Positions 1-64,000 of a DNA stretch of 64,000 nt are shown one piece after another. The number at the start of each line of letters is the position of its first letter. Position 1 is the first letter of the stretch. The translations under genes were made by a program, and so were the position numbers. Location of the stretch: assembly GCF_030731595.1 (NCBI RefSeq), contig NZ_JANQTS010000082.1, positions 1 through 64,000 of the forward strand, read 5' to 3'. The notes beneath the pieces were generated by a model. That model was not told where the DNA came from and made no database searches. It was given only the letters and a program-made list of their open reading frames with translations. This DNA is from Yoonia sp. (GTDB lineage Bacteria; Pseudomonadota; Alphaproteobacteria; Rhodobacterales; Rhodobacteraceae).

Positions 1-104
1 CTGGATGGATATACAGGTCACTTATGCAGGTTTACTCTGGTGTCATCCCTGTCGGCGCGGCAATTCCGCACTAAGTTCGGACCACATGCAACGATGGAAG
101 TGCA

Positions 105-776
105 ATGCTGATCCTGACCCATGACACTGTGCGCAACCCCGCGATTCTGGCCGTCAGGCAATTGCCGCGCAAGTTTTTCGGGCGCGTCACTGTCTGGCCC
201 AAAGGCAAGGTTGGCCTGCGGGGCATTGCGCGGATCGCCGTCGAGTTCCAGTGGGTGCGCTACACCGTGTCGCTCTTGCCGCTTGTGATGATTGGTTTGG
301 TCTGGAACGATCTGGCGATGCCTTTGGCGCAGGCGCCCATCTTGATGCTGGTCCTGATCTGGTGGGTTGAAATGCGGGTGTTGCGCGTGCCGAAATCCAA
401 GCGGGGCCAGATCATTGACGCAGCCGACGCAGAACGCGGGCTGGACCTTTTGCGCGTACAGGCCCGCGCGGTACTCACACAGATCGCCGCACTCCGGGAC
501 TTGCGCAGCGGCCAATTGCATCTTGTCGTCGAACAATCCGACTTGGGACTTTTTGCGCCCCTGACCTATGTCACGGTCCAGAGTGAAGACGGCCCCGCCG
601 TGCTGGCACTGACCCGCCAAGAGCGTGACATCATCGCGCAGGGTCTGTTTCAAGCGCCACTCGACGAAGGGCTGTTGCTGCGGATCAACCAGTCGCAAAA
701 CACCTTCCTGCGCGATATCACGCTTAATGCGCGCGGCGTGTCGGCCCATGCGCGGCTGGCGGCGGCGCTGGCCTGA
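105..776 (+). CDS. Hypothetical membrane protein with two N-terminal TM helices
   Basis: 223-aa ORF with hydrophobic segments (YTVSLLPLVMIGLVW, APILMLVLIWWV); no family recognised. Confidence 0.7.
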   Translation: MLILTHDTVRNPAILAVRQLPRKFFGRVTVWPKGKVGLRGIARIAVEFQWVRYTVSLLPLVMIGLVWNDLAMPLAQAPILMLVLIWWVEMRVLRVPKSKRGQIIDAADAERGLDLLRVQARAVLTQIAALRDLRSGQLHLVVEQSDLGLFAPLTYVTVQSEDGPAVLALTRQERDIIAQGLFQAPLDEGLLLRINQSQNTFLRDITLNARGVSAHARLAAALA

Positions 777-778
777 AC

Positions 779-2017
779 TTAATGCGACAGGTCGATCAAC
801 TGCCCAAAGGGCGCGGTTAGCGCCCCCGCATCCGGCACCGCCCAGATCACGCGCAACCCACGAGGCGGCGGCCCCGGATCGCCCTCCAGATCCGTCAGAA
901 TAACAAGAGCCGCAGCACCCAGATCGCGGGCCTCCTGTACGACAGGCACAAAGGCTGTCCCGCCACCGCGCGGTAAATCGGGCAAGCTGATCTGCGTCTG
1001 GCTTGGCTCAATCCGCGCGCGGTAGCGAATACCGTCATCAAACACCAAAAGGTGCAATTCCGCGCGCATCCGGCGGGTGATCCCCAGAACCTCGGCCCAG
1101 AAAAGCGCAAGCCGCGCGTCGTCGATACTGCCCGAGGCATCAAGTGCAACGGCAATCCGCGGCACATCGCTTAATGGCGAAGAACCCGGCTCGAACCCCG
1201 GTGATGGGCCACCGGACCGCGCGGCCTGTGCGGTCCCTGCCAGCCAGCGGCGCGAAGGACGGTGCGGGGCCACACGCGGGGCCACGGTGACCGCCCGCGT
1301 CAGGGTGCGCCGCAGGATCAGCTCCCACGGGGTGCGCGGTTGTGGAATATCGAAAACCGCGTGACCGATCAGACCGATCCCACGCCCCGCCTGCTGCCCG
1401 ACATCGACCGCGCGGGCCAGATTTTGCCGCCAACGCGCGTCTTGTTCCAGATCGCCCGCCGCGCCTTCGCCGTCTGCGGATGGCGCGACATCAGGATCAA
1501 AGCTGCGCTCTTGCGCATAGCCACGGGCCTTGTCCTGCGCCTTGCCTGCCCCGCCCTCGCCCGTCATCAGTGCAAAATAAAGCCGGTCGATATCCCATGT
1601 GGCCAGCGCCTCTTGTGGTGACAGATCCTGTTCCAAAGCTTCGGCCAGCAGACCCGTGAGAGTGACCGCAGGGCGTGGCAGCGCATACTCGGCCAGCAAC
1701 AGCGTTTCGTTCACAAGGGCATCGGCGGCAAGGTTGTAAAGTGCGGCATCAAAGCCACCCCCCAAGCGCGTTTGCAGGTGTGTCAGGCGCGCTGAATGGC
1801 GCAAGGCCACGTGCAGGATATGATGTGCCGCAACCCCGATCTGTTCGTGCCGTGCAAGTGTTTCGAAGTCCGGGCCATAGGAGATCGTGCTGCCATCGGT
1901 ACAGGTCGCATCCCCATCACGGTGGTCACACCAGAGCGACAAGGCGGCAAGCGCAGGGTCCGCCTCGACCAAGGCGCGCAAGGCCGGACTGGCACGTTTC
2001 GAATGCGCCGATGTCAC
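779..2017 (-). CDS. VWA-like / DUF2201-type putative metallopeptidase
   Basis: 412 aa; VWA-like C-terminus (IAVALDASGSIDD..); 4-nt overlap with upstream MoxR ATPase. Confidence 0.8.
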   Translation of the reverse strand: MTSAHSKRASPALRALVEADPALAALSLWCDHRDGDATCTDGSTISYGPDFETLARHEQIGVAAHHILHVALRHSARLTHLQTRLGGGFDAALYNLAADALVNETLLLAEYALPRPAVTLTGLLAEALEQDLSPQEALATWDIDRLYFALMTGEGGAGKAQDKARGYAQERSFDPDVAPSADGEGAAGDLEQDARWRQNLARAVDVGQQAGRGIGLIGHAVFDIPQPRTPWELILRRTLTRAVTVAPRVAPHRPSRRWLAGTAQAARSGGPSPGFEPGSSPLSDVPRIAVALDASGSIDDARLALFWAEVLGITRRMRAELHLLVFDDGIRYRARIEPSQTQISLPDLPRGGGTAFVPVVQEARDLGAAALVILTDLEGDPGPPPRGLRVIWAVPDAGALTAPFGQLIDLSH

Positions 2018-3132
2018 GCGAGCCCGCGTTGCTGGCGGTCGGCCACATAGGCAGCATAGGATTGTGAGGTGCGAAACGCCTCTTGCAGGTCGTGTTTGAG
2101 CGCCTTTTCAATCAGCAACTCAAACCCGTAGGTGCAAAGTTCACCCAAAGGAAGCGTCGCAAATTCCCGCCTGTCCTCGGTCTGGGCCAAGGTCCCAATA
2201 CCGGCCATGACGTCAATGACATCCGCCATGTGCGCTTTGTCGGCCAAAGTGACCAACGCATAGATCAAGGCCGTCAGACCATGCAAGCTGGCGGGGTACA
2301 TCGCGCCCCTCTGGGACGGTTTCGCCTCGAGCATCGCGGTCGCCTGAACCGATATGGCGACGTCTTCGGCAATCAGGATGAACTCGGCTGCGGGTGCTTC
2401 GCCCAAGGTGCCCGCCAGCAGGATATCGCGCAGCATCTTGTCCTGGACCGCATACATGATGGTGCTGGCCCGCGCCCAAGACCGGGGCGTGCAGGCAATC
2501 ATCTGCCCGCGCCGCAAGGTATCTTCGGTTGTTTCCAGCAGGTCGGGCCTTGTACGGATAAAGGCCGTCACCGCCGGGTGCAGACCATTTGGCACGGCAT
2601 AGCCTGTCAGCCAATCGGTGGCTGCCGCCCGGATCGACAGATGGATCAGCCGGTCCGACAGCGCCGTGCCCATCTCATAGGCAAGCGCGCCGTCCTCAAC
2701 CGCATTGCCGGCAGCCACGATAAAGGTTGTATCCGGCAGCCGATGCCGTCCGACGCGCCGCTCTTGCAGCAGACCGTAGACAGTGGGTTGGAGCGTCGGT
2801 GCAGCGGCCGTCAATTCGTCCAGAAACAGGATCGCGGGGGCTGCGGGATCATCGGGCAAATCCTCGGGGCGATACCAGACCGTGCGGCGTGTCTCGTGGT
2901 CATAAAACGGCAGGCCCCGCAGGTCCTGTGGTTCGATCGTTGTCAGGCGCAGATCAACCAGCTTGGCCCCGGTCTCGTTGGCCAATTGCTGCACGATATC
3001 CGTTTTGCCGATCCCCGGACGGCCATGCAGCATCCATGATGCGGTCATCGTGCCCGCTTTTTGTTCCGCATAGCCTAATCGCAAGGCCTCAAGCGCCTGC
3101 CCTGCCGAAATTGCCGTCGTATTCAGAGACAT
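2014..3132 (-). CDS. MoxR-family AAA+ ATPase
   Basis: Walker A-like GRPGIGKTD, Walker B ILFLDE; 372 aa; paired with VWA protein. Confidence 0.85.
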   Translation of the reverse strand: MSLNTTAISAGQALEALRLGYAEQKAGTMTASWMLHGRPGIGKTDIVQQLANETGAKLVDLRLTTIEPQDLRGLPFYDHETRRTVWYRPEDLPDDPAAPAILFLDELTAAAPTLQPTVYGLLQERRVGRHRLPDTTFIVAAGNAVEDGALAYEMGTALSDRLIHLSIRAAATDWLTGYAVPNGLHPAVTAFIRTRPDLLETTEDTLRRGQMIACTPRSWARASTIMYAVQDKMLRDILLAGTLGEAPAAEFILIAEDVAISVQATAMLEAKPSQRGAMYPASLHGLTALIYALVTLADKAHMADVIDVMAGIGTLAQTEDRREFATLPLGELCTYGFELLIEKALKHDLQEAFRTSQSYAAYVADRQQRGLA

Positions 3133-3244
3133 GTGCCACGCCCTTGTTTCCTCGTCAGGTAACTAGCCTAACTGGCCTTGAGGACAACAGTCGCTTGTTT
3201 CCAATCCGAAGCGCACTGTGCGTGCAGCCTTGCGGATGCGCCAA

Positions 3245-4741
3245 TCACGCCCGGCGTGCGATCCAAAGACGCTTGATGCCGGGAGAAAGCGACCACAGGA
3301 TGAAAACCAACGCCAAACCCAAGATGGTCCCGCTGATGGGGCGGGTAAAAAACACGGTCCAGTCCTGCTGGGCGTTTGCCATGGATGTGAGGAAGTAACG
3401 CTCTGCCAGAGGGCCAAGGATCACGCCAAGCACCAAAGGTGCCGATGGAAAACCGACCCGCTTCATCCCCCAGCCCAGCACGCCGAAGGCAAGGCAGACA
3501 TAGACGTCAAAGATGTTATTGCGCACCCCGAATGCACCCACAACGCTCAGCACGATGATGAAGGCGGCAAGGATCGCGGGCGGTGTGCGCATCAAGGTCG
3601 AGAACAGTTGCGCCACGCCGATACCTGCAAAAATCATCAAGATATTGGCAATGATCATGGCGGCAAAAATCGTATAGACCATTGTCGGGTCCATTATGAA
3701 CAACAGCGGCCCCGGGCTGACGCCATGCAGCATCATGGCCGCCAGCATGATCGCGGTTGCCGCACTGCCCGGAATACCCAGCGTCAAGAGTGGAACCATA
3801 GCCGCACCCGTTGTCGCATTCTTGGCAGCCTCGGGAGCCGCCAGTCCTTCTTCGACACCGGTACCAAAGTCTTTGCCCCGTTTGGAAACCTGCTTTTCAA
3901 TGCCATAGGCGATGACCGCGCCCGGCGTGGCCCCTGCACCGGGGATCATGCCGATCAGACAGCCGATCCCCGTGCCCCTTGCTATGGCACCCTTTACGTT
4001 CAGGATGTCGCGAAAGCTGGCGCCGATTGCCTTGCCTTGGGACTTCTTTGGCCGCAGGTCCCTGTTGGTTGCCAGTAGATCCACCACTTCGCCAATCGCG
4101 AACAGGCCGATCATCACCACGACAAAACGAATGCCGCTTTCCATTTCGGGCACGCCGAAACTGAAACGCGCCTGCCCGTAAAGCGGATCAACACCCACGG
4201 TGCCCACGACGATACCCAATAGCAAGGAAACCATCGTAATCACCGGCTGGTCCTTGGCAATCGCGATGACGCTGACAAGGCCGAGAATGGTGGCTGCAAA
4301 AAATTCAGGTTGCGAGAACTTCAGCGCAAAGCTTGCAAATGGGGCCGACAGGAACGCCAGCACCAGAGCGCTGACCAAGCCGCCTGTCGCAGAAGCGGTC
4401 ACGGCAATCGTCAGGGCGCGTTTCGCTTCGCCCCGCTTGGTCATGGGGTATCCGTCCCATGTGGCAGGCAAAGAAGCGGGCGTCCCCGGCACATTGATCA
4501 AAATGGCCGAGATCGAGCCGCCAAAGACACCGCCCACATATATGCCGCCCAAAAACAGCATGGATTGGGTCGGCTCCATCACATAGGTAAAGGGCAAGGC
4601 CATCGCCATGGCGTTCACGAACGAGATGCCGGGCAAGGCCCCCGCGACAACGCCCACCAACAGGCCCGTGACAATCGTCATGAACGACCAGAATTGGAAT
4701 GCGGCCAGAAATCCGCCGCCCAGTAGATCTAACGCAGCCAT
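3245..4741 (-). CDS. Tripartite tricarboxylate transporter large permease (TctA family)
   Basis: 498 aa multi-TM, GxxPGxGAT motifs (IPGAGATPGAVIAYG); followed by TctB and TctC-like genes. Confidence 0.9.
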   Translation of the reverse strand: MAALDLLGGGFLAAFQFWSFMTIVTGLLVGVVAGALPGISFVNAMAMALPFTYVMEPTQSMLFLGGIYVGGVFGGSISAILINVPGTPASLPATWDGYPMTKRGEAKRALTIAVTASATGGLVSALVLAFLSAPFASFALKFSQPEFFAATILGLVSVIAIAKDQPVITMVSLLLGIVVGTVGVDPLYGQARFSFGVPEMESGIRFVVVMIGLFAIGEVVDLLATNRDLRPKKSQGKAIGASFRDILNVKGAIARGTGIGCLIGMIPGAGATPGAVIAYGIEKQVSKRGKDFGTGVEEGLAAPEAAKNATTGAAMVPLLTLGIPGSAATAIMLAAMMLHGVSPGPLLFIMDPTMVYTIFAAMIIANILMIFAGIGVAQLFSTLMRTPPAILAAFIIVLSVVGAFGVRNNIFDVYVCLAFGVLGWGMKRVGFPSAPLVLGVILGPLAERYFLTSMANAQQDWTVFFTRPISGTILGLALVFILWSLSPGIKRLWIARRA

Positions 4742-4756
4742 CAGGTTTCCAATCCG

Positions 4757-5347
4757 CTAGTAAATCCCGGTCGCCCGCAGCAACCAGATACTGAAATTAT
4801 CAAAAACGCCAGCGCCGCGCGGCAAGGGCATCAGCGCCAATCCCATGAACAGCCACAACAGCGCGATGGTCCCGATCAGGGTCACCGGCACGACGACAAG
4901 CAGGTTACGCAGCCCGCCGAAAAGGCACCAGACCAGGATAAAGATCGCAGTGGCCGTGGCAAAACCGATCTTGGGCAGAAGCCAGCCATAGGCCACGATC
5001 ATGATCAGCCCGATGATCGCTTTGCCGAAATGATAGGGCGTGTCTTCGACAGGAATGGACAGTGTCGGCTTGCGGCCCGCAGCACTCAGCACCCAGATGT
5101 CGCGCGCGATCCAGAGGGCCGCGAAAACCGCCATACCCATCAGCATCGCGCGCGGCCATGCAGCAGGGCCAAGGCCGACCCGGCTTGCCGTTTGATCGCT
5201 TTGAAACATGTGACCCGGCAAGACAAGTGCCAGCACCAAAAGCGCCAAAGGTATCAGCGTCGGCAAAAGACGGAGGAAACCGGGAGGGATACCCCTCCCG
5301 GCCTGTGGCATCTGGCCAAGGTCTTGATTTGGTTTTGCAGACGCCAT
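4757..5347 (-). CDS. Tripartite tricarboxylate transporter small permease (TctB family)
   Basis: 196 aa, 4 TM segments, between TctA and TctC genes. Confidence 0.85.
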   Translation of the reverse strand: MASAKPNQDLGQMPQAGRGIPPGFLRLLPTLIPLALLVLALVLPGHMFQSDQTASRVGLGPAAWPRAMLMGMAVFAALWIARDIWVLSAAGRKPTLSIPVEDTPYHFGKAIIGLIMIVAYGWLLPKIGFATATAIFILVWCLFGGLRNLLVVVPVTLIGTIALLWLFMGLALMPLPRGAGVFDNFSIWLLRATGIY

Positions 5348-5362
5348 TGATCCCGCCCCCGC

Positions 5363-6316
5363 CTAGTTGGCGAGTTGTGCCGCGATCAGATCGCGGAAGT
5401 CGCTGACCATGGCTTGCGCAGCGTCGCCCGTCACAGGCGTGATGCAAGAGTAGGTCTTGGTGCAGAAAGCTTTCCACTCATCCGATGCGGTTGCTGTTGC
5501 AACTGCTTCCGACAGTTTGGCGACAATATCTGCGGGCGTCCCAGCGGCCACAGCGATGGTGCGGTAGTTATCAAGGCCCGAGATATCGATGCCAAGCTCG
5601 GCCGATGTCGGCACATCCGGAAACTCTGGATGCCGCTCTGCTGCGAAAACGACGACCGGAACAAGCTGGCCCGCCTGCACAAACTGCGCCACATCGCCGG
5701 GCTCTTCATAGATCGCGGCTGTATGCCCGCCGATGGGGGACGCATAGCGCTCTGCGGGGGCCTGGAATGGTACGTTCTCCATCTGGATGCCCGCATTCGC
5801 CAAAAGCTTGAGCGTCACATCGTCCTGCGTGCCATAGCCTGAAGTGGCGACCGTGATGGCACCGGGATTGCCTCTGGCAAACTCGAACAGCGCCTCTGCT
5901 GTTTGATGCGCGCCGCTGGACGGCACAAACAGGAACGAGGGCGAGCTTTGCACGACCGCGATGACTTCAAAGTCTTCAGGCTTGTTGTCGCCCAGACCAG
6001 AGGCCCAGGACGCGACAGTCAGCGAAATCAGCGTGCCCATCGTATAGCCGTCCGCAGGGTTGGTGCGCAGCTGTGTCAGCCCCGCATTGCCCGAAGCACC
6101 GCCGACGTTGGACACAGGAATGGACACGCCCAGCGGCCCTTCCATCAGTTGGGCCATTGTGCGACCCATCAGATCCGCACCACCGCCCGGACCGAATGTC
6201 ACGATCAGCTCGACCGGACGGTCAGGATAGCCCTGGGCCATTGCGGTTCCGCCCATGGCCATTGCACCCATCAGCAGCGTCGCGCCCAGTGTTGTCTTGT
6301 TCAGTAGAGTCTTCAT
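5363..6316 (-). CDS. Tripartite tricarboxylate transporter substrate-binding protein (TctC/Bug family)
   Basis: Signal peptide MKTLLNKTTLGATLLMGAMAMGGTAMAQ; YPDRPVELIVTFGPGGGADLMGR. Start moved inside the ORF to ATG at 6316. Confidence 0.9.
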   Translation of the reverse strand: MKTLLNKTTLGATLLMGAMAMGGTAMAQGYPDRPVELIVTFGPGGGADLMGRTMAQLMEGPLGVSIPVSNVGGASGNAGLTQLRTNPADGYTMGTLISLTVASWASGLGDNKPEDFEVIAVVQSSPSFLFVPSSGAHQTAEALFEFARGNPGAITVATSGYGTQDDVTLKLLANAGIQMENVPFQAPAERYASPIGGHTAAIYEEPGDVAQFVQAGQLVPVVVFAAERHPEFPDVPTSAELGIDISGLDNYRTIAVAAGTPADIVAKLSEAVATATASDEWKAFCTKTYSCITPVTGDAAQAMVSDFRDLIAAQLAN

Positions 6317-6414
6317 GTCTTCCTCCCGTTTATGGTTTGTGACCCGGATTCTTGACCTTCCCGGGGCCTTTCGTTTTGCGGCCTCCCCCTCCTCCAAGGG
6401 ATGAACCGCGTCAT

Positions 6415-7938
6415 TTAAGCTGTCATTTCAGCCAGCCTTAATCGTTGGATTTTGCCCGACGGTCCTTTGGGCAATTCGTCCATGATATGAACGACGTCAG
6501 GGCATTTGAATTTGCCCAGCTTTTGCAAGCACAGCGCCACAAGCTCGGATTGCAAGACCGTGGCACCGTCACGCAGTTTCACAGCAGCTTCGACCCTTTC
6601 GCCGTAACTGGCGCAATGGCGGGCGAATGCCGCAGCCTCGACCACATCAGGATGGGAATAAAGCGCCTCGTCAACCTCGCGGGGTGCGATGTTCTCGCCA
6701 CCTTTGATGATCAGTTCTTTCAGACGCCCCGTGACAAAAACATATCCATCCGCGTCCATCTTCCCCAGATCGCCCGTGCGCAGCCATCCTGCCTCTGTAA
6801 AGGTGGCCTGCGTCGCTTCGGGGTTCTTGTAATATTCCCGCATGACGTTTGGCCCGCGGATCACGATCTCGCCCTCGGTCCCGCAGGGCACGGGCTTGAG
6901 GTCGGATGACAGGATCGCAACCGCATTGCCGTATGCCTTGCCGGGCGATCCGATCTTGCGCAACCCGGGCGGCAAGGGGTTGGACAGGATTTGCGCAGCG
7001 GTTTCGGTCAACCCCATCGTTTCGATGATCGGGATGCCAAAGCGCGTCTCGAATGCAGAGTGCGTTTCAACGGCAAGTGCCGCCGAGGCCGAACGGCCAA
7101 ACCTGATCCGTGCCTTGGTCGCTGCATCAGGGTCGGTTTCTCCGTGCAACAGGTGCGAAATGATCGTTGGCACTACCGAAAACCATGTGATGTCATGTGC
7201 CGCACAGGTCTTCCAGAACCGGCTGGCCGAGAATTTTTCGCAGACAACCACCGATCCGCCAGAGATCAGTGGCCCCATCACGGTTACGCAGAGCCCGTTG
7301 ATATGGTAGATCGGCAGCACGCAGAGGGCGCGGTCCTTATCCGTCAGGTGATGGGCCAAAGTCGTTGTCCAGCCGCCCGCCAGCAGGCTGGCATGGGTGT
7401 GCAACACGCCTTTGGGCCGCCCTGTCGTGCCGGATGTATACATCAGCATCGCATCATCCTGTGATGCCAGATCACACAGGGTCCCCGATGGCGTGCCTTC
7501 CGGCCAGTCGATTGCATCGCTGACGACAATGCGCCGCCCTTTGACGGGATGGGCCGCAGCGGCACCTGCGTACAAGTCCTGCTGTGCGGCCCCTACCAAG
7601 ACCACCTGCGCATCGGAATGCGTCAGGGCATAGCCCATCGCCTCCGCCCCTGCCCCGAGGTTGATCAGCGCCGTGCGAAAGCCGCCATAAAGCACACCGA
7701 ACAGGCACAGAATGCCGGGCCTGCCATTGGGCAACATCAGCGCGACACTTTCGCCTTTGGCCAGACCCAGACCGGACAGCTTGCCAGCGATTTCAGCCGC
7801 TGACCTGCGCAACTCCGCCCATGTGAGCGGCTCTGCATCAAGGAAATAGTGGCTTATTTCTGCGCCCTGCCCGTCAGCGCGGGCATCAAGCCAGCTGCGC
7901 ACCGTACCTGTCGGCGGAGATGCGGTCACTTGCGTCAT
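6415..7938 (-). CDS. AMP-forming acyl-CoA ligase, candidate sulfoacetate-CoA ligase (SauT-like)
   Basis: ANL motifs YTSGTTGRPKGV, GWLRTGDLGKMDADGY; ATGA overlap with the acylating aldehyde dehydrogenase gene. Confidence 0.8.
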   Translation of the reverse strand: MTQVTASPPTGTVRSWLDARADGQGAEISHYFLDAEPLTWAELRRSAAEIAGKLSGLGLAKGESVALMLPNGRPGILCLFGVLYGGFRTALINLGAGAEAMGYALTHSDAQVVLVGAAQQDLYAGAAAAHPVKGRRIVVSDAIDWPEGTPSGTLCDLASQDDAMLMYTSGTTGRPKGVLHTHASLLAGGWTTTLAHHLTDKDRALCVLPIYHINGLCVTVMGPLISGGSVVVCEKFSASRFWKTCAAHDITWFSVVPTIISHLLHGETDPDAATKARIRFGRSASAALAVETHSAFETRFGIPIIETMGLTETAAQILSNPLPPGLRKIGSPGKAYGNAVAILSSDLKPVPCGTEGEIVIRGPNVMREYYKNPEATQATFTEAGWLRTGDLGKMDADGYVFVTGRLKELIIKGGENIAPREVDEALYSHPDVVEAAAFARHCASYGERVEAAVKLRDGATVLQSELVALCLQKLGKFKCPDVVHIMDELPKGPSGKIQRLRLAEMTA

Positions 7939-9344
7939 TTTCCCGCCTCGGCCCAATAGGACCCAAAGATCGCATCAAGGCCGGGTTCGCGCGACGGGAT
8001 CGGGCGGACCACCTTGGTGCGCTGCATGAAATGCCGCCAATGCAAATTGTCGTCGATCGAATTGCCGCCCCAGCTGCCGCATCCCATCGACAGGGAAAAC
8101 GGCAAGCCGTTCTCGAACGACCCGCCGGTGGCAAAAGTATGGGCCTGATTGACGATCACCCGGCAGGTCGGCATGTGCCGCCCAAGATCTGTCGGACGGT
8201 CCGGGTCCGTCGTGTGCAAGCCAATCGAATGGCCCGCACCCTGATAGGCCAAGACCCGCTTTGTGATGGCAACCGCATCGTCATAATCGCGCGCCCGATA
8301 AAGGGCCACCACACGGCTGAGTTTTTCACCCGACAAGGGATGATCCGGGCCGATGCCATCTGTTTCAACTGCGATAAATCTGGTTCCCGCAGGCACAGAG
8401 CCCGCAAGCCCCAGCTTGTCGATCATGACATCCGCATCCTTGGCGATCACGTCACGGTTCAGGTGGCCATGCGGCCAAAGCTTTGCGATGATGCCTGCCG
8501 CCTGCGCATCGGGCACCAATGCGCCCCCTTCTTTGGACATGGCCGCAACAAATGCGTCATAGACTGCATCGACGACCACAAGCGCGTTTTCCGACGAACA
8601 AGAGGTGGCATTGTCGAACGTCTTGGAGGCCGCAATCTTTGCCGCCGCCAGCGCAAGATCGGCGGTTTCATCGACGATCACGGTGACATTGCCCGCGCCC
8701 ACACCGATAGCCGGCGTCCCGCTGGAATAGGCACGGCGGACATTGTCCTGACTGCCCGTGACCACGGCTAGGTCGGCCAGTTCCAGCAAACGCTGGGTGT
8801 CGGCTTTTGTCCCCGGCGGCGGGATCATCTGCACAAGGCGTTTGTCTTCGCCGATCTTGTCGAATTCCGCGTGGATAAACTCCAGCAGCATCACACAACA
8901 GGCAACACCCTTGGGTGAGGGTGACAGAATGATCGCATTACCGCATTTCAGCGCGTTGATGACATTGTTGGCAGGCGTGGCCGCAGGGTTGGTCGAGGGA
9001 ACCACGGCCCCGATGACACCAAGCGGTCGGGCAATTTCTGTCACCCCTGTGGCGGGGTCGTCGGATACGATGCCAAAGGTCTGCGCACCCGCAATATCGC
9101 GCATCAGGCCAAGCGTCTTGCGGTGGTTCTTGGTGATCTTGTCAGGCACATTCCCAAGACCTGTGGTCTGCACCGCAAGCTCTGCCAGCATCCGGTTGCG
9201 CGCAGGTTCCATAATCGCCCAAGCCGCTGCCTGTGCGGCACGGTCATAGCGCGCCTGACTGCCCTCTGCCTCATAAAGGGCCTGTGCTGCGCGGGCGTCG
9301 GCGATCAGGGCATCCACGGGGCTAGGATCGGCAGAAGTCAACAT
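7935..9344 (-). CDS. CoA-acylating aldehyde dehydrogenase, candidate sulfoacetaldehyde dehydrogenase (SauS-like)
   Basis: AdhE/EutE-type ALDH features (STNPAATPANNVINALKCGNAIILSPSPKG, FDNATSCSSENALVV); operon context. Confidence 0.75.
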   Translation of the reverse strand: MLTSADPSPVDALIADARAAQALYEAEGSQARYDRAAQAAAWAIMEPARNRMLAELAVQTTGLGNVPDKITKNHRKTLGLMRDIAGAQTFGIVSDDPATGVTEIARPLGVIGAVVPSTNPAATPANNVINALKCGNAIILSPSPKGVACCVMLLEFIHAEFDKIGEDKRLVQMIPPPGTKADTQRLLELADLAVVTGSQDNVRRAYSSGTPAIGVGAGNVTVIVDETADLALAAAKIAASKTFDNATSCSSENALVVVDAVYDAFVAAMSKEGGALVPDAQAAGIIAKLWPHGHLNRDVIAKDADVMIDKLGLAGSVPAGTRFIAVETDGIGPDHPLSGEKLSRVVALYRARDYDDAVAITKRVLAYQGAGHSIGLHTTDPDRPTDLGRHMPTCRVIVNQAHTFATGGSFENGLPFSLSMGCGSWGGNSIDDNLHWRHFMQRTKVVRPIPSREPGLDAIFGSYWAEAGK

Positions 9345-9441
9345 TCAAAACCTTTATTGTCGGTTGGCATCAATGAACGCTAAGCCATGAAAATAGTATT
9401 GCAAATGTTTTCATAAAATCGCAGACTCGTGCCGAATTATC

Positions 9442-10473
9442 ATGAAAAAACAAGCGTATAAAGTTGATATCACCTCTGTGGCCAAGGCCGCTGGCGTTTC
9501 TGCGGCCACAGTCTCGCGGGTGATGAATCACCCTGATCTGGTCAATCCCGCAACGCGCAAAAAGGTCGAAACCGCGATCCGCAAGACCGGCTATATCCGC
9601 AACCGCGCGGCACAGGCGATGCACGGGCGGCGCAGCGCGACACTGGGGCTTGTGGTACCGACGGTGAACTATTCGATCTTTGCGGAACTGGTGCAATCCT
9701 TCAATGATGCGGTCACCGATCTGGGCTTTACCCTCCTGCTGGCCACACATGGGTATGACCTCAAGGCCGAATATCAGGTCCTGCGCAAACTGCTGGAACA
9801 TCGCGTCGACGGGATCGCCCTGATCGGCCTTGATCACAGCGACGATACCTACAGGCTTCTGGCCTCTCAGGATGTGCCTGTCGTCGCGGTCTGGAGCTAT
9901 TCCGAAACCTCACCCCTGTCCTGCATCGGTGCGGACAACCGCGAGGCGGGGCGTCTGGCGGCAGAGCATCTTTTGTCGCTGGGCCATCAGCGCATCGGTT
10001 TCATCTTTCCGCCGACCGATGAGAATGATCGCGCGCGCGGACGCCTGCAAGCCGTCCAATCCGTGTTCGAGGACGCAGGAATCACAATCCCTGATACGTG
10101 GTCAGTGCAGTCTCTTTATAGCATCGCGCAAGCCAAAGCCGCCTGCCTGGAGCTTTTGGGGCGCGAACAGGGACTGACAGCGCTGGTTTGCGGCAACGAC
10201 ATCATTGCACAGGGTGCGATATCAGGCGCGATGCAACGCGGGCTGCGGGTTCCGCAGGACCTGTCGATCATCGGGATCGGTGATTTTGCGGGCTCTGCGG
10301 ATATCTATCCCGCCTTGTCGACGGTCCATATTCCGGCACAAGAAATCGGTGCGCAGGCGGGCCGGTATCTTGTCGAACGTATCGCTGATTTCGATGCCAA
10401 GGATATCGTCAGGTGCAAGATCGAAGTCACCCTCAAACTGCGCGAAACGACCGCACCTCTTGTCGCGAAGTGA
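9442..10473 (+). CDS. LacI-family transcriptional regulator
   Basis: N-terminal LacI HTH (DITSVAKAAGVSAATVSRVMNHPDLVNPATRKKV) plus periplasmic-binding-like domain; divergent from the sauS-like gene. Confidence 0.92.
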   Translation: MKKQAYKVDITSVAKAAGVSAATVSRVMNHPDLVNPATRKKVETAIRKTGYIRNRAAQAMHGRRSATLGLVVPTVNYSIFAELVQSFNDAVTDLGFTLLLATHGYDLKAEYQVLRKLLEHRVDGIALIGLDHSDDTYRLLASQDVPVVAVWSYSETSPLSCIGADNREAGRLAAEHLLSLGHQRIGFIFPPTDENDRARGRLQAVQSVFEDAGITIPDTWSVQSLYSIAQAKAACLELLGREQGLTALVCGNDIIAQGAISGAMQRGLRVPQDLSIIGIGDFAGSADIYPALSTVHIPAQEIGAQAGRYLVERIADFDAKDIVRCKIEVTLKLRETTAPLVAK

Positions 10474-10495
10474 CCCAAGATACTGCCCCGTTGCT

Positions 10496-11509
10496 TTACG
10501 CCCGCACCGCCGCGCGCCTGTTCCCGATTAGGTCAAGCGTCTCGGCCCACCCTTGCAAGAATCTTTCCTCAAGAAGACGGCCCTGACGATAGGGCGACAA
10601 GTTGCCCGCGGCATCCTTGTCAGCGACAAGATCTGTCATCACCTGTTTCAGGTCATTGATTGACCCGCGGCGAAAGACCATCGCTCCGCCCCGCACATGA
10701 TCATTCAGTCCGTCGATATCGGCACAGATCAGGTGCCTTCCCGCACTCAGCGTCTCGATGGCGACCAGCCCATAAGCTTCCCATCGGGACGGCATGACAA
10801 CTGCATCAACCTGTGCAAGGGCTGTGACAGGGTCCGCGGCAAAGCCGCGAAAGACGATACGTTCATCGTCGCCGGCCAGCTCGCGCAGCATTGGTTCCTG
10901 ATCGCCTTCGCCGAAGATGTGCAATCTCAGTTCGGGGTTCTTGCAGGCCCGAAATGCGACGATGAGCGAGTCAAAGCCCTTCTGGAAATCCAGACGCCCG
11001 ATCGCGCCGAAAACGCGGACGGGCCCATGTGGGGCCGTCAGGTTCCGGAAGGCTTCCAGATTGACGCAGGACTGGATCGTGGTGATTTTTTGCGGCGCGC
11101 ATAACCCGCGGGATTTGATCCACTCGGCCTGTGCCTCGCTGACCGCAATGATGTGATCGAAGATCGAGAACGAGACTTTCAGCAATGCTGCAAACCGGCG
11201 CTTGTTCTGTACGTTGAGCGCAACAAAGGCTTCTGTATAGCTGTGTTCGATATGCAGAAACGGCTTGGAGGCGTTGCTGGCCCGCATGGCAAGCAAGGCA
11301 GGCAGGCTGCGCCAACTGACGGCCAGATGCGAGACGAGGATATCGGCATCAAATGGCTTTGCGATCAACTTCCCGCGCTTCACATGCAGCACGCGATGTT
11401 CGCCGAACGTCGCCATATCCGCGGAGGTGCGGATGAATTCGACCACCCGCATCACCCCGCCGGCAGTGGCGTCGTCAACCAAGTGTAGGATCACTGGACG
11501 GGCGTTCAT
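10496..11509 (-). CDS. Glycosyltransferase (GT4 family)
   Basis: GRLDFQKGFDSLIVAF, PSRWEAYGLVAIETLSAG motifs. Confidence 0.85.
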   Translation of the reverse strand: MNARPVILHLVDDATAGGVMRVVEFIRTSADMATFGEHRVLHVKRGKLIAKPFDADILVSHLAVSWRSLPALLAMRASNASKPFLHIEHSYTEAFVALNVQNKRRFAALLKVSFSIFDHIIAVSEAQAEWIKSRGLCAPQKITTIQSCVNLEAFRNLTAPHGPVRVFGAIGRLDFQKGFDSLIVAFRACKNPELRLHIFGEGDQEPMLRELAGDDERIVFRGFAADPVTALAQVDAVVMPSRWEAYGLVAIETLSAGRHLICADIDGLNDHVRGGAMVFRRGSINDLKQVMTDLVADKDAAGNLSPYRQGRLLEERFLQGWAETLDLIGNRRAAVRA

Positions 11510-12486
11510 GTTCGTGCCGCCCGTTGAGACATGATCGCAGCCAAGGCTTCGCGTCCGCCCAAAGCCAAAGCGGCAGTCGCAAGAATGGTGACAGCGCTCT
11601 TGAGCGGTTCTTCGAAGAGCGGACGCTTTGATTCCCGCAAGGAGGCCAGCAAAAGCCTTTGTGCCCGCTCGGCATCAAGATCGCTAATCGCGCGCCGCGC
11701 CAGATAGCGCAACTGGTAGGCGCGGGCCACCGGTGCGTGCCGGGTAAAGAATGCGGGGGCCAAAGGCGTAAGCTTGGTCACCATATTTTCCCATGCCATG
11801 TGCTGACGATCTGTCGCGGCGGACAGCCCGTTTGCACTGATCCGGTATCGGGTCAGCAGACCGGGGACACCTTCGAAAATCCAATCCGTGCTCAGAGCAA
11901 TGCGCAGCCAGCATTCAATGTCTTCGGACTGGCGAAAGGTCTCGTCAAAGTACCAGTCGCGCTCGGTCTCGGAGGCGGGGCGAAAGGCGATGGCATCAAA
12001 AACAGCGCGCCTGATGACAGGGGCAGAGCCATTGCCGATCGGATTGCGTTTGAAAACATGAACGGCTTCGATGTTCTTGAGGCGCGGCTTCTGGCTCTGG
12101 CCAAGGAAATCGCCGTTGTCGTCGATCAGGGATGACCCTGCGTAGCTGACCCCGACTGCCGGATCCGATTGAAGATGCTGCACGTGGGCTGCCAGCTTAC
12201 CCGGCTCCCAGATGTCGTCGGCGTCACAAAATCCGATAAACGCACCTTCCGCCACGGCAATACCTGTATTGCGCGCGCCTGCCAGACCGCGATTGCGCTG
12301 TCTGATGAAACGGACCCGAGGGTCTGTCTGATAAGACTTTGCAATCGCATAGGTCGCGTCGCTTGACCCGTCGTCGACGATGACAATTTCGAAGTCTTCA
12401 AACGTCTGTGCGAGGAGGGCATCAAGCGTTTCACAGAGCGTCTTTGCGACATTGAAGGCTGGAACTACGATCGTGGCGAGTGGCAT
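11506..12486 (-). CDS. Glycosyltransferase family 2
   Basis: GT-A motifs VVPAFNVAKTL, IVDDGSSDAT, FCDADD; 4-nt overlap with GT4 gene. Confidence 0.88.
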   Translation of the reverse strand: MPLATIVVPAFNVAKTLCETLDALLAQTFEDFEIVIVDDGSSDATYAIAKSYQTDPRVRFIRQRNRGLAGARNTGIAVAEGAFIGFCDADDIWEPGKLAAHVQHLQSDPAVGVSYAGSSLIDDNGDFLGQSQKPRLKNIEAVHVFKRNPIGNGSAPVIRRAVFDAIAFRPASETERDWYFDETFRQSEDIECWLRIALSTDWIFEGVPGLLTRYRISANGLSAATDRQHMAWENMVTKLTPLAPAFFTRHAPVARAYQLRYLARRAISDLDAERAQRLLLASLRESKRPLFEEPLKSAVTILATAALALGGREALAAIMSQRAART

Positions 12487-12504
12487 GGGAAAATCCTTCT
12501 TGGA

Positions 12505-13428
12505 TTAGCGAGAAAAGATGAACTGGTTAAGACGGCCGGGCAGTACGAGCGATACAATTGCCCCGGCGATTGTGAGGAAGCCTCGCTTTGGAGAACTGAA
12601 AAAACCGGATGGGCTGGCCCAAAGACCTTGCAGTGCAAATTTCAGAGCATCGGCGCGACCATGCCCAAGCCGGAGCGCGCGCCGCGCCAGATAGCGCAGA
12701 TGGATTGCGTTCGCCCATGGCGTCGGGGCAAATCCGAAATACGCGGCTGATTGCAGGGCGATTTCTCTGCTCTGGGCCATGCTGGACAGATCGGCAGACA
12801 GGCCGTGGGCGCTGGCGCGGTAGTAGGTCTGGCACTTGTCGATCCCGATAACGCGGGCACCGGCACCGACCAAGCGGATCAGCCACTCGAGGTCTTCATT
12901 GTGGATGATGTCTTTCTTGAAGCCCTGCGATGCGATGAAGGTCATGCGACGCACCGCCATGTTCGACATGGTACACACAGGGTTTTCACCCAGCAGCATC
13001 GGGATCGACAGATCAGTGCGCGGGACTGTTGAAAAGACAGATGCCTCATGCGGATTTTTGGTGAAGAAGGCGATCTGGCCATAAGCGCCGTCGACCTCGG
13101 GATCGGCGAAAGCCACGTCAAGTTCAGCCAGCTTTGTCGGGCTCCAGACATCGTCTGCATCGCAAAATGCGATGATGTCGCCGCTGGCAAGCACCTTTGC
13201 GCCAAGGTTGCGTGCTGTGCTCGGGCCTTTGGAGACGTTGAACGCGAGCTTGATTCTGGGATCTCTGGCCGCCGCGTCACGGATGATCTCGCAGGTCAGG
13301 TCGGTGGATCCGTCATCGACGCAGATCGCTTCCCATGAGGGACAGGTTTGGGCGCGCAGACTGTCCAAAGTCTCGGGCAATGTATGTGCTGCGTTGAAGC
13401 AGGGAATGACGATAGAAAACTTTGGCAT
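12505..13428 (-). CDS. Glycosyltransferase family 2
   Basis: GT-A motifs VIPCFNAAHTLPETLDS, CVDDGSTD, FCDADDVW. Confidence 0.88.
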   Translation of the reverse strand: MPKFSIVIPCFNAAHTLPETLDSLRAQTCPSWEAICVDDGSTDLTCEIIRDAAARDPRIKLAFNVSKGPSTARNLGAKVLASGDIIAFCDADDVWSPTKLAELDVAFADPEVDGAYGQIAFFTKNPHEASVFSTVPRTDLSIPMLLGENPVCTMSNMAVRRMTFIASQGFKKDIIHNEDLEWLIRLVGAGARVIGIDKCQTYYRASAHGLSADLSSMAQSREIALQSAAYFGFAPTPWANAIHLRYLARRALRLGHGRADALKFALQGLWASPSGFFSSPKRGFLTIAGAIVSLVLPGRLNQFIFSR

Positions 13429-13431
13429 TGT

Positions 13432-14667
13432 TCAAGCCTCGACTGGGGTGGTGGAAAATGCGGTCAGAATGGCCGGGATTGATGCGATCACCATGATCGT
13501 GGTTGCTGTCACCGCATAGCCGACGGCCACAACGGTCAGGCCGAAGGGGGCAAGCACAAGAGTGTTCAACACGACGCCGATGGTCAGAACGATGGTCACC
13601 AGCAGTTCGATCTCTGGACGCTCGTTGGCGCGCAACCATCCGGCGGCAGCGGTCCAAAGGGTCGTCGGGATCGCTATAAGACAAAGGATCGCAACAATAT
13701 CGGAAATGCCGTCCCATCCATCGCCAAACAGGAATGGCACATAATAAGGGGCGGCAAGGGCCTGTGCGATCACAACCGGGCTGATCAGGCCAAGGCCGAT
13801 CAGAATGCTGTTGCGCAGTGCAGCCACGCGATCAACCGTCCGTGTCAGATGCGGAAACAGAACGGTCGAGAAGGCCACGGTAAAGGCATTCGACAGGCTC
13901 AGCCCGGCGTTGAACGCCATGAAGTAGAGGCCCAGCGCATCCGCTCCCATTGTCATACCGATCACCAGCTTGTCAGCCTGCAAGCGCAGGGCCTTGACCA
14001 GTTCAACGCCCAGGACGGAACGGCCATAGGTCAGGAAAGGGCGCAGCGGCGCAAATCCTGCAGACCGGTCAACCGTCCACGGGTGCAGACGGCGCACCGC
14101 AATCAGCCAGATCGGCGCAGACAGCAGACGCGGCAGCAAAAGCGCCAAGGCAGATGGCCAAACAAGAACCAGCACGACCGACATCAGGTTTGCCCCGACA
14201 ACCTGCGCCCCCGCGATAGAGGCTGTCTGCTTGAGTTTCCCTGCCCGCATGGCGAGGGCCACATGAACAAGGCCTGCGGGCATCAGCAGGTATTCCGCAC
14301 CCAAGATCAGGATCAGCAGGGCAAGCAGCGTGTTGTCGCTGTAGAAAAGGAAACCGCCAGCGATGACGGCCTGCATCAAGAACAGACCGGTGCACCAGAA
14401 CCAGAAAATCCGCTGTGCAGTTGCACAGACGGCGGCAAGGTCTTCTTCCTTGGCGGCGATGATCCTTTGACCAACACCGTTTTCCGTTAGCGACTTGAGG
14501 ATGTCGCCCGCGGCAATGGCCGTGGCAGCAATACCGATTTCCTTCAACTCCATCGTGCGCGCAACGGCCATCACGACCAACAGCCGCGTTGCCTTAGAGG
14601 CAACCTCTGATGCGCCATAGGCCATCAGGTTTCCTATCAAGGCCTTGGATTGGGTGGTGATCGGCAT
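13432..14667 (-). CDS. Polysaccharide flippase / oligosaccharide translocase (Wzx-like)
   Basis: Multi-TM protein in EPS cluster; internal start MPITTQSKALIGN at 14667 chosen because the upstream extension is not TM-like. Confidence 0.75.
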   Translation of the reverse strand: MPITTQSKALIGNLMAYGASEVASKATRLLVVMAVARTMELKEIGIAATAIAAGDILKSLTENGVGQRIIAAKEEDLAAVCATAQRIFWFWCTGLFLMQAVIAGGFLFYSDNTLLALLILILGAEYLLMPAGLVHVALAMRAGKLKQTASIAGAQVVGANLMSVVLVLVWPSALALLLPRLLSAPIWLIAVRRLHPWTVDRSAGFAPLRPFLTYGRSVLGVELVKALRLQADKLVIGMTMGADALGLYFMAFNAGLSLSNAFTVAFSTVLFPHLTRTVDRVAALRNSILIGLGLISPVVIAQALAAPYYVPFLFGDGWDGISDIVAILCLIAIPTTLWTAAAGWLRANERPEIELLVTIVLTIGVVLNTLVLAPFGLTVVAVGYAVTATTIMVIASIPAILTAFSTTPVEA

Positions 14668-14818
14668 GGTGTTTGAGTCCTGTTTTCGGGTTGAAGCCAG
14701 AACTAAAGCCTTGCGCAAACCAAGTCGCGGACGCCTCGGGCGAGAAAGAGGGAGCAAAGGTGAAGGATTGTATCCGTTCGTATAGCTGCCGATACAACGT
14801 TCCCGTAGACCATCAATC

Positions 14819-16078
14819 GTGATACCCGTAAGGAGAGACGAATTCATTTTGCGTGAGGCTGGCTTGTTATCTTCTTTCAAAAACCGCTGCGCTGCGTCTG
14901 CCCTGATCCTTGCTGCGGCCTGCGCCAGCTTTGACCCACCCGACAATCTGGAAGCCGTGGCCACCGGCGACGCGTATCAGGCGCAATACCGTGAACCTCA
15001 TGTGACGCGGGAAAATGCAGAGTTCTTGCGTTCCGCCACTCTCAATGCCCAAAAGTGCCTGCCCTATGGCGGCTTTGACGGGCTTGGCAAAGGTTCCGCG
15101 ATCGCTGCGGCAGCGCTGCGCGGCGAACGTCTCAGCCGCAATGATCTGGTTGATATCCGCATCGGCAATGACGAAACCTTCAATGGCGACTATGTCATCT
15201 CGCGCGACGGCACATTGAAACTGCCGTTCCTGTCGCCGATCCGCGCACAAGGCCGCACCACTGACCAGATCGAGGCGGACATCGCGCGCCAGCTCTTGGA
15301 TAATGATTTTTACAGTGACGCGCCGCGTATTTCCGTGCGTGTCGCCGATTTCGCCTCTGTGACTGTTGGCGTTTCGGGCGCCGTTTTCGAACCGCGGGCT
15401 TCAGAAATCGGCGTTGTTGGCGGCAGCAGTCTGGACACCCGCCGGCAAGACGCTTTGGGTGCCTCGACCGAAGGTCGCAACCTGTCTGTCGCGCTCCGCT
15501 CTGCGGGCGGGATTCGCCCTGACGCCGATATTTCAGCGGTCGAAGTGCGTCGCGACGGTCAGCTTTACCGGATTGACATGCGCGGCGTGTTTGAAGGCCA
15601 GAACGCGGTCGATATCATGCTGCTGACAGGCGACGAGATATCGGTTCCAAGCCGCCAGTGCTTTCAGGAAGACCTGATGCGCCCGAGCCCGATCAGCCCA
15701 CCGGGGGTCAGCCTTTACCTGTCAAACCTGACACAACCCGCAACCAATAACGCTTCGGCCGGGATCGGTCAGACAGTGCGAGAGATCCCCTATGGGACGC
15801 GCTATCTTCAGGCTGTGATCGACGCAAACTGTGTCGGCGGTTCGCGCAGCACCAGCGCGGCAAGATCATCGGTCTTGTTCACGCGCAACCCGATCACCGG
15901 TGTCTCTGCAGTCATCGAACGCGATATCGAGGATCTGCTGCGGCGCGCGGATCGGGATGATTATGACCCCTATCTGCTGCCGGGCGATGCGCTGGCTTGC
16001 TACGACAGCACAATCACCAACATCACGGAAATCGGCCGCGCGCTGAGTCTCGTCGGGGCAGTGGCGCTGCTCGAATAG
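14819..16078 (+). CDS. Polysaccharide export lipoprotein (Wza-like)
   Basis: Lipobox-like LAAAC, poly-export domain GDYVISRDGTLKLPFLSPIRAQGRTTDQIEADI. Confidence 0.8.
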   Translation: MIPVRRDEFILREAGLLSSFKNRCAASALILAAACASFDPPDNLEAVATGDAYQAQYREPHVTRENAEFLRSATLNAQKCLPYGGFDGLGKGSAIAAAALRGERLSRNDLVDIRIGNDETFNGDYVISRDGTLKLPFLSPIRAQGRTTDQIEADIARQLLDNDFYSDAPRISVRVADFASVTVGVSGAVFEPRASEIGVVGGSSLDTRRQDALGASTEGRNLSVALRSAGGIRPDADISAVEVRRDGQLYRIDMRGVFEGQNAVDIMLLTGDEISVPSRQCFQEDLMRPSPISPPGVSLYLSNLTQPATNNASAGIGQTVREIPYGTRYLQAVIDANCVGGSRSTSAARSSVLFTRNPITGVSAVIERDIEDLLRRADRDDYDPYLLPGDALACYDSTITNITEIGRALSLVGAVALLE

Positions 16079-16096
16079 ATCGAAGCGCGAGAAACC

Positions 16097-18598
16097 TTAT
16101 TCAACCAAGGCGATCTTGGTATCACGCCAGACACCGTTCAGGCCGAAGACAACCCGTTCGATGGTGGCATTGTCACCGGCTTTGGCGGCTTGCTCGATCA
16201 ATTTGAGCGCTTCGCGCAGTTGCACAGCGCCAAAAACAGCAGCACTGCCTGCGACTTTGTGGGCGCGCGCCGCAATCTCGAGGTAATCCTGTGTCTCATC
16301 GGACTGCAACCAAGCCACCAGGTCTTCGACTTCGCGCATGAAGCGCGCGCGCAGTTTCGCAAAAGCCTCTTCGCCCAATGCGTCTCGCGTTTCGGCGCTG
16401 TGTTCATGCGAAACAAGGCTGGCGTTGCCAGCGTAGCTTTGGGGTTGATGAATACTGAGCGTATGGCGCAGCGCGGTGCGTGACAGCGGTTTGGTCAAAA
16501 TACCGTTCATGCCGTCCGACTTGAAATCCTCTTGTTCCGAAGCCATCGCATTCGCGGTCAGCGCCACGATGGGCGCATGTGCAGAGGCGCCATGGCCTTT
16601 TCTGATCTCGCGCGTGGCAACACGCCCGTCCATGACCGGCATGCTGATATCCATAAAGATCAAATCGAATTTCTTGGTCTTGGACAGTTCGACCCCTTCG
16701 CGACCGTCATGGGCAAGGGTGACGCTATGCCCTTCGGCCTCGAGCATTTCGCGGGCGACAATCCGGTTAATCTCGTTATCCTCGACCAAAAGCACGTTCA
16801 GGGGGCGGGTTGGTGCCTGGATTTCCGCAGGTTGTTCTGCTCCATTTGGTGCAAGGGCCGGCGTCACAGGAAGCTGCACCCAAAACGTGCTGCCCTTGCC
16901 CTCCACGCTGTTCACGCCGATCTGGCCACCCAGCGCCGTCACAAAGCGTTTCGCAATGCTCAGACCCAGCCCTGTCCCGCCGACTTCGCGGTCATAGGCG
17001 GTGTTGCCCGTCACAAAGTCATCAAAAATGCGCGTTGCGAGGTCTTCCGAGATGCCGGGTCCGGTATCGGCGATCTCGATGTGGAGTTGATCATTGTCGT
17101 CTTGGGTCATTTTACGCAGAACGACAGAAACCTTGCCCCTTTTCGTGAATTTCACGGCATTGCCGATCAGGTTCATCATCACATGCTGAAGCCGGTCGTA
17201 ATCGGAATTGATCCAATGCAAGGCCGGACCGTCCCAACCCCACTCCAACCTTGTTTCGTTCCGAGACGCAGTGCTGCTTTGGTTGTCGATAATATCTTGC
17301 AGCAAGGCAGAGATATTCATGGGCGCGGTCATGGTGCTGAGTTTGCCCGCATCATAACGCGTAATATCGAGCACATCCGAAATATGGCTCATCAGCAATC
17401 GCCCCGAGGATTCCATATACCCGACATAGCGGTCTTGCAGATTGTTCAGCGGCGTATCTCGCAAAAGGCTCATATTGCCCAACAGCCCGTTCAACGGTGT
17501 GCGGATTTCATGGCTCATCGTCGCCAAAAAGTCGGTCTTCATCTTTTCGCTGGCCAAGGCCTTGTCGCGGGCGGCGACAAGCTCTGCCTCGGCGGCGACG
17601 CGATGCGAGATATCGCGCAGAAAGGCGATGAAAATCTGGCCTTGGTCCGTGGTCGCAGACTGAAGGGCAAGCTCTACCGGGAAAACCTCTCCATTTGCAC
17701 GCTTGGCATCAAGCCTGACACGGCCTTTGCCGACAACGTGCCTTTCGCCGCCTTTGCGCATCCGCTCCATGCCCGTATCATGGGCCGCCCGCATATGGTC
17801 CGGGACGATGACCTCGCCAACTTCCAACCCCAAGACATCCGCGGTCTTGTGCCCAAAGATGGCCTCTGCCGCAGGACTGAATTCAAGGATGCGCCCTTCG
17901 CCATCGCTGATGATCACACCGTCAAGCGATGTCCCCATGACCGTGCGCATCCGCGTGGCCGTCTGGTTGTTTTCAAGCTCGCGATTGAAGATGCGAATGT
18001 TCAGCCGGTAAAGATAGACGATTGCGAGTGCCAAAGCGCCGATCAACGCGGCCAATGCCACCGCAAGTTCTGTCAGCGTGCGGGCGACCGCCTGGCGTTG
18101 CTCATCGGCGGTTTCCGCAAAAAGCCGCAGCCCTGACAGGCTCATCGCACGCACGATCGGGCGCAACTGCTCTGATCTCTCGGCAAGTGTTGGCAGGCCG
18201 GCCAAAAGCACCGCATCGTCAGCGTCGATCAAGGCCACCGTTTCATCCAGAAAGGCGGCAATAGCATCCAGATGCGCGCTGGAAATTTCGTTTGCCCGGA
18301 GTTCCGCAAAGACCGCCGCACGGTTCACCATGCCGATACGGCTGTAGAAGATATCAAACCTTTCGCGCAACTGCCCAAGATCGACCGGGTCGGCCTCAAT
18401 CTGATTTTGGAGCGCGAGAAACTCGACTTCGGTCTGGGTCAGCGACCATTGCACATTATCAGAGCTTGCTGATCCAAGAAGGCGAATTTTTCGCGCCACA
18501 TCATACGAGAGAAATCCAATCGCGATAAACGCAACAAGACCAGCCAGAACCGCAAGGGTTCTGCTGATCATGGGTAACTTGAACTTGGGTTTCCGCAT
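16097..18598 (-). CDS. Hybrid sensor histidine kinase (TM sensor-PAS-HisKA-HATPase-REC-Hpt)
   Basis: MSHEIRTPLNG H-box, GTGLGLSIAKRF, receiver LLVEDNEINR..IFMDISMPVMDG, C-terminal Hpt-like ARAHKVAGSAAVFGA. Confidence 0.92.
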   Translation of the reverse strand: MRKPKFKLPMISRTLAVLAGLVAFIAIGFLSYDVARKIRLLGSASSDNVQWSLTQTEVEFLALQNQIEADPVDLGQLRERFDIFYSRIGMVNRAAVFAELRANEISSAHLDAIAAFLDETVALIDADDAVLLAGLPTLAERSEQLRPIVRAMSLSGLRLFAETADEQRQAVARTLTELAVALAALIGALALAIVYLYRLNIRIFNRELENNQTATRMRTVMGTSLDGVIISDGEGRILEFSPAAEAIFGHKTADVLGLEVGEVIVPDHMRAAHDTGMERMRKGGERHVVGKGRVRLDAKRANGEVFPVELALQSATTDQGQIFIAFLRDISHRVAAEAELVAARDKALASEKMKTDFLATMSHEIRTPLNGLLGNMSLLRDTPLNNLQDRYVGYMESSGRLLMSHISDVLDITRYDAGKLSTMTAPMNISALLQDIIDNQSSTASRNETRLEWGWDGPALHWINSDYDRLQHVMMNLIGNAVKFTKRGKVSVVLRKMTQDDNDQLHIEIADTGPGISEDLATRIFDDFVTGNTAYDREVGGTGLGLSIAKRFVTALGGQIGVNSVEGKGSTFWVQLPVTPALAPNGAEQPAEIQAPTRPLNVLLVEDNEINRIVAREMLEAEGHSVTLAHDGREGVELSKTKKFDLIFMDISMPVMDGRVATREIRKGHGASAHAPIVALTANAMASEQEDFKSDGMNGILTKPLSRTALRHTLSIHQPQSYAGNASLVSHEHSAETRDALGEEAFAKLRARFMREVEDLVAWLQSDETQDYLEIAARAHKVAGSAAVFGAVQLREALKLIEQAAKAGDNATIERVVFGLNGVWRDTKIALVE

Positions 18599-18640
18599 GT
18601 CGGCCCCCTCAGAACGCGATGTCCGTGTCGCTCTTAGGGG

Positions 18641-19156
18641 TTACTTTACCACTTCGATCCTGTCGAGTTGCCAGATACTGCGGGAATAAATCACTTCCGA
18701 ACGGTAATCGGCCGACATATCGTAAGGATAAACGACCCAGAGCGGTCCCTTGTCGCGCACTGACATCGTTTCTCCGTCCATCTTGAAGGCGATGATCGGA
18801 CCATCCGCGACCGCATCAGAAACGGGAATTTCAACCGTATAGTCATTGATTGCGGTTGCCAGAAGCGTGCCCTCCTGCGCCCCGATCAAATCCGTTAGCG
18901 TCTTAAGCGACACCCCTTCAAACCGGTGCAGGCCTTCGGTCCAGATCGTGGTGGTTTCAAATTCCTCGGTGCCTAGGGCTGCCAGCGTTTCGCGGTCAAA
19001 GATCAACGTGCCATCAGCATTCGCGACGTCAATTTCGCCTGTTACGGTCAAGACGACCGCACCTTGCGGCAAGGCGATGTCTTGCGCGCTCGCCGCGGCG
19101 GCGATACCGATCACGGCGACCAAACCAAAAGTCGTTTTTACAATCTGAGCAAGCAC
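18641..19156 (-). CDS. Exported protein resembling a molybdopterin-dependent oxidoreductase (sulfite-oxidase-like) domain
   Basis: Signal peptide then VLTVTGEIDVANADGTLIFDRETLAALG; GTG start at 19156 preceded by AAGGAG. Confidence 0.6.
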   Translation of the reverse strand: MLAQIVKTTFGLVAVIGIAAAASAQDIALPQGAVVLTVTGEIDVANADGTLIFDRETLAALGTEEFETTTIWTEGLHRFEGVSLKTLTDLIGAQEGTLLATAINDYTVEIPVSDAVADGPIIAFKMDGETMSVRDKGPLWVVYPYDMSADYRSEVIYSRSIWQLDRIEVVK

Positions 19157-19256
19157 GGCATTCTCCTTATGCGTTTGTGTCTCTATGCCATGCTCTTTTC
19201 GCTGACGCATGCGCGCATCGGGATAGGGTCCTATCCTTTCGGATAGGAGTCCCGTT

Positions 19257-20144
19257 TCAGGCCGCCATTTGCTGCCGGCTCAGCCTGTTTGACAGAAACA
19301 TTTCAAAGGCACCTGACAGCTCTGGACGGTCCAGTGCATAGGCGGCAGTCGCCTGGACAAAGCCTTGAACCGATCCGCAGTCAAACCGCTCGCCCTCGAA
19401 ACTGAAGCCAGTCACGCCAACTGTTGGGACATCGGCATTGATCGCATCTGTCAGTTGCAACTCGCCGCCGGCACCGGGGCGCAGAGCGCTAAGACGGTCG
19501 AAAATGGCTGCATCCAGAATATAGCGACCGATGACAGCTTTTGTGGATGGGGCCACGTCAGCGCGCGGTTTTTCGACCATGCCGCGGGCATAGGCAATGC
19601 GCCCCGATTCGCTTGCGATGTCCAGCACACCATATGCACTGGTTGCGGCGCGCGGGACATCCATCGTCGCGACCATATGGCCACCAACCTTTGCATGGGC
19701 CTGCACCATCTGCTTGAGCGCGCCCGGCTGTCCCTTGATCACATCATCAGGCAGCAAGACCGCAAAAGGCTCGTTTCCGATCAGTTGGCGGGCCTGCCGT
19801 ACTGCGTGACCCAGACCCAAAGGGTTTGCCTGACGCAAGATTGTCAGCGCACCTTCAGGCATCCGCGCCCGCTCGAGCGCGGCAAGCGCATCTTTCTTGC
19901 CAGCGGCCTCCAGGCGGTTTTCCAGCGCCGCTGCGGTGTCGAAATAGTCTTCCAAAGCGCCTTTGCCGGCAGCAGAGACAAAGATGAACTGCTCGATCCC
20001 TGCTTCGCGGGCCTCATCGACCGCATATTGGATCAATGGGCGATCCACGAGCGGCAGCATCTCTTTGGGGACGGATTTGGTTGCTGGTAGGAAACGTGTA
20101 CCCATGCCAGCGACAGGGAAAACGGCTTTGCGGATATGTGTCAT
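19257..20144 (-). CDS. galU: UTP-glucose-1-phosphate uridylyltransferase
   Basis: VFPVAGMGTRFLPATKSVPKEMLPLVDRPLIQYAVDEA. Confidence 0.93.
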   Translation of the reverse strand: MTHIRKAVFPVAGMGTRFLPATKSVPKEMLPLVDRPLIQYAVDEAREAGIEQFIFVSAAGKGALEDYFDTAAALENRLEAAGKKDALAALERARMPEGALTILRQANPLGLGHAVRQARQLIGNEPFAVLLPDDVIKGQPGALKQMVQAHAKVGGHMVATMDVPRAATSAYGVLDIASESGRIAYARGMVEKPRADVAPSTKAVIGRYILDAAIFDRLSALRPGAGGELQLTDAINADVPTVGVTGFSFEGERFDCGSVQGFVQATAAYALDRPELSGAFEMFLSNRLSRQQMAA

Positions 20145-20174
20145 GTGATTATTCCTTTTGTCTTGGATGTTGTG

Positions 20175-21554
20175 TTAGTGCGCGCCGCGGCCGGTGATGA
20201 CGGCGCGAAAGGTCATTGCGATCAGGATGATGTCGAGCATCACGTTGCGCGACGCGGCATAGGCGAGATCCATGTCGATCATCTGGTCAAAACCGATCTC
20301 GGCCCGGCCAGAGACTTGCCAGACACCCGTGATCCCCGGCTTCACGGCCAAGCGACCATAGGCGCGCGCAGGGTAAGCTGCGACTTCCGAAGGCAGCGCC
20401 GGACGCGGACCGACGATGGCCATTTCGCCGCGCAGGACATTAAGAACCTGCGGCAATTCATCAATCGACAAGCGGCGGATGATTCGGCCAACGCGGGTGA
20501 TCCGCGGATCGGTGCGGGACTTGAAACAGATGCCTTCCCGATCTGATGTTGCCAAGATAGCGGCGCGGCGCTTTTCGGCGTCCGTCACCATCGAGCGGAA
20601 CTTATACATCGAGAACGGTTTGCCATCCTTGCCGATGCGGGTCTGCTTAAAGAATACCGGTCCCTTGCTTTCGACCTTGATGGCGATGGCCGTCGCAAGA
20701 AAGACAGGGGCCAGCGCAACGACTGCCGCAGTTGCGACTGTGACATCAAGCGCCTTGCTCGCAACCGAAGCCGTCTTGACCTGCTTGAGCGTGTTCATTC
20801 CCGCATGTGCAAGAAACGTGACGTTGCCAAGAAGATAGCGCTTGGCCATCCTGCGTGGCTCCATGGCGAGGCGCCAAACCCATTCGGATTTGACCTTGCG
20901 CACGATCTTGGGCGCACGAACCACGTTACCGGCCAGAAAATCAAGCGCGGCGCCAACACCCATTGTCAGGTCTGCATTGATGCGGCGCACGTTACGCTGC
21001 AACCACAATTCCTGCATCGGCACCCCAAGGGCGACCAGAACGATATCAGCTTTGCGCGCGTTGATGTCTGCAACCACAGCCTCTTCGTCAGCGGCCTCGT
21101 CATAGCCATTGCGCGTGCCAGCAACGATCAAGTTCGGGATCTGTTGCAGCAACGTCTGGGCGGCACGTTCGGCGGTGCCCGGCTTGCCACCGAAAAGATA
21201 GACCGATTTGCCCATCTTGGCTGCTTCCGCCAGCAAGGCAGGTACAAGGTCAGTCCCGTTCAGGTTTGCTGTCAGGTCTTGACCTGTCATTTTTGCGGCC
21301 AGCGCGACGCCGATCCCGTCAGGCAGCAGCAGATCCGCGCTGCGCACTGCGCTTGCATATTGCGGATGGCTCCGCATCATGTTGCAGCAATGCGCGTTCA
21401 TGAAATAGACGCGACGGCGGCCGGGGGCCAGAAGATCTGCAATAACGGTGTTGCTGTCAGCATCCACCAGAGCAAGATCGAGTGAGGGAAGATAGTTTCC
21501 GGTTAGCTTGCGTGTAATCGGTGTCGGTGCGGTGTCGAAAGTTGCGTGCTTCAT
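20175..21554 (-). CDS. Fusion of WecG/TagA-type glycosyltransferase (N-term) and polyprenyl-phosphate sugar-1-phosphate transferase (C-term)
   Basis: N-term FMNAHCCNMMRSHPQYASAVRSADLLLPDGIG, C-term GPVFFKQTRIGKDGKPFSMYKFRSM..RLSIDELPQVLNVLRGEMAIVGPRPALP. Confidence 0.88.
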   Translation of the reverse strand: MKHATFDTAPTPITRKLTGNYLPSLDLALVDADSNTVIADLLAPGRRRVYFMNAHCCNMMRSHPQYASAVRSADLLLPDGIGVALAAKMTGQDLTANLNGTDLVPALLAEAAKMGKSVYLFGGKPGTAERAAQTLLQQIPNLIVAGTRNGYDEAADEEAVVADINARKADIVLVALGVPMQELWLQRNVRRINADLTMGVGAALDFLAGNVVRAPKIVRKVKSEWVWRLAMEPRRMAKRYLLGNVTFLAHAGMNTLKQVKTASVASKALDVTVATAAVVALAPVFLATAIAIKVESKGPVFFKQTRIGKDGKPFSMYKFRSMVTDAEKRRAAILATSDREGICFKSRTDPRITRVGRIIRRLSIDELPQVLNVLRGEMAIVGPRPALPSEVAAYPARAYGRLAVKPGITGVWQVSGRAEIGFDQMIDMDLAYAASRNVMLDIILIAMTFRAVITGRGAH

Positions 21555-21704
21555 CTGCGAAATCCTGTTTGCGTGTTCGATTTGCGTCTTGATCAACGAA
21601 AACAGGCATTTGGCTCAACTGAGCAGCAGGATATGCAGCGGTGGCAAGTGGAAGAAATTAACCACGTTCGAACATGGTGAACAGCAACATGGTTAACAAC
21701 AACT

Positions 21705-21731
21705 ACCCAATTGGGTTAACCAACTAACCAT
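21705..21731. promoter_or_regulatory. Regulatory region with ACCCAATTGGGT palindrome and CTAACCAT motif
   Basis: Perfect 12-bp palindrome 21705-21716 plus GGGTTAACC and CTAACCAT in the intergenic region upstream of the LuxR-type regulator. Confidence 0.4.
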
Positions 21732-21804
21732 ATTTTCACTCATTTACGCCCTTGTACGGCCAAAGTTACAACCTACAGTGATCTCAACAACTAAGGAACA
21801 CGCG

Positions 21805-22419
21805 ATGCGTATACTGATTGCGGACGATCATGATCTCTTGCGGGATACGCTTGTCCTGTTTCTTGAAGGGGCCGGCGACATTCAGACTGCCGCCGTGGGG
21901 ACCTTTGGCGAAGCATGTATCGAGATGGAAAAGGGTGAACCCTTTGATCTTGTCCTGCTGGATTACAACATGCCCGGTATGAACGGGCTCGAAGGCCTCA
22001 GGACCGCGATTGCCTTGGGCGCCGGCCAGCGTGTTGCCCTTATTTCTGGAGAAGCAACAAAGCAGATCGCCGAACAGGCGCTAGAGGCAGGCGCCGCCGG
22101 GTTCGTGCCAAAGTCGCTGCCGGCCAAATCTCTTGTGAACGCGGTCAAGTTCATGGCGATGGGCGAGCAATACGCCCCCATTGATTTCATGACTGCCGTC
22201 GAAGAGGTTCATCAGAACCCGCTGGCCGAAAAATTGACGGACCGCGAGATGCAAGTCTTGAAGGGCCTGACAGAGGGCAAGTCCAATAAGGAAATTGCCC
22301 GCGATCTGGACATCCAAGAGCCAACGGTCAAACTGCATATGAAGACGCTCTATCGCAAGGTTGGTGCCGCCAACCGGACCCAAGCCGCACTGATTGCGCG
22401 CGAAGCGGGACTTTTTTGA
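21805..22419 (+). CDS. Two-component response regulator, NarL/LuxR family
   Basis: REC (LIADDHDLLRD..LLDYNMPGMNG) plus LuxR HTH (LTDREMQVLKGLTEGKSNKEIARDLDIQEPTVKLHMKTLYRKVG); start at ATG 21805. Confidence 0.93.
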   Translation: MRILIADDHDLLRDTLVLFLEGAGDIQTAAVGTFGEACIEMEKGEPFDLVLLDYNMPGMNGLEGLRTAIALGAGQRVALISGEATKQIAEQALEAGAAGFVPKSLPAKSLVNAVKFMAMGEQYAPIDFMTAVEEVHQNPLAEKLTDREMQVLKGLTEGKSNKEIARDLDIQEPTVKLHMKTLYRKVGAANRTQAALIAREAGLF

Positions 22420-22420
22420 T

Positions 22421-22436
22421 CTATCCGATCGGATAG
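22421..22436. promoter_or_regulatory. 16-bp perfect palindrome CTATCCGATCGGATAG
   Basis: Read directly; intergenic between luxR-type gene and wzz-like gene; near-identical CTATCCTTTCGGATAG at 19231-19246. Confidence 0.5.
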
Positions 22437-22526
22437 GGTCCGTCCCGAATGCTTTAACCAGTTAACCATCCGCGCGGATGATGGGATCGGCCTGTTTCGC
22501 TAAGACATCGGCAAAGGAGATTTCCG

Positions 22527-23972
22527 ATGCGGATTGAAGCGACACTGCCAATTGCGGCACCCAGAACCAAAAAGCCCCGTGGCGGCTTCGTGCGTCGCGC
22601 CCTGATGGGTGGGCGACTAAGCGATTTGGGACGCTTGCCGCGCTACATGGCTTTCGCGCTTCTTGGCTGCGGACTGATCTGGGCACCGATCACCGGATAT
22701 CTCAAGACAGCCCCGCTGAGCTATAAATCAAGCACCTCATTGATCTTGCCGGGCTCCGGTGCGTCAGCCTCGTTGAACCTGAGCGGGATCGGACAGGCCT
22801 CGTCTTATGCAAGTTCGGCCTTTGCCAGCAGTGCGGTCAGCCCCACAGAAACCTACAAGCGGCTTCTGAACGCAGACCGTATTCTGGCAGCTGCAGCGCA
22901 ATCGCTTGGTATCGAACAGTATCAGCTGGGATCACCACGGGTTCAACTGGTGGATCAAACCAGCCTGATCCATGTCGAAATGACGGGACGCAGCCCTGTT
23001 GAAGCCCAAGCCCGAGCCAATGCCATTCTGGATGCATTCTTTACCGAACTTGACGCCCTGCGCTCTGACGAGGTCAGCACGCGCGAATACAGTGGCTTGC
23101 AAGCGATCGCCGATTATCGCGATTCCGTGGCCAGTACCCGCAGCGAGATCGCCAGTCTGCAAAATGAAAGCGGGCTGTTGTCCGTCGCCCAATACGCGGC
23201 CTTGGTTGACCGTCACCTGATGCTTGAGGCGCAAGTTCTGGACCGCGCAGCCTTGCTGAGCGAAAAGTCCGCCGCCGTCGCGCGCCTTGAGGCAAAACTG
23301 GGTCTCGACGTGCAAATCGCAGCGGCGACGCTGAAACTCTTTGCTGACAGCGGCTATCTGGCCTTGCTTGCTGAAACGTCCCGTTTCGAAGCGGAACTGG
23401 CCGAGGCAACCGCCCACTATGGCACGCGGCACCCCGAAGTGCAGGCCGCCCAAGACAGCCGTGACACGGCTTTGCACGCAGCATTGGGCCTGGCGCAAAG
23501 GATTACGGGCCTGCCCGCCGACAGGGTAGCACAGCTTGATCTCGCGCCACAGGGCGCGCGCGCAGAGCTTTTGGCAGAATTGCTCCGCATGGACGCCGAA
23601 CGCGCGGGCGCTGCGGAAGAACACGCCACTTTGCTGGACAGACTGGAGAACAGTCAGGCCGATCTGAATGCAAAAGCGGCAGCGGCATCCGAATTGCAAG
23701 ACCTGGAACGCGACTTTTCCGTGGCCGAAGCGGTCTTTGCCTCGGCCATTGCCCGCGCGCAATCCAGCAAGTCTGACGTCTACGCGTCCTATCCGCTTGT
23801 GCAGGTGCTGGAAAACCCGTCCTTGCCGGAACGCCCGTCATCACCCAACCGCAAGCTTGCTTTTGCTGCCGGCATCGCCGCGACCTTCATGCTCTTTGTC
23901 AGCTTGATCATGGGTTGGGTCCGACTGGCTGTCATCAGCCGCCTTCTGCACCAGCCATCAGGCGCCAAGTGA
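22527..23972 (+). CDS. Polysaccharide co-polymerase / chain-length determinant (Wzz/GumC-like, no kinase domain)
   Basis: N- and C-terminal TM, coiled-coil periplasmic region, C-terminal NPSLPERPSSPNRKLAFAAG. Confidence 0.85.
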   Translation: MRIEATLPIAAPRTKKPRGGFVRRALMGGRLSDLGRLPRYMAFALLGCGLIWAPITGYLKTAPLSYKSSTSLILPGSGASASLNLSGIGQASSYASSAFASSAVSPTETYKRLLNADRILAAAAQSLGIEQYQLGSPRVQLVDQTSLIHVEMTGRSPVEAQARANAILDAFFTELDALRSDEVSTREYSGLQAIADYRDSVASTRSEIASLQNESGLLSVAQYAALVDRHLMLEAQVLDRAALLSEKSAAVARLEAKLGLDVQIAAATLKLFADSGYLALLAETSRFEAELAEATAHYGTRHPEVQAAQDSRDTALHAALGLAQRITGLPADRVAQLDLAPQGARAELLAELLRMDAERAGAAEEHATLLDRLENSQADLNAKAAAASELQDLERDFSVAEAVFASAIARAQSSKSDVYASYPLVQVLENPSLPERPSSPNRKLAFAAGIAATFMLFVSLIMGWVRLAVISRLLHQPSGAK

Positions 23973-25237
23973 TGGATCACAATCCGATCGAGCGGTTTGT
24001 CTACAAGACACTCACCCTGACATGGCCTCTTTATGCGGTGGGCGCACTCTATGTGGTGGGCCCCGTCATCGCCTGGCTTTTGGGCGGTTTGGCCGTCTTG
24101 GTCTTGTACCTTGGACCGGCAGTGCGCGCCGATATGCGCGCGACCGGACCAATCCCGCCTGTGGTCTGGGGCTGGATCGCGGGTATGGCTGTCATGTTGG
24201 TTGCCTTATGGATTGGACATGCGGACTGGGGATTGGGGCTCAAGCAAACCATCAAATCCTCCATCGGCTGGGCAAAAGGGTGGGCGCTCTTGGCGCTCTT
24301 TCCACTTGCAGGGGCGATCCTGCCGATCCGGCGCGAGGTCTTGGTGCGCGCGCAGTGCGTCGTGGGCCTGTGGACATTGATCCTTGCGCCGATTTTGCTG
24401 GTTGCGCCCTTTGCCGGGTTGCCCGAACGGATTTTCACCTCGCCGCTCAGAGCCGTCGGTGGTCCGGGGCCAGAGTATTTCACAGTTTATTTTTTCACTT
24501 GGGATCCTGCCAGCATGACACCGCGCTGGCAGTTCTTTGCGCCATGGTCGCCCTTTGCCGCCCTGCTTGGCTTGATCATGATCCTGTTCGCGCTGGAAGA
24601 GAAATCAATCAAATGGCGCGCAATCGGCGTGACCGCGGGGATGCTGATGATCTTTGCCAGCAAATCGCGGATGGGCCTTGTCGGTCTTGTCGCCTGCACC
24701 ATCGGTCCGCGCATGATGTCGCTTTTGTTGCGCGGGTGGGCTTGGCAGGTTGGTGCCGGATTGGCGGCCTCTTTGGCGGTGATTGGCGCCAGCTTGGCTA
24801 CGGCTGCAACAAATGCGGTGGCAACGTTCAAAGGCGCGCGCGCCGATAGCACCCGTGTGCGCGAACTGCTTCAGCGTATCGCCGCCGAACGCTGGGAAAA
24901 CGACGCCTATTGGTTCGGTCATGGCACTGTCCATCCGGGCTCTCACGCTGTGGAATACATGCCGATCGGCAGCCATCACACGTGGTTTGGTCTGCTATTT
25001 GTCAAAGGTCTGGTCGGGCTGTTCAGCCTTCTGGTGCCATTTGTCTGGCAAACGCTGCTTGCGATGAAAGATGCGACACTCTCGCCTCGGGGGTATCTGC
25101 CGATGGGGATCATGATGACACTGACCCTCTTGTCCTTTGGCGAGAACATCGAAATCCAAGCGTATCTTCTTTGGCCCGCTTTGTTGATCCTGGGTGTGCA
25201 TGCAAGAGAATTGCGAGACACACAAGAGACGCCTTAA
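23972..25237 (+). CDS. O-antigen ligase/polymerase-like membrane protein (Wzy/WaaL-like)
   Basis: Multi-TM with HNTW-like motif GSHHTWFGLLFVKGLVG; TGATG overlap with the wzz-like gene. Confidence 0.7.
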   Translation: MDHNPIERFVYKTLTLTWPLYAVGALYVVGPVIAWLLGGLAVLVLYLGPAVRADMRATGPIPPVVWGWIAGMAVMLVALWIGHADWGLGLKQTIKSSIGWAKGWALLALFPLAGAILPIRREVLVRAQCVVGLWTLILAPILLVAPFAGLPERIFTSPLRAVGGPGPEYFTVYFFTWDPASMTPRWQFFAPWSPFAALLGLIMILFALEEKSIKWRAIGVTAGMLMIFASKSRMGLVGLVACTIGPRMMSLLLRGWAWQVGAGLAASLAVIGASLATAATNAVATFKGARADSTRVRELLQRIAAERWENDAYWFGHGTVHPGSHAVEYMPIGSHHTWFGLLFVKGLVGLFSLLVPFVWQTLLAMKDATLSPRGYLPMGIMMTLTLLSFGENIEIQAYLLWPALLILGVHARELRDTQETP

Positions 25238-25308
25238 CCCGTCAGGGCAGCGGGCAGCAGCCTTGCGTCGGCCCCTTGCGTTGCACGTTCAACCTGTAGC
25301 CGAGCGCA

Positions 25309-26010
25309 TCAGTTTTGCGCGGCAACCTGATATCCTGGCGCAGCCACGGACTGAACTGTGGTGATCGGGTCTTGCCCGATCCACGTGGTGCGCTCGATCA
25401 CCAGCAATGCGCTTTCGGCACTGGTCGCAAGATATCTGGCACTCTCGCCCTGGGCTATCACGGCATAAAACCGCACATCGACGCGACTGTAAGGTTTGTT
25501 GTGGACCAGCCATTCGTTGGCGCTCTGAACCTGTAGATCCACATCCAGTATACCCGGTGTCGATCTGGTATCGACCCAGCGATCCTCGAAGATAAAGGGG
25601 CGATTATCTGCCAGATGCAGCGCCTTGACGTGCAACATCGGGACGGGCTGCTGGATACCAAGCCGGGCCATTACCGGAATTGGCGTCTCTTCCATCTCAC
25701 GGCTGATCAGTTGGTAATCATACTTGCGGCCCTGCTGTTCCACCTCGCGCCGCGTGATCGGAATGTCGAATGTCGCACGGGTCACAGGATCGGCCCTGAC
25801 ATGGGTGCCGCCTTTGCGTTTGCGCTCGACCAGACCCATCTGCGACAGGTCCTGCATCGCGCGATGGACCGTGGTGCGCGCGCAGCCCAGTTCTTGCGCG
25901 ATATCTTCATCCCGCGGCAGCCTGTCACCGGGCGCATAGGTACGGTCAAGGATACGGGTGCGGATCGTCTCGCGCACATCCATCCACGACAGGCGCAGGG
26001 GGGCGGTCAA
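25309..26010 (-). CDS. hutC: GntR/HutC-family histidine utilisation repressor
   Basis: GntR wHTH (GDRLPRDEDIAQELGCARTTVHRAMQDLSQMGLVERKRKGGTHV) plus UTRA domain; ATGA overlap with hutF. Confidence 0.9.
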   Translation of the reverse strand: MTAPLRLSWMDVRETIRTRILDRTYAPGDRLPRDEDIAQELGCARTTVHRAMQDLSQMGLVERKRKGGTHVRADPVTRATFDIPITRREVEQQGRKYDYQLISREMEETPIPVMARLGIQQPVPMLHVKALHLADNRPFIFEDRWVDTRSTPGILDVDLQVQSANEWLVHNKPYSRVDVRFYAVIAQGESARYLATSAESALLVIERTTWIGQDPITTVQSVAAPGYQVAAQN

Positions 26011-27374
26011 ATCCGTGTCTCCAGCTGGCGCATCGTGGCCTTGAAATCCGCGACAATCGCCGCGCGCCGGACATGCTGCCCGTCTTGCACGACATGACGC
26101 CCGGCACTCCAGACATCCCGCACGCAGGACTGCCCGCCGCCACCAAAGATCAAACTATCAAGGGTGGCATCACCGCTGCGGTTGCAGAGCCATTCGTTAT
26201 CATCATCCAGCCCCAGAAGGTCCGCCCAGGCGCCCGCCGCGATCCGGCCACTGTCGCGCCCGCCCGCCTGTGCGCCGCCTTTGGCCGCAGCCTCGAACAA
26301 AACCCGCCCGGTCGAGCGGTCCGGCATCGCCAATGCGGCGCGGGACAGGTCGCGCAGACGTTGCGAATATTCCAGTGTCTTGAGTTCCTCGAAGAGCGAA
26401 ATATGCACGTTGGAATCAGAGCCGAAACCAATTGTCCCGCCCTGCCCCAAAAAGGTCGTGCCGTTGAATATCCCGTCACCAAGGTTCGCCTCGGTCAGCG
26501 GACACAGGCCCGCGACGGCACCCGTTGCTGCGAGCGCCGTGGTTTCGTTGTCGGTCATCTGGGTGCAGTGGATCAGGCACCAGCGGTCATCGACCGCGTG
26601 ATTATTGAGCAGCCACTCGGTCGGGCGGGCCTGCAGATGGGCCAGCACCTCGTCCACTTCAGCCACCTGCTCGGCCAGATGCATATGGATCGGGCCGGAA
26701 GTGGCCTGCGCCAATATCTGGGACAGGCCCGCAGGATCGACGGCGCGCAGCGAATGCGGGGCCATGCCGATATCATAATCCGCAGGGGCAGCAGCGACAG
26801 TGGCACGCGCCTGCCCATGCAGCCGCAGAAACCGGTCCGGATCGTTGCCAAAACGCTGCTGCCCGCCGTTGAGCGGACGCAGGTCACAGCCACCAAACTG
26901 ATACTGCACCGGCAAAAGGGTGAGCCCGATGCCCGCTGTACCCGCAGCCGCCACGATCCGATCAGACATTTCAGCAAGGTTGGCATAAGGCACACCCCCG
27001 ACACCGTGGTGCAGGTAATGGAATTCGGCGACCGCGCCATAGCCCGCCTCCAGCATCTCCATAAAGACAAGACCGGCAATCGCTTCGACCTGATCCGGGG
27101 TCAACTGATCCAGGAATTTGTACATCAACCGCCGCCAGCTCCAGAAGCTGTCGCGCGGGTCAGGGCCACGCGCCTCGGTCAGCCCCGCCATGGCGCGCTG
27201 GAACGCATGGCTGTGCAGGTTCAGCGGTGCAGGCAAAAGGACAGGGATGCGGTGATCGGGCGTCCGGCTTTGCGGGGTGACCGCTGCGATTCGACCCAGT
27301 CCGTCAATGGTCACCTCAAGATCGCTTTGCCAGCCCTGCGGGGTAAGCACCTGTTTTGCATGGATGATCTGCAC
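26007..27374 (-). CDS. hutF: Formimidoylglutamate deiminase
   Basis: Amidohydrolase HSHAFQRAMAGLTE, HMHLAEQ, GFGSDSNVHIS; hut context. The ATG-first ORF extends to 27410 but a TTG/GTG start at 27374-27377 is more likely. Confidence 0.88.
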   Translation of the reverse strand: MQIIHAKQVLTPQGWQSDLEVTIDGLGRIAAVTPQSRTPDHRIPVLLPAPLNLHSHAFQRAMAGLTEARGPDPRDSFWSWRRLMYKFLDQLTPDQVEAIAGLVFMEMLEAGYGAVAEFHYLHHGVGGVPYANLAEMSDRIVAAAGTAGIGLTLLPVQYQFGGCDLRPLNGGQQRFGNDPDRFLRLHGQARATVAAAPADYDIGMAPHSLRAVDPAGLSQILAQATSGPIHMHLAEQVAEVDEVLAHLQARPTEWLLNNHAVDDRWCLIHCTQMTDNETTALAATGAVAGLCPLTEANLGDGIFNGTTFLGQGGTIGFGSDSNVHISLFEELKTLEYSQRLRDLSRAALAMPDRSTGRVLFEAAAKGGAQAGGRDSGRIAAGAWADLLGLDDDNEWLCNRSGDATLDSLIFGGGGQSCVRDVWSAGRHVVQDGQHVRRAAIVADFKATMRQLETRI

Positions 27375-27445
27375 CAAGACAACTCCGTTGACTTTATTAA
27401 GTATGCACATATTAATAATAAGTAGGTTTATTGCAAGGAATCTCT

Positions 27446-28648
27446 ATGCCCGCCCCCTTTGTCTTGACCGGACTTGCGGCCGCCACGATGGCCCCCGATG
27501 CGGGCGGCTATGGGCTGATCCGGGATGCGGCGATTGCCGTGGCGGATGGGCTGATTGCCTGGGTGGGTCCGGCGACTGACCTGCCCGCCGCGTTTGCGGG
27601 GATCATGCAGCAGACCTATGACGGGCGGCTGGTGACTCCTGCCTTGATTGATTGCCATACCCATATCGTCCACGGCGGCAACCGCGCCCGCGAATTCGAG
27701 ATGCGGTTGAACGGGGCAAGCTACGCAGAAATCGCCCGCGCAGGCGGCGGGATCATTTCGACAGTGACCGCGACCCGCAGCGCCAGCATGGAAGACCTGC
27801 TGGCCAGCGCCCTGCCCCGTGTGGATGCGCTGATCGCCCAAGGTGTGGGCGTCGTTGAAATCAAATCCGGCTATGGACTGGAGAGCGCGACCGAATTGCG
27901 GATGCTGCGCGCCGCGCGCAGACTGGCCGATCTGCGGCCGATCCGCGTTGTGACCAGTTTTCTGGGGGCCCATGCGGTGCCTGTGGGCATGGATGCCGAC
28001 CACTATATCGACACCGTTTGCATTCCAACACTCGCCGCCGCCCATGCCGAAGGGCTGGTCGATGCGGTCGACGGCTTTTGCGAAGGCATCGCCTTTGACC
28101 CAGACCAGATTGCCCGCGTCTTTGACGCAGCAAACGCCCTTGGACTGCCGGTGAAACTCCACGCCGAGCAACTTAGCCACAGCGGCGGCACGGCATTGGC
28201 GGCCCGCTACGGTGCCTTGTCCGCTGACCATGTGGAATATGCGACGGCTGCCGATGCCGCAGCCCTTGCCGCCGCCGGCACCGTGGCCGTCCTGCTGCCC
28301 GGTGCGTTCTATACCATCCACGAAACGCAGGCCCCGCCGGTTCAGGCGTTCCGCGACCATCGCGTGCCGATGGCCGTGGGGACAGACTGGAACCCCGGAT
28401 CATCGCCGCTCGGATCGCTTTTGCTGGCGATGAACATGGCCTGCACCCTGTTCCGCATGACCCCCGCCGAGGCGCTTGCCGGCACCACACGCCATGCCGC
28501 GCGCGCGCTCGGGCTGACCGATTGCGGTGTGATCGCACCCGGGATGCGGGCCGATCTTGCGATCTGGAACGTCGCTGATCCGGCCGAGCTCTCCTATGGC
28601 ATCGGCATCACCCCCCTTCATTCCCGCATTTTCGGAGGTGTCGCGTGA
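27446..28648 (+). CDS. hutI: Imidazolonepropionase
   Basis: [35 protein letters not shown]. Confidence 0.95.
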
Positions 28649-30171
28649 CACAAACCCTCACTCCCGGCACAACGACACTGGCACAGCTAGAGACACTCTG
28701 GCGCGGTGATGGCCCTGTGGCCCTTGATCCCGCAGCCCGCAGCGCGGTTGAAGCTTCTGCAGCACTTGTCGCCAAGGCCGCCAAAGGTGAAGCGCCGGTT
28801 TACGGGATCAACACGGGCTTTGGTAAACTCGCCTCTGTGCGGATTGCGCCCGACGACACTGAAACCCTGCAACGCAACCTGATCCTGTCGCATTGCTGTG
28901 GCGTGGGCGAACCGCTGGAGCCTGCAACCGTCCGCCTGATGATGGCGCTGAAACTGCTCTCGCTCGGGCGCGGCGCATCGGGCGTGCGTTGGGAAATTTG
29001 CGACCAGATCGCCCAAATGCTGACGCGCGGCGTACTGCCAGTGATCCCCGTGCAGGGGTCGGTCGGGGCCTCGGGTGATCTGGCACCGCTGGCGCATATG
29101 GCCGCAGTGATGATCGGCGCGGGCGAGGCCGTGTTTCAGGGCCAAACCATGGCGGGCGGCGATGCGCTGCAACAGGCAGGTATGGCACCGATCGTGCTGG
29201 GGCCGAAAGAAGGGCTGGCACTCATCAACGGCACCCAGTTTTCAACGGCTGCCGCTCTTGCGGGGCTTTTCGAAGGCTGGCGCGCCGCGCGGGCCGCGAT
29301 TGTCACCTCGGCCCTGTCCACCGATGCGATCATGGGGTCGACCGCGCCCTTGAACCCGGCCATTCACGCCCTGCGCGGGCATCAAGGCCAGATTGACGTG
29401 GCCTCTGCCATGTCGCGCCTGCTGGACGGTAGCATCATCCGCGAAAGCCACCGCGAAGGCGATACCCGCGTGCAAGACCCCTATTGCATCCGCTGCCAAC
29501 CGCAGGTGACGGGTGCCGCGATAGACCTCTTGCGCTTTGCGGGACGCACCTTGGAGATCGAGGCGAATGCCGTCACCGACAACCCCTTGGTGATCGCTAA
29601 CACCGGCGAAATCCTGTCGGGGGGCAATTTCCATGCCGAACCCGTGGCCTTTGCTGCCGACCAGATTGCGCTCGCCCTTGCTGAAATCGGTGCAATAGCG
29701 CAGCGCCGTGTGGCCCTGATGGTGGACCCGACGCTGTCATTTGATCTGCCGCCGTTTCTGACGCCCGAACCGGGCCTGAACTCTGGCCTGATGATCGCCG
29801 AAGTCACCACCGCCGCCTTGATGAGCGAGAACAAGCATCTGGCGAATCCTTGTTCGACCGATAGCACCCCGACATCGGCCAATCAGGAAGATCACGTCAG
29901 CATGGCGGCCCATGGTGCGCGGCGTTTGCATCGGATGACCGCCAATCTGTCCGTCATCTTGGGGATCGAGGCGATCTGCGCTGCCCAAGGCATCGAACAA
30001 CGCGCGCCGCTTGTTACATCGGCACCTTTGCAAGGCGCCATGGCCTGCCTGCGCGCGGTCGTTCCCAGCTTGCAGCAAGACCGCTACCTTGCCCCCGATA
30101 TCAAGGCCGCCGCCGCCTGCGTGGCCGATGACAGCCTTGCCATGGCCGCAGGCGTGGACATCGTGCTATGA
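28645..30171 (+). CDS. hutH: Histidine ammonia-lyase
   Basis: MIO-forming [26 protein letters not shown]. Confidence 0.97.
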
Positions 30172-30950
30172 TCGCGGTGCGCCAAGGCCGCAGCCCGCTG
30201 GTGCTGGCCCTGCCGCATACCGGCACGGACATCCCGCCCGATTGCCTTGCCCGTCTCAATGACACAGGGCGCGCCATGGCCGATACGGATTGGCATATCG
30301 AAAGGCTTTATGCGGGGCTGGTCGATGATGTGACGACAGTGCGCACGCCGGTCCATCGCTATGTGATCGACGTCAACCGCGCCCCAACAGGGGAAAGCCT
30401 TTATCCCGGTCAAAACACCACGGGGTTATGCCCGTTGACCGATTTTGATGGCCGCCCGCTTTATCTGGCAGGGCAAGAGCCGGATCGCGCCGAGACTGCG
30501 CGCAGGACAACCCTCTATCACGCGCCCTATCATGCCGCACTTTCAGCAGAACTTGATCGGGTTAAGGCGATCCACGGATTTGCACTGCTTTATGATTGCC
30601 ATTCGATCCGGTCGCATATCCCGTTTCTCTTTGACGGCATCTTGCCGGACTTCAACATCGGCACGAACGAAGGCGTCACCTGCGCGCCAGACATCGCGGA
30701 TGCAATTCAGACTATATGTTCAAAAGCAGAGGGTTACACGTCAATCCTCAACGGTCGCTTCAAGGGCGGCTGGACCACGCGCCACTATGGGCACCCCGCC
30801 CAGGGTGTACATGCCATCCAGATGGAACTGGCCCAATCCACCTATATGATCGAGCGCGCGCCTTGGACCTATGTCAGCGACATCGCCGACCGCACGCGCG
30901 CCCATCTTCAAACAATCCTCGCAACCCTGTCCGACTGGAGGCCCCAATGA
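30168..30950 (+). CDS. hutG: N-formylglutamate deformylase
   Basis: [31 protein letters not shown]; 4-nt overlaps with hutH and hutU. Confidence 0.93.
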
Positions 30951-32620
30951 CCGACCCCCGCAAGAATGCGCGCGACATCTACCCGCCAACCGGCCCCGAA
31001 CTGACCGCGAAAAGCTGGCAGACCGAAGCGCCGTTGCGGATGCTGATGAACAACCTGCACCCCGATGTGGCCGAGAACCCGCATGAACTGGTCGTCTACG
31101 GCGGCATCGGGCGGGCTGCGCGGACTTGGGCTGATTTCGACTGCATCGTCGCCAGCCTCAAAGACCTTGAGGCCGATGAAACGCTGGTCGTGCAATCAGG
31201 CAAGCCGATTGCCATTGTCAAAACCCACACGGACGCGCCGCGCGTCCTGATTGCCAACTCCAACCTCGTCCCGCATTGGGCGACATGGGATCATTTCAAC
31301 GAACTCGATAAAAAAGGGCTGGCCATGTACGGCCAGATGACCGCCGGATCGTGGATCTATATCGGCAGTCAGGGCATCGTGCAGGGCACCTATGAAACCT
31401 TTGTCGAGGCAGGACGCCAGCACTATGGCGGCGATCTGAAAGGTAAGTGGATCCTGACGGGTGGTCTGGGTGGTATGGGCGGTGCGCAGCCTTTGGCGGC
31501 GGTCATGGCGGGGGCCTGCTGTCTGGCCGTCGAATGCAACCCTGACAGCATCGATTTCCGCCTGCGCACGCGTTACGTGGACGAACGCGCCGATACGCTG
31601 GACGAGGCGCTTGCGATGATCGACCGCTGGACCAAAGCGGGCGAGGCAAAATCCGTGGGGCTTTTGGGCAATGCGGCTGACGTCTTTCCCGAGCTTTACC
31701 GGCGCGGTGTGCGCCCTGATATGGTGACAGACCAGACCAGCGCCCATGATCCGCTGCACGGCTATCTGCCGCAGGGTTGGACCATGGGTGAATGGAAAGC
31801 CAAACAGGAAAGCGACCCCAAAGCCGTTGAGAAAGCCGCCCGCGCCTCTATGAAAACCCATGTCGCCGCGATGGTCGATTTCTGGAATGCGGGTGTGCCG
31901 ACGCTGGACTACGGCAACAACATCCGGCAGGTCGCACTTGACGAAGGGTTGGAAAACGCCTTTGCCTTTCCCGGTTTTGTGCCTGCCTATATCCGCCCGC
32001 TGTTCTGTCGGGGTATCGGACCGTTCCGCTGGGCGGCCCTGTCCGGCGATCCCGAAGATATCTACAAAACCGACGCCAAGATGAAGGAGCTGTTCCCCGA
32101 CAATACCCATCTGCACAATTGGCTGGATATGGCGCGCGACCGCATCGCCTTTCAGGGACTGCCTGCGCGGATTTGCTGGATCGGGCTGGGGGACAGGCAT
32201 CGCGCGGGGCTGGCCTTTAACGACATGGTGGCCAGTGGTGAATTGAAAGCCCCCGTCGTGATCGGGCGCGACCATCTGGACTCGGGCTCTGTCGCCTCGC
32301 CCAACCGCGAAACGGAAGCGATGAAGGACGGCTCTGACGCGGTGTCGGATTGGCCGCTTTTGAATGCGCTTGTCAATACAGCTTCAGGGGCCACATGGGT
32401 CAGCATCCACCACGGTGGCGGTGTGGGCATGGGGTTCAGCCAGCACTCCGGTGTGGTGATCTGCGCAGACGGTACGCCAGAAGCGGCCAAGCGGATCGCG
32501 CGGGTGCTGTGGAACGATCCGGCGTCCGGTGTCTGGCGGCATGCAGATGCGGGCTATGAAGATGCGATCGCTTGCGCGCGCGAAAACGGACTGCGTCTGC
32601 CCCGCATACTGGGCAACTGA
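30947..32620 (+). CDS. hutU: Urocanate hydratase
   Basis: [40 protein letters not shown]; start at ATG 30947 inside the longer ORF. Confidence 0.96.
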
Positions 32621-32695
32621 AGGGGTACGACGATTTGCAAGGACGCGAGCCAGCCGTCGCAAGAGCCTTGCGGTTTTGACAAGAGTGCTTTGGTC

Positions 32696-34543
32696 TTAGC
32701 TGGTGCCATGCGGCATGATCCGCAAAGCCCGCAGTGCATTGAGAATGACAGCCACGTCGATCACCTCTTGCAGCAAGGCGCCCTGCACGGGTGTCAGATA
32801 GCCAAAGGCCGCCGCAATCATGCCGGCAACCGACAGGCCGATGCCCGCGATCACACTTTCAACCGCGATCCGGCGGGCGCGGCGCGCGATCTCGATCCCG
32901 GGACCCAAGCGGTCGACCCTGTCCACCAGCAAGACCACATCCGCCGCCTCGGCAGAGGCCGCTGCACCGCGCGCACCCATGGCCACGCCCACATCGGCGG
33001 CGGCAAGGGCCGGCGCGTCATTCACCCCGTCACCGACCATCATCACCGGGCCATTCTTGCGCTCGCTCAGCACCAGCAGGACTTTTTGGTCCGGCGTCAG
33101 CCCAGCGCGCAGACCGTCAAGCCCAAGACCTTCGGTGACGCGCTCTGCCACATCGGGACGGTCGCCGGTGGCCAGCAGAATACGGCTGATCCCTTCGCGG
33201 CGCAGGCCGGCCAGCATCTCGCGGGTTCCTTCGCGCAGTGGGTCCGCCATGACAAGATGCCCCACCATCTGCCCGTCAACCGCGACAGCGACCATGACAG
33301 CACCTGCCGAAAGTGCCGGTTGCGCGTTCGCCCCTAGCCCGGACCGCTCTGCGACAAACCCGTTACCGCCAACGATGACCGCCTGTCCTTCGACGCGCCC
33401 CAAAACCCCTTCGCCGGGGATTTCTTCAACCTCGGTCGGCACCGGCAAGACAAGGTCGCGCTGCTTTGCTGCGGCAACGACGGCTTGCGCCACCGGATGC
33501 TTTGACGCCTGATCCAGTGCTGCGGCAAGGCGCAGAAGCTCAGTCTCGGTGATGTCCCCCAAAGTCTCGATCGACACGATCTGCGGACGTCCGTCTGTCA
33601 GCGTGCCGGTCTTGTCGAGGATCAGCGTCCGGATCCGCGCCATCGCTTCGAGCGGGCCTGCGCCTTTGACCAGCACACCAAAATGCGCCGCCCGCGACAG
33701 ACCGGCCACCAGCGCGACAGGCACCGCAAGGATCAGCGGACAAGGCGTCGCAACGACCAGCACCGCCACGGCGCGGATCGGATCGCCGGTGAACCACCAC
33801 GCCGCAAAAGCGATCGTGACGGTGACCAACAGAAAACCCAAGGACCAGCGATCCGCCAAGCGCGCCATCGGCGCTTTGGAGTGCTGTGCTTCTTCGACCA
33901 GCCGGACGATGCCCGCATAGGTGCTTTCTGCCGCAAGCCGCGTTGCGGTCAGGTCAAAAGGGGCGCCCGCATTGGTGGATCCGCTCATCGCCTCTGCCCC
34001 TTGGGACAGGCGCGCAGGCAGGGATTCACCCGTCAGGGCCGCGGTATCGAGAAACGCCGCGTCAGATGCGATTGTACCATCCACCGGGACCACATCCCCT
34101 TGGCGGATCAGCAGCCGGTCCCCCGGTGCGATTTCGTCCAGCGGGACATCTTCCAGTCCGCCGTTCTTGTGCCGGGTGGCGGTGCGCGGCACACGCGACA
34201 ACAGGTCGTGCATCTCGCGTCTTGCGCGGCCTTCGGCAAAGCTTTCCAGAAAGGTGCCACCGGAATACATGACCGCCACAACCGCAGCCGCCAGCGTTTC
34301 GCCAAAGGCGAGGGCGGCCGTCATCGACAGTGCCGCCACAATATCAAGACCCACTTCGCCCTGCCGCAGACTGCGCAAAATCTCGACCACAAGGGCCGCC
34401 AAAACCGGCGTTACACCGACAAACCAGACCGTACTGGCCAGATCAGCCCTGCCCGCCAGATAAAGCGCCAGCCCGCCCAGAAGGCCGCCGACGGAAAGCA
34501 GCAAGAGCGCTTTTTTCAGACGATCCGTGCCAGCATGCTCCAT
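32696..34543 (-). CDS. P1B-type metal-transporting ATPase with TPCP motif, no N-terminal HMA domain
   Basis: DKTGTLTDGRP phosphorylation motif, TGES, HP locus, MVGDGVNDAPAL; TM motif ATPCPLILAVPVAL; starts 6 bp after the apbE stop. Confidence 0.9.
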   Translation of the reverse strand: MEHAGTDRLKKALLLLSVGGLLGGLALYLAGRADLASTVWFVGVTPVLAALVVEILRSLRQGEVGLDIVAALSMTAALAFGETLAAAVVAVMYSGGTFLESFAEGRARREMHDLLSRVPRTATRHKNGGLEDVPLDEIAPGDRLLIRQGDVVPVDGTIASDAAFLDTAALTGESLPARLSQGAEAMSGSTNAGAPFDLTATRLAAESTYAGIVRLVEEAQHSKAPMARLADRWSLGFLLVTVTIAFAAWWFTGDPIRAVAVLVVATPCPLILAVPVALVAGLSRAAHFGVLVKGAGPLEAMARIRTLILDKTGTLTDGRPQIVSIETLGDITETELLRLAAALDQASKHPVAQAVVAAAKQRDLVLPVPTEVEEIPGEGVLGRVEGQAVIVGGNGFVAERSGLGANAQPALSAGAVMVAVAVDGQMVGHLVMADPLREGTREMLAGLRREGISRILLATGDRPDVAERVTEGLGLDGLRAGLTPDQKVLLVLSERKNGPVMMVGDGVNDAPALAAADVGVAMGARGAAASAEAADVVLLVDRVDRLGPGIEIARRARRIAVESVIAGIGLSVAGMIAAAFGYLTPVQGALLQEVIDVAVILNALRALRIMPHGTS

Positions 34544-34549
34544 GTCTGT

Positions 34550-35524
34550 TCACACTTTCATAGCAGTGGTGCTTTTGGTCTGCTCAGATGAAAACAACGG
34601 CCCGACCCCCATGCTGCGCAGCGTTCCCGCATCATCGCGTATCATGAAAAGCACCTGAAGTCCGTGCTGGTCTGCCAGTGTCGCGCCGGCATCTGCGCCC
34701 AAGACCATCAGTGCAGTGGCCCAAGCGTCTGCTTCGGCACAGGTTCTTGCGACGACCGTCACCGACGCGGGCGATGATAAAAGCGGCGCACCCCGCTGCG
34801 GATCCATCGTATGCGATAGGCGGCGCCCCCCTACAGTGACCCAGTGACGATAATCGCCCGAAGTCGCCACAGCCGCATCATGCAGTGCAAGCACCGAATG
34901 TGGCGCACGGCGGTCGGGGTCCGGCGCTTCTACCGCGATGGTCCATGGGCTGCCATCAGGCCGCAAGCCCAGCGCACGCATTTCGCCGTCGATGCCGACC
35001 AAACCGGCGGCAATTCCAAAAGCCGTCAGCGTATCGGCAAGCAGATCAACGCCGTAGCCCTTGGCGATCCCGTTGAGGTCCAGTGTGACAGGGGCAGTCT
35101 TTCGCAGACGCCCGCCCGCCACATCAAGCGTCAAGCGTGTCGAAATCGGCACCGGCGGTCCAGCGATGGCACGACTGATCTGCGCGGGGTCAGCGGCGTC
35201 AGGCCCGAAGCCCCATGCGGTGACCGCGTCTCCCATGCCGATATCAAAGGCCCCATGCGACGCCTCACCGATTTTGCAGCCCAGCGCGATCACCTCCAAC
35301 AGAGGCATGGGAACGGCCTGCCACGCGCCAACAGGGGCGGCGTTCAGGCGCATCAGATCGCTGAGCGGTTTCCACGTCGACATTTGCCCGTCAACCTCGT
35401 CCGCCGCCGCCTGCAGTGCCGCGTGCAGAGGGGCTGTATCGAAATGAGGTGCGCTGTGAAAGATCGCCGACCAGCGGGTGCCCATCGTGGGGCCGTTCAA
35501 GGCAAAACGTGTCGGATCAGTAGA
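34550..35524 (-). CDS. apbE: FAD:protein FMN transferase
   Basis: GPTMGTRWSA, DLNGIAKGYGVD, ATSGDYRHW, HTMDPQRGAP; overlaps end of reductase gene. Confidence 0.92.
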   Translation of the reverse strand, partial: STDPTRFALNGPTMGTRWSAIFHSAPHFDTAPLHAALQAAADEVDGQMSTWKPLSDLMRLNAAPVGAWQAVPMPLLEVIALGCKIGEASHGAFDIGMGDAVTAWGFGPDAADPAQISRAIAGPPVPISTRLTLDVAGGRLRKTAPVTLDLNGIAKGYGVDLLADTLTAFGIAAGLVGIDGEMRALGLRPDGSPWTIAVEAPDPDRRAPHSVLALHDAAVATSGDYRHWVTVGGRRLSHTMDPQRGAPLLSSPASVTVVARTCAEADAWATALMVLGADAGATLADQHGLQVLFMIRDDAGTLRSMGVGPLFSSEQTKSTTAMKV

Positions 35525-37724
35525 CATCTTCGACATACCTTCCTTCTGTCTTGAGCTTGAGAGTGGTCAGCCCCATGGGGGCCAGAATATCCGTGAACGC
35601 CTCTGCGACCCCGCTGGCCATGCCACGCCCGCCGCAGACCATCACGCGCGCGCCGTTGCGGATCAGGCGGGTGATTTCTGCGTGCTCGGCGCGCAAGGCG
35701 TCCTGCACGTAGTTCGGTTTGTTACCGCGCGAGATGGCTGTGTCCAGCTTGGTCAATTGGCCATCTTGCTGCCAAGCTGCGAGGTCTTCACCATACAGAA
35801 AGTCATTTTGCGGATGGCGCATCCCGAAGAAAAGATGGATCGCCCTTTGTCTTTTGTTGCTGCGAATGAACCCCGCCAAAGGGCCGATCCCTGTACCGGC
35901 CCCGATCAGGATCAGCGGCGCGCGGCCTTTGCCCGGTTTGAACCCGGGGTTTGGCCGCACAAAGCCGGTCGCGGTATCGCCCGGCGCAAGCTGGGTCAGT
36001 TGCGCCGAGCACAATCCGCTTGGCTGGCGCTTTACGACAATCTCGACAAAGCCGTCGCGCCGATCCGAGGCCAGCGAATAAAGGCGCGGGATCGCAGAGC
36101 CCTTGGGCACAATCCCCAGCAGATCGCCCGCCGCGAACCGGGCAAACCCCTGCCCCGTCAACCGCTGCCAGACTGTCACCTTCGGCAGCGCAAACCGCAG
36201 GATGGCTGTCGGGGCCTGCATTTCAGCCCCATAGTCCCGACGCGACACCAAGGTCAGCGTTTCGACCTTTGGCAGCACCGGCTCATGGGTCAGTTCCAGA
36301 TCAAAGCCAAGGACCTGACCAAGCAAGCGCCCCCAGCGCGCGAAATCCTGCGGCGACTGGCGGTCGATTGTGTCGAAAGGCAAAAGCATCCGCCACCCTT
36401 TGGCTTTGGCCGCTGTCTCGACCTGTTGCGCAAAACCGCAATAGTCGGGATAGCTGCGGTCACCGAAGCCCAGCACCGCTAGGGGCGCATCCGGCGCGGA
36501 CTTGAGCGCCGCGATGCGTTCCAGAAACCCAGTGGCAGAGGACGGCGCATCGCCATCACCGTAGGTCGCTGCAAGTACGACGAACTGCTGCGCCTTGGCA
36601 AAGCGGGCCGGATCGAAACCCGTCATTGGCGCAACATGCACACTATGCCCGCGCGCGCTCAGCGCCTTGTGGAGCGTCGCAGCAAAACCCCAGGTGCTGC
36701 CGCCCTCGCTTCCGACAAGGAGGATGGTATCCGCGCGCGCCGCCGCTTGATTGCCGGGTATCCGGGGCCTGCCACGGCGTCCGGCCAGCCACACCAGCGT
36801 TCCGGTGACACCCAGGACCGGCACGCCCAGTGCCATGAACCCCAGAACCAGCCCCAACAGGGCAGCGCCCTGCCCCGTATGCAGCATGTAGATCGTTTCA
36901 AACAGACGCTCCGAACCCGCCAGATCGGCCCAATCCAAGACCGCGCCGGTCCCTTGATCCAGATATCCGGTGCCCTGATCGGTCTTGAGCGTAAAAACGT
37001 CCGTCGCATCGCCGGGATAAGGGAAATTCAGCGCGCGCAGGTCCTCGACCGGGGTCTGTAACAACGGTTCGATCGTGCCGACCGCCACCCCTGTCTCGCC
37101 ACTCACGTCGGCCGGAAAGGCGGGCATCGATTCAGTCACGGGCAAAAGTTCGAAGGTGACCGCAGACATCCACAGCGCCGTCATAGCCGACAAGGCAAGT
37201 CCCACGACCGCGACCCGCGCGATCTCGACATGCAGACGGCCGGACAGCGGGCCGCGCAACGGCGCGAACCAGCGCCGCCAGCCACCGGCCCGACGCGCGA
37301 CAAGCAAAGCGCCCGATACCGCAAGAACAAGCATTGCTGCAGCACCCACCGCCATGGCGATCCGACCGCCGTCGCCCAGAAAAAGCGACCTGTGCAGATT
37401 GGTCAGCCATCGCTCGACCGGGTTTGGATCGGCAGAACCCACCCCTTCGCCCGTCGCAGGATCAATCACAGCCGACCCTGGCGTGCCATCGACAAACCAG
37501 TAGGCCGTGATCTTTCCCGATGGCGATTGCTTGATCTGTTCGACACCGGGATAGACCGACTGGATGCGCGCTGCGAGCACTGCAACACTCAGCCCGGCTT
37601 CTGCCTGCGGGGCTGAAAGACGCTCTGCCGCCGGAAAGACAGACAAGGCTGCACCGCTGAGCGTCACAACAACAAGGAGAACGGCAGCCAGAAGACCCGG
37701 CCAACGGTGCAGACTGCGGATCAT
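35517..37724 (-). CDS. PepSY-TM / flavodoxin / FNR-like fused transmembrane flavoprotein reductase
   Basis: N-term PepSY-TM (MIRSLHRWPGLLAAVLLVVVTLSGA), flavodoxin (VLAATYGDGDAPSSATGF), FNR (RLYSLASD, IGAGTGIGPLAGFIR, VMVCGGRGMASGV). Confidence 0.9.
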   Translation of the reverse strand: MIRSLHRWPGLLAAVLLVVVTLSGAALSVFPAAERLSAPQAEAGLSVAVLAARIQSVYPGVEQIKQSPSGKITAYWFVDGTPGSAVIDPATGEGVGSADPNPVERWLTNLHRSLFLGDGGRIAMAVGAAAMLVLAVSGALLVARRAGGWRRWFAPLRGPLSGRLHVEIARVAVVGLALSAMTALWMSAVTFELLPVTESMPAFPADVSGETGVAVGTIEPLLQTPVEDLRALNFPYPGDATDVFTLKTDQGTGYLDQGTGAVLDWADLAGSERLFETIYMLHTGQGAALLGLVLGFMALGVPVLGVTGTLVWLAGRRGRPRIPGNQAAARADTILLVGSEGGSTWGFAATLHKALSARGHSVHVAPMTGFDPARFAKAQQFVVLAATYGDGDAPSSATGFLERIAALKSAPDAPLAVLGFGDRSYPDYCGFAQQVETAAKAKGWRMLLPFDTIDRQSPQDFARWGRLLGQVLGFDLELTHEPVLPKVETLTLVSRRDYGAEMQAPTAILRFALPKVTVWQRLTGQGFARFAAGDLLGIVPKGSAIPRLYSLASDRRDGFVEIVVKRQPSGLCSAQLTQLAPGDTATGFVRPNPGFKPGKGRAPLILIGAGTGIGPLAGFIRSNKRQRAIHLFFGMRHPQNDFLYGEDLAAWQQDGQLTKLDTAISRGNKPNYVQDALRAEHAEITRLIRNGARVMVCGGRGMASGVAEAFTDILAPMGLTTLKLKTEGRYVEDVY

Positions 37725-37736
37725 GGCCGTCGCTCC

Positions 37737-38207
37737 TTACATGTCGTAGGTAAAGTTGGCGACATAGCGACGCCCATTGACCGGCGTGCCGGCACCCGCC
37801 GTCGTCAGCGGCACCGCCACCTCGTTTGGACTGTCACGCATGTCTTCGACCGCCGCATCGATGTGCAGCGTGTAGCCTGCATCAAACAGGGCGTCGGCCA
37901 GATCAAGCGTGATCTCGAGCGTCCGGCCCGACCCGACGCTGGCCCCGGTGATGCCATTGATTTCAGCCGTACTGCCGCCGGTTGCACGATCCCAATCGGT
38001 CAGGTGCTTGTAATACTTCGACTTTCCACCAGCCATCCACAGACTGCCGACATAGTCACCCGCGGTGTCAGTGACATAGAAGGCAAGATAAGCGCCATCG
38101 CCGCCATAGCTGTTCAACGTGGTTGTGAGAGTGACGGGACGTGCCATTGCAAGTCCTGGCATGGTCAGCGCGGTCGTCAGCGCAAGTGTTGCAAGAAGTG
38201 ATTTCAT
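37737..38207 (-). CDS. DUF2271-like periplasmic protein with NGITGAS motif
   Basis: Signal peptide, 156 aa, NGITGASVGSGRTLEITLDL; 12 bp upstream of the reductase gene. Confidence 0.75.
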   Translation of the reverse strand: MKSLLATLALTTALTMPGLAMARPVTLTTTLNSYGGDGAYLAFYVTDTAGDYVGSLWMAGGKSKYYKHLTDWDRATGGSTAEINGITGASVGSGRTLEITLDLADALFDAGYTLHIDAAVEDMRDSPNEVAVPLTTAGAGTPVNGRRYVANFTYDM

Positions 38208-38251
38208 CTGTGCGTACCTCAGTTAAGGAATTTGACTGCGAGGGGTGAGCC

Positions 38252-38626
38252 TCAGTTCATCTTGACCGTCGGCTGCGCGCCGCTGCCGAAAAGACCGTTT
38301 TGCGGCGGTGCGACAGTGCCTGACGGGGCTGCGTTCTGTGCCGTCCCGATGCAATCATCGTCATCGTCGTCATCATGATCGTCGTCGTCATCATCATCGT
38401 CGTCGCAATCGTCATCCTCATAACGCGCGCCCGTCCGATATCCGTCGTCGTCATCATCATCGTCGCTCACAAGAACCAGCGGGACAGCGCTGCGGGCCGT
38501 ATCAAAGGCCGCCGCATAGGACTGGCCAATCGTCTCATCTGCATTGCGCATCGCACTCCATGCCGGAAGGCCAAGGACAGCGACCAGCGATGTCGTCGCG
38601 GCAAGAACGGTGAGGGTCTTTTTCAT
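38252..38626 (-). CDS. Secreted Asp-rich low-complexity protein
   Basis: Signal peptide MKKTLTVLAATTSLVAVLGLPAWSA then VSDDDDDDDGYRTGARYEDDDCDDDDDDDDDHDDDDDDDC; start moved to ATG at 38626. Confidence 0.7.
   Translation of the reverse strand: MKKTLTVLAATTSLVAVLGLPAWSAMRNADETIGQSYAAAFDTARSAVPLVLVSDDDDDDDGYRTGARYEDDDCDDDDDDDDDHDDDDDDDCIGTAQNAAPSGTVAPPQNGLFGSGAQPTVKMN
38349..38465. repeat. Trinucleotide (GAT/GAC) low-complexity tract within coding sequence
   Basis: Runs of tcg/tca on + strand encoding poly-Asp on - strand. Confidence 0.85.
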
Positions 38627-38670
38627 GGCAGGAACTCCTTTTTGTCTGCTGAGACGAATATGGTGCGCGC

Positions 38671-38690
38671 ACCTGAGCGCTTCCTGACGC
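38671..38690 (-). promoter_or_regulatory. Candidate response-regulator direct-repeat site GCGTCAGGAAGCGCTCAGGT
   Basis: TCAGG repeated 11 bp apart, 45 bp upstream of the Asp-rich protein start; 16/20 identical to the site at 39748-39767. Confidence 0.6.
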
Positions 38691-38760
38691 AGCACCACTT
38701 TCTGCTTCAGCTTGCGTTCAGGTGAAACCACCGGGGGTAAGGTCTTGGACCGGATGCCAT

Positions 38761-39411
38761 TCAGACGACATCGTCCGGTCCGGCTGCGCGCTTGTCGCCC
38801 GTGACCATCGCCCTTGCGAGGTTTTCATGATGGCGCACAGAGGCAAGAATGACGCCGCCCACATGCACCGCAATCAAGAAAAGCATCAGGTTGGCAAGCA
38901 CCTCATGCACGTCTTTGATCGCCCCACCATCGCCTTCGCGAAGGGTTTCCGCCACGCCATCCTCGTCCGCAAATGCGGGCGACACGATCTGCGGCATCTG
39001 GGGCAGCATCGCGACGCGGCTGGTGTCTTCCAAGAGCCATCCGGTAAAGGCGGTGCCCGAAAGCGCCAAAAGCAAAGCCACGATCATCGCGGCTCCTGCG
39101 GGGTTGTGGCCAAGATACCGGCGTTCCGTCCCGCGCACCATGTCGCTGACATAGGCCAGTGCCTTTGACGGGCCGGTCAAGAATTGGCGAAAGCGCGCGT
39201 ATTTTCCGCCCACGAGCCCCCAGACCAGCCGAAAGGCGACCAGTCCTGCCACCACATAGCCTGCAACCTCATGGACCGTATCCAGTTCCTCGGCGGTCAA
39301 ATAGGCCACGGCAAATGCGACAACCAGCGACCAGTGAAAAATGCGGATCATCGGGTCCCAGACACGCAGCGTTGCAGCGCCTTTATCTCCGGCTGTCGTG
39401 GTCGTCTTCAT
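38761..39411 (-). CDS. Cytochrome b561 / b-type cytochrome
   Basis: RVWDPMIRIFHWSLVVAF, HEVAGYVVAGLVAFRLVWGLVG, KDVHEVLANLMLFLIAVHVGGV. Confidence 0.88.
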   Translation of the reverse strand: MKTTTTAGDKGAATLRVWDPMIRIFHWSLVVAFAVAYLTAEELDTVHEVAGYVVAGLVAFRLVWGLVGGKYARFRQFLTGPSKALAYVSDMVRGTERRYLGHNPAGAAMIVALLLALSGTAFTGWLLEDTSRVAMLPQMPQIVSPAFADEDGVAETLREGDGGAIKDVHEVLANLMLFLIAVHVGGVILASVRHHENLARAMVTGDKRAAGPDDVV

Positions 39412-39700
39412 CGTCTTGATCCTCTTGCTCATGCTCGTATTCAAATTCAATCACCGCCAAGGTCTGGGGATGCAGCATGACCTCGATCCAGCGGCCCGCA
39501 GCGTCGCGGCCATGGATTTTATAGCATCCGTCATCAATCTTGATCCGGGTCACGGTCCAGCCATTGTCGGCAATCAACTGCGCGACCGCTTCACGCGGTT
39601 GCCAATCGGCCATCGGTACAAAGCAATGGTTGTCATCGGCAAGCGCGGCAGCCGTCGGCAGCACGCATATCAAAGCCAGCATTGTCAGTATCTTCTTCAT
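39383..39700 (-). CDS. Exported PepSY-domain protein with acidic C-terminal tail
   Basis: Signal peptide MKKILTMLALICVLPTAAALA; VAQLIADNGWTVTRIKIDDGCYKIHGRDAAGRWIEVMLHPQTLAVIEFEYEHEQEDQDDEDDHD. Confidence 0.82.
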   Translation of the reverse strand: MKKILTMLALICVLPTAAALADDNHCFVPMADWQPREAVAQLIADNGWTVTRIKIDDGCYKIHGRDAAGRWIEVMLHPQTLAVIEFEYEHEQEDQDDEDDHDSRR

Positions 39701-39747
39701 ACGGCACACTCCGGGCTGCGATCCTATTTGCAAACCTTGCCCGTTCC

Positions 39748-39767
39748 ACCTGACAGGTTCCTGAAGC
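39748..39767 (-). promoter_or_regulatory. Candidate response-regulator direct-repeat site GCTTCAGGAACCTGTCAGGT
   Basis: TCAGG repeats 11 bp apart in divergent PepSY/response-regulator promoter, 48 bp upstream of the PepSY start. Confidence 0.6.
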
Positions 39768-39844
39768 GCGGGGGCTGATGCACGTCAGCTTTGCGTAAGC
39801 TTGGCTGGTAAAGAAGGATCACCTGACAAAGGAGCCAAACCGCG

Positions 39845-40504
39845 ATGCGTGTCCTGCTGATCGAGGATGATACTGTTCTAGGCGCTGCGGTGCGCGACCA
39901 GATCGTGGCCGACGGCCAGTCGGTGGACTGGGTGACGCGCCTTGATGCGGCAGCCGAGGCGATGGCCGTTGCCGCCTATGATCTGGTCTTGCTTGACCTC
40001 ATGCTGCCCGATGGCCGTGGGATCGGCTTTCTGAAGGGACTGCGGCAAAGGGGCGATGTCACCGCAGTGATTATCCTGACCGCCCTTGACCAGATTTCGG
40101 ACCGGATCGAGGGGCTGAATGCTGGCGCGGATGATTATCTTGTCAAACCCTTCGACCTTTCGGAACTCTCTGCCCGGATCGGATCGGTGGCGCGGCGCTA
40201 CTCTGGCAATCCGAACCCGATCATCACCCATGGCGCGCTTGAGGTCGATCTTGCGTCTCGCAGCATCTTCCGGGATGGCAAGCCCGTGCAACTGACCGCA
40301 CGCGAATGGGCCTTGTTCGAGGCGTTCCTGTCCCGCCCCGGTCAGCTTTTGTCAAAGGCGCAGCTTGAGGACAAACTCTATGCCTTCGGGGTCGAAATCG
40401 ACAGCAACACGATCGAAGTCCACATCAGCCGCCTGCGCAAGAAACTGGGCGCTGATGTTGTGCTGACAGAGCGCGGGATGGGCTACCGATTGGGCGCGCC
40501 ATGA
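39845..40504 (+). CDS. OmpR/PhoB-family response regulator
   Basis: LLIEDDTVLGAAV, LLDLMLPDGRG, winged helix LTAREWALFEAFLSRPGQLLSKAQL..EVHISRLRKKLG. Confidence 0.93.
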   Translation: MRVLLIEDDTVLGAAVRDQIVADGQSVDWVTRLDAAAEAMAVAAYDLVLLDLMLPDGRGIGFLKGLRQRGDVTAVIILTALDQISDRIEGLNAGADDYLVKPFDLSELSARIGSVARRYSGNPNPIITHGALEVDLASRSIFRDGKPVQLTAREWALFEAFLSRPGQLLSKAQLEDKLYAFGVEIDSNTIEVHISRLRKKLGADVVLTERGMGYRLGAP

Positions 40505-41841
40505 GGCTGGCGCGTAGCCTTCAGGCCCGTCTGGGGCTGTCGCTGGGTTTTGTGCTGACATGCCTTTGGGTCGGCACCGCGTCGGTCACGGGTGTCAACC
40601 TGCGACATGAAATGGACGAGGTTTTTGATTCCGCGTTGCAGGAAACCGCGCAGCGCCTGCTTCCTCTTGCGGTCCAAGAGATTGTCAATCGTGACGATGA
40701 CGGCGTCACCCAACGCCTTGGCGCGGTCCGCGAACATACAGAGTTCTTTACCTATATCGTCAGCGATGCGCGCGGGCGCATCCTGCTCAAGTCACATGAC
40801 GCCGATCCAGAGGTGTTCCCCCCCTATGACGGGGCAGGTTTCCGACAGACCGCAACCCATCGGCTTTACAATGACGATGCGTTGCAGGGCAGCATTCGCA
40901 TCACTGTGGCCGAACCGCTTGACCACCGCACAGCGGTGGCACGCGAAATCCAGATGGGTCTTGGCCTGCCACTGCTGATCGTGATCCCGCTGGCCTTGCT
41001 TGCCATCGCGCTGGTGGTGCGGGCAAGCTTTGCCTCGGTGCGCCGGTTTCGCGAAAGACTGGGCGCGCGCGACGCAGGCGACCTGTCGCCAGTTCCGGAC
41101 ACTGATATTGCGCTGGAATTCGCCCCCGTGACCGCAGCGCTGAATGGGCTTCTTAGCCGCCTCAAGGGGGCATTCGACGCTGAACGCAGCTTTGCGGCCA
41201 ACGCCGCCCATGAATTGCGCACGCCCCTTGCAGGCGCCATCGCGCAGGCGCAGCGGCTTCAGTCAGAGACCAAAGAACCTGCCGCCAAAGCGCGCGCCGC
41301 CGACATCGAGGCCACGCTCAAACGGTTGACCCGCCTTTCCGAACGCCTGATGCAACTGGCCCGCGCCGAAGGTGGCCGCCTGCGGCTGGATCAGGCTTCG
41401 GATTTGCGCGGCATTGCGGATCTGGTCATCACGGAAATGGCGCGGACAACGACGGCTGAAAGGATCACTTTGGCGTTGCCGGATAAACCCGTGATGTCGG
41501 ATCTGGACCCTGACGCCTTTGGCATCCTGTGTCGCAACCTTGTCGAAAATGCAGTGCGGCACGGGTCAGAAACAGAACCTGTCGCCGTAAGTCTATCACA
41601 AGACGGCACATTCCGTGTCGCGAACGCGGGTCCTGTCATCCCCGAAGCGACCCTTGCCAGCCTGACCGCCCGCTTCGAAAGGGCCGGAGCCGAGACAAGT
41701 GGCAGCGGACTTGGCCTAGCCATCGTCGCGGCCATAGCGGAACGGATAGGCAGCCGCCTGATCCTGCGCTCTCCGCGCTTGGGCCATGCAGACGGTTTCG
41801 AAGCAGTGGTCCAGATTCCCCTATCGGTGTCGGATAGCTGA
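40501..41841 (+). CDS. Sensor histidine kinase (QseC/PmrB/BqsS-like)
   Basis: AANAAHELRTPLAG, NLVENAVRHG, GSGLGLAIVAAIAER; two TM flanking a periplasmic domain; ATGA overlap with response regulator. Confidence 0.92.
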   Translation: MRLARSLQARLGLSLGFVLTCLWVGTASVTGVNLRHEMDEVFDSALQETAQRLLPLAVQEIVNRDDDGVTQRLGAVREHTEFFTYIVSDARGRILLKSHDADPEVFPPYDGAGFRQTATHRLYNDDALQGSIRITVAEPLDHRTAVAREIQMGLGLPLLIVIPLALLAIALVVRASFASVRRFRERLGARDAGDLSPVPDTDIALEFAPVTAALNGLLSRLKGAFDAERSFAANAAHELRTPLAGAIAQAQRLQSETKEPAAKARAADIEATLKRLTRLSERLMQLARAEGGRLRLDQASDLRGIADLVITEMARTTTAERITLALPDKPVMSDLDPDAFGILCRNLVENAVRHGSETEPVAVSLSQDGTFRVANAGPVIPEATLASLTARFERAGAETSGSGLGLAIVAAIAERIGSRLILRSPRLGHADGFEAVVQIPLSVSDS

Positions 41842-41929
41842 CAGGACGCTGGAACAGGACAGGCAAAAGTACTGTCCAAAGCCGGTATGGTCCCTGGCTC
41901 AGGACGCATCTGCGACAGAAATGGCCGCG

Positions 41930-42403
41930 CTACATCAACGCATAAAGCCGCATGAGAACCGTTTGCTCTTTGCGCGCTCCGACACCGACAAAAAGCGTGC
42001 GATTGACCCAAGCATAGCGGTCATCGCCTGTCTCCAAACGCGCATGTGTGCGCATGTAATAGCTGTCGGGTGACACTTCTTCGCCGCGGGCAATCGCCTC
42101 GATCACCGCTTTGGGGCCATGCCGATAGCCGTAGTTGATGATTTCGATCGTGGCACCGTCATGGGTTTCCAATGCATAACGGGTATCCAACTCGGCCAGC
42201 CCATCGGCAAAAACGGTTTGCCAATCGGCACCTACTGCCAAGATTTTACCCTGCAACTTCGGGCCAGACATGGTTCCGCCCACAATCGGTATGATCCTAC
42301 GCTCTCCGGCTCTGCCCTGCCCCATAGCGCGGATCGGGTCCAGTGCGACGGTCAGATCCGTGACCAGTTCAAGCTTGGGGACGGGAAGAACCATCGCAAT
42401 CAT
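41930..42403 (-). CDS. DUF3237 domain-containing protein
   Basis: 157 aa; RRIIPIVGGTMSGPKLQGKILAVGADWQ, THDGATIEIINYGYRHG. Confidence 0.7.
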   Translation of the reverse strand: MIAMVLPVPKLELVTDLTVALDPIRAMGQGRAGERRIIPIVGGTMSGPKLQGKILAVGADWQTVFADGLAELDTRYALETHDGATIEIINYGYRHGPKAVIEAIARGEEVSPDSYYMRTHARLETGDDRYAWVNRTLFVGVGARKEQTVLMRLYALM

Positions 42404-42424
42404 CCTTTATGTGCCATCAATGCA

Positions 42425-42447
42425 AAACTGTTTACCTGATTAACAAT
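42425..42447. promoter_or_regulatory. Candidate MarR operator AAACTGTT-N9-AACAAT
   Basis: Resembles the perfect inverted repeat at 49411-49436; lies in DUF3237/marR divergent region. Confidence 0.35.
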
Positions 42448-42478
42448 ACACAGTACACCTGTCGATAGAATAAGGAAC

Positions 42479-42964
42479 ATGGTCATGGCACCCCGCACAG
42501 TTACAAAAAGCCTCGAATTTGAAATGACAGATGTTGTCTCTGACCTTGAAACTTTGGTCGGCTACAACATGAAACGGGCCTATGTTGCGATCCAGAAAGA
42601 TTTCCGCGCCGCCTTGGGCGAAGGCGGGCTTTCACCGCGCACGTTCTCGGCGCTTTCGCTTGTGGTGGCCCACCCAAATATCAGCCAGAGCGATCTTGCA
42701 CGGATGCTGGGCATTGAACGCTCGGGCCTTGTGGCCATCATTGACGATCTGGAAGCCCGGAAGTTCCTGAGCCGCACACTTGTGCCCGGTGATCGCCGCG
42801 TGCAGGCTCTGGTCCCCACGAAGGCGGGGATCGCGGCCTATGGTGCAACACTGGTCACGGTTCAGGCCCATGAGGACCGGCTTCTGGCTGACCTTTCCAC
42901 ATCCGAAAAAGACACGCTCATGCAATTGCTGATGAAAATCCGCCTGACCGATAGGGAAAGCTAG
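42479..42964 (+). CDS. MarR-family transcriptional regulator
   Basis: wHTH NISQSDLARMLGIERSGLVAIIDDLEARKFLSRTLVPGDRRVQALVPT. Confidence 0.92.
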   Translation: MVMAPRTVTKSLEFEMTDVVSDLETLVGYNMKRAYVAIQKDFRAALGEGGLSPRTFSALSLVVAHPNISQSDLARMLGIERSGLVAIIDDLEARKFLSRTLVPGDRRVQALVPTKAGIAAYGATLVTVQAHEDRLLADLSTSEKDTLMQLLMKIRLTDRES

Positions 42965-42965
42965 A

Positions 42966-43733
42966 ATGCAAGATTGGGCGGGGTACGGCGCAATCGTCAC
43001 AGGGGCTGCATCGGGGCTCGGGGCCGCCACTGCGGCGCGGCTGGCCCAAAGCGGACTGAAAGTCACGGTTTTTGATCTGAACGCCGACGCGGGACAGGCG
43101 CATGCCCAAAGCATCGGCGGCGCCTTTGCCAAGGTCGATGTCGCGGACCCGCAATCGGTGGCAGCGGGCATTGCAACAGCCGCAGCGGCCCATGGTCCGA
43201 CGCGCATTCTGGTCAACTGCGCTGGCATTGGCGGCGCGGCCAAGACCGTGTCGCGCGGCGCACCCCATGATCCAGCGCTTTTTGAACGGGTGATCCGCGT
43301 CAATCTGCTGGGCAGTTTCAACTGCGCCAGTCAAGCCGCCGCAGGCATGGTGGCCGCCGATCCCGTTGATGCGGACGGCGCACGCGGGGTGATTATCAAC
43401 ACAGCTTCGGTCGCGGCCTATGACGGGCAAATCGGGCAGCTGGCCTATGCGGCAAGTAAAGGCGGGATTGTGGGGATGACCCTGCCTATGGCCCGTGATC
43501 TGGCCGACAAGGGCATTCGTGTTTGCACCATCGCGCCCGGTCTGTTTCTGACGCCGCTGCTCCATGAACTCCCCCCCGAGGTGCAGGCTTCGTTGGGCGC
43601 GCAGGTCCCTTTCCCGTCACGACTGGGCGATCCGGCCGAATACGGCGAAATGGTCGATCACATCACCCGCAACCCGATGCTGAACGGCGAAGTCATCCGC
43701 TTGGATGGCGCTATTCGCATGGCACCCCGCTAA
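42966..43733 (+). CDS. SDR-family 3-hydroxyacyl-CoA dehydrogenase-like oxidoreductase
   Basis: TGAASGLGAATAARLA, NCAGIGG, YAASKGGI; resembles HSD10-type SDRs. Confidence 0.85.
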   Translation: MQDWAGYGAIVTGAASGLGAATAARLAQSGLKVTVFDLNADAGQAHAQSIGGAFAKVDVADPQSVAAGIATAAAAHGPTRILVNCAGIGGAAKTVSRGAPHDPALFERVIRVNLLGSFNCASQAAAGMVAADPVDADGARGVIINTASVAAYDGQIGQLAYAASKGGIVGMTLPMARDLADKGIRVCTIAPGLFLTPLLHELPPEVQASLGAQVPFPSRLGDPAEYGEMVDHITRNPMLNGEVIRLDGAIRMAPR

Positions 43734-43749
43734 AACAGAGCCCAAGATC

Positions 43750-45537
43750 ATGACCCAAGACACCGCAGCCACTTCGGGCGATTTCTGGAACCCGACATTC
43801 CTTTACGACCAGCGCGATGATGGATCGCTCGTCATGCGCCAGGACGGCGTACTGCCGGACTATCCTCCATTGCTGGCCGACTACATGGACAAATGGGCCG
43901 ATGCGACGCCCGAGGCCACATGGATCGCCCGCCGCAAGGATGGTGGGGACTGGCAGCATATCAGCTACGGCCAAGGGCGGATGCAGGCCCGCGCGATTGG
44001 TGCGGCCTTGCTGGGTATGGGGCTGGGCCCAGAACGTCCTTTGCTGATCCTGTCGGAAAACAGCCTTGAACACGCGCTCCTGGGGATGGCCTGCGCCTAT
44101 GTCGGCGTCCCTTATGCGCCGCTGTCCCCCGCCTATTCGCTGGTTTCGACCGACCATGCCAAGCTGCGCGATATTGCGGCGTTGCTGAAACCCGGTGCCA
44201 TTTTCGCCGATGACGGGGGCAAATTCGCCAATGCGATTGCGGCAATCAGCAGTCATGGCACCGCGGTTATCAACCTCACCAACCCGATCAGTGGTGCGGT
44301 CCCCTTTGCGGACCTGCTTGCGACCGATCCCGCCCCTGCCGCTGCCGCGCGGGCCAGACTGACGCCAGAGTCCGTGGTCAAATACCTGTTTACGTCAGGC
44401 TCTACAGGCTCTCCGAAGGCTGTGATCAACACCAACCGGATGATCTGCGCGATGCAGGCGATCGTGCGCGATTGCTACAGGTTCTTGACCAAACAACCGC
44501 CCGTCGTGCTGGATTGGGGCCCGTGGAACCACACCGCTGCAGGCAACAAGGTCTTTTACCTCGTTATGACAAACGGCGGTAGCTATTACATCGACGATGG
44601 CCGTCCCGTGCCGGGCAAATTCGACGAGACCCTGCGCAATCTGCGCGACATTTCCTGTACGTGGTATTTCAACGTGCCGATGGGTTACGATTTGCTGGTC
44701 GAGCAGCTCGAGGCGGACCCCGCACTGGCAGCGACCTTTTTCAATAAATTGGGCATGATGTTTTATGCGGGCGCCGGAATGGCGCAGCGCACATGGGACA
44801 GGCTGCGCGCCGCAGGGCGTGCCGCGACGGGCCACGAGGTGCTGCTGGCCACTGGACTGGGTGCCACAGAAACCGCGCCCTTCGCCTTGGCCTGCACCGA
44901 ACCGCAAGAAAAGTCCGGCAATGTGGGTGTGCCTTCTTTGGGACTTGCGCTCAAGCTGGTGCCGAACGGGGGCAAGTTGGAGGCACGGATCAAGGGGCCA
45001 ACCATCTTTCCCGGCTACTACGGCGACCCTGAGCAAACCGCCAAGGCCTTCGACGCGGATGGCTATTACTGCATGGGCGACGCGTTGCGCCCTGCGGACC
45101 CTGATGACTTTACCAAGGGTTTCTTCTTTGACGGGCGGATCGCCGAGAATTTCAAGCTCTCGACCGGCACATGGGTTGCGGTCGGCGCAGTGCGTGCGGG
45201 TCTGGTCGATGCTATGGACGGGCTGATCCGCGATGCGGTGATCACCGGCGAAGACGAAGCGGAACTGGGTGCGATGGTCCTGCTATCACAAGAAGCCCAG
45301 AAAATGCCCCAGACCGATTTGCGCGCAGCACTTTCAGAAAAGCTGGCCGCCGCGGCAAAGGCCGCGACAGGCTCTGCCAGCCGCGTGCGGCGGATCATTG
45401 TGCTGGAGGAGGCCCCCAGTTTCGACAAGGGTGAAGTGACCGAGAAAGGGTCCCTGAACCAGCGCGCGCTGCGGGCTCAACGTGCCGACACCCTTGCACA
45501 GCTTTATAGCGACGACCCCGCGGTCATCGCGGTCTGA
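43750..45537 (+). CDS. Feruloyl-CoA synthase-like AMP-dependent synthetase
   Basis: ANL motif FTSGSTGSPKAVINTNRM, PGYYGDPEQTAKAFDADGYYCMGDALRP; 595 aa from ATG 43750. Confidence 0.8.
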   Translation: MTQDTAATSGDFWNPTFLYDQRDDGSLVMRQDGVLPDYPPLLADYMDKWADATPEATWIARRKDGGDWQHISYGQGRMQARAIGAALLGMGLGPERPLLILSENSLEHALLGMACAYVGVPYAPLSPAYSLVSTDHAKLRDIAALLKPGAIFADDGGKFANAIAAISSHGTAVINLTNPISGAVPFADLLATDPAPAAAARARLTPESVVKYLFTSGSTGSPKAVINTNRMICAMQAIVRDCYRFLTKQPPVVLDWGPWNHTAAGNKVFYLVMTNGGSYYIDDGRPVPGKFDETLRNLRDISCTWYFNVPMGYDLLVEQLEADPALAATFFNKLGMMFYAGAGMAQRTWDRLRAAGRAATGHEVLLATGLGATETAPFALACTEPQEKSGNVGVPSLGLALKLVPNGGKLEARIKGPTIFPGYYGDPEQTAKAFDADGYYCMGDALRPADPDDFTKGFFFDGRIAENFKLSTGTWVAVGAVRAGLVDAMDGLIRDAVITGEDEAELGAMVLLSQEAQKMPQTDLRAALSEKLAAAAKAATGSASRVRRIIVLEEAPSFDKGEVTEKGSLNQRALRAQRADTLAQLYSDDPAVIAV

Positions 45538-45541
45538 TTGC

Positions 45542-46873
45542 CTAGCCAAAACCGTCGATAAACCAGACCAGCCAGAGCGTGATGGCAGGAAAGGACGCCA
45601 AGATGACGACGCGGATCAGGTCGGTGACCACGAAGGGCAAGGCACCCTTGTAGGTTTCCTTGATCGGCGTGTCCTTGGCCATCCCGTTGATGATGAAGAG
45701 GTTCATCCCCACGGGCGGCGTAATTAATCCCACCTCGACCACGATCAGCACCAGAATACCGAACCAGAGGCCAAAGTCCTGCGGTGACATGCCGAAATCC
45801 AGAACGATCATGATCGGATAGATGATCGGCACCGTCAAAAGCACCATAGACAGACTGTCCATCACGCAACCGAAGACCAGATACATGAACAAGACAATCG
45901 CCAGTACGACCCACGGCGAAAGGCCCGCATCGCCAACCCATGCGGCGGCAGTCTGGGGCAACTGGCTGAGGGCCAGAAAGCTGTTGTAGAACCCCGCGCC
46001 CAAAATAATCAGATAGATCATGGCCGAGGCGCTGGCGGTCGCAAGGATCGCTTGCCTGAGGCGCGCCCAAGTCATCTGCCCCGAAAGAATGCTGATCAGC
46101 CCTGTACCTGCGGCACCGACAGCCGCCGCCTCTGTGGGTGTAAAGACACCGATATAGATACCGCCCACCACAACCACAAAGATCGTCAGAACCGGCCAGA
46201 CCTTGGCCAAGGCGACAAAGCGCTCTGCCCATGGCACACGGTCCTTGACCATCGCGGCATTCGGGGACACCCGCACCCAGATCGAAATCGCAAGGATATA
46301 TCCAAGCGCGGCCAAAATCCCCGGGATCAGCGCAGCCACAAACAGTTTTTCAATGTTCTGCTCGGCCAGAATGGCGTAGATTACAAGGATGACCGAAGGC
46401 GGGATCAAGATGCCCAATGTCCCACCCGCCGCCAAGGTCCCGGTCGCAAGCGACCCGGGATAGCCGTAGCGGCGCAATTCGGGCAAGGCCACCTGCCCCA
46501 TTGTGGCCGCCGTCGCCAAGGAACTCCCGCAGATCGCGCCAAATCCGGCGCAGGCCCCAATCGCCGACATCGCCACGCCACCGCGGCGATGGCCCAGAAA
46601 ACTTTCTGCGGCACGGAACAACGAGGCAGACATCCCCGAAAGGGTCGCGAATTGCCCCATGAGCAGAAACAGCGGAATGATCGAGAACGAATAATTGGAG
46701 AAAGTCCCATAGGTGACATTCTTGAAGGCGTTCAGGACAGGCAGTGCTGTGCCATAGACCAGATAGGCCCCGCCAATGCCTACGCTCATCATCGCCAGAG
46801 CGATCGGGACGCGCAGAAAAACAAGCAGCAAAAGAACCGGGAATGACCAAAGTGCAAGGGCCAGATCACTCAT
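45542..46873 (-). CDS. TRAP transporter large permease (DctM family)
   Basis: Multi-TM, RRGGVAMSAIGACAGFGAICGSSLATAATMG; MSDLALALWSF start at 46873. Confidence 0.92.
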   Translation of the reverse strand: MSDLALALWSFPVLLLLVFLRVPIALAMMSVGIGGAYLVYGTALPVLNAFKNVTYGTFSNYSFSIIPLFLLMGQFATLSGMSASLFRAAESFLGHRRGGVAMSAIGACAGFGAICGSSLATAATMGQVALPELRRYGYPGSLATGTLAAGGTLGILIPPSVILVIYAILAEQNIEKLFVAALIPGILAALGYILAISIWVRVSPNAAMVKDRVPWAERFVALAKVWPVLTIFVVVVGGIYIGVFTPTEAAAVGAAGTGLISILSGQMTWARLRQAILATASASAMIYLIILGAGFYNSFLALSQLPQTAAAWVGDAGLSPWVVLAIVLFMYLVFGCVMDSLSMVLLTVPIIYPIMIVLDFGMSPQDFGLWFGILVLIVVEVGLITPPVGMNLFIINGMAKDTPIKETYKGALPFVVTDLIRVVILASFPAITLWLVWFIDGFG

Positions 46874-47400
46874 GTCTGGTGCTCCACGACCGGCTCTTGC
46901 CAGATCAGGCTCCGGACCGAGCGCAGCACACAAAAGGCGGCGACCAGCACAAAACCGACTGCACCGACCAGACAGGCGGCATAGCCGATCCAGACCGGGA
47001 CTTGAGCGATCAGGGTTGTTTCGCCAAAGCGCTGTTTATCCAACATGCCAAGCCAGAGCCGGTGCGCGATCAGGGACGCCAAGACCAGCATCGCCGCATC
47101 AATAACGAGGTTCAGCAGGCGGTTCACGAGATCGGGCAAAGCGGGTTTAAACAAATCGACAGCGGCATGGGCTGTCAGGTATTGGCACCAGGGCAAGAAG
47201 GCAAAGATCGCGGCGCCCACGGCGATTTCCGTGTAATCATAGATGCCGCGGATCGGTCCACAGCAGATGCCTGCAGAAAACAAGGCCCTGCCCATGATCG
47301 AGACGCATGTCAGGACAACGATCACCACGAGCAATAGTCCGCCCGCAAGCGCCAACATGCGCGCGACGGCCCCCGCAGACCGTGAGAGCATCTCATACAT
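46870..47400 (-). CDS. TRAP transporter small permease (DctQ family)
   Basis: 176 aa, 4 TM, overlaps dctM start. Confidence 0.88.
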   Translation of the reverse strand: MYEMLSRSAGAVARMLALAGGLLLVVIVVLTCVSIMGRALFSAGICCGPIRGIYDYTEIAVGAAIFAFLPWCQYLTAHAAVDLFKPALPDLVNRLLNLVIDAAMLVLASLIAHRLWLGMLDKQRFGETTLIAQVPVWIGYAACLVGAVGFVLVAAFCVLRSVRSLIWQEPVVEHQT

Positions 47401-47433
47401 CGCTATCCCCAGTGCATCTAAACAAAGCGTAAA

Positions 47434-47463
47434 GATCCGGGCGCCTCGCAGGGCGCCCGGATC
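47434..47463 (-). terminator. Perfect 12-bp stem hairpin between dctP and dctQ
   Basis: GATCCGGGCGCC-TCGCAG-GGCGCCCGGATC read directly. Confidence 0.75.
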
Positions 47464-47477
47464 ATTGTGAAGAGGTG

Positions 47478-48527
47478 TTAGACGCCAAGCATCTCTGATT
47501 TTTCGTCGATCAACGCTTTGGCGCGGTCGATCAATGCCTGACCATCAATACCCTGAGACGCCATGTCGGCAATCCAGCGGTCGATAACCGGCTGTGCGGC
47601 CGCTTTCCAACGCGCAACTTCGGTTTCATCCAGCGTGATGATGTTGTTGCCTGCATCCACCGCGATCTGACGACCCGGTGCATCATAGTCCAACATGACC
47701 TGCGAGAAGGCCTGCGCCATTGCAGCACCGCTTTCCGCGTCAAGGATTTCGCGCAGATCGTCCGGCAGCGCATTATAGGCGTCCTTGTTCATCACCATGA
47801 TGATCGTCGCCGTATACAGTGCTTCTGGACCGCCGAACTCGGTGTGGTTCGAAACCAGCTCTGCCAAACGGATGGACGGTGTGACCTCCCACGGGATCAC
47901 TGTGCCGTTGATGACGCCTTTGGACAGCGCCTCTGGAATGGCAGGCAGCGGCATGCCGACAGGTTCGGCACCCAGTTCCGACAACAGATCGTTGATGATC
48001 CGGGTCGGACCACGCAAGGTTTTACCCGCCATATCTTCGAGCTTTTCAATCGGCTCTTCCGAGTGGATCAGGCCCGCTCCGTGGACCCAACCGGCCAATA
48101 CCTTGAAGTCCCCGTATTCGCTTTCGGCAAAGTCGTCTTCGATCATCTGTTGGAACGCCAAAGAGGTGGCAATCGAATTCTTCATGATGAATGGCAGTTC
48201 GAACACTTCGGTCCGTGGGTAGCGGCCCGGTGTGTAACCCACAACGGACATCGCGATGTCCACAACACCGTCACGTGCCTGATCGAGCAGTTCAGGTGGA
48301 CGCCCACCCAATGCCATGGCGTCAAAATGCTGAATGCGCAAACGGCCACCGGAGGCTGCCTCTAGGCGCTCGCCCCAAGGTTTGAACGCAAAGGCAGGGA
48401 GCGGTGCGACAGGTGGCAAGAACTGATGGAACCGCAGGGTCGCGTCCTGCGCAAAAGCCATATTCGGCCCGACACCGGCGGCAAATGCACCAGCGGCAGT
48501 GGTTTTCAGAAAGTCTCTTCTTTTCAT
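47478..48527 (-). CDS. TRAP transporter substrate-binding protein (DctP family)
   Basis: Tat-like signal MKRRDFLKTTAAGAFAAGVGPNMAFA; LRFHQFLPPVAPLPAFAFKPWGERLEAASGGRLRIQHF. Confidence 0.92.
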   Translation of the reverse strand: MKRRDFLKTTAAGAFAAGVGPNMAFAQDATLRFHQFLPPVAPLPAFAFKPWGERLEAASGGRLRIQHFDAMALGGRPPELLDQARDGVVDIAMSVVGYTPGRYPRTEVFELPFIMKNSIATSLAFQQMIEDDFAESEYGDFKVLAGWVHGAGLIHSEEPIEKLEDMAGKTLRGPTRIINDLLSELGAEPVGMPLPAIPEALSKGVINGTVIPWEVTPSIRLAELVSNHTEFGGPEALYTATIIMVMNKDAYNALPDDLREILDAESGAAMAQAFSQVMLDYDAPGRQIAVDAGNNIITLDETEVARWKAAAQPVIDRWIADMASQGIDGQALIDRAKALIDEKSEMLGV

Positions 48528-48599
48528 GGTAACTCCTCCCAAAGATTTCCAGTTAGATGCGCAAGGGTTATTCACTCTGCGCGTTGATTTTGCCTCTTG

Positions 48600-49382
48600 T
48601 CACCTGAATTTAGGCTCCCGCTTCTCAAGAAAGGCACGCAGACCTTCCTTTGCCCCGTCAGATGACTGCGACATCGCTGCCGCAAGGCTCTCGGTGAACA
48701 TCCCATCGCTTCGTGACATGTCCCCAATTCGTGAAATCGCATTGATCATCAGATAGTTGGAGAACGGCGCGTTGTCCGCAATGCGGCGCGCCAGTGTCCG
48801 CGCCAGCGGGACCCCCTCGCCCTCGGCTACCGCATAATGGGTCAAGCCCATCGCCAACCCGTCCTCAGCGCCATAACTGCGCCCTGTCAGCATCATTTCC
48901 CGCATCCGGTCGGCCCCCAGGATACGGCCCACGCGCACGGTCGCACCGCCACCGACAAAAATCCCGCGTCGCCCTTCAGGCAGTTGAAACCGCACAGAAG
49001 GTTCGGCAATCCGCACATGAGTCGAGGTCGCGATCTCGAGCCCGCCACCAATGACCGCACCTGTCAGCACAGAGATCACGGGCAGCCCTCCGAATTCGAT
49101 CAACTCGGATACACGGTGCCAGTTGCGCGAATGGTAAACGCCCGGGATCGGCTTTCTGCATTCATGCTCGGCCAAATCAAGGCCGGAACAAAAATGCCCG
49201 CCCTCGCCACGCAGAATAACAGCATTCACGCCTTCGGGTGGCTTGGAAAAGAACACATCAAGCGCATCGACCAGCGCATCATTCATGGCGTTGCGCTTTT
49301 CAGGACGATTGAAGATGATTGTCGCAATATCCCCGTCCACTTCAACGCGCGTGACAGAAGTATCGAGGTCCGTGGACTGCAT
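48600..49382 (-). CDS. Enoyl-CoA hydratase / crotonase family protein
   Basis: IIFNRPEKRNAMND, GEGGHFCSGLDL, GAVIGGGLEIATSTHVRIAEPSVRF; start ATG 49382. Confidence 0.88.
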   Translation of the reverse strand: MQSTDLDTSVTRVEVDGDIATIIFNRPEKRNAMNDALVDALDVFFSKPPEGVNAVILRGEGGHFCSGLDLAEHECRKPIPGVYHSRNWHRVSELIEFGGLPVISVLTGAVIGGGLEIATSTHVRIAEPSVRFQLPEGRRGIFVGGGATVRVGRILGADRMREMMLTGRSYGAEDGLAMGLTHYAVAEGEGVPLARTLARRIADNAPFSNYLMINAISRIGDMSRSDGMFTESLAAAMSQSSDGAKEGLRAFLEKREPKFR

Positions 49383-49410
49383 CTTTTTCTCCGCAAAGGG
49401 TCGTTCTTGA

Positions 49411-49436
49411 AAACTGTTGTATATGGTTAACAGTTT
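49411..49436. promoter_or_regulatory. Perfect 8-bp-arm inverted repeat AAACTGTT-N10-AACAGTTT, candidate MarR operator
   Basis: Read directly in divergent crotonase/amidohydrolase promoter region. Confidence 0.55.
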
Positions 49437-49482
49437 TGCTGTATATCTTTTTTTGCATGATGCACACAAAAGGGAGGTTCGC

Positions 49483-50373
49483 ATGGTCGATTTCACCAAG
49501 GTCAAGGCCATTGATTTCCACACGCACGCCGAAGAACCCTGCTGTGATCATCGCGATGATGGTTACAATGAATTTCAAGCAGGCATGGCCGCTTACTTCA
49601 ATAATCCTGCAGGCGCGCAGGGAATGTTGCCCACTGTGCAGGACACCGCCAACTATTACCGCGAACGCAATATCGCCGCTGTGATCTTTCCCGTGGATGC
49701 CGAACGCGAAACCGGATTTCGACGCTACTCCAACGAGGAAGTCGCCAAAATCTGTGCCGAGAATGACGATATCCTGATTCCTTTTGCCTCGGTCGATCCC
49801 CACAAAGGCAAGGCAGGTGCGCGCGAAGTCCGGCGTCTGGTCCGCGACTTTGGCGTGCGCGGGTTCAAGTTTCACCCCACCATGCAGGGGTTTTACCCCA
49901 ATGATCGCGAAACGGCCTATACCGTGCTTGAAGCCTGCGCCGAGGAAGGGGCTATCACGCTCTTTCATACCGGCCAGACCGGTGTGGGATCGGGTATGCG
50001 CGGTGGCATGGGGATGCGGCTGAAATACTCTAATCCGATGTACCTTGATGACGTGGCCGTTGATTTTCCCGATATGCCGATCGTATTGGCCCATCCGTCG
50101 TTCCCATGGACCGAGGAAGGTCTGGCCGTCGCCCAGCACAAGCCCAATGTCTACTACGATATGTCCGGCTGGTCGCCCAAATACTTCCCCGAGACCTTCA
50201 TCCGCTACGCAAACTCGATCCTGAAAAAGAAGATGCTGTTCGGCTCCGACTGGCCCGCGATCACGCCGGACCGCTGGTTGGCCGACTTTGAGAACGCAGC
50301 ATTCAAAGACGAAGTCCGGCCTTTGATCCTGAAAGAAAACGCATTGCGGATTTTGGGCGAAACCACGGCTTAG
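49483..50373 (+). CDS. Amidohydrolase (amidohydrolase_2 / ACMSD-like)
   Basis: IDFHTHAEEPCC, GFKFHPTMQGFYP, LAHPSFPWTEEGLAVAQHKPNVYYDMSGW, LFGSDWP. Confidence 0.85.
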   Translation: MVDFTKVKAIDFHTHAEEPCCDHRDDGYNEFQAGMAAYFNNPAGAQGMLPTVQDTANYYRERNIAAVIFPVDAERETGFRRYSNEEVAKICAENDDILIPFASVDPHKGKAGAREVRRLVRDFGVRGFKFHPTMQGFYPNDRETAYTVLEACAEEGAITLFHTGQTGVGSGMRGGMGMRLKYSNPMYLDDVAVDFPDMPIVLAHPSFPWTEEGLAVAQHKPNVYYDMSGWSPKYFPETFIRYANSILKKKMLFGSDWPAITPDRWLADFENAAFKDEVRPLILKENALRILGETTA

Positions 50374-50400
50374 GGCGGGACGAACGGGAGGGTAAACCAC

Positions 50401-51579
50401 ATGGCAGAGCAAGCACCACAGGATGACCAGATCACGCTGGACCAATTGGACCGCGACCCGTTTCCGATCTATCGCCGCCTGCGCGCCCAGACCCCCGTGC
50501 TGCGGGTAAAATCCGCAGGCCGCACCCTGCTGACCAAGGCCGTCGATACAAAATACGTCAAGGACAACCCCGCCATTTTCAGCTCTGACGACCCCAATAC
50601 CCCGATGAAACGCGCCTTTCGCGCCCATACGCTGATGCGCAAGGACGGCGAAGCGCACCGCCGCGAACGCATGGCGATGGCCCCCGCCTTTGCGGCCAAG
50701 GTGATCCAGAATGACTGGATGCCCAAATACGAGCAAATCGCCCGCGACTACGTGGGCCGCCTGCCCCGTGGCGAGGTCGTCGACCTCTTTGCGATCCTGT
50801 CAGGCGCCTATGCCGCCCGCGGCCTTGCGATCTTGCTTGGCATGGAAGAGGCCAGCGACGCGGACATGCTGGAATGGTCCCAAGCCCTGATCGAAGGCGC
50901 TGGCAACTTCGGTTGGCGGGATGAACCCTTTGCCCGCAGCGACCGCGCCAATGACGCCATTGATGCGCTGCTGGACCGCATTCAGGATCGCCACCGCGCC
51001 GCCCCGAACAATTCGGCCTTTTCAGTGATGATCAATGCCGATGATCCGATCCCCATGTCGCAAATCTATGCGAACATCAAAATCGCGATCGGCGGCGGGA
51101 TCAACGAACCGCGCGATGCGCTGAATACGATCCTTTACGGGCTGCTGACCAACCCTGACCAACTGGCCGAAGTGAAGCGCAATGATGACTGGGACAAAGC
51201 ATTCGAAGAAGGCGTGCGCTGGGTCGCACCCATCTCTGCCTCTTCCCGTTTGGTGACAGAAGACACCGAAATTCGCGGCTATCTGATCCCCAAAGGCGAT
51301 ACGGTCATGACCATTCAGGCCAGTGCCAACCGCGACGAAGACCTGTTTGACGATGGCGAGGTCTTTCAGGTCTATCGTGACAAGAACCCGCATCAATCCT
51401 TTGGCAACGGCCCGCACTTCTGCCAGGGCACTCATGTGGCACGGCGCGCGGTGGGCAAGGTGATGTTGCCGATCCTGTTTGACCGTTTTCCCAATATGGA
51501 AATTCCCGATACCGATGCGGTGATCTGGCGCGGCTTTGGCTTTCGCGGGGCTGTTCAGATCCCTGTCCTGTTGAAGTAG
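50401..51579 (+). CDS. Cytochrome P450
   Basis: Heme-thiolate motif FGNGPHFCQGTH; I-helix IAIGGGINEPRDAL. Confidence 0.92.
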   Translation: MAEQAPQDDQITLDQLDRDPFPIYRRLRAQTPVLRVKSAGRTLLTKAVDTKYVKDNPAIFSSDDPNTPMKRAFRAHTLMRKDGEAHRRERMAMAPAFAAKVIQNDWMPKYEQIARDYVGRLPRGEVVDLFAILSGAYAARGLAILLGMEEASDADMLEWSQALIEGAGNFGWRDEPFARSDRANDAIDALLDRIQDRHRAAPNNSAFSVMINADDPIPMSQIYANIKIAIGGGINEPRDALNTILYGLLTNPDQLAEVKRNDDWDKAFEEGVRWVAPISASSRLVTEDTEIRGYLIPKGDTVMTIQASANRDEDLFDDGEVFQVYRDKNPHQSFGNGPHFCQGTHVARRAVGKVMLPILFDRFPNMEIPDTDAVIWRGFGFRGAVQIPVLLK

Positions 51580-51587
51580 CCGCTGTT

Positions 51588-53114
51588 TTGACCGCCTTTA
51601 TTGCCCCGACCGAAGATATCCTGTTCTCGCTGCACCATGTGGCGGGGGCCAGCAGCCTTGCAAGTTGGGACCCTGAGTTGGCAGGCGACATCTTGGGCCA
51701 CTTTGCCGGTTTTGCCGAAGGTGTCATTGCGCCGCTCAATGCGGTCGGCGACCGCCAGCATGCGCAACTGGTCAACGGACGCGTGCGGATGCCCGACGGC
51801 TTTGTCGCTGCCTATGCCCAAATGGCCGAGGACGGCTGGCAAGGGCTGACAGCCCCCGAAGCCTTTGGCGGCATGGGAGCCTCGCCCTTGATCGCGGCAG
51901 GGGTATCCGAGGTATTTTCCGGCGCGAACCACGCGCTGCAAATGGTCTGCAATCTGGTGCCCGGTGCGATTGCGACGCTGATGAAATACGGCACGCTGGC
52001 CCAGCAAAGCGAGTGGATTGCGAAACTTGCCTCTGGCGCTGCCCTCTCGACCATGTGCCTGACCGAAGCGCAGGCGGGATCGGATCTCTCGGCGATCCGG
52101 TGCCGCGCTGAAAACTCTGATGAGGGATGGCGGATTACGGGCGAGAAAATCTTTATCTCCGGCGGCGATCAGGACATGACTGCCGAAATCCTGCATCTGG
52201 TACTGGCGCGCAGCGGCCCCGCAGACTCTGGCATGAAAGGGCTGTCTTTGTACCTTTGCCCAGCCCAGCCCGGAGTCAGTGTTACACGGATCGAAGAAAA
52301 GATGGGGCTGCATGCCTCGCCCACCTGCCAGTTGCGTTTTGACGGGGCCAAGGCAGAATTGATCGGGACCGAGGGGCAAGGGTTGCAAGCGATGTTCACC
52401 CTGATGAACCACGCCCGCATCGATGTCGCCCTGCAAGGGGTGGCCCACGCAAGCCGCGCCGCCGATATCGCCGCGGCCTATGCGGCCGAGCGCGTGCAAG
52501 GTCGCCTTTCTGACGGATCGCCCGCCCTGCTGCACCACCACGCAGATGTGCAGCGCATGTTGGACGACCAACGCCGCCTTGCCTTGGGCGCACGCGCGAT
52601 GTGCCATATAGCCCTTGTGGCGCTCGAGACAGGTGACAGCCCCGCCCTTTGTGATTTCCTGACCCCGCTGTGCAAAGTCTTTGGCTCCCAGGCGGGTATC
52701 CGCGCCGCCGACCTCGGCATCCAGATCCTTGGCGGCTATGGCTATCTGACTGAATACGGCCTTGACCAGATTTGGCGCGATGCGCGGATCTGCGCAATCT
52801 ACGAAGGCGCCAACGGCATCCATGAACGCAATATCGCCACCCGGGGGCTGCGGCCGGGCGGCGGCGCGGATGAGTTTGCGGGCCTCGTCACAGAACTGGC
52901 TGGTGGGTCCAAGACTGTGCTGGAGCGTTTGGCCGACTGGCAGATCTGGCGCAGCGCGATGACCCAGGCATCCGATCCACTGCCGCAAGCACACGCTTTC
53001 GCGCAGGAAACGGCCAATCTGTTTTTTGCCGCCGCTTGGGCGCGCATTGACGCTGTCGCGGATAATCATCAAACACCTCAAGAGCTCAAGCGCCTCGCGC
53101 TGGCGTTGATCTAG
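51588..53114 (+). CDS. Acyl-CoA dehydrogenase
   Basis: MCLTEAQAGSDLSAIRCRAE, ITGEKIFISGGDQD, QILGGYGYLTEYGLDQIWRDARICAIYEGANGIHERN; TTG start. Confidence 0.9.
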   Translation: MTAFIAPTEDILFSLHHVAGASSLASWDPELAGDILGHFAGFAEGVIAPLNAVGDRQHAQLVNGRVRMPDGFVAAYAQMAEDGWQGLTAPEAFGGMGASPLIAAGVSEVFSGANHALQMVCNLVPGAIATLMKYGTLAQQSEWIAKLASGAALSTMCLTEAQAGSDLSAIRCRAENSDEGWRITGEKIFISGGDQDMTAEILHLVLARSGPADSGMKGLSLYLCPAQPGVSVTRIEEKMGLHASPTCQLRFDGAKAELIGTEGQGLQAMFTLMNHARIDVALQGVAHASRAADIAAAYAAERVQGRLSDGSPALLHHHADVQRMLDDQRRLALGARAMCHIALVALETGDSPALCDFLTPLCKVFGSQAGIRAADLGIQILGGYGYLTEYGLDQIWRDARICAIYEGANGIHERNIATRGLRPGGGADEFAGLVTELAGGSKTVLERLADWQIWRSAMTQASDPLPQAHAFAQETANLFFAAAWARIDAVADNHQTPQELKRLALALI

Positions 53115-53132
53115 TCAAAAGGCACTCCATTC

Positions 53133-54410
53133 ATGACACACCCTGATGTTCTGATCGCCGGTGGCGGCATTGGCGGGCTGACCTTGGCGCTGACATTGCA
53201 CCAGATCGGGGTCAGCTGCCGCGTGATCGAAAGCTCGGCTGTGATGCAGCCTTTGGGGGTTGGCATCAACATCCAGCCCAATGCCGTGCGCGAATTGTTT
53301 GATCTTGGTTTCACCGCGCAGGACTTGGACAGCGTGGGGGTCCCCGCCCGCGAATGGGCCTTGGTCGGACTGAACGGCAAAGAAGTTTATGCCGAGCCGC
53401 GCGGGCTGGAGGCCGGCTATAAATGGCCGCAGTACGCCGCCCACCGCGGGGCCTTTCATATGCTGCTTTACCGCAAAGTCATCGCACGACTGGGCGCAGA
53501 TGCCGTGCTTTTGGGATCGCGTGTGACGGGTTATCGTCAGTCTGGCACTGGTGTCACAGCTTTGGTGACACGGCCCGATGGCCGCACAGAAGAACAAGGC
53601 GCGCAACTCCTGATCGGGGCCGATGGCATCCATTCCGCCATCCGCGCCCAGATGCACCCAGACCAGCCGCCTATTCATTGGGGTGGTGCTGTGATGTGGC
53701 GCGGCACGGTCCGCGCCAAGCCGATGCGGACCGGATCATCCTTTGTCGGGCTTGGGACCCATGAACACCGCATGGTGATCTATCCGATCTCGGCCCCCGA
53801 TAGCGAAGGCTATGCGCAAATCAACTGGATTGCCGAAGTGACCCGTGACAACGCAGGGGGCTGGCAGGAACAAGGCTGGTTCCGGCCCGTAGAGGTTGCC
53901 GATTTCGCGCATCATTTCGATCAGTTCCGCTATGACTGGCTGAATGTGCCAGAGATGCTGGCGCAAACCGATTGCGCCTATGAAAACCCGATGATCGACC
54001 GCGACCCGATCCCGACATGGGTCGACGGACCTGTTGCTTTGATGGGCGATGCCGCCCACGCGATGTATCCGACAGGGTCCAATGGCGCGAGCCAAGCCAT
54101 CGTCGATGCCCGCGTGATCGGGGCGCAGATGCTCGCACACGGGGTGACGGCCACAGCACTTGCGGCCTATGACGCACAGCTTTGCGCACCGATCTCGGCG
54201 CTTGTCTTGCGCAATCGCGGGGCTGGGCCGTTCGGGTTGCTCAATCTTTTGGATGATCGCTGCGGCGGTGTGTTCGAGGACATCGAAGATGTTATCCCCG
54301 CGCAGGAGCGTGCGGAGTTTATGGCAACCTACAAGGCGGCGGCGGGCTTTGCGATTGACCGGTTGAATGCCGCGCCGCCAACGGTGCCGGTCGGAATGAC
54401 TGTGCCCTAA
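53133..54410 (+). CDS. FAD-dependent aromatic monooxygenase (PhzS-like flavin-dependent oxidoreductase)
   Basis: VLIAGGGIGGLTLALTLHQIG, LLIGADGIHSAIR, VALMGDAAHAMYPTGSNGASQAIVDA. Confidence 0.85.
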   Translation: MTHPDVLIAGGGIGGLTLALTLHQIGVSCRVIESSAVMQPLGVGINIQPNAVRELFDLGFTAQDLDSVGVPAREWALVGLNGKEVYAEPRGLEAGYKWPQYAAHRGAFHMLLYRKVIARLGADAVLLGSRVTGYRQSGTGVTALVTRPDGRTEEQGAQLLIGADGIHSAIRAQMHPDQPPIHWGGAVMWRGTVRAKPMRTGSSFVGLGTHEHRMVIYPISAPDSEGYAQINWIAEVTRDNAGGWQEQGWFRPVEVADFAHHFDQFRYDWLNVPEMLAQTDCAYENPMIDRDPIPTWVDGPVALMGDAAHAMYPTGSNGASQAIVDARVIGAQMLAHGVTATALAAYDAQLCAPISALVLRNRGAGPFGLLNLLDDRCGGVFEDIEDVIPAQERAEFMATYKAAAGFAIDRLNAAPPTVPVGMTVP

Positions 54411-55324
54411 CCTTGGGCGATCGCATCCGGTGCTGCACGCAAAAGCGCACTGATGAAGGCACGCGCCGCGACAGAGCGGACTTCCTCTGACCGTGACATG
54501 ATGCCGACCGCGCCGGTGGTGGCCGAGGTGTCCAGATCAAGCGCCACCAATCGCCCTTCGGCAAGGTCGCCCGCCACGACGCCATAGCTGATGACCCAGA
54601 CCGTTTGCAGATCCGCCAAAGTCACGGCACGCCCGAAGGCAGAGGATGCAGACTCGATCCGATGTGTGAAAAGCGGCACGCCCTGGGAAATCAGCAGCCG
54701 CGCCACAAGTGACCGGATCGCGGAATCTTGCGGCGGATAAAGCACGCGGAACCGGTCCAGATCCTGAAACTGGCGGACCGATACCGCCGGACTGTCGGGG
54801 TGCGCCACCACAACAACCTGTTCCGTATAAAGCTGCAGGAACTCCAATCCCGTCATCGTTTCGGGCCGCCCCAGACGACCCACCACCAGATCAAGCCCGC
54901 CGCTGCGCAAACGTGTCGTCAAATCCTGATGCGGGCCTTCGTGAAGCTCCAGCAGGGTATCGGGGTTTGTTGCACCAAAATCGGATACGGCTTGCGGCAG
55001 AAGATGCGATGCGACACTCGGCAGCGCCCCGATGCGCAACTTGCCCGCAGACAGACCTGTGGCGCGCACATTGCGCAACCCGTGGCGCAGGGCAGAGGTG
55101 CTTTGTTCCGCAAATTGCAGGAAAATGTCACCTTCGGCGGTCAGTTGAACGCCCGCTCTGCTCCGCTCGAGCAGGACAACCCCGATAATCTCTTCCAGCT
55201 CCTTGAGCGCCTTGGAAATCGCCGGTTGCGTCAGGTTCATCTGTTCCGCGGCGCGCTTGAGACTGCCGGCACGGGCAATGGCGCTGAACGCATTGAGATG
55301 TCGAAACTTGATCCTGCGATCCAT
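54407..55324 (-). CDS. pcaQ: LysR-family regulator, probable PcaQ
   Basis: IKFRHLNAFSAIARAGSLKRAAEQMNLTQPAISKALKELEEIIGV; divergent from pobA-pca operon. Confidence 0.82.
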   Translation of the reverse strand: MDRRIKFRHLNAFSAIARAGSLKRAAEQMNLTQPAISKALKELEEIIGVVLLERSRAGVQLTAEGDIFLQFAEQSTSALRHGLRNVRATGLSAGKLRIGALPSVASHLLPQAVSDFGATNPDTLLELHEGPHQDLTTRLRSGGLDLVVGRLGRPETMTGLEFLQLYTEQVVVVAHPDSPAVSVRQFQDLDRFRVLYPPQDSAIRSLVARLLISQGVPLFTHRIESASSAFGRAVTLADLQTVWVISYGVVAGDLAEGRLVALDLDTSATTGAVGIMSRSEEVRSVAARAFISALLRAAPDAIAQG

Positions 55325-55419
55325 ATAGTTTCCAAAAATAGCAATCAAAATGGTCAATTAGTTTATTTTCATCACCATTTCAACATGCCATTCCTGTTCA
55401 GCAAGAGGAGTAGAGCTGC

Positions 55420-56589
55420 ATGAAAACCCAAGTCGCAATCATCGGTGGCGGGCCGTCGGGGCTTTTGTTGGCGCAACTTCTGCACACACGCGGCATCGAA
55501 AGCGTCGTTCTGGAACGCAAGACAAAGGACTATGTGCTGGGCCGAATCCGTGCAGGCGTTCTGGAACAGGGTCTTGTCAAACTCATGGAAGAGGCCGGAT
55601 GCGCAGACCGCCTGCATGCCGAAGGCTATGTGCATGATGGCACGCTGATTTCCTACGGCGACGAGATGTTCCGCATCGACTTTACCGAACACACTGGAAC
55701 CCCTGTGATCGTCTACGGGCAGACCGAAGTGACCCGCGATCTTTACGCTGCGCGGGAAAAAGCAGGCGGGCGCATTGATTTCAATGTCGACGATGTCGTG
55801 ATCCACGGTGCCGATACCGATGCACCCTTTGTCACCTATACCGTCGCTGGTGAGCACCGGCGGCTGGAGTGTGATTTCATCGCCGGGTGCGACGGGTTTC
55901 ATGGAGTCAGCCGCCAGACGATCCCGCTGGATGTGCGCCGCGAATACGAAAAAGTCTATCCTTTCGGCTGGCTTGGCATCCTGTCCGAAACCCCGCCGGT
56001 GAACCACGAATTGATCTATGCCAATTCGCCGCGCGGCTTTGCGTTGTGTTCGATGCGCAATGAGAACCTCAGCCGCTATTACATCCAGTGTTCGCTTAGC
56101 GACAAGCCAGAGGATTGGACGGACGAGGCGTTCTGGCAGGAACTCAAGCGGCGGATCCCGGCGGATCAGGCCGCCAATCTGGTGACAGGCCCGTCGATCG
56201 AAAAATCCATAGCACCCTTGCGGTCTTTCGTGACCGAACCAATGCGCTGGGGCCGGTTGTTCTTGTGCGGGGATGCCGCCCATATCGTGCCACCGACGGG
56301 GGCCAAAGGGCTGAACACGGCCGCCTCTGATGTGCATTATCTCTACAATGGGCTGCGCGATTTCTACGAGAAAAACAGCACGCAAGAGATTGATTTATAT
56401 TCGCAAAAGGCGCTTGCGCGGGTCTGGAAAGCGGAACGGTTTAGCTGGTGGTTCTCATCCATGATGCACCGCTACCCCGACCAGTCCGCATTCGACCTCA
56501 AAATGCAGGTGGCCGATCTGGAATTTCTGCGCTCGAACAAATCCGCCCAAAAGGCGATGGCCGAAAACTATGTGGGCTTGCCGTATTGA
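55420..56589 (+). CDS. pobA: 4-hydroxybenzoate 3-monooxygenase
   Basis: AIIGGGPSGLLLAQLLHTRGIESVVLERKTKDYVLGRIRAGVLEQG, CGDAAHIVPPTGAKGLNTAASDVHYLYNGL. Confidence 0.96.
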   Translation: MKTQVAIIGGGPSGLLLAQLLHTRGIESVVLERKTKDYVLGRIRAGVLEQGLVKLMEEAGCADRLHAEGYVHDGTLISYGDEMFRIDFTEHTGTPVIVYGQTEVTRDLYAAREKAGGRIDFNVDDVVIHGADTDAPFVTYTVAGEHRRLECDFIAGCDGFHGVSRQTIPLDVRREYEKVYPFGWLGILSETPPVNHELIYANSPRGFALCSMRNENLSRYYIQCSLSDKPEDWTDEAFWQELKRRIPADQAANLVTGPSIEKSIAPLRSFVTEPMRWGRLFLCGDAAHIVPPTGAKGLNTAASDVHYLYNGLRDFYEKNSTQEIDLYSQKALARVWKAERFSWWFSSMMHRYPDQSAFDLKMQVADLEFLRSNKSAQKAMAENYVGLPY

Positions 56590-56631
56590 TTTGCGCAGCC
56601 CAATCGCATTCACTGCAAACGGAGGATCACG

Positions 56632-57731
<1,100 letters not shown>

Positions 57732-57733
57732 TC

Positions 57734-58333
57734 ATGACGCAATCGCTTGACTACCTCAAAGAAACTGCGTCCCAGACCGCAGGCCCCTATGTGCACATCG
57801 GTCTTGCACCGGGTGATGCGGGCTTTGACATCTACCGTCAGGAACTGGGGCATGACATCACAGGCCCGAACGCCAAAGGCCAGCAGATCACCGTGACAGG
57901 GATCGTCACTGACGGCACCGGCGCGCCGGTCAAGGACGTGCTCATCGAAATCTGGCAGGCCAATGCCGCAGGCACCTATGCCGGACACGGCGAGGTCGAA
58001 GACGGGTTTCGCGGTTGGGGGCGCGTGATCCCCGACTTTGAAACGGGCGAGTTCAGCTTTGAAACCATTAAGCCGGGTGCTGTGACGGGTCGCGATGGCC
58101 GTCCTATGGCACCGCATCTGAACCTGTGGCTGGTGGCACGCGGTATCAATGTCGGCCTGAACACGCGGATGTATTTCGCGGACGAAAGTGCCGCGAATGC
58201 CGCCGATTCCGTGTTGAACCTGATTGAACAGGCCCACCGCCGCGCGACGCTGATTGCGCAGGGCGACGGGACCAATTATCGTTTCGACATCAGCCTTCAG
58301 GGCGAGCATGAAACCGTTTTCCTTGATGTATGA
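57734..58333 (+). CDS. pcaG: Protocatechuate 3,4-dioxygenase alpha subunit
   Basis: QTAGPYVHIGLAPGDAGF, VLIEIWQANAAGTYAGH. Confidence 0.95.
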   Translation: MTQSLDYLKETASQTAGPYVHIGLAPGDAGFDIYRQELGHDITGPNAKGQQITVTGIVTDGTGAPVKDVLIEIWQANAAGTYAGHGEVEDGFRGWGRVIPDFETGEFSFETIKPGAVTGRDGRPMAPHLNLWLVARGINVGLNTRMYFADESAANAADSVLNLIEQAHRRATLIAQGDGTNYRFDISLQGEHETVFLDV

Positions 58334-59178
58334 GTGACCCCATGACAAACCCCTGCATCATCTGTGTCGCCATCACCGGATCACTGCCCACCAAGGCCGA
58401 TAATCCGGCAGTTCCCGTCACAATTGCCGAACAGATCGAAAGCACCCACGAGGCTTTTGAGGCAGGCGCAAGCATTGCCCATTGCCATGTGCGCGATGAC
58501 GCAGGCAAACCCACCTCTGACCCGGACCGCTTTGCGCGGTTGAAGGAAGGGTTGGAAAAACACTGCCCGGGTATGATCGTGCAACTATCGACCGGTGGGC
58601 GGTCAGGCTCGGGACGCGAGCGCGGCGGCATGTTGCCGCTTTCACCCGATATGGCGTCCCTCTCGGTCGGCTCGAACAATTTTCCGACCCGCGTTTATGA
58701 AAATAGCCCCGATCTGGTGGATTGGCTGGCCGCTGAGATGATCGCCAACGACGTGAAGCCCGAGATCGAGGCCTTCGACCTCAGCCATATCGTGCAGGCC
58801 ACGCGCATGGCTGGCGACGGACGGCTCAAAGCCCCGCTTTACGTCCAATTCGTCATGGGGGTGAAAAACGCGATGCCGGCGGACGAGCCGATCTTTGATT
58901 TCTATATCGAAACGCTCAGGCGGCTGGCCCCCGACGCGCAATGGTGTGCCGCGGGTATTGGCCCTGCGCAACTGGTTGTGAACGAATGGGCGATCTCCAA
59001 AGGGGGCCATACACGGACCGGGCTGGAGGATAACGTGCGGCTTGACCGCAACACGCTGGCCCCGTCGAATGCAGCGCTTGTGCGCCGTGCGGTGGAGCTT
59101 TGCGATAAATACGAGCGCCCCGTAGCCACTTGGCAAGAAGCCCGCGACATCCTTGGCCTGCGCAAGGTGGCTGCATGA
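58330..59178 (+). CDS. Beta-keto acid cleavage enzyme family protein (BKACE, DUF849)
   Basis: CIICVAITGSLPTKADNPAVPVTIAEQIESTHEAFEAGASIAHCHVRDDAGKPTSDPDRFARLKEGL; ATGA overlap with pcaG. Confidence 0.9.
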   Translation: MSDPMTNPCIICVAITGSLPTKADNPAVPVTIAEQIESTHEAFEAGASIAHCHVRDDAGKPTSDPDRFARLKEGLEKHCPGMIVQLSTGGRSGSGRERGGMLPLSPDMASLSVGSNNFPTRVYENSPDLVDWLAAEMIANDVKPEIEAFDLSHIVQATRMAGDGRLKAPLYVQFVMGVKNAMPADEPIFDFYIETLRRLAPDAQWCAAGIGPAQLVVNEWAISKGGHTRTGLEDNVRLDRNTLAPSNAALVRRAVELCDKYERPVATWQEARDILGLRKVAA

Positions 59179-59206
59179 ATGACGCCGCAGGGCAAGACAG
59201 GACCCG

Positions 59207-60256
59207 ATGATGGGGCCTTTTGATCATCCTTGGCTTGGCTGCCTGTTGGGCGATGCACAAGCGGCATCCATCTGGGGACCTGACCAGCAAATCCGGCATA
59301 TGCTGACGTTCGAGGCGAGCTTTACACGGGCCTTGGGTGCCGTGGGGGCGATCCCTTTGGAGCAAGCCAATCGGGTTGCAGAGCTGATAGATGGTTTTCA
59401 ACCCGATCTTGTGGCTCTGAATACAGCGACCGCACGCGACGGTGTCCCTGTCCCCGAACTGGTCGCACAATTGCGCAAAGCTGCGGGCTCAGATGCCCAA
59501 GCCGTCCATCATGGAGCGACCTCTCAGGATGTGATGGATACGGCGCTAGCGCTGACGATACGGTCGTTCAATGACCTTGCTGCTGACCGCCTGACCACAG
59601 TTGCGACAGGCTTTGATGCGCTCTTGGATCGCTTTGGCGCGCGCACGATCATGGGGCGCACCCGGATGCAGGCAGCGCTGCCGATCCGCTTTGCCGACCG
59701 TTTGGACACATGGGCCCTGCCCTTGCAGCGCCATGCACACAGGCTTGCCCAGATGCGCCCTGCTCTGGAGGCGCTGCAATTGGGTGGTGCTGTGGGCGAT
59801 CGCGCGGGCCTTGCTCCGCATGGCGATGCGATTGCGGCCCGGATGGCCACCCTTCTTGGCCTCAGCAACCCCGCCAAAGCCACCCACGCCATGCGCGACC
59901 ATATCGCCGATTATGCCAGCCTCTTGTCGCTGATCACAGGCAGTTTGGGCAAGATGGGGCAGGATATCTGCCTGATGGCGCAACAGGGCATCGAAGACAT
60001 CGGGCTGGACGGCGGTGGCGGATCATCGGCGATGCCCCATAAACAAAACCCCGTTCTGGCCGAACTTCTGGTCAGCAACGCTGCGTTCAATGCAACCCAA
60101 CTGTCCGGCATGCATCATGCACTGGTGCATGAGCAGGAACGCTCTGGCGCCGCTTGGGTTCTGGAATGGATGATCCTGCCGCAAATGGCGCAAGTCACCG
60201 CCCGCAGTCTTTCTGCTGCAATTGACCTGATCGGCCGCATTCACCGGATCGGCTGA
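59207..60256 (+). CDS. pcaB: 3-carboxy-cis,cis-muconate cycloisomerase
   Basis: Fumarase/ASL superfamily signature GGGGSSAMPHKQNPVLAELL; pca context. Confidence 0.9.
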   Translation: MMGPFDHPWLGCLLGDAQAASIWGPDQQIRHMLTFEASFTRALGAVGAIPLEQANRVAELIDGFQPDLVALNTATARDGVPVPELVAQLRKAAGSDAQAVHHGATSQDVMDTALALTIRSFNDLAADRLTTVATGFDALLDRFGARTIMGRTRMQAALPIRFADRLDTWALPLQRHAHRLAQMRPALEALQLGGAVGDRAGLAPHGDAIAARMATLLGLSNPAKATHAMRDHIADYASLLSLITGSLGKMGQDICLMAQQGIEDIGLDGGGGSSAMPHKQNPVLAELLVSNAAFNATQLSGMHHALVHEQERSGAAWVLEWMILPQMAQVTARSLSAAIDLIGRIHRIG

Positions 60257-60259
60257 GCC

Positions 60260-60457
60260 TTATCTTGCCGCAGCGCGCGCGGCCTCCAGCGCTTGGCGCA
60301 GAACGCCCTGATCCCCAATGTGATTTGCAAGGATCAGCACAAGGCGCGCATTCAGCGCATGCATCGCAGCCTCGGACAGCCCCTCGTGCGCCGCGAGCAG
60401 TTCAGCGTAGAAATCATCGGTGTTTTCAAGATTGGGTGCGAGGATCAGATCCGCCAT
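60260..60457 (-). CDS. DUF2783-type small protein
   Basis: 65 aa MADLILAPNLENTDDFYAELLAAHEGLSEAAMHALNARLVLILANHIGD. Confidence 0.75.
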   Translation of the reverse strand: MADLILAPNLENTDDFYAELLAAHEGLSEAAMHALNARLVLILANHIGDQGVLRQALEAARAAAR

Positions 60458-60460
60458 TGT

Positions 60461-62083
60461 TCACGCCTTTCCAAGCGCGCGGTGCAGCGCGCTCTCTATT
60501 TCCGCAAGATCAAGGCGATCCCAGCGTGCCACGACATGCTGATCCGGGCGGATGAGATACACAGCCGCAGGGCAAGTGCCGAGGTATCGCGCGGCCAATG
60601 GTCCTGAGGGATCATCCTCTGTCGAGACCGCGATCACCGGAATCTCTTTGCCCGCAATGGTCAAAGCAGCGGGGCACCCTGTGTTGATCGTCAGAACGGT
60701 GAAGTCACCGCGCAGATGGTCCAGCAGGAAACTATCCCCGCAAGGTGCATCGCTGCAAGGGCTGCCCGGGCGTGACCGCGCAGGGCCCTCGGGCAAGGCA
60801 TCAGGTCCGTTCAGCGGCCCCGCGTCGTAGGTGCAAGGGACGGATAACCGCCCCGAGTTCACCATCGGGCGCGCAAAGGGGAAGTGTTCGACCAGATCCA
60901 GCACCGCATCGCGGAAAAGCGCATGCGCCGGATTGCGCGGGGTCAGGAAATCCGCAGAGCGCGACGAATTCTTGATGTTTTCCATCGCCCCGTGCTTGCG
61001 CTCGGCGTGATAGGTATCAAGTAGCGCATCAGGGGCTTGCCCGGTGATCACGGCGGCCAGTTTCCAGCCAAGGTTGTCGATATCCTGCATACCGCCATTG
61101 GCCCCGCGCGCCCCAAAGGGGCTGACCTGATGGGCGCTGTCGCCTGCAAAAAAGACGCGCCCGTGGCGGTAGTCTTTCATCGTGCAGCAGCGGAAAGTGT
61201 AGATCGAGGTCCAGACCAGTTCAAACGGGATATCCGCCCCGATCATGGCCGCCACGCGGCCGCGGATGCGGTCAGGGTCAAGTTCGGCCTTACGGTCAAT
61301 GTTCCAGCCCAGCTGAAAATCGAGCCGCCAGACATCATCAGGCTGCTTGTGCAACAGCGCTGTTTCACCACGATTGAAGGGCGGATCGAACCAGAACCGC
61401 CGTTCAACAGGAAAATCGGCCTCCATGCGAATATCGGCGATCAGAAAGTTGTCCTCGAACACGCGGCCCTCGAAATCGAGGCCCATCATGGCGCGAACGG
61501 GGGAATTGGCCCCGTCACAGGCCACCAGATAGTCCGCTTCGATCTGGTAAGGGCCGTCAGGCGTGTCCACATCAAGACGCACATGATCGCCCATCTGCAC
61601 CATCGCTGTCACACAGTTCTGGCCACGAATTTCGATAGGTGCCCCTGCGGCCTGCTGACGGCGGATTTCTTCCACAATGAATTGTTCAAAATACGGTTGC
61701 TGCAGGTTGATAAAGGCGGGGCGCTTGTGCCCCTCTTCCGGCAAAAGGTTGAAGGAATAGATTTCCTTCTCGTCGCGGTAGACCCGGCCAAGGTTCCAGA
61801 CGACCCCTTTTTCCACCATCGGGTCAGCACATCCCAAACGGTCACAAATTTCCAGCGTACGCTTGGCGAAACAAATGGCGCGGCTGCCCTTGCCCACCCC
61901 GTCATGATCATCCAGCACAAGGCAGGCGATCCCCCTCTTGCCCAGATCAAGCGCAAGGCCCATGCCGATCGGACCACCGCCCACGATGACAACGGGGTGA
62001 CGCCTCGGGGCCGTGGCCTCCTGATCCGGGACCTTGGCATAGGGATACAGGCGGAACGCTGTTTGATATCTGACCGCGACCAT
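60461..62083 (-). CDS. FAD-dependent aromatic hydroxylase (MhpA-like)
   Basis: VVIVGGGPIGMGLALDLGKRGI, YLVACDGANSPVR, RVFFAGDSAHQVSPFGARGANGGMQD; start ATG 62083. Confidence 0.9.
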   Translation of the reverse strand: MVAVRYQTAFRLYPYAKVPDQEATAPRRHPVVIVGGGPIGMGLALDLGKRGIACLVLDDHDGVGKGSRAICFAKRTLEICDRLGCADPMVEKGVVWNLGRVYRDEKEIYSFNLLPEEGHKRPAFINLQQPYFEQFIVEEIRRQQAAGAPIEIRGQNCVTAMVQMGDHVRLDVDTPDGPYQIEADYLVACDGANSPVRAMMGLDFEGRVFEDNFLIADIRMEADFPVERRFWFDPPFNRGETALLHKQPDDVWRLDFQLGWNIDRKAELDPDRIRGRVAAMIGADIPFELVWTSIYTFRCCTMKDYRHGRVFFAGDSAHQVSPFGARGANGGMQDIDNLGWKLAAVITGQAPDALLDTYHAERKHGAMENIKNSSRSADFLTPRNPAHALFRDAVLDLVEHFPFARPMVNSGRLSVPCTYDAGPLNGPDALPEGPARSRPGSPCSDAPCGDSFLLDHLRGDFTVLTINTGCPAALTIAGKEIPVIAVSTEDDPSGPLAARYLGTCPAAVYLIRPDQHVVARWDRLDLAEIESALHRALGKA

Positions 62084-62088
62084 AGCGT

Positions 62089-63039
62089 TTACCCTTGCAG
62101 AGCCTCCCACATTTCAAGATCGCGGGCGGCGGTCCAGATGCGCGGATGCCAGATCCCGCGGGCCTCGTCATAGGCGCGGGAAACATTGAACGGCAGGCAG
62201 TGTTCATAGATCGCGTAGTCCTTGAACTTGGGATCACAGACATCGCGCACCGCATCCCAAGCCTCTTTGAGCGTGCCGCCTTTCATGGCCACACGGGCCG
62301 CAGGCTGATAGGTGCTGTTGACAAAGTCACGGGTGCTTTCGATGGCGCGTTCCACGGCATCCTTGCCCACAAGTGCGCCACCCCGACCGGGGGCAATGGC
62401 ATCCACATCATAGGCCTTGATCGCATCAAGCGTCTTGCCCCAATCGGCAAAATGCCCGTCCCCGCAATAACAAGCAGAGTGATCCTCCACGATGTCACCT
62501 GTGAACATCACGTTCTGGTCAGGCACATGGATGACCGTATCACCCGCCGTATGGGCGCGGCCGATCTGCTTGATATCCACACGGCGGTTGCCCAGATAGA
62601 CCGTCATGGCGTCGCTGAATGTCGTGGTGGGCCATGTCAGACCGGGGATGCTTTCATGCCCTTCAAACAGGCGCGGAAAGCGTTGAAATTCGCTGTCCCA
62701 GTCCTCTTGTCCGCGTTCCGCGACCATGGCGCGGGTGATATCGGACATGATGACCTGCGGCGCATCAAAGGCAGAGGCGCCCAGAACGCGCACGGCGTGG
62801 TAATGGGTCAAGACCACATGGCTGATCGGTTTGTCGGTCACCGTGCGGACCTTCTCGATCACCTTATGGGCCAGTCGGGGCGTCGCCTGCGCCTCGACGA
62901 TCATGACGCTGTCGTCACCGATGATGACGCCGGAGTTCGGATCACCTTCGGCGGTAAAGGCATAAAGCCCCTGACCGATCTCATCGAAAGTGATCTTTTT
63001 CTCGGTCATATCCCCTTGGGATGCGAATGCTTTTGCCAT
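62089..63039 (-). CDS. MBL-fold metallo-hydrolase
   Basis: HVVLTHYHAVRVLG (variant HxHxxH), GRAHTAGDTVIHVPDQNVMFTGDIVEDH. Confidence 0.85.
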   Translation of the reverse strand: MAKAFASQGDMTEKKITFDEIGQGLYAFTAEGDPNSGVIIGDDSVMIVEAQATPRLAHKVIEKVRTVTDKPISHVVLTHYHAVRVLGASAFDAPQVIMSDITRAMVAERGQEDWDSEFQRFPRLFEGHESIPGLTWPTTTFSDAMTVYLGNRRVDIKQIGRAHTAGDTVIHVPDQNVMFTGDIVEDHSACYCGDGHFADWGKTLDAIKAYDVDAIAPGRGGALVGKDAVERAIESTRDFVNSTYQPAARVAMKGGTLKEAWDAVRDVCDPKFKDYAIYEHCLPFNVSRAYDEARGIWHPRIWTAARDLEMWEALQG

Positions 63040-63265
63040 TGTTTGCTGTCCTTATGCGCAGGATATTCTTGCGGCACGGTGGGCGACTGTAAAGGGACAG
63101 TTGCGCCATACCAGACGCCAAGGGGCAATATCCTCACACAATCAGCAATACTCTTGCCGGGCTGAGCACCTGGAGGCAGTACCTTCGCTCGGGCGCGAAA
63201 CAGCAAGCCAGTTGCCGCCGCGCCAAAGGGCAACAGCCGCAGGCCATCGCCCTTTGGCATCCGCA

Positions 63266-63601
63266 TCAGTCGTAGCGCAGATCAAAGGTAATCAGGGTGC
63301 CGTCGCCCCGCGTCAGGTTGCGCGCATAGATTTCCCGAGGACCCGGATCGTCATCGACAAAGCCGTTGACGGTCACGTTCTCGCCCACATCGACGGGCAC
63401 CCAGTTCGGGCCCACATAGATGCGGATCTCGCCGCTCGCGTCGGCAAGGCGGAATTCATCCTCGTCTGTGATCCGTTCGACCGTGCCTTGGACGGTGACC
63501 ATTGTGCCGCGCGCGGCATCAGCAATCGGGGTAATGGTCTCGGCCTGCGCCGCAGTGGCGGTTATCGCGGCGAACAGCGCGGCAGTTGCAAGATATCTCA
63601 T
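63266..63601 (-). CDS. Exported OB-fold (BOF/YgiW/CarO-like) protein
   Basis: Signal peptide MRYLATAALFAAITATAAQA, then GTMVTVQGTVERITDEDEFRLADASGEIRIYVGPNWVPVDVGENVTVNGFVDDD; true start at ATG 63601. Confidence 0.8.
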   Translation of the reverse strand: MRYLATAALFAAITATAAQAETITPIADAARGTMVTVQGTVERITDEDEFRLADASGEIRIYVGPNWVPVDVGENVTVNGFVDDDPGPREIYARNLTRGDGTLITFDLRYD

Positions 63602-63633
63602 CGGTTTGCTCCTATGGATATGAAGGGAATGGA

Positions 63634-63771
63634 TCAGTCGAAGGCGATGATCAGCAGCACAACAAGTGCAATGCCGCCAGCGACCAACCATAGCTTGGGC
63701 ATCCGGATTTCGACCTCGCCTGACAGCCAGGTACCCGCTTGCTTGAGATTGAATTTCTGCACGTCGTTCAT
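63634..63771 (-). CDS. 45-aa small single-TM protein
   Basis: Hand translation MNDVQKFNLKQAGTWLSGEVEIRMPKLWLVAGGIALVVLLIIAFD; ATG 63771, TGA 63634; absent from supplied ORF track. Confidence 0.65.
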   Translation of the reverse strand: MNDVQKFNLKQAGTWLSGEVEIRMPKLWLVAGGIALVVLLIIAFD

Positions 63772-63834
63772 GTCTTTCTCCTGTGTTTGTCTGGATCATG
63801 TCTTGATCCGATGACAGGAGGAATGCAGGCTGAG

Positions 63835-63851
63835 TCTGACAGTAGTCTGAC
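63835..63851. promoter_or_regulatory. Direct repeat TCTGAC-N5-TCTGAC (11-bp period)
   Basis: Read directly upstream of small TM/OB-fold genes. Confidence 0.45.
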
Positions 63852-63857
63852 CGGCTG

Positions 63858-64000
63858 TCAGGATTTCGCCGGGCGATAACCAAGGGTGAATTCTGTGCCG
63901 CCACCGGCCGGTGACTGCACATCAACCGAGCCGCCCTGACCACGCTGCACCCGGTCCACAATCGCCAGCCCCAGCCCAGCGCCGCCGGGCAGCGCCCCCT
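63858..64000 (-). CDS. Sensor histidine kinase, C-terminal fragment (runs off window)
   Basis: Hand translation ..ALPGGAGLGLAIVDRVQRGQGGSVDVQSPAGGGTEFTLGYRPAKS*; G2-box GAGLGLAIV. Confidence 0.8.
   Translation of the reverse strand, partial: GALPGGAGLGLAIVDRVQRGQGGSVDVQSPAGGGTEFTLGYRPAKS

Follow-up and report, generated by a model that had tools for sequence, protein, structure and literature searches.

Do the two operons of a redox locus in Yoonia sp. form one regulon, and is it the OmpR/PhoB-family response regulator encoded beside them that acts at their promoters? The question was pursued in a 64-kb window, which is the whole stretch of contig NZ_JANQTS010000082.1 analysed (64,000 nucleotides), and in other genomes of the family. 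The regulator gene (39845-40504, + strand) encodes a receiver and a winged-helix domain (Pfam Response_reg and Trans_reg_C), as in the OmpR/PhoB family, and the recognition helix of the proposed repeat binder reads SNTIEVHISRLRKK. It is followed by the gene of the cognate sensor, a histidine kinase with a 2CSK_N periplasmic sensor region, HisKA and HATPase_c (40501-41841, + strand). Divergent from the regulator, operon 1 on the - strand starts with a small periplasmic PepSY_2 protein (39383-39700) and continues with a cytochrome b561 (Ni_hydr_CYTB; 38761-39414). Operon 2, also on the - strand, comprises an Asp-rich periplasmic protein without Pfam match (38252-38626), a DUF2271 protein (37737-38207) with a TGAS flavinylation-type motif (the motif is described in PMC8238504), a PepSY_TM-flavodoxin-FNR transmembrane reductase (35517-37724), an ApbE flavin transferase (34550-35536) and a P-type (P1B) metal ATPase with a CPC motif (32696-34543), the latter probably ending the operon.

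A first-pass annotation had reported matching 20-bp direct-repeat operators on the - strand ahead of both operons. Both 20-mers (38690-38671 and 39767-39748) were confirmed: 16 of the 20 positions are identical, TCAGG recurs at a spacing of 11 bp, and the repeats end 45 bp before the start codon of the Asp-rich gene and 48 bp before that of the PepSY gene. They are the only two matches of TCAGGN6TCAGG in the window, for which shuffled sequences gave a mean of 0.10 matches and none of 100 shuffles reached two. A scan with the degenerate pattern KTMAGS-N5-KTMAGS added two repeats on the opposite strand (38706-38722 and 39784-39800, both +), so that each promoter region has a back-to-back pair of direct repeats. 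The direct repeat itself thus stood, whereas a single repeat per promoter did not, and the half-site is better described as TTCAG/GTCAG, in 11-bp direct repeats of (C)TTCAG/GTCAG, than as TCAGG.

Ahead of operon 2, the target-facing repeat GTCAGG-N5-CTCAGG (38672-38688, - strand) is paired at a 5'-5' gap of 18 bp (38672/38706) with TTCAGC-N5-TTCAGG (38706-38722, + strand). The latter is a strong match conserved in relatives, and it points at the cytochrome b561 gene from the 3' side of that gene; neither a gene that it could drive nor a -10 element lies in this direction, and we propose it as an auxiliary operator. In the divergent region, the PepSY_2/cytochrome b561 operon has the target-facing repeat TTCAGG-N5-GTCAGG (39749-39765, - strand), paired at 19 bp (39749/39784) with GTCAGC-N5-GTAAGC (39784-39800, + strand), whose end lies 44 bp ahead of the ATG of the regulator gene. 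As this repeat faces the regulator gene, it implies autoregulation and is a candidate autoregulatory operator. At the Asp-rich site, a -10-like hexamer CATATT occupies offset 26-31 relative to half-1 (38657-38662, - strand). The hexamer CAAGGT at the same offset of the PepSY site (39734-39739, - strand) matches TATAAT weakly, the conserved A being present, and for the regulator promoter the -10-like sequence TAAAGAA (39809-39815, + strand) has A at the conserved position 27. A search for sigma-70 promoters found none with a proper -35 at these sites, as is expected where promoters depend on an activator. At the gene-facing sites the -10 starts 9 bp past the repeat; hence, a -35 with 17-bp spacing falls at the end of half-1. 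Judged from the sequence, this promoter layout is that of an activator standing in for the -35.

In the whole genome of 3.27 Mb, TCAGGN6TCAGG has 18 matches, and nearly all copies outside the locus lie within genes. Over the 26 spacings of TCAGG-N(0-25)-TCAGG, 441 matches were counted, i.e., ~17 per spacing, and the pentamer pair alone is thus not enriched. A genome-wide scan for this motif, recommended earlier as a check of the regulon, consequently returns background and has no specificity on its own; the motif was dropped as a regulon marker. With KTMAGSN6TMAGS, 47 of 50 further matches in the same genome were inspected (40 in genes and 7 outside, using a crude gene caller), and none of these 47 showed back-to-back pairing. 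One of the 7 is a TTAAG-type 11-bp repeat 42 bp ahead of a membrane-protein gene (L090:1714-1730, G000:C38), which may belong to another PmrA/BqsR-like regulator.

For the comparative analysis, regulator orthologs with 57-87% identity were found in 33 of 149 other family genomes, each of another genus; an ortholog split by a contig end (G132) was counted beyond these 33. Their neighbourhood is mostly the same, with PepSY_2, cytochrome b561, Asp-rich, DUF2271, PepSY_TM reductase, ApbE and ATPase genes. Some genomes have several copies, and 36 divergent regions (35 loci plus the window) were searched for the strict repeat [GT]T[CA]AG[GC]-N5-[GT]T[CA]AG[GC], using dinucleotide shuffles as control. 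At least one strict repeat was present in 35/36 regions against 0.03 in shuffles, and strict repeats in both orientations were present in 25/36 against 0. When half-site pairs were sorted by period from 4 to 30 bp, only period 11 was enriched, with 60 pairs and no more than 2 at any other period. Using a PWM, the back-to-back pair was detected ahead of the regulator in all 36 loci, with a 5'-5' gap of 18 bp in 25, 19 bp in 10 and 34 bp in one. The consensus over the loci is C-TTCAG-S-TT-NNN-GTCAG-S-TT, single TTAAG or GTAAG half-sites occurring as variants. Spacers are low in information and the distances to the start codons vary among the family loci. A few diverged loci have gaps of 27-43 bp, and no clean helical period was found among the gaps of 18, 19, 27-29, 34-36 and 43 bp. 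It is the conservation at orthologous promoters which raises the repeat above chance.

Counting the window, 19 loci have a further pair ahead of the Asp-rich or DUF2271 gene, always with a gap of 18 bp. In L061, L063, L064 and L072 the second array is missing; there, the Asp-rich or DUF2271 gene follows close behind the PepSY gene, so that a second promoter is unneeded (the loci without a second array are also given as three single-operon loci and one rearranged locus). In L070, the gene-facing repeat stands alone at the second promoter. An A at offset 27, the second base of the -10 hexamer at 26-31, is conserved at 87 of 91 gene-facing repeats (34/36, 34/36 and 19/19) but at only 3/19 of the away-facing class (Fisher p 6e-13). 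Its rarity there suggests that the away-facing arm is kept as a predicted binding site and not as a promoter. This arm is the better PWM match of the pair in 18/19 loci, 15 of them scoring >20 bits. Most likely, the away-facing arm at the second operon serves as an auxiliary box which would boost occupancy or activation.

The specificity of the complete array was determined with a pattern of four half-sites at gap 18 with at most one mismatch, the reversed pattern serving as control. Across 298 family genomes (~1 Gb), 59 contained the pattern and none the control. Among the 150 family genomes searched for both array and regulator, the array was present in 32/35 regulator carriers and 0/115 non-carriers (Fisher p 1.4e-29, shared ancestry being ignored). 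The three carriers without the pattern have a gap of 19 bp, a gap of 34 bp or a contig end. G663 has the operons on two different contigs (L231 C17 and L232 C22), and an array accompanies each of them. A panel of 80 named loci was independent, being kept out of the PWM; in this panel the operator lies upstream in 15 of 18 loci whose regulator identity is at least 56%, and in almost none below; these locus counts are not independent, since the loci are related and partly plasmid-borne. Operator carriers in the panel include Hoeflea, Xanthobacter, Mesorhizobium, Reyranella and Marinobacter.

Several observations concern the spread of the locus. The locus is mobile: a plasmid search returned relatives of the regulator in 123 records, and for 77 of these conjugation is predicted. 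Many plasmids of Pseudosulfitobacter, ~110 kb in size, are examples. An ortholog with 85% identity is present in Paracoccus denitrificans (NZ_CP141053). Outside Alphaproteobacteria, operator-bearing orthologs occur in Marinobacter (L144, 70% identity) and in a MAG labelled Burkholderiales (L124, 80% identity), possibly by horizontal transfer, or by contamination in the case of the L124 MAG. In G672 (contig C9; L229:1093-1143), an array is located 58 bp ahead of the gene of a small secreted protein, with a SLAC1-family transporter adjoining. The hemerythrin-like match of the secreted protein is weak and stays below the cut-off (PF01814, E 0.0028); in G672, the gene of this protein may be a further member of the regulon. 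A complete four-half-site array in G132 (contig C259; L241:1847-1897) lies between an RluA-like gene and an apparent tRNA region, and no recognisable target gene was found at this array.

The nearest solved DNA-binding domain to that of the regulator is CarR/BqsR (9yfa), and the nearest full-length structural relative is PmrA/BasR. In PmrA, bases are contacted by Asn188, Asn196 and Arg210, and also by Thr187, Val192 and His195. In the alignment, Asn, Val and Arg are retained, whereas His195-Asn196 is replaced by Ser-Arg in the window regulator. Ser-Arg goes with the operator in the named panel (14/23 vs 3/57, p 2.4e-7). As a sole predictor of the operator the recognition helix was rejected, since 9/23 panel members with S-R or S-H have no upstream operator.

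These data have to be weighed against other readings of the repeats. Chance similarity would fit the bare pentamer pair, which occurs at genome background, but conservation and co-occurrence across genera leave it a practically negligible probability. The two arms are mutual inverted repeats, as expected of an RNA hairpin acting as attenuator or terminator. Identity between the arms, however, is 0.85 at the half-sites and falls to 0.41 in the spacers; this equals the 0.41 of mismatched loci and means that there is no extended pairing between the arms. Since the arms furthermore lie upstream of the -10s, with neither an Rfam match nor a terminator-like site, a hairpin is extremely improbable. 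Binding of the repeats by another transcription factor, e.g., a shared iron or redox regulator, would agree with the resemblance of the genes to iron-related PepSY clusters which are Fur-repressed in Caulobacter and Shewanella (PMC8238504). We regard it as very improbable: all 115 family genomes without the regulator ortholog also lack the array, the array precedes the regulator gene itself, and the 11-bp direct-repeat geometry is that of the regulator's own family. In L121 (Yoonia), moreover, the PepSY gene is displaced by 2.3 kb, whereas the array has stayed beside the regulator.

Two further alternatives accept the regulator as the binding protein. It might repress instead of activating, as a box over the -35 could block polymerase; this is rather unlikely, because the box precedes the -10 by about one turn, like the boxes of activated PhoB, PmrA and PhoP promoters, and a proper -35 is absent. 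It is likewise unlikely, though to a lesser degree, that each direct repeat is an independent operator and the pairing a relic of a duplication of the divergent region, the away-facing arm being functionless. Two arms are required in a divergent region in any case, and the layout is common to both arrays, which would agree with such an origin. A functionless arm, however, should decay, yet at the second promoter it is the arm that has lost the -10 which nearly always matches the PWM better, and its gap is invariant over the 19 loci. There is also a precedent for function, since the reverse upstream box of Salmonella PhoP at ybjX raises expression >8-fold (PMC3335776).

We therefore return to the regulator encoded at 39845-40504. 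It is highly probable that the repeats are its operators and that the PepSY/b561 operon, the flavin operon and the regulator gene form one autoregulated regulon. That the divergent OmpR/PhoB-family regulator governs one regulon, as the first-pass annotation predicted, is thereby well supported by comparative sequence data, namely the co-occurrence, the presence of arrays at both operons and the fixed, PhoB/PmrA-like distance to the -10. In the proposed mechanism, each array would hold two copies of (C)TTCAG-N6-GTCAG that point in opposite directions, at a 5'-5' gap of 18-19 bp, and each direct repeat would take one regulator dimer, head-to-tail. Following a signal perceived by the kinase, the dimer at the gene-facing repeat would cover the -35 position and recruit RNA polymerase in the manner of PhoB, PmrA and PhoP. 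One array in the divergent region would be shared by the PepSY/cytochrome b561 and regulator-kinase operons, and at the second operon the promoterless away-facing repeat would act as auxiliary box, presumably with cooperative binding. Besides the PepSY protein and b561, the predicted regulon would then include the flavinylated electron-transfer operon (Asp-rich, DUF2271, PepSY_TM reductase, ApbE and ATPase). A bolder version, put forward tentatively and with slightly more doubt than conviction, is that the operator is an obligatory four-half-site array with two dimers touching across the 18-19-bp gap, and that the half-site change from TTAAG to TTCAG/GTCAG co-evolved with the change of the helix residues from H-N or N-H to S-R. 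If this were true, the promoterless site would be needed in trans-orientation at the flavin operon.

Concerning the input to the kinase, its periplasmic part contains REHTE at residues 77-81. In kinase relatives, the final Glu and the following TY are widely conserved and the first Glu is not. BqsS has a periplasmic (R)ExxE Fe(II) site at residues 44-49 of the kinase, and iron sensing through a BqsS-like ExxE finds no clear support in motif position (77-81 vs 44-49) or conservation. The PepSY_2 protein resembles DbfQ and BqsP/BqsQ. Because DbfQ binds and controls its kinase (PMC12714742), feedback through the PepSY_2 protein is plausible, and by analogy the protein is a possible DbfQ-like kinase modulator. 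In G634 (contig C6; L236:4525-4941), the gene next to the regulator and divergent from it encodes an Asp/His-rich secreted protein. The C-termini of this protein (TVAPPSNGLFAPGAKPQAQVN) and of the window Asp-rich protein (TVAPPQNGLFGSGAQPTVKMN) are similar, which suggests a putative, undescribed small protein family.

Among known systems, BqsR/CarR of Pseudomonas aeruginosa (BqsPQRS) also uses a pentamer direct repeat with 6-bp spacer and 11-bp period, and PepSY proteins likewise adjoin its two-component system (PMC12714742). The site bound by BqsR is TTAAG-N6-TTAAG, one pentamer of which overlaps the -35, and clusters of four pentamers act additively (PMC4682146). Here, in contrast, the half-site is TTCAG/GTCAG, one base apart from TTAAG, and the recognition helix reads ...HISRLRKK instead of ...HVNHLRRK; the four half-sites stand back to back and not in one tandem row, and control is predicted for the cytochrome and flavin operons at the locus instead of many scattered genes. 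The PmrA (BasR) box, CTTAAG-N5-NTTAAT with the -35 at half-1 (PMC3973317, PMC4660055), shares the hexamer direct repeat, the N5 spacing and the 11-bp period, but differs by one base from the CTTCAG found here, and its regulator has His195/Asn196 where Ser/Arg align. In architecture II of Salmonella PhoP (ybjX), a box near the -35 is combined with a reverse upstream box which enhances transcription (PMC3335776). The away-facing arm has its best precedent in this promoter, although regulator and half-site are different and the pairing here is fixed at 18-19 bp at every regulon promoter. DbfQRS of Vibrio cholerae similarly has a small periplasmic PepSY protein beside kinase and regulator, on the opposite strand in some species (PMC12714742), but its regulon consists of biofilm and envelope genes, whereas an electron-transfer cluster is predicted here. 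Operon 2 corresponds to the PepSY-like flavinylation clusters with PepSY_TM, DUF2271 with [S/T]GA[S/T], ApbE and an NAD-binding domain (PMC8238504). In the open-licence PMC literature, no description was found of two-component control of PepSY-like/DUF2271/ApbE clusters, nor of this operator, this regulator or its link to DUF2271/ApbE. Compared with the BqsR/PmrA type, the one-base-shifted half-site, the fixed back-to-back array and the predicted local autoregulated regulon are new.

Through the proposed regulon, a flavinylated transmembrane electron-transfer cluster is connected with a two-component system that had not been characterised. The exact promoter elements given here could be used in reporters to find the inducing signal, and the four-half-site motif is specific enough to find regulon members in new genomes. 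The residue pair in the recognition helix is offered as a candidate for half-site specificity. Finally, the loci would provide a natural set of promoters for asking why OmpR-type regulators use reverse-oriented auxiliary boxes.
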